A DNA stretch of 39,438 nucleotides from Desulfovibrio sp. (GTDB lineage Bacteria; Bacillota; Dethiobacteria; DTU022; UBA8154): assembly GCA_020060185.1 (NCBI GenBank), contig JAGVAS010000065.1, forward strand, positions 1-39,438, written 5' to 3'. Both the position numbers and the translations under genes were made by a program. This document shows, in pieces, positions 1 through 39,438 of the stretch. Under the pieces are notes generated by a model. That model was not told where the DNA came from, searched no databases, and saw only the letters and a program-made list of their open reading frames with translations. The stretch's first letter is position 1; each line of letters starts with the position of its first letter.

Positions 1-1514
1 CCCGGGAATATCAGGTTGGGATCCTTAATCTGAGGATTGGCCCTGATCAGCGCATCCAGGGATACCCCAAAACGCTTGGCAATAAAGAAGAGCGTATCAC
101 CTTTTTGAACGATATACTTCTTTACAGGGACAGGCGGTTTCGGCGGCACTGGCGGTGGCGGTGGCGGTGGCGGCACCGGCGGCACAGGCGGCACCACTCT
201 TATTACATCCACAACTACTTCCATCTGTACGGTACGCGTTACCTTGACAAAGACCTCAATAACAGCAGTTTGATCCAGCTTTTTGCCGTCAAGCCTGTGT
301 ATAATATCCCCAATAATACGGGCGCGCACCTGCACATTCATTCCAGGACGAGCGCCAGGTGCTGCCTTAACAAAACGGAAAGGCACGTCTTCTCTGAAAT
401 GGCGCAGTAGATCGCCAGCCTCCTCAACAAAGAAGATCTGTTTGTGCAATATTCCCCTTACCATTACCTGGTCCGTGCGGGCCTCGGCTTCCAGGTTGAC
501 AATCTGTGCAACGATCTCCAGGATCTTCGTTGGTTTCTGGGGAAGAATTACTGTGGCACGTACCGTTTCCTGTTGCAGAACATCTACTACTATACTTTCA
601 ACCTTTAAGAGTTTTCTGATAACTTGAATACCGGGACCCTTTACATCTACCACAACTTCGAGCTGAAGTGTCTCCGTTACCTTGACAAAAGCCTCAACTA
701 CCAGGGTTTGCCTTAATTCTTTACCGGGCGGGTCTAACAGTTCAAAGTCTTCCAGAACAACACGGATATTTACCTGAACATCCATCCCTGGCCTGGCGCC
801 GGGAATATCAACAGTCCTGGTGAAGGGGATATTCTCTGCAGCGTGACGGACCAGGTCACCTTCATCAACGAGAAAGATCTGCTTGTGGATCACTCCCCGT
901 ACAATTACGGTACCTTCACGCGCTTCGGCAGTAACATCGCGGACTGAAGGTATGATACGGAATATTTTCTTGGCCGTAATCGGCAAGGTGACGGTAGGTG
1001 TCAGTGTGAAGAATTGAGTATCCTCACCCACTACACTGTCAACTTTTAACAGTTCCCTTCTGACAACGATCCCCGGGCCTTTAACATCTATGACCACTTC
1101 GATCTGTTCTGTAATGGTTACTTTAACAAAAATCTCCAAGACAACCGTCTGCCTGACCCGGTCTTCATTCAATTCCGTATCAACCGTCAGGATACGAATA
1201 TTTACCTGAGCATTCATACCCGGTAAGACGCCAGGGATACCTACAAATTCTTCAAAAGGAACATCCTCGGGTACATGGCGGACTATATCTCCCAGGTCAA
1301 CCACAAAAAGCTGCTTGTGGATAACTCCGGAGACCAAAACACCGCCTTCTCTTACCTCTGTTGTTGTATCGGTAACGCTGGCAATTACATCGAAAACCTT
1401 TATGGCCTTAAAAGGTAGTGTAATCGCGGTTTCTATAGTTCTCCTTACCATAGTTTCACCGATGACCCGCTCTACTTTAAGTAACCGCCGTTCAACAATT
1501 AAGTCGGTGGACAA
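1..1514 (-). CDS. SPOCS (DUF3794) triple-repeat protein with C-terminal LysM domain, partial at left edge
   Basis: Open frame of about 504 codons that leaves the window before its stop. The TTG start at 1514 is chosen because GGAGGG lies 7-8 nt upstream and the same arrangement precedes the paralogue at 3033. Three repeats of about 150 residues each carry a SPOCS domain with the motif GVIHKQ(L/I)F.VD.GD.VRH..E(D/N)(V/I)PF followed by PGM.(A/V)QV. After them comes a proline-rich linker encoded by a GGC/GGT-type tandem repeat near 139-200, then a LysM domain (YIVQKGDTLFFIAKRFGVSL) cut by the window edge. SPOCS and LysM together occur in spore-coat or cortex-associated proteins of Firmicutes; LysM binds peptidoglycan. 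A structural or assembly role in the spore envelope is inferred. It is a close paralogue of the next gene, which lacks LysM. Confidence 0.88.
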   Translation of the reverse strand, partial: MSTDLIVERRLLKVERVIGETMVRRTIETAITLPFKAIKVFDVIASVTDTTTEVREGGVLVSGVIHKQLFVVDLGDIVRHVPEDVPFEEFVGIPGVLPGMNAQVNIRILTVDTELNEDRVRQTVVLEIFVKVTITEQIEVVIDVKGPGIVVRRELLKVDSVVGEDTQFFTLTPTVTLPITAKKIFRIIPSVRDVTAEAREGTVIVRGVIHKQIFLVDEGDLVRHAAENIPFTRTVDIPGARPGMDVQVNIRVVLEDFELLDPPGKELRQTLVVEAFVKVTETLQLEVVVDVKGPGIQVIRKLLKVESIVVDVLQQETVRATVILPQKPTKILEIVAQIVNLEAEARTDQVMVRGILHKQIFFVEEAGDLLRHFREDVPFRFVKAAPGARPGMNVQVRARIIGDIIHRLDGKKLDQTAVIEVFVKVTRTVQMEVVVDVIRVVPPVPPVPPPPPPPPVPPKPPVPVKKYIVQKGDTLFFIAKRFGVSLDALIRANPQIKDPNLIFP

Positions 1515-1573
1515 TGTTTTTTCCCTCCTTTCAACTTTTTTCTTTTTACAAGCTCACTATAATATATACAATG

Positions 1574-1597
1574 AACCCCTGTAGTGTTACAGGGGTT
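1574..1597. promoter_or_regulatory. Perfect 10-bp-arm palindrome upstream of the SPOCS-LysM gene
   Basis: AACCCCTGTA and its exact complement are separated by 4 nt. The palindrome lies between the 3' end of the paralogue (1654) and the start at 1514, and is followed on the minus strand by an AT-rich TGTATATATTATA-like box. No T-tract follows the hairpin on the minus strand, so it is not a typical intrinsic terminator. A near-identical copy precedes the paralogue at 3089-3112, which suggests an operator or a structured 5' leader. Confidence 0.5.
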
Positions 1598-1653
1598 TAA
1601 AGAAATCACAAAAAGCGACTATAAAACTGTTCACTGCTGAAGCAGATAAATGG

Positions 1654-3033
1654 TTAGCTTTCTTCCTCCGATGTAGATTTCGGCGGCGGATCCAGTGGCG
1701 GGATTACTCTTCTTACATCAGTAACTACTTCAAGCTGGACGGTACGTGTAACCTTGACGAAGATTTCTATGACAGCGGTCTGCTCCAACCTCAACCCCTG
1801 CGTATCGACAATCCTGTGCCTGATATCCCCAACAATGCGGGCACTTACCTGCACATTCATCCCCGGGCGGGCGCCCGGTGCCATTTTCACAAAGGTAAAA
1901 GGTATGTCTTCCCTGGCATGGCGTACCAGGTTGCCGGGATCTACGAAAAAGATCTGTTTGTGTAGTATTCCCCTCACGACTACCTGGTCGAAACGGGCCT
2001 CTGCCTGCAGGTTGACAATCCTCCCGACGATCTCGAATACTTTTATCGCCTGGACAGGCAAGGTTACAACCGCTCGCAGCGTCTCCTGCTGGAGAACATC
2101 CACTACGACGGCTTCAACTTTCAAGAGTTTCTTGGTTACGACAATAAACTTACCCTGTACATCGACCACTACCTCGAGCTGCAGCGTCTCTGTCACCTTG
2201 ACAAAAGCTTCGATTACCAGGACCTGGCGCAGCAGGCGGCTCGGGGGATCTATTAGCTCAAATTCTTGCACGATAACTTTTACATTAAACTGGACGTGCA
2301 TTCCTGGCCTAGCCCCGGGGATATCCACGGTTCTAGTAAAGGGAATATCTTCAGTGGCATGGCGTACCAGGTCACCCTCGTCAACAAAAAACACCTGTTT
2401 GTGAATGACTCCCCGCAGGATAACAGTATCAAAGCGTACTTCTGCTGTTACGTCGCGTACCGTAGGCAGGATACGGAAAATCTTTTTGGCAGTAATAGGC
2501 AAGGTTACCGTTGGTGTAAAAGTCTGCATGATAAGATCCTCACCGACTACACTGTCAACTTTTAGCAGTTCTTTTTTAACAATAATATCCGTATCGCGTA
2601 CATCAACAACCACTTCAATTTGTTCTGTCACGGTTACTTTAACAAAGATTTCCAATATTATCATTTGCCGTACAGTCAAAGGATCGATTAAACTGGTGTC
2701 TACCGATATGACCCTGATATCAACCTGCACATTCATACCCGGTGCGGCACCGGCAACAGGAACAAAAACCTGGAAGGGCACATCCTCATCTAGATGACGC
2801 ACCACGTCTCCCCTGTCTACAACAAATAGCTGTTTATGGATGACACCTGTTATATCTACTCCTCCGACTCCTACTTCCGTTTGGACATCCATAACATTGG
2901 CAATAACATCAAAAATTTTTATTATTTTAAAAGGCAGTACTATATCCGTTTCTACAGTTCTTCTTACCGTTGTCTCACCTATTACCCGCTCTACTTTAAG
3001 TAGTCGCCGTTCTACAATTAAGCCGTTTGGCAA
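1654..3033 (-). CDS. SPOCS (DUF3794) triple-repeat protein
   Basis: 459 aa. The TTG start at 3033 has GGAGGG 7 nt upstream. Three SPOCS repeats lie at roughly residues 33-112, 175-258 and 325-408, each with an HKQ.F(F/V)VD core and an EDIPF/EDVPF...PGM.VQ motif, joined by (K)LLKV(D/E) linkers. The C-terminus is short and acidic (PPPKSTSEEES) with no LysM. Repeat order and linkers match the partial gene to its left, so the pair arose by tandem duplication; retention of LysM in only one copy suggests divided roles. SPOCS proteins are associated with the spore coat and cell wall of endospore formers. No catalytic motif is visible and a structural role is inferred. Confidence 0.88.
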   Translation of the reverse strand: MPNGLIVERRLLKVERVIGETTVRRTVETDIVLPFKIIKIFDVIANVMDVQTEVGVGGVDITGVIHKQLFVVDRGDVVRHLDEDVPFQVFVPVAGAAPGMNVQVDIRVISVDTSLIDPLTVRQMIILEIFVKVTVTEQIEVVVDVRDTDIIVKKELLKVDSVVGEDLIMQTFTPTVTLPITAKKIFRILPTVRDVTAEVRFDTVILRGVIHKQVFFVDEGDLVRHATEDIPFTRTVDIPGARPGMHVQFNVKVIVQEFELIDPPSRLLRQVLVIEAFVKVTETLQLEVVVDVQGKFIVVTKKLLKVEAVVVDVLQQETLRAVVTLPVQAIKVFEIVGRIVNLQAEARFDQVVVRGILHKQIFFVDPGNLVRHAREDIPFTFVKMAPGARPGMNVQVSARIVGDIRHRIVDTQGLRLEQTAVIEIFVKVTRTVQLEVVTDVRRVIPPLDPPPKSTSEEES

Positions 3034-3088
3034 TGTTTTTCCCTCCTTTCAATATTGCTTTTGTAAACTTAATATAATATATACAAAT

Positions 3089-3112
3089 AACCCCCGTAGC
3101 GTTACAGGGGTT
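3089..3112. promoter_or_regulatory. Palindrome upstream of the second SPOCS gene (duplicate of the 1574 element)
   Basis: AACCCCCGTA / TACAGGGGTT arms with a 4-nt centre match the palindrome at 1574-1597, with one arm change that becomes a G-U pair in minus-strand RNA. It is followed on the minus strand by the same TATATATTATA box before the start at 3033. Here it lies in a divergent intergenic region, so it cannot be the terminator of an upstream minus-strand gene. Confidence 0.5.
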
Positions 3113-3150
3113 TATAGAAAATACAAAAAAGTTAAGGCAGATATTCTTTA

Positions 3151-3267
3151 ATGATGATTTTGCTGCCTATTGATGAGAACGGAAAAGAACCAATTTCTTT
3201 TAACGTTAAAAAGGAAATAGATATTTTTTATAGAAAAAAATTAATTGGGTTTACTTTATATTCTTAG
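3151..3267 (+). CDS. Possible small protein of 38 aa, unknown
   Basis: ATGATG start, 38 codons, stop TAG embedded in the AGGAGGG ribosome binding site of the glycosyltransferase that follows. The peptide begins MMILLPIDENGKEPISF and ends YRKKLIGFTLYS: a mixed composition that looks protein-like. Only a weak, distant AAGG precedes the start (about 12 nt). It could be a translationally coupled leader peptide, a gene remnant, or chance. I do not recognise it. Confidence 0.3.
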   Translation: MMILLPIDENGKEPISFNVKKEIDIFYRKKLIGFTLYS

Positions 3268-3278
3268 GAGGGTGTATA

Positions 3279-3986
3279 TTGACTTCTGCTAAAACAGTTG
3301 CCCTGGTACCTGCCTACAACGAAGGGCCACGCCTGACCGGTGTTTTAGAGGTGATAACATCCTGCCCCCTTGTTGATGAAACAATTGTCATAGATGATGG
3401 TTCCGTAGATGAGACATCTCAGGTGGCGGCTGCTTTCCCGGTAAAATTATTGCGCTGGGAGAAGAACAGGGGTAAAGGTGCTGCCCTGCAGGCAGGACTG
3501 GAAGAAGCCCCTGACGCTGCCCGATATCTTTTTCTTGATGCCGACCTGGTAAATTTGCGCAACGAACATCTTGAAATGTTACTGTCTCCCCTGGCCAGGC
3601 CGCAACCTCCTGTTATGACTGTGGGCATTTTCCGCCATGGCAAAAAAAACAGTGTGAACCTGGCACAGCATTATTTTTCCATCCTTAACGGGCAGCGTGC
3701 TTTATCCAGGGATTTTGTCGATATACTGCCTGACCTCAGCTGGTCGCGTTTTGGTGTGGAAATACTGCTGTCCAGGTATGCCTGGCTGGCTCAAAAACCG
3801 GTATATTATCCCGAACTTCAGGGCGTAACTCATGCCACAAAAGAAGAAAAACTGGGGTTTTATAAAGGATTTTTATACCGCCTGCAGATGTACCGGGAAT
3901 GTCTCTTTGCCCTGGCAAATTATAAAAAAATGATTAGGCTTTATCCCGGAAAAGTGCCACCGGAAATTTTGGATAGAATTAATTAA
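3279..3986 (+). CDS. Family 2 glycosyltransferase
   Basis: 235 aa, cytoplasmic, no membrane segment. The TTG start at 3279 follows AGGAGGG at 3266-3272. The GT-A fold signature is clear: VPAYNEG at residues 10-16, VIDDGSVDETS about 37-47, NRGKGAAL about 60-67, and the metal-binding DAD (LFLDADLV) about 86-88. It resembles dolichyl-phosphate-mannose-synthase-like or glucosyl-3-phosphoglycerate-synthase-like GT2 enzymes that transfer a sugar from a nucleotide donor; the acceptor cannot be read from sequence. It stands alone, divergent from the SPOCS genes and convergent with the DUF523 gene. No intrinsic terminator is seen before the convergent stop at 4016. Confidence 0.85.
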   Translation: MTSAKTVALVPAYNEGPRLTGVLEVITSCPLVDETIVIDDGSVDETSQVAAAFPVKLLRWEKNRGKGAALQAGLEEAPDAARYLFLDADLVNLRNEHLEMLLSPLARPQPPVMTVGIFRHGKKNSVNLAQHYFSILNGQRALSRDFVDILPDLSWSRFGVEILLSRYAWLAQKPVYYPELQGVTHATKEEKLGFYKGFLYRLQMYRECLFALANYKKMIRLYPGKVPPEILDRIN

Positions 3987-4015
3987 ACAAAAAAACAGGG
4001 GAAATTTGCAGAAGG

Positions 4016-4483
4016 TTACTTTTTAAAGTCAGGATAGCGGGGGAAAAGCTTTGTCTCATTAAAAATGGGAATTCCGTTTTCACGCAGCAGGGCGGCAGTA
4101 ACACCTGTACCGGGACAACGCCTTCCCGAAAAGGTTCCGTCATAGGTATAGCATGAACCGCAGGAGGGGCTGCCGTCTTTCAAAAACGCTCCTTTAACCT
4201 GATAAAGGCAGGCCAGGTACAAAATTTCCCTGGCACCCTGAAGGAAGGACTCTGTTACATTTTCGCCCGCGGTATTTAATACCAGGGCTGCTCCCTTTAA
4301 AACATCTTCTCCCTGCCCGCCTTGAATCTCGGCAGGAAGGCGGGGTGTGGAGAGCCCTCCCAGCTGCTCAGGACATACAGGTACGAGCTTTTCCAGGGGC
4401 ATGGCCATGGCGCCGCTGGGGGCCAGTTTAGTACCGTCGAAACGTGTTTTTAAACCTAGAAGGCAAGCGCTAACCAGGTACAT
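4016..4483 (-). CDS. DUF523 (YbbK-like) family protein
   Basis: 155 aa. ATG start preceded by AGGAGA at 7 nt. The sequence matches DUF523: N-terminal SACLLG...RFDG, central VPVCPEQLGGL.TPR, and the conserved cysteine motif DGSPSCG followed by a glycine-rich YDGTFSG. Family length is about 140-160 aa. The conserved cysteines suggest metal or sulfur chemistry, but the function of the family is not established to my knowledge. It is transcribed alone on the minus strand between two plus-strand genes. Confidence 0.85.
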   Translation of the reverse strand: MYLVSACLLGLKTRFDGTKLAPSGAMAMPLEKLVPVCPEQLGGLSTPRLPAEIQGGQGEDVLKGAALVLNTAGENVTESFLQGAREILYLACLYQVKGAFLKDGSPSCGSCYTYDGTFSGRRCPGTGVTAALLRENGIPIFNETKLFPRYPDFKK

Positions 4484-4631
4484 TTATATTCTCCTGTCGT
4501 TTTTTTTATTTTACATCTAAGAAAAGTTTTTAGCAAACAGCATTGGGCTCTTTGGCATTTAAACATTTCCAGGGGATCCTGAGCTATGGTAAAATAATCC
4601 CGGAGGAAAAATATTTGTAGGAGGACAAGTC

Positions 4632-5267
4632 GTGAAACAAAACGAATGGAGTGAAAGAGAAAAATTTAACCTCGGTGTAGCCTTGGAAAAGGCCATTAAT
4701 GAACTTTCGCAGGCAGACCCCCGGATCGTTTGCCTGAACAGCGGTGTAACGTACAACAGGGAACAGAAAAGTTTTATGCTGCCATATTTAAATAGAAAAT
4801 ACTTTGTCAATCACCACACCGGAGAGGTAAAATCTCTCCTTGACGGTAAGAGGGTTTCTATTCATTTACAAATACTGTTCCTGCATTATTTATACCATTC
4901 CAGTGGCGCTCCTGTAAAAGGAGAATGGATCACTTTTAAAGAACTTCCCGGGGGCCAGATCTATCTAGAACCCTATCAGAAAAGAACAATTAAACCTCTC
5001 TTGAATTATTTCGGTCAAAAAGCTGAGAAATTTGTCGAAATAGCTTTTTCCCTTGATGGAAAAACCGCTCCTTTTGGGGATGTTTCCATAATTTTACGAC
5101 CATTTCCACGAGTTCCCATAGGGTTTGTTTTCTGGAAGGGCGATGCGGAATTCCCCCCCTCGGCCAACATACTTTACGATGCTTCTGCTTCTCATTACCT
5201 GCCTACGGAGGATTATGCCCTCCTACCCGGTTTAATTATCTGGGAAATGGCCGCTTTGCTGTCGTAA
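4632..5267 (+). CDS. DUF3786 domain-containing protein
   Basis: 211 aa. The GTG start at 4632 is supported by TAGGAGG 7-8 nt upstream. The sequence matches DUF3786 proteins of anaerobic Firmicutes and Deltaproteobacteria: ITFKELPGG in the middle, then a C-terminal FPRVPIGFVFWKGDAEFPPSANILYD stretch (residues about 157-182) and an acidic EDYALLPG near the end. No signal peptide or membrane segment. Function unknown. It lies about 60 nt upstream of the ABC exporter pair on the same strand and may share its transcript. Confidence 0.7.
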   Translation: MKQNEWSEREKFNLGVALEKAINELSQADPRIVCLNSGVTYNREQKSFMLPYLNRKYFVNHHTGEVKSLLDGKRVSIHLQILFLHYLYHSSGAPVKGEWITFKELPGGQIYLEPYQKRTIKPLLNYFGQKAEKFVEIAFSLDGKTAPFGDVSIILRPFPRVPIGFVFWKGDAEFPPSANILYDASASHYLPTEDYALLPGLIIWEMAALLS

Positions 5268-5326
5268 AGTTCTACCGGAGATAAAAAATGGTTTAACGAG
5301 CTTTTTCCAGATGGAGTGTATTTTTA

Positions 5327-7066
5327 ATGAAAGAATTTCTAACCCTGAAAGATTTTTTTCTTAAATATAAATGGCACTATATATGGGGGATAATCTGCCT
5401 CCTTATTGTTGATTCCCTCCAACTTCTCGTTCCCCGCCTGCTGGGCCTGTTTACCGATACCCTGCTGGCAGAGCATGTTAATACGGCTCTTTTGTACAGA
5501 TATCTTTACTTAATAATTTTCATTGCCGTAAGTATGGCTGCTTTTCGTTACCTCTGGCGGCTCTATATCATCGGGGCAGCCCGTATACTGGAAAAACATC
5601 TGCGCGAACTTTTATTTAATCACCTGCAAAACCTTTCCCCCCGCTTTTTCCTCCAACACAAGACGGGAGAATTAATGGCGCACCTGACAAACGATATTAC
5701 AGCTGTACGCTCTTCTCTCGGTTTGAGTGTGGTTCTGCTGGTTGACGCCTTTTTCTTAACTGCCGTAACTCTTATTTTTATGTTTTCTACAGCAGATCTC
5801 AGGCTTACCCTGTTAGCTTTAATTCCCCTGCCTTTTTTAGCCTTTGGTTCTCAGAAACTGGGAGTTGGCGTTTTTAATCGCTTCCTGAAAGTACAGGAAA
5901 CATTTGCAGAATTAACAGACACTGCGCAGGAAAATATTGCGGCCATGAGAGTGGTACAGGCTTTTGCACTGGAAGAAGCAGAAAAGAAACGTTTTTCCAG
6001 AACTACGGTTAAATACATGGAAGATAATTTTAAACTGTACAAACTTTGGGGTTTTTATGACCCCCTAATCTATGTTTGCGGCTTTTTAAGCTTCATTATA
6101 GTTCTTATTTACGGCGGCAACCTGGTAATAAAAGGACGGATTTCTCTCGGGGATTTTGTAGCTTTTAATGGTTACCTGGCACTGTTAACATGGCCTATGC
6201 TGGCCCTCGGATGGGTTATTAACATCACCCAGAGGGGAAGGGCTTCCATGCAGAGGATTAACCGCTTGCTTGAACAACAGTCAGAGATCATAGATCGCCC
6301 CCCGCCTCTCTCCCTGAAAAAGGAAGACCTTCGTGACGATATTATTATGGAGAATGTTTCTTTTCAATATGAACAAAAACCTGTTTTAAAAAACATTTCC
6401 CTGACTATTCCACACGGAAAAATAACAGCCATTACCGGGCGAACAGGGAGCGGAAAATCGACCCTTATATATCTCCTTCTTCGCTTTTTTGAACCTGGCC
6501 AGGGCCGGATTCTTGTCGGGGGGCACCCTATTTCACGGATTCCCCTGAAACTCTGGCGACAGAAGTTCGGTTATGTGCCGCAGGATAATTTTATTTTCTC
6601 TACTACTATTGCTGACAATATTGCCTTTGCCCGACCCGGAGCGGCTTTGGAGGAAATTAAAAAAGCGGCAAAGATGGTTGCCCTTGATAAGGAAATTGAA
6701 AGCTTTCCTGCAGGGTACAACACTGTGGTAGGAGAAAGGGGCGTAACCTTGTCCGGGGGACAACAGCAGCGGTTGGCACTGGCCAGGGCGCTCCTGGCGG
6801 AACCTGAAGTATTAATCCTGGATGATGCTCTTTCTTCTGTCGATATTACTACCGAAGAACACATCATTAACAACCTGCAGGGCAGCAATATAAGCGCGAC
6901 AGTAATAATTATCTCACACCGCCTTAAAGTCTTACAAAAAGCAGCAAAAATCCTGGTGCTGGAGGACGGGTGTTTAAAAGAGGAAGGAACTCACCGGGAA
7001 CTGCTGAAACAAAGAGACCTTTATTTCATGCTTTGCCAGCAACAGCTTTGGGAAGAGGCAGTATAA
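5327..7066 (+). CDS. ABC exporter subunit with degenerate Walker B (heterodimer half 1)
   Basis: 579 aa half-transporter: six membrane helices in residues about 15-310, then a nucleotide-binding domain with Walker A GRTGSGKST (about 371-379), signature LSGGQQQR (about 475) and H-loop ISHR (about 529). Walker B reads VLILDDALSSVD: the catalytic glutamate is replaced by aspartate, typical of the degenerate half of heterodimeric exporters such as BmrC/BmrD, LmrC/LmrD and TM287/TM288. The partner starts 14 nt downstream and has the complementary substitutions, so the two should form one machine with one active and one degenerate ATP site. Probable multidrug or lipid export; substrate unknown. Confidence 0.9.
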   Translation: MKEFLTLKDFFLKYKWHYIWGIICLLIVDSLQLLVPRLLGLFTDTLLAEHVNTALLYRYLYLIIFIAVSMAAFRYLWRLYIIGAARILEKHLRELLFNHLQNLSPRFFLQHKTGELMAHLTNDITAVRSSLGLSVVLLVDAFFLTAVTLIFMFSTADLRLTLLALIPLPFLAFGSQKLGVGVFNRFLKVQETFAELTDTAQENIAAMRVVQAFALEEAEKKRFSRTTVKYMEDNFKLYKLWGFYDPLIYVCGFLSFIIVLIYGGNLVIKGRISLGDFVAFNGYLALLTWPMLALGWVINITQRGRASMQRINRLLEQQSEIIDRPPPLSLKKEDLRDDIIMENVSFQYEQKPVLKNISLTIPHGKITAITGRTGSGKSTLIYLLLRFFEPGQGRILVGGHPISRIPLKLWRQKFGYVPQDNFIFSTTIADNIAFARPGAALEEIKKAAKMVALDKEIESFPAGYNTVVGERGVTLSGGQQQRLALARALLAEPEVLILDDALSSVDITTEEHIINNLQGSNISATVIIISHRLKVLQKAAKILVLEDGCLKEEGTHRELLKQRDLYFMLCQQQLWEEAV

Positions 7067-7080
7067 AAAGGAGACAGTTT

Positions 7081-8835
7081 ATGCATGAATACCACCACTT
7101 CCACGATGAATCGACTCCTGGCTACGATCCACACATATTTAAGCGCCTGCTCCTGTATGCCCGGCCTTATACCGGATTGCTTTGCCTCTCTTTTCTTTTA
7201 ATACTTACAGTTACAGCAATTCAGCTTGCTCAACCTTATATTCTTAAGGTTGCCATCGATGACTATATTCTCGGCCCAGGCTCTCCCGGGGGATTACAAA
7301 AACTGGGAATAATTTTTTTATTCTTTTACGTTACAGGAATGCTCCTGCATTATGTGCAATTTAATATCCTTATGCAAACAGGACAACGCATCATTAATGA
7401 TATTCGTACCGATGTCTTTTCACACCTGCAAAAACTCTCCATTCCCTTTTTTGATAGAAACCCGGTAGGAAGGCTGGTAACCAGGGTCACGAACGATGCC
7501 GAGACGTTGAATGAAATGTATACGAGCTTCCTGGTAAATCTCTTAAAGGATCTTTTCTTACTGGCAGGAATAATAATCATAATGTTGCGCCTGCATACTG
7601 CACTGGCTCTCATCTCGTTCAGCGTCATCCCCCTGGTTGCACTGATCATTATTCTTTACCGGAGAAAAGCCCGCCCGGCTTTCCGGGAGCTGCGTAAACA
7701 ATTAACGCGCATCAATGCCTTTTTTGCTGAAAATATTGCAGGTATCAGAATAATCCAGGTCTTTCTCCAGGAAAAGCAGCGCTTGAACCTCTTCCGGGAA
7801 ATCAATGAAAATTATTTCCTGGCCAGCTTGCAGGAAATTAAAATTTTTGCCGTTTTCAGACCGGCAATGGATTTGTCACGTTCCCTGGCTCTGGCCCTTT
7901 TGCTCTGGTACGGGAGCGGAGCTGTACTGCAAGGATTTATTCCTTTTGGCATTATCTTTGCTTTTATTAATTACCTGGATCAATTCTTTCGCCCGTTATA
8001 TGACATTAGTGACAAGTATAGCATACTTCAAGCCGCAATGGCCTCCGCAGAACGTATTTTTGAACTTATAGACCAAAAAGAGGAAGTAGCCAACCCCTCC
8101 AGTCCCAGGGCCCTTGAAGGTATCCGGGGAGCTATAGATTTTGAAAAGGTATGGTTTGCCTATACAAATGAAGACTGGGTTCTAAAAGACGTGTGCTTTA
8201 ATATTAAACCGGGTGAAAAAATTGCCGTAGTAGGACCGACAGGAGCAGGAAAAAGCTCGCTGGTAAATCTTATCAACCGCTTTTATGATGTTAAAAAAGG
8301 AACTATAAAAGTCGACGGGCTTAATGTAAAAGAATTCGACCTTAAGGACCTGCGCAGGCACATAGGAATTGTACACCAGGATGTTTTTCTTTTCAGCGGT
8401 TCTGTTAAGGAAAACATTACTTTAAATACTCTTTCCTTAACATCAAGTCAATTGGAAGAGGTAGCACGAGCCGCCAATGCCTATGAATTCATTCAGAAGC
8501 TTCCACAGCAATTTGATACACCCCTGGGTGAAAGGGGTATTGGCCTCTCCACAGGACAGCGCCAGTTGCTGGCCTTCGCCCGTATACTTGCTTTTAATCC
8601 TGCCGTCTTTATCCTCGATGAAGCCACCGCCCATCTAGACACCTATACGGAAAACCTTTTGCAGGAAACCCTTGATTATGCCACCAAAGGCCGAACTTCC
8701 ATCATCATCGCTCATCGCCTTTCCACCATAAAAAAAGCCGATCGCATTTTTCTAATCAGCGGGGGAAAGCTGACAGAGATAAAGAGCTTTGACGAGCTTG
8801 TAGAAAATCTTGACCGTTATTTCGGGGAAGTATAG
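7081..8835 (+). CDS. ABC exporter subunit with catalytic Glu (heterodimer half 2)
   Basis: 584 aa. The ATG at 7081 is preferred over an in-frame start at 6970, because AAGGAGA sits 7 nt upstream and the longer form would overlap half 1 without family-like sequence. The N-terminus is His-rich (MHEYHHFHDE). Six membrane helices, then Walker A GPTGAGKSS (about 385-393), a non-canonical signature LSTGQRQ (about 489), Walker B VFILDEATAHLD with the catalytic glutamate, and H-loop AHR. The active site is formed by this Walker A/B with the LSGGQ of half 1; the degenerate site pairs the Asp Walker B of half 1 with LSTGQ here. A structured repeat starts 2-3 nt after its stop. Confidence 0.9.
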   Translation: MHEYHHFHDESTPGYDPHIFKRLLLYARPYTGLLCLSFLLILTVTAIQLAQPYILKVAIDDYILGPGSPGGLQKLGIIFLFFYVTGMLLHYVQFNILMQTGQRIINDIRTDVFSHLQKLSIPFFDRNPVGRLVTRVTNDAETLNEMYTSFLVNLLKDLFLLAGIIIIMLRLHTALALISFSVIPLVALIIILYRRKARPAFRELRKQLTRINAFFAENIAGIRIIQVFLQEKQRLNLFREINENYFLASLQEIKIFAVFRPAMDLSRSLALALLLWYGSGAVLQGFIPFGIIFAFINYLDQFFRPLYDISDKYSILQAAMASAERIFELIDQKEEVANPSSPRALEGIRGAIDFEKVWFAYTNEDWVLKDVCFNIKPGEKIAVVGPTGAGKSSLVNLINRFYDVKKGTIKVDGLNVKEFDLKDLRRHIGIVHQDVFLFSGSVKENITLNTLSLTSSQLEEVARAANAYEFIQKLPQQFDTPLGERGIGLSTGQRQLLAFARILAFNPAVFILDEATAHLDTYTENLLQETLDYATKGRTSIIIAHRLSTIKKADRIFLISGGKLTEIKSFDELVENLDRYFGEV

Positions 8836-8837
8836 TA

Positions 8838-9110
8838 TCAAAATGGGATGGCGAAGGCTGGTGCTCGCTCCGAGTTCAGCTGGAGCCAAGTTCTACAGCT
8901 TAGCTCAATCCTCCGATGACCTTCCCAGGAGAGCTCGCTGACTGCTCGCCTCCTGGCTGCTGGCATCCATGCCAGCAGGTTCATCTCCAGCTTTCGCTTC
9001 GCTGTGAACTTGTTGCTTCGCTTCACAAGTTACTCTCCACAGCCTTCGCCACCTGATCGGAACATAGCGCGGATCAGAAACTGTTATTTTCATCCATTGT
9101 TGTGACCCGG
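8838..9110 (+). repeat. Stop-codon-adjacent palindromic repeat, copy E1
   Basis: About 270 nt without a credible gene, starting right after the ABC exporter stop. The head CAAAATGGGATGG matches the head of the other copies. The basal stem is a perfect 12-bp pair, TGGCGAAGGCTG at 8849-8860 with CAGCCTTCGCCA at 9040-9051. An internal hairpin at 8959-8976 has GCTGGCA arms around TCCA. The end ATTTTCATCCATTGTTGTGACC at 9086-9107 is the shared tail. Interior blocks such as GTTCAGCT...AAGTTCTAC recur in copy E2. Short ORFs within it show no family resemblance. Confidence 0.75.
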
Positions 9111-9142
9111 AAAAAAACTCTGGCTGCTTTAAAAAAATGTTT

Positions 9143-9721
9143 TTACTTCTCTACCAGGTCCCAATCCGGTTCTACAGGTTCCGAAATATCAAGATGCCCT
9201 ATCAGGGTTTCCACTTCTTCCCCCTCCACAAGAAACCTTACCTGCTCGACATCAGGAAGTAGAGCCAGCGTATTTACCACGGAGTAAACAGTCATAATTT
9301 CTCCCATGGAACCACCCCAATGGCTGGTAAGAATTTCTCTAGAAAAGTCTACCCTGGCAAGGCCTTTTTCATCGACTTTTACTCCAAGCACCTTTACATC
9401 CGGGGGAACTGTACTGCCCAGATCGGGATTTTGCGGGCCTTTTATTAACTCTTCCAGAATAGCAATTTTAAGATCTTTGCCGGCTACTACTATTTCCCTT
9501 TCTTCCCTTGCCAGCTTATCTGTTGCATTACTGGTAAAAAAGAGAACTACCTTCTCAGCCGGAGGCAACACTTCTTCTGTCGTTTTGTCTTTTTCTTCCT
9601 GCAGGGGCTGCAAGGTGGAAGGCGGCACGGCACCTCTCCCACATCCTGTTACCAGAAAAATCGCTGCCAGTGCAGCCAGATAAAAGAGAATCCCTCCTAA
9701 AAGCTTTTTCTTCACAGGCAA
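9143..9721 (-). CDS. GerMN domain lipoprotein
   Basis: 192 aa. TTG start with AAGGAG about 9 nt upstream. A positively charged N-terminus (KKK), a hydrophobic segment and the lipobox VTGC (Cys about residue 26) mark a membrane-anchored lipoprotein. After a short acidic linker the C-terminal domain (about 55-170) resembles GerMN, the domain first described in the germination protein GerM: VVLFFTSNATDKLARE, LEELIKGP, VPPDVKVLGVKVDEKGLARVDFS, MTVYSVVNTL and VEQVRFLVEGE. A role in sporulation, germination or envelope maintenance is inferred. It follows the metallo-hydrolase lipoprotein gene by 25 nt on the same strand, so the two probably form an operon. Confidence 0.82.
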   Translation of the reverse strand: MPVKKKLLGGILFYLAALAAIFLVTGCGRGAVPPSTLQPLQEEKDKTTEEVLPPAEKVVLFFTSNATDKLAREEREIVVAGKDLKIAILEELIKGPQNPDLGSTVPPDVKVLGVKVDEKGLARVDFSREILTSHWGGSMGEIMTVYSVVNTLALLPDVEQVRFLVEGEEVETLIGHLDISEPVEPDWDLVEK

Positions 9722-9746
9722 AATGCAACACTCCTTTAAAAATCCG

Positions 9747-10631
9747 TTAAAGCTTGGCAGGCTCCATGACCCATATTTCGGTACTCTCCGGCAGCTTATC
9801 CCTGGTAATAGATACAGGCTTCCCGCCTTTTTCTTTTACACTTTCCTCCCCCTCCAGGAAGGTTTTGAGCTCCGCTATGGGCCAATTTCTGATAACCTTT
9901 GTCTTGTAATGCATGGGTATCACCACGGCAGGAGCCAGCTGTTCCACTACTTTTTTCGCTTCCAGGGCATCAATAGTATAGTGCCCGCCTACGGGTATAA
10001 AGAGAACATCGACAGGCTTCAGTTTTTCAACGTCACCCTCATTGAAAAGATGGCCCAGATCTCCCAGGTGAACCAGCCGCAGATCTCCGATATCAAAAAT
10101 GAAAACCGCATTGCGACCCCTTAATTTACCAGCAGCGTCATCATGATAAGTAGCAAGGCTGGAAACATGTATATCCCCAACGGCAAACGACACATCTTCC
10201 CATCCCAGGGCGTCAGGCGTCAGGCCCTTGATAACCTGGGCCCCGGAAGCCGCAGCTGTGTAATTATGATCCATATGTTCGTGGCTTACAGTAATCAGGT
10301 CAGCCTGGAGATCCAGTGTTCCATAACCGACCTGGGGAGAATAAGGATCGGTTAAAATGCGGAAGTCGTCAACTTCCATTAAAAAACAGGAATGGCCCAG
10401 GAACTGCAGTTTTACTTCCTTGGCCGGAACAGCCTCTTCAACCTGACGGTCATCCATTTTACTCTGATCCTCCACCGTATCATCCTTTTTGCCCTCATCC
10501 TCAACAGGGGATTCGCCCTCCACTTCCGGTTCACCGGAACGTTTTTCCGATGTAGACTGGCATCCTGTTACGGTTAAACCGGCAATTAAAATGACAACCA
10601 GAACCCATAGGAAAACGCTTTTCTTATGCAT
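9747..10631 (-). CDS. Metallo-beta-lactamase-fold lipoprotein (UlaG/UPF0173-like)
   Basis: 294 aa from the ATG at 10631, chosen because GGAGGAGGG lies 5 nt upstream and a signal peptide begins directly (MHKKSVFLWVL...). Lipobox VTGC at about residues 21-24, then a low-complexity acidic linker (EPEVEGESPVEDEGKKDD). The catalytic domain follows: FLGHSCFLME, ILTDPYS, the metal motif HEHMDHN, LGDLGH, PVGGHYTID and PMHYKT. These are hallmarks of metal-dependent hydrolases of the UPF0173/UlaG branch. Export of such an enzyme as a lipoprotein with a long acidic spacer is less usual than the cytoplasmic form. Substrate unknown. Confidence 0.82.
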   Translation of the reverse strand: MHKKSVFLWVLVVILIAGLTVTGCQSTSEKRSGEPEVEGESPVEDEGKKDDTVEDQSKMDDRQVEEAVPAKEVKLQFLGHSCFLMEVDDFRILTDPYSPQVGYGTLDLQADLITVSHEHMDHNYTAAASGAQVIKGLTPDALGWEDVSFAVGDIHVSSLATYHDDAAGKLRGRNAVFIFDIGDLRLVHLGDLGHLFNEGDVEKLKPVDVLFIPVGGHYTIDALEAKKVVEQLAPAVVIPMHYKTKVIRNWPIAELKTFLEGEESVKEKGGKPVSITRDKLPESTEIWVMEPAKL

Positions 10632-10702
10632 AAATCCCTCCTCCTTCAGGCTGTACACCTTTTAAAGCATTATTTTAGTTATCAGAACCTCTTGCTTAGT
10701 AT

Positions 10703-11091
10703 TTATTTTATGATCCCGTATAGATAATCATGCCAAAAACCATCGATGGGAGCTTTTACGGAAAGATCCCATCTGAAATGAGCCGAAAAAACACCTTCCC
10801 GCTTTAAGTAAGTCCCCTTTCCGGCAGTACTTCTGCTGTAAAGCCCAACAAGCCCTGTTTCCTGGCAATATAGGCCATGTAGGATAAAAGCTCCGCACCC
10901 ACACCCCTGTTCTGGTAATCATCCCTTATTACCAGGGCAATTTCGGCAGTAAGTGAACCTTCATTAATGCCGTACTGCCCCACTCCAATAATAAGCCGGT
11001 GTTGCCCTTCTAACTTAACTGTGATATGATCGCTACAAGTTAAAACCGCTACCGGCACGAGCTCCGGATGGAATGCCGAACTGGCTCTTAT
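10703..11091 (-). pseudogene. GNAT acetyltransferase remnant, 5'-truncated and frameshifted
   Basis: The reading frame from 11091 to about 10815 encodes a GNAT core: IIGVGQYGI, AEIALVIRDDYQNRGVGAEL (acetyl-CoA loop) and GFTAEVLPERG. It then hits a stop at 10804. Shifting by one base at the GGGG run near 10816 restores a continuous tail, TYLKREGVFSAHFRWDLSVK..., to a stop at 10703. The 5' end is also missing: an in-frame TAA at 11092-11094 cuts the frame and no start with a normal RBS is seen. An alternative is a sequencing error at the G run, but that would not repair the 5' truncation. This fills most of the long interval between the lipoprotein gene and cobU. Confidence 0.7.
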
Positions 11092-11179
11092 TTATATTTT
11101 AAACTACAATCAGCCATGTTTACAAATATTTTAATAAAAAATTTCCGAAAAGAGGAGTGGAGTTACAAGTGGGGTAATA

Positions 11180-11806
11180 TTGATCACCGGAGGGGCTCGC
11201 AGCGGTAAAAGCAGCTTTGCCCAGAAAATTGCCGCCGAAAAAGCCAGCAGCAGCTTTGAGGGGAAAAAAACAAACGTGGTCTACCTGGCTACTTCCTTAA
11301 TAGGTGATGAGGAAATGCTTCGACGGGTAGAGATACACCGCCGCTCCAGGCCAGCGGAGTGGATTAGTATCGAAGAGCCTTATCATCTGTGCCAGGCACT
11401 GGACAAGCTGCCGCCATCCGCAGGGGTAGTCCTGGTGGACTGCCTGACCATCTGGTTAACAAACCTGCTTTTCTTTTACCTGGAAAAGGAAGACGCCTCC
11501 TGGACTCTAAAAGAAGATGACTGGCACCGGGGAGAAAACCCGCCTTCACGGGATGCCTCCATGGTTAAAGAAGAGGCTTTGGAAAAATACCTTTATAATC
11601 AAGTGGATCAATTTTTGGAAAAGGCTGGCCGGCTGCCTGTAACATTTATACTGGTAAGTAATGAAGTGGGTTGGAGTATTGTACCGGAACATTACCTGGG
11701 ACGCCTGTTCAGAGACATAGCAGGAAAGGCTAATCAACGTATAGCTGCAAAGGCAAATGAGGTCTACCTGGTTGTTTCAGGTATTCCTTTAAAAATAAAA
11801 GGTTGA
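11180..11806 (+). CDS. cobU: Adenosylcobinamide kinase / adenosylcobinamide-phosphate guanylyltransferase
   Basis: 208 aa from the TTG at 11180. CobU phosphorylates adenosylcobinamide and attaches GMP, the steps before ribazole addition in B12 synthesis. Seen here: P-loop GGARSGKS directly after the start, HRRSRPAEW (the guanylylated-histidine region), VDCLTIWLTNLL, and the C-terminal SNEVGWSIVP...GKANQRIA. The start is odd. A good RBS (GAGGAG at 11153-11158) is 21 nt from this TTG, while GTG at 11169 is well placed but one base out of frame across a GGGG run; with one more G the protein would begin MGVILITGGARSGKS, the usual family N-terminus. It forms a cobalamin operon with cobS 27 nt downstream. 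Confidence 0.9.
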   Translation: MITGGARSGKSSFAQKIAAEKASSSFEGKKTNVVYLATSLIGDEEMLRRVEIHRRSRPAEWISIEEPYHLCQALDKLPPSAGVVLVDCLTIWLTNLLFFYLEKEDASWTLKEDDWHRGENPPSRDASMVKEEALEKYLYNQVDQFLEKAGRLPVTFILVSNEVGWSIVPEHYLGRLFRDIAGKANQRIAAKANEVYLVVSGIPLKIKG

Positions 11807-11833
11807 AACAAGTGATGCTGTACGGAGGGAAAA

Positions 11834-12592
11834 ATGAACCCCTTTTTTGCCGCTTTAGCTTTTCTTACAAAAATTCCTGTTCCCGGACAGGAAAAAATTA
11901 ATGAAGATGCCCTCATCAAAAGCTCTGCCTATTTTCCGGCAGTGGGAATGATTATGGGAGGTATTCTCCTGCTTTCTTATAACCTTTTACAATATCTTTT
12001 TCCCTTTAACCCTTCCATAACGGCTGTACTTCTGCTGGCACTGTGGGTATTTCTGACGGGAGCACTGCACCTGGATGGTTTAGCGGATACCTTTGACGGT
12101 ATCGGCGGGGGAATCACCATCGAAGACCGCCTGCGCATCATGAAAGACACCCATACCGGCACTTTTGGCATGGTAGCCGTTATTTTACTGTTATTGCTCA
12201 AATACAATTTCTTGTTTAACCTGGAAGGACTAAAACTTGCGGGTGCTCTTTTTTTCAGTCCCCTCCTGGGACGCTGGGCCATGGTTGTACTGATGTATAC
12301 CACCCCCTATGCCAGGAAAAAAGAAAGCCTGGGAAGGCCTTTTATTGAAAAAATAGGTACTAATCAGCTGGCTGTCGCTACTGTATCAACCCTGGCAGCG
12401 GGTTTTCTTTATCCCCGGTTTTTTTTCCCTTTCCTACTGCCTCTGACAGTTTTAAGCATCGCGATTTCACGTATGTTTTTCCTGAGAAAACTGGGGGGAA
12501 TTACAGGCGATTGCCTTGGTACCGTTAATGAATTAATTGAACTTGCCGTCCTATCATGCCTGGCTTTGCCCTTCCTGCCGGAAATTTTTTAA
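11834..12592 (+). CDS. cobS: Adenosylcobinamide-GDP ribazoletransferase (cobalamin synthase)
   Basis: 252 aa integral membrane enzyme that joins adenosylcobinamide-GDP and alpha-ribazole in the last steps of B12 assembly. ATG start with GGAGGG 5-6 nt upstream. Family signatures: AFLTKIPVPG at the N-terminus, the acidic motif GALHLDGLADTFDGIGGG (about residues 75-92) and MKDTHTGTFG. Several hydrophobic helices follow, and the C-terminus carries GGITGDCLGTVNELIE, another conserved motif. The usual partners cobT and cobC are not in this window, and no cobalamin riboswitch is visible upstream of cobU. Confidence 0.93.
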   Translation: MNPFFAALAFLTKIPVPGQEKINEDALIKSSAYFPAVGMIMGGILLLSYNLLQYLFPFNPSITAVLLLALWVFLTGALHLDGLADTFDGIGGGITIEDRLRIMKDTHTGTFGMVAVILLLLLKYNFLFNLEGLKLAGALFFSPLLGRWAMVVLMYTTPYARKKESLGRPFIEKIGTNQLAVATVSTLAAGFLYPRFFFPFLLPLTVLSIAISRMFFLRKLGGITGDCLGTVNELIELAVLSCLALPFLPEIF

Positions 12593-12644
12593 CACTACAT
12601 GCCTTGAAAGTTATATTTTACCTCTCATTCCCTCCTCCCTGTTA

Positions 12645-12653
12645 TGTTATAAT
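12645..12653 (+). promoter_or_regulatory. Extended -10 promoter element for the membrane-bound hydrolase gene
   Basis: TGTTATAAT (a TG-N extension plus consensus TATAAT) lies 55 nt upstream of the GTG start at 12708, in the 115-nt gap after cobS. No convincing -35 hexamer is present at 17 bp, which fits an extended -10 promoter. Confidence 0.4.
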
Positions 12654-12707
12654 GAACCTGATATATTATGTAAACTACCATCAGGCTTGGACACGGAGGA
12701 GATACAA

Positions 12708-13652
12708 GTGGATCCTGTTACCCATGCAATGATCGGCCTGGGCGTAAGCGCCTTATCAGGACAACCTCTTTCCCCCTACAATCCGCTGTACTGTGCTGCT
12801 GTAGTAGGTGCAGTCGCACCCGATTTAGATGTGTTGACCATGTTAAAAGGGGAACTCGCTTTTATCAGGCATCACCGGGGAGTTTCCCACTCCCTGGGAG
12901 GTTTTTTGCTTTTCTCTGCTGCCATTGCCGTAATAATACACCTGGATTTTGGGGGAAATCCCTGGCCCTATTTTTTATGGGCCCTGGCAGGTACCATATC
13001 CCACGGAATACTTGATTTTTTAAACTCCTACGGCACCCAACTCTGGTGGCCCTTTTCCAAAAAACGCCTGGCGGGAAACCTGCTGATGTTTTTTGATCCT
13101 TTGCTTTTCATGTTCTTTTTACCGGTCTTATTAACTTTTCAGAACCCGCAAAAAGCTACCGTTTTTGGACTTCTGGGAACTTTTTTCTATTTGCTTCTGC
13201 GCTGGAAAATGCGCTTGAAAGTAGAGCGCCTGCTGCAGAAAGAATATAATCTTAACCCGGTAAAAGGCAGGATAGCGGTAATGCCCGCCCTTAAGGGTAT
13301 GGTAAACTGGGACTTTTTTATTGAAGGCCCCCGTGAGATCATTGTAGGGACGCTTAATTTCCTTAACCGGAAAATAAGTAATTGCCGTCACATGGACAGA
13401 AAGGCATCATCGCCCTTGATTTTTAAAGCCCTGCAGACCGCTCCTGGACGGCTGTTTTGCCAGTTCACATCCTATTATCATATTACCCAGTGGGAGGACA
13501 AAGGAAAACATTTTGTTACATTAATGGATCTTCGCTTCAAACATCAATCGGACTTTTTTTACCGGGCGATGCTAATTTTCGATGAACAACTGCTTTTGGA
13601 AGAAGCATATTTTTACAGTCAAAATAACCTAATTCCCATGGATATAGGATGA
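12708..13652 (+). CDS. Membrane-bound metal-dependent hydrolase (YdjM/DUF457 family)
   Basis: 314 aa from the GTG at 12708, supported by GGAGGAG 6 nt upstream; an upstream in-frame start at 12537 lies inside cobS and is rejected. The N-terminal half matches the YdjM family: DPVTHAMIGLG, APDLDVL, HHRGVSHSLGG with candidate metal-binding histidines, and SHGILDFLNSYGTQLWWPFS. Four hydrophobic segments lie in residues about 25-165. The hydrophilic C-terminal part (about 170-314) is an extension found in Firmicutes members. Function is not well defined; family members are annotated as inner-membrane hydrolases. Its TGA stop overlaps the first bases of repeat copy E2. Confidence 0.82.
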   Translation: MDPVTHAMIGLGVSALSGQPLSPYNPLYCAAVVGAVAPDLDVLTMLKGELAFIRHHRGVSHSLGGFLLFSAAIAVIIHLDFGGNPWPYFLWALAGTISHGILDFLNSYGTQLWWPFSKKRLAGNLLMFFDPLLFMFFLPVLLTFQNPQKATVFGLLGTFFYLLLRWKMRLKVERLLQKEYNLNPVKGRIAVMPALKGMVNWDFFIEGPREIIVGTLNFLNRKISNCRHMDRKASSPLIFKALQTAPGRLFCQFTSYYHITQWEDKGKHFVTLMDLRFKHQSDFFYRAMLIFDEQLLLEEAYFYSQNNLIPMDIG

Positions 13653-13839
13653 AAATGGAGTGGCGCAGGCTGAAGCTCGCTCCTAGGCTCGCACAGACAG
13701 GTTTTATGAGCACGTTTGCTGGTGTCGGAGTTCCGGGTTCAGCTCGGCAAGTTCTACTACTCACCTCGAGCTTCAGCCGTGCGCCACTTTTGAGGAACAT
13801 CATGCGTTCTCTGGAATCGGTCATTTTCATCCATTGTTG
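13650..13839 (+). repeat. Stop-codon-adjacent palindromic repeat, copy E2
   Basis: 190 nt. The head TGAAAATGGAGTGGCG begins at the TGA stop codon of the hydrolase gene. Basal stem: 13659-13678 pairs with 13768-13788 over 20 bp with a single bulged base. The tail TCATTTTCATCCATTGTTG (13821-13839) is shared with E1. The first 56 nt match copy E4 at 52 positions, and all four differences are transitions. The interior at about 13713-13775 matches copy E3. The tail runs straight into an intrinsic terminator. Confidence 0.8.
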
Positions 13840-13880
13840 ATGAGGGGTCGGAATAAGGATCCCCTCATTTTTTGTTTTTT
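13839..13880 (+). terminator. Intrinsic terminator after repeat E2
   Basis: The stem ATGAGGGG / CCCCTCAT (13840-13847 with 13861-13868) closes a 13-nt loop and is followed by TTTTTT G TTTTTT. It would end plus-strand transcription of the hydrolase gene just after E2 and separates it from the convergent small membrane gene. Confidence 0.85.
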
Positions 13881-13890
13881 GACCATTAAA

Positions 13891-14118
13891 TCAGTTTTGC
13901 TCTTTTTTCCCCTTGCCAAGACCCCGGTAAGCGAGTAAAACGATAAAAACAGCTATTCCCAGGTAAAACAGGGGGGAAAGAAGTAATATGGGTGCAAATA
14001 TAAGGGCAATAAAAAGTGCGCCCAGTCCCAAAAAAAGAAGAATAAAAAAGCGCACCTGGCCCAGGTGCGGCCATAGAAAGAAAAGCAGGACGGCAATAAG
14101 CGTAATAATCAGATCCAT
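13891..14118 (-). CDS. Small hydrophobic membrane protein, unknown
   Basis: 75 aa from the ATG at 14118 (MDLIITLIAVLLFFLWPHLG). The protein is almost wholly hydrophobic, with two or three predicted membrane segments and a basic tail (GLGKGKKEQN). The start is uncertain: in-frame candidates lie at 14127 (MIG) and at 14184 (TTG), the last adding a CPRC zinc-ribbon-like N-terminus but without a clear RBS; a weak AGAGAG precedes 14127. No family recognised. It is convergent with the hydrolase gene and shielded by the terminator at 13839-13880. Confidence 0.55.
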   Translation of the reverse strand: MDLIITLIAVLLFFLWPHLGQVRFFILLFLGLGALFIALIFAPILLLSPLFYLGIAVFIVLLAYRGLGKGKKEQN

Positions 14119-14190
14119 ACCTATCATTCTCTCTATTTTTTTGTTAACAAGTATCATTATCCCATTACATCTGGGACATGTCAATAAACA

Positions 14191-14337
14191 TTACCGGTTC
14201 AAACCTGTCACAAAAAGCTTCCAGATCTCATCACTTTCAAAACCCCTTCTCCACGCGGCAACACCGGTAAGCCCGTATGTAATAAAATAATTTTCCAGAG
14301 GAGCTTGGTAGATTTTTTCTCTTAAACGACGGCAAAA
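14191..14337 (-). pseudogene. Protein-like open frame without a start, probable gene remnant
   Basis: 48 codons lie between in-frame stops. The translation contains REKIYQAPLENYF and GFESDEIWKLFVTGLNR, coherent and not low-complexity. An ATG GTG in the same frame sits just upstream but is separated by a TAA, so an intact gene would need that nonsense codon removed. It occupies much of the roughly 310-nt gap between bofA and the small membrane gene. I do not recognise the family. Confidence 0.3.
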
Positions 14338-14401
14338 TTAATATTGCACCATCGTGTTGCTATAATTTTATCACAGATTCGGCAAATTTTTTACGTCTCG
14401 G

Positions 14402-14429
14402 AAAAAATAAAACCAGCTCTAGGAGCTGG
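14402..14429 (-). terminator. Intrinsic terminator of the yaaL-bofA operon
   Basis: On the minus strand CCAGCTC-CTA-GAGCTGG forms a 7-bp stem (14413-14429) followed by TTTTATTTTTT. It begins immediately after the bofA stop codon at 14430. Confidence 0.85.
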
Positions 14430-14702
14430 CTACCCGGTCAGGCGCTGCAACACCAGGAGCAGGATAATCCCCGGAATTCCCATAAGTCCTACGATTAAGG
14501 CCGTTATAACGTTTAATCCGATCTGTATACCCCAGAAAGCACCTGCAAAATTAAAAACAACCAGCAACACCCCTCCGGCTACTGTATTAACAAGAAAGCG
14601 TACAAAAATGCGGAGGGGAAAATAGAGAAGCCTGGCCAGGATATAAATTACAAGTATTCCAAAGAAAAAAGCTATAATAAAATTTAAATCAAAATTAAGC
14701 AT
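14430..14702 (-). CDS. bofA: Pro-sigma-K processing inhibitor BofA
   Basis: 90 aa, close to the family length of about 87. The ATG at 14702 has AAGGA about 6 nt upstream. Two to three membrane segments are followed by the conserved C-terminal pattern: FLVNTVAGGVLLVVFNF, then GLNVITALIVGLMGIPGIILLLVLQ. In Bacillus BofA sits in the outer forespore membrane and restrains SpoIVFB, delaying pro-sigma-K cleavage. Here it overlaps the yaaL stop by 8 nt, the same yaaL-bofA order as in B. subtilis, although recR is not directly upstream. A terminator follows immediately. Confidence 0.88.
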   Translation of the reverse strand: MLNFDLNFIIAFFFGILVIYILARLLYFPLRIFVRFLVNTVAGGVLLVVFNFAGAFWGIQIGLNVITALIVGLMGIPGIILLLVLQRLTG

Positions 14703-15000
14703 GGTTTTCCTTATTAAGTTCCTCCTCTCCAACAGAATTTTTCATACGTTCTTTTTCTTTGCGTGCTTCCTTTAATAAAAAAATGTAGCGGCGTTCAGCG
14801 GCGTTTAGATTAAAAATGGCATGGTCAACGAGCTCTTTCTCACTGGCGTTATTAAATAACGATATGGCTGCCAACCATTCCAGCCTTGCCTTTTCTATCA
14901 GTGACAAGTTGTTAAGATATTTATCCTCCAGGGCAACTTCACACTTTTCCCCCAGCAACTTTTGGGAAAGTTCCGTAAGGAAATCAGCTAAACCTTTCAA
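14695..15000 (-). CDS. yaaL: YaaL-like DUF2508 protein
   Basis: 101 aa, largely helical and charged, no membrane segment. The TTG start at 15000 has AGGAG about 10 nt upstream. The central pattern DKYLNNLSLIEKARLEWLAAISLFNNASEKELVDHAIFNLNAAERRYIFLLKEARK fits DUF2508 (B. subtilis YaaL, about 74 aa; this one has an N-terminal extension and a longer charged tail). Function unknown; genomic linkage to bofA is the strongest support. An AT-rich TATAATATA box about 30 nt upstream on the minus strand is a plausible -10. Confidence 0.75.
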   Translation of the reverse strand: MKGLADFLTELSQKLLGEKCEVALEDKYLNNLSLIEKARLEWLAAISLFNNASEKELVDHAIFNLNAAERRYIFLLKEARKEKERMKNSVGEEELNKENHA

Positions 15001-15094
15001 AAGTATTTCACTCCTACTTTTTCACTATATTATATTCATATTACTTAAAAATAATGAGCGTGGTTAAAAAAATGTAACCTTTTAAGATCGGGTA

Positions 15095-15121
15095 TCTTCA
15101 TCCATTATTATGGCCCGCAGG
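15095..15121 (+). repeat. Isolated tail of the stop-adjacent repeat family
   Basis: CTTCATCCATTATTATGGCCCG matches the shared tail (TTTTCATCCATTRTTGTGACCCG) of copies E1 and E3, but no head or stem is present nearby. It lies about 95 nt upstream of ldh on the same strand and probably marks a decayed copy. Confidence 0.5.
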
Positions 15122-15214
15122 GTCATGGACGTATAAAATTGCAGGATAAGGGAATACCTAAGGCGTGATAAATTGTAGGTTTTTAAGGACTTTACTTAAC
15201 GGAGGGAAAGTGTC

Positions 15215-16171
15215 TTGTCAAAAATAGCTATTATCGGGGCTGGATTCGTAGGATCAACAACTGCTTATGCCTTTATGCTGGGTGGGACTGTTCAGGAAAT
15301 TGTTTTAATTGATAAGATAAAAGAAAAAGCACGCGGCGAAGCTATGGATCTGAACCATGGTGCTTCTTTTGTCAGGCCTGTAAACGTATACGCAGGGAAT
15401 TATAAAGACTGCCGTGATGCGGATATTGTTATTATAACAGCCGGAGCCCCCCAGGCCCCCGGCCAATCACGCCTGGAACTGGTGGAAACGAACAGCAGGA
15501 TAATAAAACAAATTGTTTCCAACATCTTGGACTATAATACCGATACCACTTTAATTATTGTAACTAACCCTGTTGATATCATCTCTTACGTTGCCTGGAA
15601 AACTTCCAACCTTTCCCCATCAAGGGTTATAGGCTCAGGAACCGTTCTGGACACCTCGCGTTTCAGGCATCTTTTAAGCGCTCGCTGTGGCATTGATCCC
15701 CGGAATATTCATGCTTATGTCATCGGCGAACATGGAGATTCCGAAGTACCTCTCTGGAGTACAGTAAATATTGCCGGAATATCACTGGATAGGTTTTGCA
15801 CCAGCTGCAATCGTGCCTGCTCCGATGAAGGCAGGGAGGAAATATCCCAAAAAGTACGCCAGGCGGCTTATGAAATTATTGAAGGAAAAGGGGCTACGTA
15901 CTATGCCATAGCTCTGGCTCTACGGAGGATAACAGAAAGTATCCTGCGGGACGAGCACTCTATCTTAACAGTTTCCACACTTATAAACGGAATTTATGGT
16001 TTAAAAGAGCTTTATCTCAGCCTTCCCTGTGTCCTGGGGAGAAAAGGAGTGGAAAACGTTATTCCCTTCGAACTCGACGCTGACGAGAAAGGGCAATTTT
16101 TACATTCGGCAGAAATTATTAAAGGCTACATCCCGGCCGACCTCACTGAAAAACCCATCGAACTGCTGTAA
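15215..16171 (+). CDS. ldh: L-lactate dehydrogenase
   Basis: 318 aa. The TTG start at 15215 has GGAGGG 8 nt upstream. The enzyme interconverts pyruvate and L-lactate with NAD(H). Seen: Rossmann motif GAGFVGS (residues 8-14), Asp33 for NAD binding, Gln80 in the substrate-specificity loop (APQAPGQSR; malate dehydrogenases have Arg here), Arg86, Asn118 (VTNPVD), Arg149 (DTSRFR) and catalytic His173 in GEHGDS. Length is normal. Its last about 40 codons recur, diverged, at 19540-19665 on the far side of the ABC-2 operon. The nickel-pincer genes larC/larE 20 kb away may belong to the same lactate metabolism. Confidence 0.93.
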   Translation: MSKIAIIGAGFVGSTTAYAFMLGGTVQEIVLIDKIKEKARGEAMDLNHGASFVRPVNVYAGNYKDCRDADIVIITAGAPQAPGQSRLELVETNSRIIKQIVSNILDYNTDTTLIIVTNPVDIISYVAWKTSNLSPSRVIGSGTVLDTSRFRHLLSARCGIDPRNIHAYVIGEHGDSEVPLWSTVNIAGISLDRFCTSCNRACSDEGREEISQKVRQAAYEIIEGKGATYYAIALALRRITESILRDEHSILTVSTLINGIYGLKELYLSLPCVLGRKGVENVIPFELDADEKGQFLHSAEIIKGYIPADLTEKPIELL

Positions 16172-16282
16172 ACCGAAAGCAAAGTAATGAGGATAAAAAA
16201 AGAAAGAATGAAAAAAAACAAAATAAATCCTGGAGATCTGTTTTATTAAAAATTTTCGCCTTATTTTAAAGTTTTAAGCAGT

Positions 16283-16312
16283 TTGTCTTTTTATTGCTCT
16301 TGTAGGTAAAAT
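16283..16312 (+). promoter_or_regulatory. Candidate sigma-A promoter of the NEW3-ABC operon
   Basis: TTGTCT at 16283-16288 and TAAAAT at 16307-16312 with an 18-bp spacer. The predicted start of transcription falls near 16319, placing the CIRCE operator in the first bases of the transcript, as usual for HrcA-controlled genes. An alternative pair TTGCTC/TTGAAT lies a few bases downstream. Confidence 0.5.
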
Positions 16313-16322
16313 AAGCTTTGAA

Positions 16323-16349
16323 TTAGCACTCATTAAGGAGGAGTGCTAA
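16323..16349 (+). promoter_or_regulatory. Perfect CIRCE element (HrcA operator)
   Basis: TTAGCACTC - 9 nt - GAGTGCTAA is the exact consensus CIRCE inverted repeat bound by the heat-shock repressor HrcA. It sits 26 nt upstream of the NEW3 gene rather than before groESL or hrcA-grpE-dnaK, its usual locations. No chaperone gene occurs in the window. Confidence 0.92.
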
Positions 16350-16375
16350 ACTTAACCGGCTAAGGGGGCAGAGTG

Positions 16376-17545
16376 ATGTCTATGAACGTCAGATCCAGGG
16401 TGTTAGTGGTTCTTGTAATTATGCTCTTTTTAGTTATGATCATTTCTTCGGCTGCCTATGCACAGCGGGTAATTTCAATTTCCACAACTTTTTCCGGGAT
16501 AGTTGCCATGCAAGGAGAAAAAGTCACCTTTCCTATGAGGGTAGAAAATACGGGTAGCGTGTCAAAAAGTGTTGATCTCCATCTTTCAGATGCACCCGAG
16601 GGATGGCCTGTTTCGTTTACAGGTCACGGATCTGAAATCCACCAGGTTTACGTAAGCGGAAATAGCCAGGAACAATTCAATTTTGAAGTAGAGGTACCTG
16701 AAGATGTTGAGCCAGGGGATTACCGGTTTATCATAGAGGGTCAGGCAGATGGTTTAAAAAGCTCCTTCCCTATTATAATAAGTATTAAGGAGTCCAGGGA
16801 ATCGGTGGCGAACCTTACAACCGACTATCCGGTTCTCAGCGGTCCCAGCGGCACAGAATTCAAATACAGGGTAAACTTGAGCAACAATAGCGCGCATGAG
16901 CAGATATTTAGCCTCTTTGCTGAGGTGCCAACAGGGTGGGTGGTAGTATTCCAGCCTTCTTTCAAAAGCGAGCAGATAGCCTCTATAAGCCTGGACGCTG
17001 GTGCCACACAGGGCCTTGACGTAACTGTAAAAACGCCCAAAATTGTTGAAGCTGGGGAGTACCCAATAAATATCAAAACTGTCGGAAGCCTGACTTCAGC
17101 CTCGCTTGAGCTCAAAGCAGTCATAACTGGAACGTACGATTTAAATGTAACCACCCCTACAGGGCGATTGAATGCGAGAGTAAGGGCGGGAGAGGAAACT
17201 CCCTTGACGCTGCTTCTAGAGAACCGGGGTTCAGCGGAGTTAAGAAATGTAATCCTTTCAGCATCAGCTCCAAGGAATTGGCTGGTTACTTTTGAACCTG
17301 AAAAGCTTGCTCTGATCAGAGCAGGAGAGAGCGTTGAAGTAACCGCTTTCATCAGACCGGATAGCAAAGCCATAGCCGGTGATTATGTAGCTACGTTCAG
17401 GGCCAGGTCTGATGAAACGGCTGCCAGCGCTGACTTCAGGGTAACCATACTGACCCCGACTATCTGGGGTATTTTAGGAGTTGTCGCTGTTATAGTTGTC
17501 ATCTTCGGAATTTTTACAGTATTTAAATTCTATGGGCGGCGGTAA
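16376..17545 (+). CDS. Exported, C-terminally anchored NEW3-domain protein of an ABC-2 system
   Basis: 389 aa from the ATG at 16376 (AAGGGGG 7 nt upstream); a GTG at 16373 is in frame but too close to the RBS. Signal peptide or N-terminal anchor at residues 1-30 ending SAAYAQ. Three Ig-like repeats of about 110 residues follow (about 45-135, 150-245, 260-355) with the NEW3-type pattern: VENTGSVSKSVDLHL...GWPVSF..., VPEDVEPGDYRFIIEG, then LSNNSAHEQIFSLF... and LENRGSAELRNVILSA.... One C-terminal membrane helix (about 363-385) and a basic end (KFYGRR). The protein would be exposed outside, tethered at the C-terminus. NEW3 proteins often accompany ABC-2 operons; the ligand is unknown. Confidence 0.82.
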   Translation: MSMNVRSRVLVVLVIMLFLVMIISSAAYAQRVISISTTFSGIVAMQGEKVTFPMRVENTGSVSKSVDLHLSDAPEGWPVSFTGHGSEIHQVYVSGNSQEQFNFEVEVPEDVEPGDYRFIIEGQADGLKSSFPIIISIKESRESVANLTTDYPVLSGPSGTEFKYRVNLSNNSAHEQIFSLFAEVPTGWVVVFQPSFKSEQIASISLDAGATQGLDVTVKTPKIVEAGEYPINIKTVGSLTSASLELKAVITGTYDLNVTTPTGRLNARVRAGEETPLTLLLENRGSAELRNVILSASAPRNWLVTFEPEKLALIRAGESVEVTAFIRPDSKAIAGDYVATFRARSDETAASADFRVTILTPTIWGILGVVAVIVVIFGIFTVFKFYGRR

Positions 17546-17547
17546 AA

Positions 17548-18495
17548 ATGAGAAACGAAAAAGTAATTGTTACAGATAAGTTAACAAAACGGTATGCTAA
17601 CATTACAGCGGTTGAAAACCTGGATCTTGAGATTTTCAAAGGAGAAATATTTGGACTATTAGGCCCTAACGGTGCAGGCAAGACGACGACCATTCTTATG
17701 TTACTTGGACTAACTGAACCTACTTCAGGCAGTGCTGAAGTATTGGGCTTTGACCCGACAAGAAGCCCCCTGGAGGTAAAGCGTTCTGTTGGGTATCTTC
17801 CCGAGCGTGTCGGTTTTTACGATCACATGACCGGAAGAGAAAACCTGTGCTACATTGCTGCGTTAAATAATATAAACAGCAAAGCAGTGATGAAGAAAAT
17901 TGATGAGTTAGCTGAGCAGGTAGGCCTGAAGGACGCGATAAATAGAAAAGTAGGCGAGTACTCCCACGGCATGAGACAGAGGCTTGGCCTGGCTTCCTGC
18001 CTTGTGAAATCTCCCAAGATAATCATTTTAGACGAACCTACGGTAGGAATTGACCCCAAAGGAACGCGTGAAGTACAGGATTTCATAACACGGTTGAGCA
18101 GGGAAGAAGGCATTACGGTCATCCTGTCATCACATCTCTTGCATCAGGTCCAACAGATTTGTGACCGCGTGGCCATATTCGTTCAGGGCAAGGTAGTCGC
18201 TGCGGGTCCCATTGAGAGTTTAGGAAAACAGGTAATGCCTGGGCAACCATTTATAATTGAGGTGCAGTGTGCTGAAGGCCATGACGTCTTACGGGATAAT
18301 TTGCAGCAAATACAAGGAATTGAGCAATGGAGCGAAGTTGAAGAGAAGCTCGTTCTAACGTGCTGCAGTGACAAGAGATTGGAAATAGCATCGTTGGCTC
18401 AAAAAAATAATCTTTCCCTGTTGCATTTAAGGCTTAGAGGATACGATCTTGACGATATCTATCAACGATATTTCCAAGGGGGAGAAAGGCCATGA
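17548..18495 (+). CDS. ABC-2 transporter ATP-binding protein
   Basis: 315 aa, starts 2 nt after the NEW3 stop. Walker A GPNGAGKTT (about residues 37-45), Q-loop region, signature YSHGMRQRLGLA (SHGMRQ, a common variant of LSGGQ in CcmA/NatA-type ATPases), Walker B IIILDEPTVGIDP and H-loop SSHLLHQV. The C-terminal about 85 residues form the extra domain typical of NatA/DrrA-like ATPases. It energises the permease encoded next, whose ATG overlaps its TGA by 4 nt. The NEW3-ATPase-permease operon is likely controlled through the CIRCE element upstream. Confidence 0.93.
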   Translation: MRNEKVIVTDKLTKRYANITAVENLDLEIFKGEIFGLLGPNGAGKTTTILMLLGLTEPTSGSAEVLGFDPTRSPLEVKRSVGYLPERVGFYDHMTGRENLCYIAALNNINSKAVMKKIDELAEQVGLKDAINRKVGEYSHGMRQRLGLASCLVKSPKIIILDEPTVGIDPKGTREVQDFITRLSREEGITVILSSHLLHQVQQICDRVAIFVQGKVVAAGPIESLGKQVMPGQPFIIEVQCAEGHDVLRDNLQQIQGIEQWSEVEEKLVLTCCSDKRLEIASLAQKNNLSLLHLRLRGYDLDDIYQRYFQGGERP

Positions 18496-19526
18496 GAGAG
18501 AGGAAGTTTAAAATCCTTGAGGGTTGGAAGGTAAGCCGGATTATTAAGCCTTGCTTCAAACTCGTCGCTGAGCTTAAAAGCTCCCCTGGGATGTGGGCAA
18601 TTACAAGCAAGGAGCTTGGAGATCATTTTACCAGCCTTCGCTTCTTTATTATGTTTTTGCTCATTGGCCTGGCCAGCTTATCTGCGGTTTACGTTGCCGC
18701 TCTTACTATTAGAGAAGCAGTAGCGGCAGCCCCTGAGATAGATTTTGTTTTCTTGTGGCTTTTTAACACTTCTGGAAAGGGGCTACCGCCATTTACCACT
18801 TTTGTAGGCTTTCTGGCTCCGCTTATGGGGATAGCACTGGGCTTTGACGCAGTAAATGACGAATTGAATAGAGGAACGATGAGTTCTGTACTGGCACAGC
18901 CTGTCTACCGGGATGCTTTCATTAATGGCAAATTCTTTGCAGGCTTGATAACAACATCGTTGATGCTCATGGCGCTTTTTGCAGTTGTAGGGGGGTTGGG
19001 CCTTATCCTCATAGGTGTTCCTCCTGTTACTGAGGAAGTTTTGCGCATATTATTTTATCTGGTACTCACTGTGGTATATGTAGCCTTCTGGCTCAGCCTT
19101 GCCGTTTTGTTTTCCATTTTTTTTCGACAAACAGCAACATCAGCACTGGGCTGTATAGGTTCATGGCTTTTTTTCACCATTTTTTTTGGGCTACTTGTTG
19201 GCCTGGTCTCCAATGCACTGCTCCCGCTGGGTTCTGATGCTGTACCATTGGAGGTATTAAAGCACCAAAAGCTTCAAACAGGACTTTTAAGGCTCTCACC
19301 TACTACCCTTTACTATGAAGCAGCCGGGATGTTGCTTGCTCCATATCAACGGCTACTCGGACCCGTTATGCTTGAACAGATAGAAGGCGCAATACCCGGG
19401 CCCCTTCCCCTGGGGCAAAGTCTTGCCCTGATCTGGCCCCATTTCGTCGGGCTTTTTGCGGCAACTTTAGCTATATTTGCCGTTTGCTATATAAAATTCA
19501 TGAAGATGGAAATAAAGTCTTCCTAG
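18492..19526 (+). CDS. ABC-2 type permease
   Basis: 344 aa with about six membrane segments. After a cytoplasmic N-terminus (about 1-50) come a hydrophobic helix FFIMFLLIGLASLSAVYVAA, an extracytoplasmic loop, and FVGFLAPLMGIALGFDAVNDELNRGTMSSVLAQPVYRDAFINGKF, the coupling region typical of ABC-2 (ABC2_membrane_2) permeases; four more hydrophobic helices follow. It starts by ATGA overlap with the ATPase gene. Substrate unknown. Fourteen nt after its stop an ldh 3'-end remnant begins, marking the downstream border of the inserted operon. Confidence 0.88.
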   Translation: MRERKFKILEGWKVSRIIKPCFKLVAELKSSPGMWAITSKELGDHFTSLRFFIMFLLIGLASLSAVYVAALTIREAVAAAPEIDFVFLWLFNTSGKGLPPFTTFVGFLAPLMGIALGFDAVNDELNRGTMSSVLAQPVYRDAFINGKFFAGLITTSLMLMALFAVVGGLGLILIGVPPVTEEVLRILFYLVLTVVYVAFWLSLAVLFSIFFRQTATSALGCIGSWLFFTIFFGLLVGLVSNALLPLGSDAVPLEVLKHQKLQTGLLRLSPTTLYYEAAGMLLAPYQRLLGPVMLEQIEGAIPGPLPLGQSLALIWPHFVGLFAATLAIFAVCYIKFMKMEIKSS

Positions 19527-19539
19527 CAAAATTTTCAGC

Positions 19540-19665
19540 ATGGGGGGAAAAGGAGTGGAAAACGTTATTTCCTTCGAACTCGACGCTGACGAGAAAAAGC
19601 AATTTTTACGTTCGGCAGAAATCACTAGAAAAAATATACCGGCCAATTTTGCTTTTGCCAGGTAA
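19540..19665 (+). pseudogene. Diverged 3'-terminal fragment of ldh
   Basis: About 41 codons whose first half is nearly identical to the ldh C-terminal region at 16035 onward: both encode KGVENVI.FELDADEK.QFL.SAEI, after which similarity fades (RKNIPANFAFAR, stop). The fragment lacks everything upstream and begins 14 nt after the permease stop. It shows that the ABC-2 operon lies between two ldh 3' ends, from either a decayed tandem second ldh or a recombination-mediated insertion that duplicated the ldh end. Confidence 0.85.
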
Positions 19666-19774
19666 CCCGGAATTCCAGCAACTCGTACACGATATCTGCC
19701 CTCTACGTTCCGGATGAGACCTGGCCGCAGAGTTGTTATCGTTAACAATAGTAATTGCGAAGCTATTTTCATAT

Positions 19775-20713
19775 TTAGTTATTCCCTGACAGCATTGACC
19801 GTAAAGAGTGTGCTATTAGTTCAATCAATTCTTTTCCTTTATCCATCATCTCCCCGAAGCTGAAAAATCCATGAATCATATCTTCATAACAATAATAAGT
19901 TACATCTACACCGGCTTCTTTTAACCGGTCGGCATAAGCTTTCCCTTCATCATGTAGGGGGTCATACCCTGCCGTAACCACCAGGGCTGGTGGCAAATTG
20001 CTCAGATCTTCCGCCAGGATCGGGGATACATAGATGTTTTGCCTGTCTTCTCCTGTCCGCAGATAATGATTTTCAAAATACCTCATATCATCCTGTGTGA
20101 GAAAATAACCATTAAACTTGCTGCGGGATGGATAATCCCTGGAAATATCGGTAGCCGGATAAATCAAAACCTGAAAACACAAAGAAGGTAAGCCGCAGTC
20201 ACGGGCCATTAAAGACACTACAGCCGCGAGATTGCCTCCGGCACTTTCACCACCAACTGCAACCCGCCCGGCATCTCCTCCTAACAAATGGGCATTCTCA
20301 GACACCCATTTTGTGGCCAGGTAGCAATCGTTTACCGCTGTGGGGAATTTATACTCGGGCGCCAGGCGATAATCCACGGATACCACCATACTGTGAGCGG
20401 AATTAGTGATGGCCCGAAGCGGAGAGTCAACAACATCGAGATCACCCATAATCCAGCCTCCACCATGGAAAAAGACTAGGATTGGGAAAGGCCCTTTACC
20501 TTCAGGTGTATAAATACGGAGCTTGATTTTTCCATCATGCACGGGGATCAAGCGGTTTTGAACGTTTGCTACCGGTTGCGAAGGTATAGTCGTTTTTTTG
20601 ACGAGATAATTGATCCCCGCACGATTTTTTTCAGGAGAAAGCGTATGGATTGGAGCACCGCCCAGTGACTTCAAGTAGTCAAGAAATGCTTTTGCTTGAG
20701 GATCCAATGTCAT
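19775..20713 (-). CDS. Alpha/beta-hydrolase esterase of the hormone-sensitive-lipase (HSL) family
   Basis: 312 aa from the ATG at 20713, chosen because AGGGGG lies 7 nt upstream and the length fits the family; the frame stays open upstream, but that part is antisense to an IS66 remnant and has no RBS. HSL hallmarks: oxyanion-hole motif FFHGGGW, nucleophile elbow GGESAGG (serine nucleophile), a downstream acidic residue around VTAGYDPLHDEG, and the catalytic histidine in MIHGFFSF near the end. It probably hydrolyses short acyl esters; cytoplasmic with no signal peptide. It stands alone, convergent with the ABC-2 operon. Confidence 0.92.
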   Translation of the reverse strand: MTLDPQAKAFLDYLKSLGGAPIHTLSPEKNRAGINYLVKKTTIPSQPVANVQNRLIPVHDGKIKLRIYTPEGKGPFPILVFFHGGGWIMGDLDVVDSPLRAITNSAHSMVVSVDYRLAPEYKFPTAVNDCYLATKWVSENAHLLGGDAGRVAVGGESAGGNLAAVVSLMARDCGLPSLCFQVLIYPATDISRDYPSRSKFNGYFLTQDDMRYFENHYLRTGEDRQNIYVSPILAEDLSNLPPALVVTAGYDPLHDEGKAYADRLKEAGVDVTYYCYEDMIHGFFSFGEMMDKGKELIELIAHSLRSMLSGNN

Positions 20714-20731
20714 TACTATTCCCCCTTTTGA

Positions 20732-20999
20732 GGAAAAGTTACGAAGAAAAACAGCCGTAACAGCAACAAACCTCCTTCCTCTGACGACTTTATCAAGCCA
20801 AAAAGCCAGCGCAAAAAAAGCGATAAACCAGCCGGCGGGCAGGAAGGACACAAGGGTCATACTCTAAAGATGGTAGAAACCCCGGATCATATCGCTACCT
20901 ACCGGGTAGATAGATGTAAAGGGTGCGGGCACTCCCTGGAAGAAACAAGGTCTGAGGATCTCGAAAGACGCCAGGTTTTCGACCTGCCCCCGCAGGTCA
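20732..20999 (+). pseudogene. IS66-family transposase (TnpC) N-terminal fragment
   Basis: About 89 codons in one frame after a TGA at 20729. The translation carries the IS66 N-terminal signature in order: KKNSRNSNKPPSSDDF, RKKSDKPAGGQEGHKGHTLKM, the CxxC zinc ribbon VDRCKGCGHSLEE, and ERRQVFDLPP. The rest of the transposase (DDE domain) is missing; sequence similarity ends where repeat copy E3 begins. Terminal repeats and the accessory genes tnpA and tnpB are not seen. It lies between the divergent esterase start and the end of the V-ATPase operon, a dead insertion sequence scar. Confidence 0.88.
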
Positions 21000-21116
21000 C
21001 AATAATGGAGGAAAATGCCGTGTTTGTTTGCATGGGTCGTCGGAAGCTCGAGATGAGTAGTAGAACTTGGCCAAGAACCCGGAACTACGCCACCAGCAAA
21101 CGCTGCGCTATTTTCA
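20995..21116 (-). repeat. Stop-codon-adjacent palindromic repeat, copy E3 (short form, fused to IS66 remnant)
   Basis: About 122 nt. The head TGAAAAT begins about 3 nt after the stop of the V-ATPase D gene. It lacks the first about 55 nt of the E2/E4 head module and goes directly into a 60-nt block (21043-21102) that closely matches E2 13713-13775 (CGTTTGCTGGTG..., AAGTTCTACTACTCA, CTCGAGCTTC). It ends with a tail variant TTTTCCTCCATTATTGTGACC. The tail abuts the IS66 fragment. Confidence 0.7.
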
Positions 21117-21119
21117 TAA

Positions 21120-21764
21120 TTATACTTTAGCCCTCACAATATCCTTAACCTTCATCAACCTGGTTAAAGCACCGCGTTCGCTTTCGTCCAATTTCATGGT
21201 AATATAACGGACAGTCTCATGCATCTTGGGAATAAGGACATATTCAAGAGCATTAACCCGGCGCCGGGTCTTCTCAATCTCATCCGCCAAAAGCTGGACA
21301 GACTTTTCCAGCTCTGCCAGTTCCAGTAATTTTGGCATAATGCCGGATAAGGTGTCAATAGAGGTGTCCAGCTCAGCAGAGGTGCCTACAAACCCGTAGG
21401 GGTAAATACTGCTATCCTCTCCACGGGTAGTTTTTTCCTGTTCCCAGGTAAAACGCGGTGCATAGACGCTCATGATGTTTTGTTTCTCCACTTTAAGGGC
21501 CAGCCTCGCGGTGGGATACATAAGGGCCTCTTCCAGGGTTTCTGCAGACATAACGGCACGAGCCAAAAGAAACTTGGCAAAAGCCTCTGTCAGTTCCTTT
21601 TCTATTTGTTCCCGTAGTTCCTTGTTTTTCCTGACCCGCAATAGAAACTGGCGGATCAGTTCATCCCTTTTATCCTTTAGCAATTTATGTCCCCTTAGGG
21701 CCATTTGTAACCGCTTTTTCAAGCGGTTAAGTTCCATCCGCGTAGGGTTTACCCGAATTTCCAT
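21120..21764 (-). CDS. ntpD: V/A-type ATPase subunit D (central stalk)
   Basis: 214 aa, last gene of the operon, starting 4 nt after the B stop. N-terminal VNPTRMELNRLKKRLQMALRGHKLLKDKRDEL and a C-terminal helical segment (RRRVNALEYVLIPKMHETVRYITMKLDESERG) match subunit D, the coiled-coil axle that turns inside the A3B3 head and couples it to the membrane rotor with subunit F. Long charged helices at both ends and no membrane segment. The family usually measures 205-220 aa. Repeat copy E3 begins right after its stop. Confidence 0.95.
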   Translation of the reverse strand: MEIRVNPTRMELNRLKKRLQMALRGHKLLKDKRDELIRQFLLRVRKNKELREQIEKELTEAFAKFLLARAVMSAETLEEALMYPTARLALKVEKQNIMSVYAPRFTWEQEKTTRGEDSSIYPYGFVGTSAELDTSIDTLSGIMPKLLELAELEKSVQLLADEIEKTRRRVNALEYVLIPKMHETVRYITMKLDESERGALTRLMKVKDIVRAKV

Positions 21765-21768
21765 TACC

Positions 21769-23151
21769 TTAATCCTCCTTCTGAGCCGGCAGATACTTTT
21801 CGATATAAGCGTCCCTTACCCGTTTCAGTTCGGCGCGAGGCAGGAGGGAAAACAGCTCCCAACCGAGGTTGAGTGTTTCTTCGATCGTGCGGTCTTCCTC
21901 TTCTCCTTGCTGGATATAGCGAAACTCAAATTCATCGGCAAACTTGGAGAATTTTTTGTCCACCTCGGTTAACGCAGCCTCTCCAAGGATAGCCGCAAGT
22001 TCCTTGGCCTCTTTTCCCCTGGCATAAGCTGCATAAAGCTGGTTCATGGTATCGGCATGATCTTCGCGGGTTTTACCCGCACCGATGCCCTTGTCCTTCA
22101 ACCTGGAGAGTGAAGGTAAAACGTCGATAGGCGGGTAAATCCCTTTCCGGTGCAGGTCACGGCTGACAATAATCTGGCCCTCGGTAATGTAACCGGAAAG
22201 GTCCGGAATGGGGTGTGTCTTGTCATCTTCCGGCATAGTCAGAATGGGCAGCTGGGTAATGGAGCCCTTGCGGCCCTTAATACGCCCGGCTCTTTCATAA
22301 ATACTGGAAAGGTCCGTGTAAAGATAGCCGGGGTAGCCTCTCCGGCCAGGAACTTCCTTTCGTGCTGCGGAAATTTCCCGTAAAGCCTCGGCATAGTTCG
22401 TCAAATCCGTGAGGATGACCAGGACGTGCATATCCTGCTCAAAGGCCAGGTATTCCGCCGCTGTAAGCGCCATCCGGGGAGTAGCTATCCGCTCAATGGC
22501 AGGGTCATCAGCCAGGTTTATAAAGAGGACGGCACGCTCAATCGCTCCCGTACGGCGGAAGTCGCTGATAAAGTATTCGGCTTCCTCAAAAGTAATGCCC
22601 ATGGCAGCAAAAACAACGGCAAACTTGGTTTCGGTTCCCAAAACCTTGGCCTGGCGGGCAATTTGTGCCGCCAGCCTGGAGTGGGGTAGGCCGGAACCGG
22701 AAAAAATGGGAAGCTTTTGCCCTCTTACCATGGTATTCATGCCATCGATGGCAGAAACCCCGGTTTGGATAAACTCGGAAGGATAATCCCTGGCATAAGG
22801 GTTAATGGGAAAACCGTTAATGTCGAGCCTTTTATCGGGTATAATCTTGGGGCCCTTGTCCCGGGGACGTCCCATACCGTCAAAGACCCGACCCAGTATA
22901 TCAAGGGACACAGGAAGCTCAATTCCTTTACCCAGGAAGCGAATTTTTGCGGCCCGGATATTGATTCCGCTTGAACCTTCAAAAACCTGGACGAGGGCCT
23001 TATCCCCGTTTACTTCCAGAACCTGGCCGCGCCGTATCTCTCCACCGGGCAACTCTATTTCCGTTAATTCTTTGTACGAGACCCCTTCCACGTTTTCCAC
23101 CAGCATTAAGGGCCCTGCTATTTCTGCAACGGTTTTGTATTCCTTAAGCAT
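21769..23151 (-). CDS. ntpB: V/A-type ATPase subunit B (non-catalytic head subunit)
   Basis: 460 aa, the family length. It begins [29 protein letters not shown] and contains the B-type nucleotide-binding loop region [19 protein letters not shown], without the GKT of the catalytic subunit, plus [22 protein letters not shown] and [24 protein letters not shown]. It alternates with subunit A in the A3B3 hexamer. Its ATG overlaps the A stop by 8 nt, so translation is probably coupled. Confidence 0.96.
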
Positions 23152-24928
23152 CAGCTTCCCCTCCCTCTCCGCTTAATTCTGCTATTTGCTTTTTAATTTC
23201 ATTATCGACATCATCCAGTTCTCCAAGATTTTCTTCCGGTACATACTTGGCGCGGGCAATACGTTCCCGTACCGGCAAAGCAAAAAGTTTCTCCAGATCC
23301 AGATCCAGTTCGCCTTTTTCCACTACCTTTAACGCTTCGTGATGGAAATTCAGGATCAGCTCCATCATGCGATACTGCTTATGCATAGAAGTATAGGTGT
23401 CCACTTCATGGAAAGAGTTCTGGTGCAAAAAGTCTTCCCTGATCGATTTGGCCGTCTCCAGCGTAAGCCTTTCACGGGCCGAAAGGGCATCCACACCTAC
23501 AAGCCTTACTATTTCTTCAAGTTCGGCCTCTTCCTGCAGGAGCCTCATTCCTTCGCGCCTCATCTCGATCCACTTGTCACCGAGAAGTTCACGGAGATAG
23601 GGGTCAATATTTTCCTGGTACAACGAGTAGCTCAAAAGCCAGTTGATCGCCGGGAAGTGGCGCCGGTAAGCCAGCGAGGCGTCAAGGCTCCAGAACACTT
23701 TCACAATACGCAGGGTAGCCTGGGTAACCGGCTCCGAAAGGTCTCCACCGGGGGGCGAAACGGCTCCAACCACGGTAAGAGCACCTTCACGGTTATCACT
23801 GCCCAGGTTGATGGTCCGCCCGGCCCGCTCGTAGAATTCTGCCACCCGGGAACCCAGGTAAGCCGGGTAACCTTCTTCCCCGGGCATCTCTTCCAGACGG
23901 CCGGACATCTCCCTTAAAGCCTCAGCCCAGCGGGAGGTGGAGTCAGCCATTAAAGCCACGCTGTAACCCATATCACGGAAATACTCCGCTATGGTAATGC
24001 CGGTATAGATAGATGCTTCCCGGGCAGCGACGGGCATATTGGAGGTATTGGCAATGAGTACTGTCCTTTTCATCAAAGGCTCGCCACTTTTAGGGTCTTT
24101 CAACTCCGGAAACTCCATGAGCACGTCAGTCATCTCATTGCCACGCTCACCGCAGCCGATATAGACGACGATTTCGGCATCAGCCCACTTGGCCAGCTGG
24201 TGCTGGGTAACCGTCTTACCGCTGCCGAACGGGCCGGGGATACAGGCAGTACCGCCCTTGGCGACAGGGAAAAAGGTATCGAGAATTCGCTGTCCGGTAA
24301 TCAAAGGGATATAAGGACCCATCTTTTCTTTATAAGGACGTCCTTTTCTTACCGGCCATTTTTGCAACATGGTAACATCAACAACACCGTTTGGCGTTTC
24401 CAAACGCGCGATAACATCGGTCACGGTAAATTCCCCGCTGAAAACTTCCGCCACTTTGCCGGAGGGAACAGCCGGGGGTACCATAATGCGGTGTTCCACC
24501 AGGGTAGTTTCCTGCACCGTACCGAGAACGTCACCGGCCTGAACCAGATCTCCCTTTTTGACACGGGGAACAAAGGCCCACTTCCGCTCTCTGTCCAGGG
24601 CTACAGCCTCTATCCCTCTGGTAATGTAATCACCGACTTTTTTCCATATTACATCCAGGGGACGCTGTACACCGTCGAAGATCGCCTCGATAAGACCCGG
24701 GCCCAATTCCACGCTCAGAGGTGCACCGGTATTATATACCGGGGCTCCCGGCCCCAGGCCGCCGGTTTCCTCGTACACCTGGATAGAAGCCCTGTCTCCC
24801 CGTATCTCAATGATCTCGCCCAGTAGCCCCTCATCGCTTACCCTGACCATATCATACATACGGGCATCACCCATATTTTCAGCAACTACCAGCGGGCCGG
24901 AAACTTTGATTATTCTACCATCTCCCAA
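23144..24928 (-). CDS. ntpA: V/A-type ATPase catalytic subunit A
   Basis: 594 aa from the TTG at 24928 ([19 protein letters not shown]), preferred because GAGGG lies about 8 nt upstream and the start falls just after the subunit F stop; a longer frame from 24967 would overlap F. Catalytic P-loop GPFGSGKT at about residues 232-239, [14 protein letters not shown], the non-homologous insertion region about 115-190 typical of V/A-type A subunits, and [31 protein letters not shown]. It binds and hydrolyses ATP, or synthesises it under reversed force. Operon order F-A-B-D matches Enterococcus hirae ntp. Confidence 0.96.
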
Positions 24929-24932
24929 GTTA

Positions 24933-25262
24933 TCAACCCTCTTTCCTGAATAAGATATCAGCACCAATTGCTTTCTCTACGCTTTCTTTAACTTTGGCCA
25001 TTCCAATACCCAGGGTCCCTTTGTTGTTGGGAATAGGGACGACCACCGGTAAGAAACGTTTTTTTATTTCTTCAATAGGTTCTTCCAGGTGCTGGGCCAG
25101 CTCTTCAGTAATAAAAAGAATAGCATAGTCCTCTTTTACTACCTTTTTTAAGACTGAAAGTGCAGAATCAGCGTTAGTTACAGAAAACGTCGTTACTCCC
25201 AGGGTTTTAAACCCAAGGATAGAGTCTTTGTCGCCGATAACAGCAATTTTAAATGTAGACAT
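24933..25262 (-). CDS. ntpG: V/A-type ATPase subunit F (rotor stalk)
   Basis: 109 aa from the ATG at 25262, with GGGAGAGG about 7 nt upstream; the start lies inside the last codons of subunit C (14-nt overlap). [20 protein letters not shown] at the N-terminus is the family signature, followed by [14 protein letters not shown] and [29 protein letters not shown]. Subunit F (NtpG in Enterococcus nomenclature) binds subunit D in the central stalk. Family length about 100-110 aa. Confidence 0.93.
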
Positions 25263-26256
25263 TACGCAACCTCTCCCTGATAGCTTCAATAGGTAGCCCG
25301 TTAATCTTTCCTACTAAAATCATGCGAATATTTTTAACCTCAATTTCTTTGGCATATAAATACCCGATTAAAGGCTCCAGGCCAAAGGGCATTCTCTTTC
25401 CCTGCTGGAGGTAATCTGTAATAAAATCATCCGATAATTTTTCCAGACGGGTAATGGTCCCCTTTTCCTGCCATTCCCGTACCCCTTCACTAACCACAGC
25501 GGCATAATCGCTCATTGCCAGGCGATCCGCCAAAAATTCCAGCGGCTCTTCCAACAAGTTGATAAAAAGATCCGCGGTGAGACGGCCCTGTGGGAGGAAT
25601 GCTTTTTTGAAGAACTCCTTGTTACGGCCCATACGCTTAACACGTAGAAATGTTTTAATATTAGCCAGGTCCACCTCGCGGACGAACAAGCCTTCTAAAA
25701 CAGCAGCACGCTCGTTCCGGGCTGCAGTTATCAACATATCGTAAAGGGTTCGATCCAGGGAAAGATCAATGACCTGGGGATCACGGGAGACAGCAAATTC
25801 TTCCGTAATTTGTTCGGCAGCCGTACGAAGAGCAACCGGCAGGTCACGGAAATTTTCCTCGGTTACCATAGCCCGGAGTTTGTCGATCTGTATCGTCCCC
25901 ACCGGAAAAAGAATGTCATGATTTGTTTCTTCCAGGTATTTGGCCTTTAATAGAACCTTAAGGTTATGAACATCATACTTCAAGCCCATTAAATCAGTCA
26001 GGTAGGGCTGGGGACTTATTTTTTTCACTAGAGAAAAAACCCTTTTAATTTCTTCCTGCAAAATTTTTTCAAAATCATGAACGCTGGCCAATTCGGCCAC
26101 GAGGCCTGCGTAATCAGTTTCTGCCAGCACTTTTAGAGCTTCATCCCCAGAAGCAGCTTCTACCATTCTCTCCAGTTTACCTTTGTCCAGGAGGCGCGTC
26201 TCCAAAGCCCTGATACGCCCCACTGCATACGCAAATATTGTCTCATTAACAGGCAT
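25249..26256 (-). CDS. ntpC: V/A-type ATPase subunit C (d-type socket)
   Basis: 335 aa from the ATG at 26256, with GGAGG 9 nt upstream. Features of the AC39/subunit C family: ETIFAYAVGRIRALETRLLDKGKLERMVEA at the N-terminus, three helical repeats, MGLKYDVHNLKVLLKAKYL and the C-terminal EPLIGYLYAKEIEVKNIRMILVGKINGLP...[10 protein letters not shown]. It forms the funnel between the rotor ring and the central stalk. Soluble, no membrane segments. It is embedded in the operon with overlap to F. Confidence 0.93.
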   Translation of the reverse strand: MPVNETIFAYAVGRIRALETRLLDKGKLERMVEAASGDEALKVLAETDYAGLVAELASVHDFEKILQEEIKRVFSLVKKISPQPYLTDLMGLKYDVHNLKVLLKAKYLEETNHDILFPVGTIQIDKLRAMVTEENFRDLPVALRTAAEQITEEFAVSRDPQVIDLSLDRTLYDMLITAARNERAAVLEGLFVREVDLANIKTFLRVKRMGRNKEFFKKAFLPQGRLTADLFINLLEEPLEFLADRLAMSDYAAVVSEGVREWQEKGTITRLEKLSDDFITDYLQQGKRMPFGLEPLIGYLYAKEIEVKNIRMILVGKINGLPIEAIRERLRNVYI

Positions 26257-26293
26257 CTTTTCTTGCCTCCTTCCCTCCCTCACGCATTGAAAC

Positions 26294-26902
26294 TTACTCT
26301 TCTTTAAAAAGAAGTGCAGCTACTTCCAGTTCCAGCTCGTCCCTCTGCATTTCTAGAAGTGAACTAAAGGAGTTATTGATTTCCACACCACCGGACTGGA
26401 GAATAAAGCCGCCGGAAATTTCAGGGGCCTCCTCGCCCAGGGAAAGCTCATTTGTGTTTCCAATAGCAGCCAGCTCCCGGTAAAGATCTTTCCAGAATTC
26501 GGCCGGAACTCTGGCCTTGTCGCGCGGGGAAAGAATTACAACCTCATCGCCTGTTTTAATGGAGGCCAGGAGCATCTTGCGCAGAACGGCGAAATACGTT
26601 GAATCATCAAGATTCAACAGCGCTTCCAGGGCCTGCTTGAATGCCTCATTAATCAGCTCCTGTTTCGCTGCCAGCATCTCTTTACGTGCATCAAGCTGGG
26701 CAATTCCCAGAATGCGCCGCTTTTGCTCTTCGGCCTCTTTCTGAGCGCGTTCCAGGATCTGTTCCCGCCGCTTTTCGGCCTCTTTTTCGGCTTCTGCGAG
26801 CATAACACCTGATTTATTTGCGGCTTCTGCTGCGATCGCCTCGGCCCTCGCCCGGGCATCAGCCAGTATTCGCCGGCAGATCCTTTCCGCTCCCTCTTTC
26901 AT
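26294..26902 (-). CDS. ntpE: V/A-type ATPase subunit E (peripheral stalk)
   Basis: 202 aa from the ATG at 26902, with AAGGGAG 9 nt upstream (an in-frame TTG at 26911 touches the RBS). The N-terminal half is a long Ala/Glu/Arg-rich coiled coil (AEAIAAEAANKSGVMLAEAEKEAEKRREQ...), and the C-terminal half is globular with LSLGEEAPEISGGFILQSGGVEINNSFSSLLEMQRDELELEVAALLF, typical of subunit E. With subunit H it forms the peripheral stalk that holds the head static. Its high-Ala, high-GC coiled coil produces spurious frames on the opposite strand. Confidence 0.93.
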   Translation of the reverse strand: MKEGAERICRRILADARARAEAIAAEAANKSGVMLAEAEKEAEKRREQILERAQKEAEEQKRRILGIAQLDARKEMLAAKQELINEAFKQALEALLNLDDSTYFAVLRKMLLASIKTGDEVVILSPRDKARVPAEFWKDLYRELAAIGNTNELSLGEEAPEISGGFILQSGGVEINNSFSSLLEMQRDELELEVAALLFKEE

Positions 26903-26930
26903 AGCTAACAACTCCCTTCTAGAACATCCC

Positions 26931-29342
<2,412 letters not shown>

Positions 29343-29356
<14 letters not shown>

Positions 29357-29663
29357 GAGTTCTCACAATCCTCTCTGTAATCATCGCTACTGCTTCCGGC
29401 AACCGGGCCTTTGCACTGGATTTAACACTTTCAATCTTCTTTTGATGGGCCTCTACCAGAACTGCTGCCTCCTGCCGGGCTTCTGCTTCCGCCCTGCGTA
29501 ATAATTCTTTGGCCTGGGCCTCAGCCTCAGCCACAGCTTTTTTAAGCATTTGTGCTCCCTTTTCTTCAGCATCCTTTAGTACCTGGCGCGCCTTTTGTTG
29601 CGCCTCCCGAACCACAGCATCCGCCTGGCTTTCTGCTTCCCTGATCGATTTCACCAGTTTCAC
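29343..29663 (-). CDS. ntpF: V/A-type ATPase subunit H (peripheral stalk, AhaH/NtpF-like)
   Basis: 106 aa from the GTG at 29663 (VKLVKSIREAESQAD...), preferred because family members are about 100-110 aa and begin with this segment, and GAGG precedes it by 9 nt. A longer in-frame form from GTG 29735 (130 aa, MFERLRTTFG...) is possible but lacks a clear RBS. The sequence is an Ala/Glu/Lys coiled coil with a short C-terminal part (ARLPEAVAMITERIVRTH), the partner of subunit E in the peripheral stalks. First structural gene of the operon. Confidence 0.82.
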
Positions 29664-29761
29664 CGTCAAACGCCTCACCACCCTCTTTGTTGTCTCCTCA
29701 TTGTTACCAAAGGTAGTCCTCAACCGCTCAAACACAAAAAAATAACCCTAACCCTCTGGAA

Positions 29762-29842
29762 CTATATTTCTATCTTTCTTATTTCCCGGCAATTCCACCT
29801 CCTAAGAATAAGAAAAACTTTAGAAGCCCAGGCGATTTCCAT
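29762..29842 (-). CDS. Possible leader peptide upstream of the V-ATPase operon
   Basis: 26 codons (MEIAWASKVFLILRRWNC...KIEI) starting at an ATG 4-5 nt after TTAGGAGGC, within the transcript expected from the promoter at 29904-29932. A second AGGAGG occurs inside it, followed by a TTG that opens a 14-codon frame (LPGNKKDRNIVPEG) ending just before the subunit H region. Two short translatable frames with strong RBSs ahead of weakly initiated H could set translation of the operon. Could also be chance in a 340-nt leader; no other gene is visible there. Confidence 0.35.
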   Translation of the reverse strand: MEIAWASKVFLILRRWNCREIRKIEI

Positions 29843-29903
29843 TGCCTCCTAATGCCTCCTAAAGTATTCGACAGTCTTTTAAAAAAACCTTTTCACTCCT
29901 GAA

Positions 29904-29932
29904 ATTTTATGCAAATTTATTGTGTTGCACAA
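29904..29932 (-). promoter_or_regulatory. Candidate promoter of the V-ATPase operon
   Basis: On the minus strand TTGTGC (29927-29932), 17-bp spacer, TAAAAT (29904-29909). Transcription would start near 29897, about 230 nt ahead of subunit H. The -35 lies in a small palindrome, GCACA-N4-TGTGC (29927-29940), which could be an operator. Confidence 0.45.
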
Positions 29933-30007
29933 GCCTGTGCTTTTTTAGGCCGATTATCGTTCTGTATTTTAATTTTTCACCTATTTTAAATGTTTTATGG
30001 AAAAGCT

Positions 30008-31024
30008 TTATAGAGCTTTGCCCAGTGCAATAAGTCCCCCAAAGAATAGTAAAACATAATAAGTAAAAAAACGCCATACCATAACAAAAATTCCCAGAAC
30101 AGAGGGGGGAACAAAGTATGCGAACAAGCTGGCCAGGCTTAGCTCTGCAACACCGCTTCCCCCGGGTATCGGAATATAAACGATAATCATTTGAATTACA
30201 ACCTGCCAAACTAAAGACTGGAGGTAGGGCGCCGGTTTATTAAGACCAAGTAAAATCACGGGAGCAATACTGAAAAAACAAAGCCAAAAGGCAACACTCA
30301 ATAGGCTGATAATGATCAGATTTCCTATTTTAAACCGGTTGAGAGAGCGGGTTGAATAAAGAAAATCCCGGAGTTCCTGCCCTAAAAACGGATATATTTT
30401 TTGCCATTTTGGGTTTCTACTGAATATATATTTCCCCCAGGCAAAGGAACCTATTTTTTGCAGGACCCAGCTTAAGGACATGGGTTTCCATAAGATAAAA
30501 AGCAACCCCAGCAAAGTAAAAACGGAAACAAAGACGGCATAAATAAAGACCCTGTTAAGAAAAGTAGGCACCAGCCTGCTCCGGAAAATAATTAAAAATG
30601 AAATAGCTGTAACGGTAAAAAGAAACCTGGTCAGAAAAGAACGCGTCACAGTAACTGCAGACGATTCTCCCAGGGAAAGCCCATGCCTGCTCAGGGCATA
30701 AATATGAGCAGGCCATTCTCCTGCTGCCAGTGGTGTTACAGAAGCAAAAAAAAATGTCAATAAATAAATTTGCATAGCTTCAAAAAGGGATATGTTTTTC
30801 TGATTGCTAAAAGTGCTGACCAGCAACCTGATGCGCAACCCCTCAATAATCCAGAGGATAAAAACCATTATAATTGCAATTAACAGGTATTCAACTCTGA
30901 CTTTCAGCAAATTTTCCAGAGTATCTTCGTTAAAGTTCCGGAAGAAGACGAAAAGCGCTGCAGTTATACTCAATGCCAAAGAAATTCCCAGTCCTTTTTT
31001 CCAGGCAGGAAGGGGCTTCGTCAC
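30008..31024 (-). CDS. Flippase-like membrane protein (lysylphosphatidylglycerol synthase TM region / UPF0104)
   Basis: 338 aa. The GTG start at 31024 has GAGGAG 8 nt upstream. About eight hydrophobic helices. Family motifs: LLTFFFASVTPLAAGEWPAHIYALSRHGLSLGESSAVTVTRSFLTR in the first half and IPIPGGSGVAELSLASLFAYFVP near the C-terminus, the PxPGGxGxxE signature of the YbhN/AglD/MprF-type transmembrane domain. Members flip or transport lipids; this one lacks the MprF synthase domain. It lies between repeat copy E4 and the V-ATPase promoter region, on the same strand as both neighbouring operons. Confidence 0.85.
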   Translation of the reverse strand: MTKPLPAWKKGLGISLALSITAALFVFFRNFNEDTLENLLKVRVEYLLIAIIMVFILWIIEGLRIRLLVSTFSNQKNISLFEAMQIYLLTFFFASVTPLAAGEWPAHIYALSRHGLSLGESSAVTVTRSFLTRFLFTVTAISFLIIFRSRLVPTFLNRVFIYAVFVSVFTLLGLLFILWKPMSLSWVLQKIGSFAWGKYIFSRNPKWQKIYPFLGQELRDFLYSTRSLNRFKIGNLIIISLLSVAFWLCFFSIAPVILLGLNKPAPYLQSLVWQVVIQMIIVYIPIPGGSGVAELSLASLFAYFVPPSVLGIFVMVWRFFTYYVLLFFGGLIALGKAL

Positions 31025-31040
31025 TGCATAAACTCCTCAC

Positions 31041-31303
31041 GATGAAAAATAATTTTTTTTAGAAACCGTGTTATGTCCCGCAAGGGTGGCGCACGGCTGT
31101 AGCTCTCGACTTGTGCAGCACAGCGAACAGGTTCAGCGAAGCGACGGCTTGAGATGGCCCGGCGGACATGGACGTCCGCCGCCGGACAGCGCGAACATGG
31201 ATGTGAGCTCTGCCGGGGAGGCCAATCGAAGGCCGGAGATGAGCTGCAAAACCTGTCTGTGCGAACCCAGGAGCAAGCTTCAGCCTGCGCCACCCCATTT
31301 TCA
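31041..31303 (-). repeat. Stop-codon-adjacent palindromic repeat, copy E4
   Basis: 263 nt. On the minus strand the head TGAAAATGGGGTGGCG starts 2 nt after the comEB stop. Its first 56 nt (31248-31303) match E2 at 52 positions. The basal stem pairs the head arm with 31084-31107 and has the same one-base bulge as E2. The interior hairpin at 31161-31180 has 7-bp arms (GGCGGAC/GTCCGCC) around a loop whose minus-strand sequence contains TCCAT, like E1. The tail is a short variant, ATTTTTCATC, that merges into the RBS of the flippase-like gene. Confidence 0.78.
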
Positions 31304-31305
31304 TA

Positions 31306-31755
31306 TTATTTCTCGGGAAAAGTTATCACCTGGATTCCCGCCTCTGCAAACAACTGCCGGGCCAGTTCATCCGGATAACCCTCCTTTAAGATAACCCTCT
31401 CTACTCCGGAATTAATAAGCATTTTAGAACATAAAGAACACGGGTGATGGGTGCAGTAAAGATCTGCGCCCTTAATGGAAACCCCATGCAAAGCAGCCTG
31501 AATGATGGCATTTTGCTCGGCATGCAGTCCCCTGCATAATTCATGCCGCTCTCCCGAAGGGATTTTCTTTTCCTGTCGCAGGCAGCCTATTTCCAGGCAG
31601 TGTTCCAGGCCGGCAGGCGCTCCGTTATAGCCCGTCGTAAGTAACCGCTTATCCTTAACCAGGACTGCCCCTACTTTTCTACGCAGGCAAGTTGATCGCC
31701 CCGCAATTACTGCGGCTATCTCCAAAAAATAGCTGTCCCAGGAAGGTCGTTTCAA
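31306..31755 (-). CDS. comEB: dCMP deaminase family protein
   Basis: 149 aa. The TTG start at 31755 has GGAGGAG 8 nt upstream. Zinc-dependent cytidine/deoxycytidylate deaminase fold: LHAEQNAI supplies the zinc His and catalytic Glu, and [20 protein letters not shown] the two zinc cysteines. A second Cys-rich stretch ([22 protein letters not shown]) fits the dCMP deaminase/ComEB subgroup. The enzyme converts dCMP to dUMP for thymidylate synthesis. It follows glyA, the source of one-carbon units, by about 38 nt, an arrangement common in Firmicutes. Repeat copy E4 starts right after its stop. Confidence 0.92.
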
Positions 31756-31793
31756 TTTTAAAGCTCCTCCTCAAACATAAAAAATTTTAAATA

Positions 31794-33086
31794 TCATTTA
31801 TATAACGGAAAGCTGGCGCATAGATCTTTAACTTTACGCTTTATTTGGGAGAGTACTACAGAATTTTGCCGCTCCTCAACAGCACGGTTGATTAAGCCGG
31901 CGATAATTTCCATTTCCTTCTCCTTCATGCCACGGGAAGTCACAGCCGGTGTCCCCAGCCTGATCCCGCTGGTAACAACAGGGCTTTCCGGATCGTTGGG
32001 AATAGCGTTTTTGTTTGCGGTAATCCCTACTTCATCCAGTATATTTTCCATTTCTCTACCGGTTATTTTTTTACTTCTCAGATCTACAAGCATAAGATGA
32101 TTGTCGGTCCCGCCGGAAACAAGGTCAAAGCCCAGTTCCAATAACTTTTCAGCCATGGTGCGGGCGTTTCTAATAACCTGTTCCTGGTATAAGCGGAATT
32201 CTTCTCCCTGGGCTTCTCTGAAGGCCACCGCTTTAGCGGCAATGGCATGCATCAGGGGGCCTCCCTGAATTCCAGGAAAAACTGCCTTGTCAATAGTACG
32301 GGCAAACTCCCGGCGGCAGAGAATTAATCCCCCCCTGGCTCCTCTCAGGGTCTTGTGGGTGGTACTTGTAACAAACTCTGCATGGGGAACAGGATTGGGA
32401 TGCAGGCCGGCTGCCACCAGGCCGGCAATATGAGCCATATCAACCATGAGGTAAGCGCCAACCTCACGGGCAATGTCCTCAAAAGCAGCAAAGTCAAACT
32501 TTCGCGGGTAAGCACTGGCACCGGCAATAATAAGGCGGGGTTGATGCTTTGTTGCCAGCCGTTTAATTTCTTCCATGTCTATGTAGCCCGTCCGGGAATC
32601 TACTCCATAACTGTAGAAAGTATAATACTTGCCCGAAATATTTACAGGACTGCCGTGGGTTAAATGACCTCCATGAGCTAGGTCCATGCCCAGGACAGGA
32701 TCCCCGGGCTTTAAGACAGCCAGGTAAACAGCCATATTGGCAGTTGCACCGGCATGTGGCTGAACATTGGCATGTTCGGCTCCGAAAAGTTCCATGGCTC
32801 TGGTGATGGCCAGACGCTCCACGATATCAACATATTCGCATCCACCGTAATAACGCTGCCCGGGATAACCTTCAGCATATTTATTGGTGAGAACAGAGCC
32901 CTGGGCTTCAAGTACTCCTTTACTGGCATAATTCTCAGAAGCAATCAATACTATTTTTTCCTGTTGCCGGCGTTTTTCATCTTCCATAGCCCTGGCTACC
33001 TGGGGATCGATTACATGTAAAATGCTCCTACTGCTGCCCTCTTCAACGGTCATTTTAAAGCCTGATTTATACTTAAAACCAGGCAT
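31794..33086 (-). CDS. glyA: Serine hydroxymethyltransferase
   Basis: 430 aa. PLP enzyme converting serine and tetrahydrofolate to glycine and methylene-tetrahydrofolate. Motifs: [55 protein letters not shown] and the PLP-lysine loop [15 protein letters not shown]. The ATG at 33086 has AAGGAGG only 3 nt upstream; an alternative ATG at 33053 ([10 protein letters not shown], 419 aa) would match the usual family length better but has no clear RBS. It lies between rpiB and comEB on one strand in a conserved Firmicutes cluster. Confidence 0.96.
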
Positions 33087-33121
33087 ACACCTCCTTCCCC
33101 CTGCTTATTTCCGGGTTTAAA

Positions 33122-33580
33122 CTAAATTTTTTTCAGGCAGTTTTCATTCTCCAGCTTTTCTATTTTTTTTATTCTTTTAAGGTGCCTGCCACCCTCAAAA
33201 GGAGTTTCCAGGAAAACATCTACAATCTTCAGGGCCAGCTCTTTTTTCATAACCCTGGCACCGAGTGTTAATATATTGGCGTCATTATGGGCCCTGGCAC
33301 AGCTTGCAGAAAAACAATCAGAGCATAACGCCGCCCTGATCCCTTTCAGTTTGTTAGCCGCAATCGCTACTCCAATGCCCGTACCGCAAACAAGGATCCC
33401 CCTGTTATATTCTCCTTTTTGCACTGCACTGGCAGCCTTGTAAGCCAGATCAGGATAATCCACAGGTTCTTCATCAAAAGTGCCAAAATCCTCATAAAAT
33501 ATTCCTTTTTCCGCCAGGTAATCTTTAATACGTTCCTTCAGCAAAAAACCGGCATGATCACAAGCCAGAGCAACCTTCAA
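33122..33580 (-). CDS. rpiB: Ribose-5-phosphate isomerase B
   Basis: 152 aa. LacA/RpiB fold: N-terminal VALACDHAGFLLKERIKDYL with the substrate-binding Asp, DYPDLAYKAASAV, the catalytic cysteine in LVCGTGIGVAIAANK, then AHNDANILTLGARV. The C-terminal helix carries FLETPFEGGRHLKRIKKIEKLE. It interconverts ribose-5-phosphate and ribulose-5-phosphate. Encoded between the ywlE-type phosphatase and glyA in the same direction, as in Bacillus and many Clostridia. Confidence 0.95.
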   Translation of the reverse strand: MKVALACDHAGFLLKERIKDYLAEKGIFYEDFGTFDEEPVDYPDLAYKAASAVQKGEYNRGILVCGTGIGVAIAANKLKGIRAALCSDCFSASCARAHNDANILTLGARVMKKELALKIVDVFLETPFEGGRHLKRIKKIEKLENENCLKKI

Positions 33581-33646
33581 TGCAATATTCTCCTTTACTA
33601 AAGATTAGTTCTCCCCTGTTTAATTTTCTCCTGCACCGGTTTGATT

Positions 33647-34141
33647 TTATGGTGGCGTTATGTCTTTTCCTTCGACAACGTTCAGCCTGGCAATAATTTC
33701 TTTCAAAGCTTCTTTAATCTCACCTGCAACCAGGCGATACTTTTCCATGCCCAGGCCGTAAGGATCGGAAATCTCCCTGCCATTCATTCCGGCAAACTCA
33801 GGAAAAAGCCATATCTTTTCCCTGGCTTCGGGATAGAGATTTAATAGAATTTCCTTATGTATACGGGTCATCGTAAAGATATAATGTGCTTTTTCGATCA
33901 GTTCTGCAGTTACTTTACTGGAGCGGTGATGGCTTAGATCCATACCTTCATCACGGAGAATTTCCAGCGCTTCCCTGCTGGCATTTATGCCTTCAACAGC
34001 TCCCACTCCGGCGGAGTAAGCTTTAATATCCACTTTTTTTGGGGAAAACTCGTTCCACATTTTTTCAAATAATCCCTGTGCCATAACACTACGGCAGGTA
34101 TTGCCGGTGCAGACAAAGAGAATATTTAAAACTGTTACCAA
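33647..34141 (-). CDS. ywlE: Low-molecular-weight phosphatase, likely protein-arginine phosphatase
   Basis: 164 aa from the TTG at 34141, with GAGGTG 6 nt upstream; an in-frame GTG at 34150 touches that RBS. The P-loop reads CTGNTCRS: the threonine in the fifth position is the YwlE-type residue that favours phosphoarginine, where tyrosine phosphatases have Ile or Leu. The general acid motif is SDPYGLGMEKY. YwlE reverses McsB arginine phosphorylation in Bacillus heat-shock control. mcsB is not in the window. Located between ywlC and rpiB as in B. subtilis. Confidence 0.9.
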   Translation of the reverse strand: MVTVLNILFVCTGNTCRSVMAQGLFEKMWNEFSPKKVDIKAYSAGVGAVEGINASREALEILRDEGMDLSHHRSSKVTAELIEKAHYIFTMTRIHKEILLNLYPEAREKIWLFPEFAGMNGREISDPYGLGMEKYRLVAGEIKEALKEIIARLNVVEGKDITPP

Positions 34142-34158
34142 TTTTATCACCTCTTACC

Positions 34159-35229
34159 TTATTCCACCCTTATAACTTCCGTGGCGGCTTTTCGCAACCG
34201 GTTCATCACAGCCCTGCCCATTTCTTTCTCATCTAAGCCCTCAGCAACGATAACATCCACATCCAGGGAATCCATGCTGCGTAGCACAGCAAAAAGCCGT
34301 TCTGCTGCCAGACGCGGATCTTTTCTGGAACTCAGCACCTTAACGATGGGGGCCGGAAAAATTCCCTCTGATTCTTCAAAAAGGATTAAACCTACCCTGC
34401 GCCCTTGCAGCGTAAAACTTTCACTCAAAGCTACCAGCTGCCGTTTTTGTGCTGACCCTTCGCCTTCGACGAGGTATAGCGGAACCCTGGGAGCATAATG
34501 CCTGTATTTCATTCCCGGAGATGGGGGAACTCCTTTAAAGTCTTCTCCTTTGCCGGCGGTGAGATCCAGGATCTTCTTTTGTAAAACTGCCTCCAGCATT
34601 TCGAAGGTGACCCCACCGGGGCGTAGTAATGCAGGTGGGCTGGAGAGGAGGCTAAGCACTGTGGATTCCACTCCAACGGAACATGCTCCCCCATCCAGCA
34701 CGGCGGCAATACGGCCGGCCATATCTTCCAAAACATGATCTGCCGTGGTAGGGCTGGGACGGCCGGAAAGATTGGCACTGGGTGCAGCCAAAGGAATTCC
34801 CGCTCTTGAAATAAGTTTTAAAGCCAGGGGGTGTGCAGGAACACGAACAGCTACTGAAGAAAGACCGGCAGTAGTTATATCCGGAACCAGCTCTTTTTTG
34901 GTGAAAACCAGAGTAAGGGGGCCCGGCCAGAAATGCCCGGCCAGGACAGCAGCTTCGTGAGGGATAAACCGGACCAGTTCCTTAACCTGCTCTATTCCCG
35001 TAACATGGACGATAAGGGGATTATCCGCCGGCCTTATCTTAACTTTATAAATTCCCTGTACAGCTTCCGGATCCAGGGCGTTAGCCCCCAGGCCGTAAAC
35101 CGTTTCTGTAGGAAAGGCAACGAGCCCACCGTTTTTAAGAATTCCCGCCGCATACTCAAGGGCTCTATCTTCCTCCTGTGGGTTACCGGCTTTTAGTATG
35201 ATTGTCCCCTTAACACGAGGCCATGTCAA
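34159..35229 (-). CDS. ywlC: L-threonylcarbamoyladenylate synthase (Sua5/YwlC)
   Basis: 356 aa. The N-terminal YrdC domain (about 15-205) has GGLVAFPTETVYGLGANALD, KIRPADNPLIVHV (the usual KGR is KIR here), SVAVRVPAHPLALKLI, PLAAPSANLSGRPSPT and the threonine-site STVLSL. A linker with SPGMKYRHYAP leads to the C-terminal Sua5 domain. It makes threonylcarbamoyl-AMP for tRNA t6A37. The TTG start at 35229 has GGAGGTG about 10 nt upstream. It opens the ywlC-ywlE-rpiB-glyA-comEB cluster; prmC and prfA, often upstream elsewhere, are not present. Confidence 0.94.
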   Translation of the reverse strand: MTWPRVKGTIILKAGNPQEEDRALEYAAGILKNGGLVAFPTETVYGLGANALDPEAVQGIYKVKIRPADNPLIVHVTGIEQVKELVRFIPHEAAVLAGHFWPGPLTLVFTKKELVPDITTAGLSSVAVRVPAHPLALKLISRAGIPLAAPSANLSGRPSPTTADHVLEDMAGRIAAVLDGGACSVGVESTVLSLLSSPPALLRPGGVTFEMLEAVLQKKILDLTAGKGEDFKGVPPSPGMKYRHYAPRVPLYLVEGEGSAQKRQLVALSESFTLQGRRVGLILFEESEGIFPAPIVKVLSSRKDPRLAAERLFAVLRSMDSLDVDVIVAEGLDEKEMGRAVMNRLRKAATEVIRVE

Positions 35230-35275
35230 GTCCCACCTACACCTCCGCTTTTAAAAACAATCGTAACTGTTCAGT

Positions 35276-35339
35276 CCAAGGTCCAAAGTCCAAGGTTTCC
35301 AGTTCTCTTTTGACATTTGACTTTTGACCTTCGACTCCA
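35276..35339. repeat. Short heptad-like intergenic repeat
   Basis: Within the roughly 250-nt divergent gap between ywlC and larC, GTCCAAG/GTCCAAA units (35276-35298) are followed after about 13 nt by TTTGACA, TTTGACT, TTTGACC units (35312-35331). On one strand both sets read as variants of YTTGGAC or TTTGAC, in opposite orientation to each other. No function is evident. Confidence 0.45.
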
Positions 35340-35380
35340 AAACAATCCTTGTAAAAATATTACCATAGACCCTCTTTTTT

Positions 35381-35389
35381 TGATATAAT
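35381..35389 (+). promoter_or_regulatory. Extended -10 promoter element for larC
   Basis: TGATATAAT (TG-N plus consensus TATAAT) about 90 nt upstream of the larC ATG. No good -35 is seen at 17 bp. Confidence 0.4.
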
Positions 35390-35479
35390 GAATTTTGTTA
35401 GAAATTTTTCCTGATGCCTAGTATCATAACCCATCCGGGATTATTGTAATCCACCCGGCGGAAAGGTGAAATAAATTTT

Positions 35480-36688
35480 ATGCAGGGAGTATATATTGAA
35501 TGCCCTATGGGCGCTGCCGGAGATATGATTTTGGCCGCTTTGCTTGATTGCGGTCTTTCTGCGGAAGAACTGAAGGATCATTTATCCCTCCTCCGCCTGA
35601 AGGGTTATACCTTTAAAAGTGAAAGAACCAGTAAAAAAGGCCTCAACGCGCTGCAGGTCAAAATCAATGTCACAGAAAAACAGCCTCCCCGTAACCTCCC
35701 TGAAATCATAGAGTTAATCCACCTGGCAAATTTATCACCCCGGGTAAAAGAAAACAGCATCGCCGTTTTTCAAGCCCTGGCGCGGGCAGAAGCAAAAATT
35801 CACGGGATTCCTGCAGATAAAGTTCATTTCCATGAAGTCGGAGCGGTGGACTCTATAGTAGATATCGTCGGCAGCATTGTCGCCCTGGAGATGCTGGAAG
35901 TGGAAAAAATTTTCTCCTCCCCTCTTCCCCTGGGAAGGGGTTGGATCAAAACAAGTCATGGCCAGATGCCCCTACCGGCGCCGGCTACCATGGAAATAAT
36001 AAAAGAATATCAGATCCCATGTTACGGCCTGCCCCTGGAAGAAGAAACAGTAACTCCCACAGGGGCAGCCATACTGGGCACCCTTTGTTCCGGTTTTTTA
36101 CCGTTACCCCCTATGATTATAGAAAGAATCGGCTACGGCGCAGGGTCAAAAGACTTTGACCATCCTAACATTGTCAGGGCCTTTAAAGGCAAACTTACCG
36201 GCAGTAAACTGCTTTCCACCAGTTCAGACGCCTGTTTCCGGGAAAATCTCCTGGCTGAACCACTGGAGATTATGGAGGCTAATATTGACGATCTTAACCC
36301 CGAAATTTATAACTACGTCCTGGAAAGACTGTTTTCCTCCGGTGCCCTGGATGTTTATTTTACCCCTATCCAAATGAAAAAAAACAGGCCTGCCGTTAAA
36401 ATTACCGTTTTGGCAAACCCTCAAAAATCTTATCAATTGGGTCAAATTCTTCTCCAGGAGACTACTACGCTGGGATACAGGCGGCAGAGCGCCGAAAAAA
36501 TCATGTTACCCAGGGAACAAACCCTGGTGGAAACACCCTGGGGACCGGTAAGAGTAAAACTTGCCGGCCAACCTCCTCATTACCATAATATTGCACCGGA
36601 GTATGATGATTGCCTCCGTATTGCCCGCCAACAAGGTATACCCCTTAAAAAGATCTACCAGCAGGTCTGGAAAATGTTAAACCCTTAA
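35480..36688 (+). CDS. larC: Nickel-pincer cofactor biosynthesis protein LarC (nickel insertion)
   Basis: 402 aa, full-length and unsplit; in Lactiplantibacillus plantarum the protein is made from two frames by a programmed frameshift, which is not needed here. Family signatures: YIECPMGAAGDMILAALLDCG at the N-terminus, KVHFHEVGAVDSIVDIVG, SSPLPLGRGWIKTSHGQMPLPAPAT, ETVTPTGAAILGTL, and the C-terminal EANIDDLNPEIYNYVLERLFSSGALDVYFTPIQMKKNRPAVKITVL. LarC inserts nickel into the pyridinium dithiocarboxylate precursor by a CTP-dependent reaction. LarE is encoded convergently 160 nt away; larA and larB are not in the window. Confidence 0.93.
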   Translation: MQGVYIECPMGAAGDMILAALLDCGLSAEELKDHLSLLRLKGYTFKSERTSKKGLNALQVKINVTEKQPPRNLPEIIELIHLANLSPRVKENSIAVFQALARAEAKIHGIPADKVHFHEVGAVDSIVDIVGSIVALEMLEVEKIFSSPLPLGRGWIKTSHGQMPLPAPATMEIIKEYQIPCYGLPLEEETVTPTGAAILGTLCSGFLPLPPMIIERIGYGAGSKDFDHPNIVRAFKGKLTGSKLLSTSSDACFRENLLAEPLEIMEANIDDLNPEIYNYVLERLFSSGALDVYFTPIQMKKNRPAVKITVLANPQKSYQLGQILLQETTTLGYRRQSAEKIMLPREQTLVETPWGPVRVKLAGQPPHYHNIAPEYDDCLRIARQQGIPLKKIYQQVWKMLNP

Positions 36689-36784
36689 CCGCTTCTGGTA
36701 AGGCAGAAACCAGCAAAGGCTTATAGTTTGAGAAAGAATTGTTACAATAAAAATATAAAAAACGGCTACCTTCGGAAAACGCAT
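36677..36784 (-). CDS. Possible 35-aa single-span membrane peptide
   Basis: ATG at 36784 with TAGGAG 8 nt upstream, 35 codons, sequence MRFPKVAVFYIFIVTILSQT...PYQKRLRV: a basic N-terminus, one hydrophobic span and a basic C-terminus. It fills the gap between the convergent larC and larE genes; its last 12 nt overlap the larC 3' end on the opposite strand. It lies downstream of larE in the same direction and may be the last gene of that transcript. No family recognised; too short for composition statistics. Confidence 0.4.
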   Translation of the reverse strand: MRFPKVAVFYIFIVTILSQTISLCWFLPYQKRLRV

Positions 36785-36851
36785 CTCTAGCACTCCTACT
36801 TGTTTTTAGACGGTTACTCCGATTTTCTCTTTCTTAAAGAGGTGTATCTGG

Positions 36852-37640
36852 CTATTCCTTTTCCTCCATAGCCGAACATAAATCCAGGGTTACATACGTA
36901 AATCCCAACTTTTGCAGGACAATGGCTATTTCCTTTCGCCTGTTCATAACTTCCTCCATCATCGAGCCCTCCAGCTCCAGGCGGGCGATTTCACCGTGAT
37001 AGCGAACCCTTAATTTTTCAAAGCCAATGGAACGCAAAAAATCCTCGGAACGCTCCACCTGCTCAAGCTTTGTCAGGGTCAATTGTTCCCCATACTGAAA
37101 GCGCGTGGCAAGGCATGGCAAGGCTGGTTTATTCCAGTTGGAAAGGCCGGCCTTCCTGGCAAGCTGGCGAATTTCCCTTTTAAGCAACCCTGCTTCCTGC
37201 AACGGGGAGCGGACATCATGTTCCAGGGCGGCTCTCATTCCGGGACGTGCCTTTTCAGCATCATCCTTATTGCTTCCGTTTAAAATATGGGAGATATTTT
37301 TTTGACGTGCCAATTCCCGAAAATGGCCGTAAAGCATCTTGCGGCAAAGATAGCACCTGTGAGGCGGGTTTGATCTAAATTCTGCATTCTCCAGCTCTTT
37401 GCTTTCCAGGAGAACATGCTCTACCTTTAGCAGGTTTGCTCTTTCTTTAGCTTCTTCTATTTCTCTTAGAGGATGGAGCGGAGAAATAGCCGTAACGGCG
37501 ATAACATTGTTTTTTATAACTTCCCTGGCTTTGGCCAGAAGGTAAGTGCTGTCAACTCCTCCCGAAAAGGCGACCACGACCCCATTCATTTCTTTCAGGA
37601 TTTCTTCCAGGCGTTTTTCTTTTTCCTCCTTAGCCGACAT
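36852..37640 (-). CDS. larE: ATP-dependent sacrificial sulfur transferase LarE
   Basis: 262 aa from the ATG at 37640 (AAGGGAG 9-10 nt upstream). PP-loop ATPase: VAFSGGVDSTYLLAKA at about residues 20-35, then AISPLHP, FRSNPPHRCYLCRKMLY, ILNGSNKDD, RSPLQEAGLLKREIR and NKPALPCLATRFQYGEQLT, whose cysteine lies where LarE proteins carry the sacrificial sulfur donor. LarE adenylates the biosynthetic intermediate and transfers sulfur twice to build the dithiocarboxylate of the nickel-pincer nucleotide. Only one cysteine is seen in this loop, so the single-use (sacrificial) type is more likely than the iron-sulfur type with three cysteines. Confidence 0.92.
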   Translation of the reverse strand: MSAKEEKEKRLEEILKEMNGVVVAFSGGVDSTYLLAKAREVIKNNVIAVTAISPLHPLREIEEAKERANLLKVEHVLLESKELENAEFRSNPPHRCYLCRKMLYGHFRELARQKNISHILNGSNKDDAEKARPGMRAALEHDVRSPLQEAGLLKREIRQLARKAGLSNWNKPALPCLATRFQYGEQLTLTKLEQVERSEDFLRSIGFEKLRVRYHGEIARLELEGSMMEEVMNRRKEIAIVLQKLGFTYVTLDLCSAMEEKE

Positions 37641-37739
37641 GTTATTTTTCTCCCTTCCTGTGAATATTATACGCAATTTTCAGAACCTTGTTCAAATGGA
37701 ACAACTTTACCCCGCATACTTTTTAGCAAATCGCTTTTT

Positions 37740-38183
37740 TTAAGCTTCTTGACGGCAATATTTACAGTAACCAAAAAATTGCAGATTATGGTTTACAATA
37801 GAAAAATGGTGTTTTTGTTCAATAATATCTTCAAGTTGGTGGAGAAGATCTTCTTCAACTTCAAAAATCCTATTGCAGGAGAGGCAAACAAGGTGGTGGT
37901 GATGATGATGTTCAGTTAAATTTAGCTGGACAAGTTCATAACGGCTGCGCCCGTCTCCAAAGTTCATCTTGCGTAAAAGAACCAGGTCTTCCAAAAGCTC
38001 CAAAGTACGGTAGATCGTTGCAAGCCCGATTTCCTCCCCTTTTTCCCTGCTGAGATGGAATACCTCCTCCGCGCTTAAATGTCTTTCCTTGTTTTCCAGG
38101 AATATTTCCAAAACCAGCCTTCTTTGCGGGGTCAAGCGGTGTTCTTTAAACTGGCTCTCCATTTCGGATATTTTTTTCTCCAT
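37740..38183 (-). CDS. Fur-family transcriptional regulator with a natural six-histidine run
   Basis: 147 aa. N-terminal winged helix (RLTPQRRLVLEIFLENKERHLSAEEVFHLSR...GLATIYRTLELLEDLVLLRKMNFGDGRSRYEL), then the metal domain with EHHHHHHLVCLSCNRIFEVEED and a second zinc pair CKYC near the end. The His-rich motif at the start of the metal domain is usually HHDH or HHHH; here it is six consecutive histidines. Iron (Fur), zinc (Zur), peroxide (PerR) or other metal sensing cannot be separated by eye. It lies 24 nt downstream of the Na/Pi cotransporter gene and 99 nt upstream of larE, so metal control of larE is possible. Confidence 0.92.
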   Translation of the reverse strand: MEKKISEMESQFKEHRLTPQRRLVLEIFLENKERHLSAEEVFHLSREKGEEIGLATIYRTLELLEDLVLLRKMNFGDGRSRYELVQLNLTEHHHHHHLVCLSCNRIFEVEEDLLHQLEDIIEQKHHFSIVNHNLQFFGYCKYCRQEA

Positions 38184-38207
38184 TATTACACCACTCTTTA
38201 ACTTGTT

Positions 38208-39438
38208 TTAAAATTCGCCAGTCACTACTTGAGCTAAATTGGTGGAATGATCGGCAACCCTTTCCAGGTTACTTAGAACATCAAGGTAAATGACACCTGC
38301 TGCAGGAATACATTCTTTGCGGTTTACCCGATCAATATGACTCTTTCTTAAAATGCGTTCCAGTTCATCAACAAGATCATCCTGGCGGATAACCTCCCTG
38401 GCAAGCTGGACATTTTCTTCCGCAAGAGCAGTAATGGCCTTGGCCATCATATCATCTACCTTTTCAAAGAGGCTGTAAACTTCCTGTTTAGCCATAACAG
38501 TGATCTGAAGTTTGTCCTCCATAACCAGTTCCGAGCAGTAAGCGATATTTCGGGCATGATCTCCGATTCGCTCCAGGTCATTGGCAGCGCTCATAATTCC
38601 TGAAACGATTGTCGTCTGCTGCCGGGTCAGAGAATGCTGTGATAATTCCTGCAAATAAAGATTAATTTCTTTCTCCAGCCCATCTAAAAGTTCTTCCATT
38701 TGCAAAATATGAGGTATTTTTTTACGGTTAAGCTTGCAAAAAACATCTACAGACTCCCTGACCATGTCACGGGACATATTAGCCATCCTTAAAAGTTCTT
38801 GCTTGCACGCCCTTATTGCCGCAGCGGGAGCCTTTAGCATCCTTTTATCTAGATATTTCGGACCCATGTCCAAAACTACATCTTCGCCAGGAACAACCCA
38901 GTTTATAAAGCGAATAAAGTATTTAAAAAAAGGAAACACAACAATCGTATTTAAAACATTGAAAAGCGTATGGGCGTTGGCCGTCTGCCGTGCTACAGTA
39001 TGGGCCGATTCCAAAATGAGGAGAGTAAAAGGTTTTAGAAAAATCATGGCCAGCAAAACGCCGAAAATATTAAAGAAAATATGTGAAAATGCTGCTTTCC
39101 TGGCTGATAAAGAAGCCCCCATACTGGCCAGAAGCGCGGTAATACAGGTTCCGATATTCGTTCCCAGGATCAGGGGAATAGCTGACTGCAGAGAAAGCAA
39201 TTCCTGTAAGGTCAGGGCAATAATTATACCTGTAGCCGCGCTGCTGCTTTGAATAAGGGCTGTAAAAAGGGCGGCAAACAAAATGCCGAGCAGGGGCTGT
39301 TTTCCGAATCTAACCAGCTGGTTTAAGAACATGGCATTCTCCCTTAAAGGATGCATGGCTTGAGACATGGTAATCATGCCCAAAAACAACAGCCCGAACC
39401 CCAGTATAGTTTGCCCCATGTAACGGTATATCCTGCGC
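38208..39438 (-). CDS. Na/Pi cotransporter family protein with C-terminal PhoU-like domain, partial at right edge
   Basis: The frame is open to the window edge (codons RRIYRY precede the first ATG at 39419), and the first of the family's two QSSS repeats is missing, so the N-terminus lies outside. Visible: second repeat ALIQSSSAATGIIIALTLQELLSLQSAIPLILGTNIGTCITALLAS, then several membrane helices, and from about residue 200 of the visible part a helical PhoU-like domain (ELLRMANMSRDMV..., IMSAANDLERIGDHARNIAY, LSNLERVADHSTNLAQ). The family imports phosphate with Na+. It is upstream of and probably cotranscribed with the Fur-family gene. Confidence 0.9.
   Translation of the reverse strand, partial: RRIYRYMGQTILGFGLLFLGMITMSQAMHPLRENAMFLNQLVRFGKQPLLGILFAALFTALIQSSSAATGIIIALTLQELLSLQSAIPLILGTNIGTCITALLASMGASLSARKAAFSHIFFNIFGVLLAMIFLKPFTLLILESAHTVARQTANAHTLFNVLNTIVVFPFFKYFIRFINWVVPGEDVVLDMGPKYLDKRMLKAPAAAIRACKQELLRMANMSRDMVRESVDVFCKLNRKKIPHILQMEELLDGLEKEINLYLQELSQHSLTRQQTTIVSGIMSAANDLERIGDHARNIAYCSELVMEDKLQITVMAKQEVYSLFEKVDDMMAKAITALAEENVQLAREVIRQDDLVDELERILRKSHIDRVNRKECIPAAGVIYLDVLSNLERVADHSTNLAQVVTGEF

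Follow-up and report, generated by a model that had tools for sequence, protein, structure and literature searches.

A CIRCE operator conserved in front of a NEW3–ABC-2 operon points to HrcA control of a predicted envelope system in uncultured Bacillota

A perfect CIRCE operator stands in front of a three-gene operon that encodes an extracellular NEW3-domain protein, an ABC ATPase and an ABC-2 permease in the window analysed here, i.e., the whole contig stretch of 39,438 nucleotides. HrcA, the protein that binds CIRCE, is a GroEL-dependent repressor, relieved once misfolded proteins occupy GroEL (PMC3842655, PMC3828012). On the sequence evidence, control of the NEW3-ABC operon by HrcA is very likely, and we hold with good confidence the fuller proposal that the operon is a misfolding-induced member of the HrcA regulon whose products form an envelope stress machine. 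Features of the locus are collected in Table 1.

Table 1. Features of the NEW3-ABC locus in the window, and the two other CIRCE sites of the same genome
Feature	Position	Strand	Basis
L-lactate dehydrogenase gene (ldh), upstream, outside the system	15215..16171	+	domain/family search
3' part of ldh, repeated downstream of the operon	16035..16138	+	repeat comparison
Putative sigma-70 promoter: -35 TTGTCT, 18-nt spacer, -10 TAAAAT	16283..16312	+	match, and placement like that of the groES and hrcA promoters
CIRCE operator (predicted HrcA site), TTAGCACTC-N9-GAGTGCTAA	16323..16349	.	pattern match; also present before the G018 and G066 orthologues
Likely ribosome binding site AAGGGGG, 7 nt before ATG 16376	16362..16368	+	sequence reading
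NEW3 protein: signal helix, three Ig-like NEW3 domains, C-terminal TM helix, short basic tail	16376..17545	+	domains, structure model
ABC ATPase	17548..18495	+	nearest solved structures ABCA NBDs, next NosF
ABC-2 permease (PF12679, ABC2_membrane_2)	18492..19526	+	domain search
Degenerate copy of the ldh 3' end, right edge of the apparent cassette	19541..19644	+	104 nt, 87%
CIRCE before groES	contig C68 (L001)		0 mismatches
CIRCE before hrcA	contig C74 (L002)		0 mismatches

The operator, TTAGCACTC-ATTAAGGAG-GAGTGCTAA, has no mismatch to CIRCE, and the exact HrcA site reported in the preliminary description is recovered at the same coordinates. It is the sole CIRCE of the window at up to three mismatches, where dinucleotide shuffles yield a mean of 0.01. 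The whole draft genome (2.47 Mb) contains three CIRCE sites at the same threshold, each of them perfect, in front of groES, hrcA and the NEW3 operon, while the count of exact sites expected from base composition is about 4e-5 per genome, and a reversed control pattern gives no match at up to three mismatches in this genome. Among 98 genomes of the class, true CIRCE is found at up to two mismatches in 98/98, and the reversed pattern in one. A chance match is ruled out by the expected count together with the reversed-pattern control. Absence of hrcA had been named at the outset as fatal to the proposal; the gene is present on contig C74, behind its own perfect CIRCE (PF01628, 1.2e-69), and its product has the full C-terminal domain and the winged helix.

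The preliminary description had also placed a -10/-35 pair at the operator. Its placement holds up: the -10 element ends 10 bp before CIRCE, compared with 13 bp at groES, 12 bp at hrcA and 11 bp at the orthologous operon of genome G066. The hexamers themselves are a weak promoter match (9/12) of a kind common in the region. CIRCE ends 23 bp before the NEW3 gene, for which GTG 16373 is an alternative start. The upstream ldh gene is co-directional with the operon and ends about 150 bp before CIRCE, and therefore the NEW3 operon is the sole gene set that this CIRCE can serve.

Domain searches bear out the reading of the three downstream genes as NEW3 protein, ABC ATPase and ABC-2 permease, in this order. 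The NEW3 protein matches PF10633 in three stretches (8e-32), and its structure model (mean pLDDT 85.8) folds into three Ig-like sandwiches plus a TM helix. A PDB fold search with this model retrieved generic Ig arrays only (axoneme proteins, integrins, titin) and gave no catalytic clue; a search by sequence found no solved homologue. The ATPase is similar to solved NosF (8e-52), the permease shows faint similarity to NosY (E 0.08), and the ATPase and permease genes share a 4-nt overlap. The NEW3-ATPase-permease order is universal in the family, remote loci of Oceanobacillus halotolerans (L167) and of a Bacteroidota genome included, and is seen in 48/48 homologous loci as far as contig ends allow. 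The literature searched contains no description of the function of such operons. Taken by themselves, the gene products appear equally compatible with export and with a NosDFY-like envelope machine; judging by domain architecture, a machine for envelope maintenance seems most likely, and export of stress compounds comes second.

We searched the 98 genomes of the class with the NEW3 protein and found homologues at E <= 1e-60 in 19, the host genome included. Close orthologues beyond the host occur in two genomes only, G018 (same family, other genus; 61% identity) and G066 (other family of the same order; 54% identity). CIRCE in front of orthologous NEW3-ABC operons, which the preliminary description had suggested looking for, is present in both of these species; with at most about two mismatches allowed for a regulon site, the counts are 0 in the window, 0 in G066 and 2 in G018. 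The G066 and G018 sites are also seen in public records (JAAZDR010000244.1 and CALJJZ010000015.1, respectively), which represent the same genomes. Both G018 mismatches fall within the outer TAA of a single arm and leave GCACTC-N9-GAGTGC unchanged; this core is kept in all three sites, and all 18 bases in two of them. A two-mismatch site of the G018 type is expected about 9e-6 times in 400 bp. In G018 the promoter is poorer, and some 185 bp separate CIRCE from the likely start codon (GTG at L006:1459). The upstream regions of the three operons show little likeness beyond CIRCE. With the regulator gene present and CIRCE at both close orthologues, the predicted placement of the operon under the chaperone repressor is well supported.

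In a maximum-likelihood tree of 48 NEW3 proteins, the window protein and those of G018 and G066 form one clade with 100/100 support. All three clade members, which span two taxonomic families, have CIRCE, and none of the 45 remaining tree members from the class and phylum does; five homologues outside the tree (L167, L168, L182-L184) also lack it, for a total of 50 distant homologues without the operator. The simplest explanation is therefore a single gain at the base of the clade, with subsequent retention. Within the clade the ATPases are 69-72% and the permeases 69% identical, compared with about 40-60% outside it (nearly all full-length pairs). No second, CIRCE-free NEW3 homologue was found in the three carrier genomes, as far as drafts can tell; a homologue of the distant type is frequent in genus-mates of the carriers. 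The combination of CIRCE with a NEW3-ABC operon is known from three genomes only, all of them drafts from uncultured bacteria. A scan of genome contigs with the single protein gave no NEW3 matches, and an alignment-based scan returned the G066 and G018 records and two remote homologues. No more CIRCE-bearing operons were seen among homologues recovered from the classes of the sister-group genomes G099 and G447, and a plasmid search yielded remote homologues only, with 28-33% identity among the matches listed. We also considered CtsR and sigma-B sites as a different link to stress in front of other NEW3-ABC operons, and found only scattered imperfect matches.

The neighbouring genes differ among the three carrier genomes. 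In several genomes of the host family ldh adjoins the V-ATPase D gene, and the same-genus genome G020 has YdjM-ldh-V-ATPase with no operon in between; in the window, ldh is separated from the V-ATPase genes by the operon and an esterase gene. The ldh 3' end recurs as a degenerate direct repeat that begins 14 bp past the permease stop, and over 82 nt this copy is 94% identical to the resident ldh, as compared with 83% for ldh of the same-genus genome G022. The adjacency seen in relatives, together with this copy, makes the operon, its promoter and CIRCE look like an insertion in the host lineage, and the operon thus appears to be an inserted cassette with its own operator. In G018, the operon is flanked by a gene for a SpoIIE-type phosphatase and by genes for a CoA-transferase and an aldehyde ferredoxin oxidoreductase. 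CIRCE moves together with the operon. Bin contamination as the source of the window contig is disfavoured, because the order and sequence of its ldh, YdjM and V-ATPase genes agree with those of same-genus genomes.

Across a broad sample of the class, we sorted most CIRCE sites by the identity of the gene immediately following. With few exceptions, these genes are hrcA, groES, hsp20, htpG and one gene of dnaJ type, so that the initial statement that CIRCE is confined almost exclusively to groESL and hrcA-grpE-dnaK turned out to be too narrow. Since nearly all CIRCE sites precede chaperone genes, CIRCE is a good marker of HrcA targets in the class. Outside this pattern fall the sites of the three NEW3 operons, an orphan in G066, and two sites in G072 and G074; the last two have one or two mismatches, of which about 0.06 are expected per genome, and may be due to chance. 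The NEW3-ABC operon is the sole recurrent non-chaperone CIRCE target among the sites examined.

Several individual sites deserve mention in their own right. Perfect or near-perfect CIRCE in front of hsp20 and htpG is common throughout the class (e.g., L066, L110, L120), making its class I regulon wider than that of Bacillus subtilis, and in G086 (C71; L145 2485-2511) a perfect CIRCE precedes a stand-alone co-chaperone gene of DnaJ type (DnaJ plus DnaJ_C). The fourth perfect CIRCE of G066 (C65; L105 926-952) is accompanied by a minus-strand promoter-like pair and faces about 480 bp with no obvious gene, followed by a gene resembling inositol-1-phosphate synthase; this is possibly a decayed target or a non-coding transcript. 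The one-mismatch site of G072 (C86; L135 2475-2501), 238 bp before a gene for a nucleotidyltransferase-aminotransferase fusion, is possibly a further non-chaperone target, if not a chance match. In G090 (L149, L150; C147, C163), the htpG CIRCE also faces a divergent gene for an ABC-2-type ATPase about 200 bp away, which may reflect shared control or accident.

HrcA binding, stress induction and envelope function, as predicted from these data, would fit together in the following way. In unstressed cells, HrcA, held active by free GroEL, would sit on CIRCE just 3' of the promoter and block transcription. When heat, solvent or another misfolding stress fills GroEL with misfolded proteins, HrcA would be released and the operon transcribed along with groES and hrcA. 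The encoded proteins, three Ig-like domains arrayed outside the cell on a membrane anchor and an ATPase/permease pair of NosFY/ABCA type, would then act as an envelope machine that helps the envelope to withstand the same stress. In a bolder version, which we regard as tentative at best, the operon is a horizontally moving envelope-repair cassette, a NosDFY-like extracellular Ig machine that carries its own CIRCE, plugs into the HrcA/GroEL misfolding sensor of any new host and would thereby be coupled to folding stress in the cytoplasm.

The most serious competitor accepts HrcA control and takes the operon to encode an exporter for resistance or for metabolites, with expression that does no more than follow slow growth or solvent stress. 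We see this as possible, if clearly the less probable account: matches to DrrA-type drug exporters are also seen for the ATPase, with scores under the family cut-off, and clostridial HrcA regulons react not only to heat but also to butanol and butyrate (PMC3828012, PMC8336468), yet the anchored three-Ig protein accompanies the transporter at every one of the 48 loci, to contig ends, unlike the situation in simple DrrAB exporters.

Two further explanations deny the operator a regulatory role, and we give little credence to either. CIRCE might have arrived with the operon and now be decorative, or act as a hairpin that stabilises the mRNA in its 5' leader, HrcA control being weak or lost. Its position within the leader transcribed from the predicted promoter and the drift of the G018 copy by two bases would suit this explanation; however, the exact sequence is kept, beyond what pairing demands, in front of proteins with 54-61% identity, where a hairpin alone would allow compensatory change. 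It is similarly improbable that a rearrangement left the operon behind the CIRCE promoter of a chaperone gene by chance, with no function, so that the three cases amount to one inherited accident. The window operon is indeed an apparent insertion, and a single origin suffices for all three occurrences, but no chaperone gene or remnant of one was found beside any of the three copies, and the retention of CIRCE through deep divergence and in differing genomic contexts calls for selection. HrcA control of an envelope machine remains our preferred reading.

With respect to known systems, the closest is the HrcA/CIRCE class I regulon of Bacillota (groESL, hrcA-grpE-dnaK-dnaJ), with which the window shares an identical operator in an equal position relative to the promoter, and the host an autoregulated hrcA and groES as a co-member; the difference lies in the target, a membrane ABC operon in place of a chaperone gene. 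The regulon is seen as small and nearly all chaperone, and htpG is under CIRCE in Clostridium acetobutylicum and C. cellulovorans (PMC3828012, PMC8336468). Recruitment outside chaperones has precedents in the secreted effector wcw_0502/ctl0271 of Chlamydiota (PMC12038028), in rpoH of Geobacter sulfurreducens (PMC545781) and in the membrane gene CAC2705 of C. acetobutylicum, which uses the groESL site (PMC3828012). These genes, one of them coding for a secreted protein, are unrelated to the NEW3 operon, which, in contrast to CAC2705, has its own operator and promoter.

NosD is a beta-helix protein. NosDFY resembles the window operon in gene order and parts, namely an extracytoplasmic beta-rich protein, a NosF-like ATPase and an ABC-2 permease, but the structure model of the window protein indicates that a TM anchor and three Ig-like NEW3 domains take the place of the beta-helix; the protein is not NosD, and so the operon is not assigned to NosDFY. 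The window genes examined (neighbours include ldh, esterase, V-ATPase and cobalamin genes) contain no nosZ and offer no evidence for a link of the operon to copper. The NEW3-ABC operons of Bacillota and Bacteroidota (L027-L055, L167, L168) have the same three genes in the same order with no CIRCE nearby, the operator being confined to the subclade of the window.

The claim that this regulon member had not been described is consistent with the literature, mostly open-access, in which we found no report of CIRCE with a NEW3 or ABC-2 operon. The regulator, the operon family and non-chaperone HrcA targets as such are all known; what appears to be new is their combination. The alarm raised by misfolded proteins probably also turns on an envelope system. 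If so, the availability of cytoplasmic GroEL would set the level of an extracytoplasmic machine as well, through an operator kept across two families, and the widespread NEW3-ABC operons would gain a regulatory clue that makes the question of their function testable.
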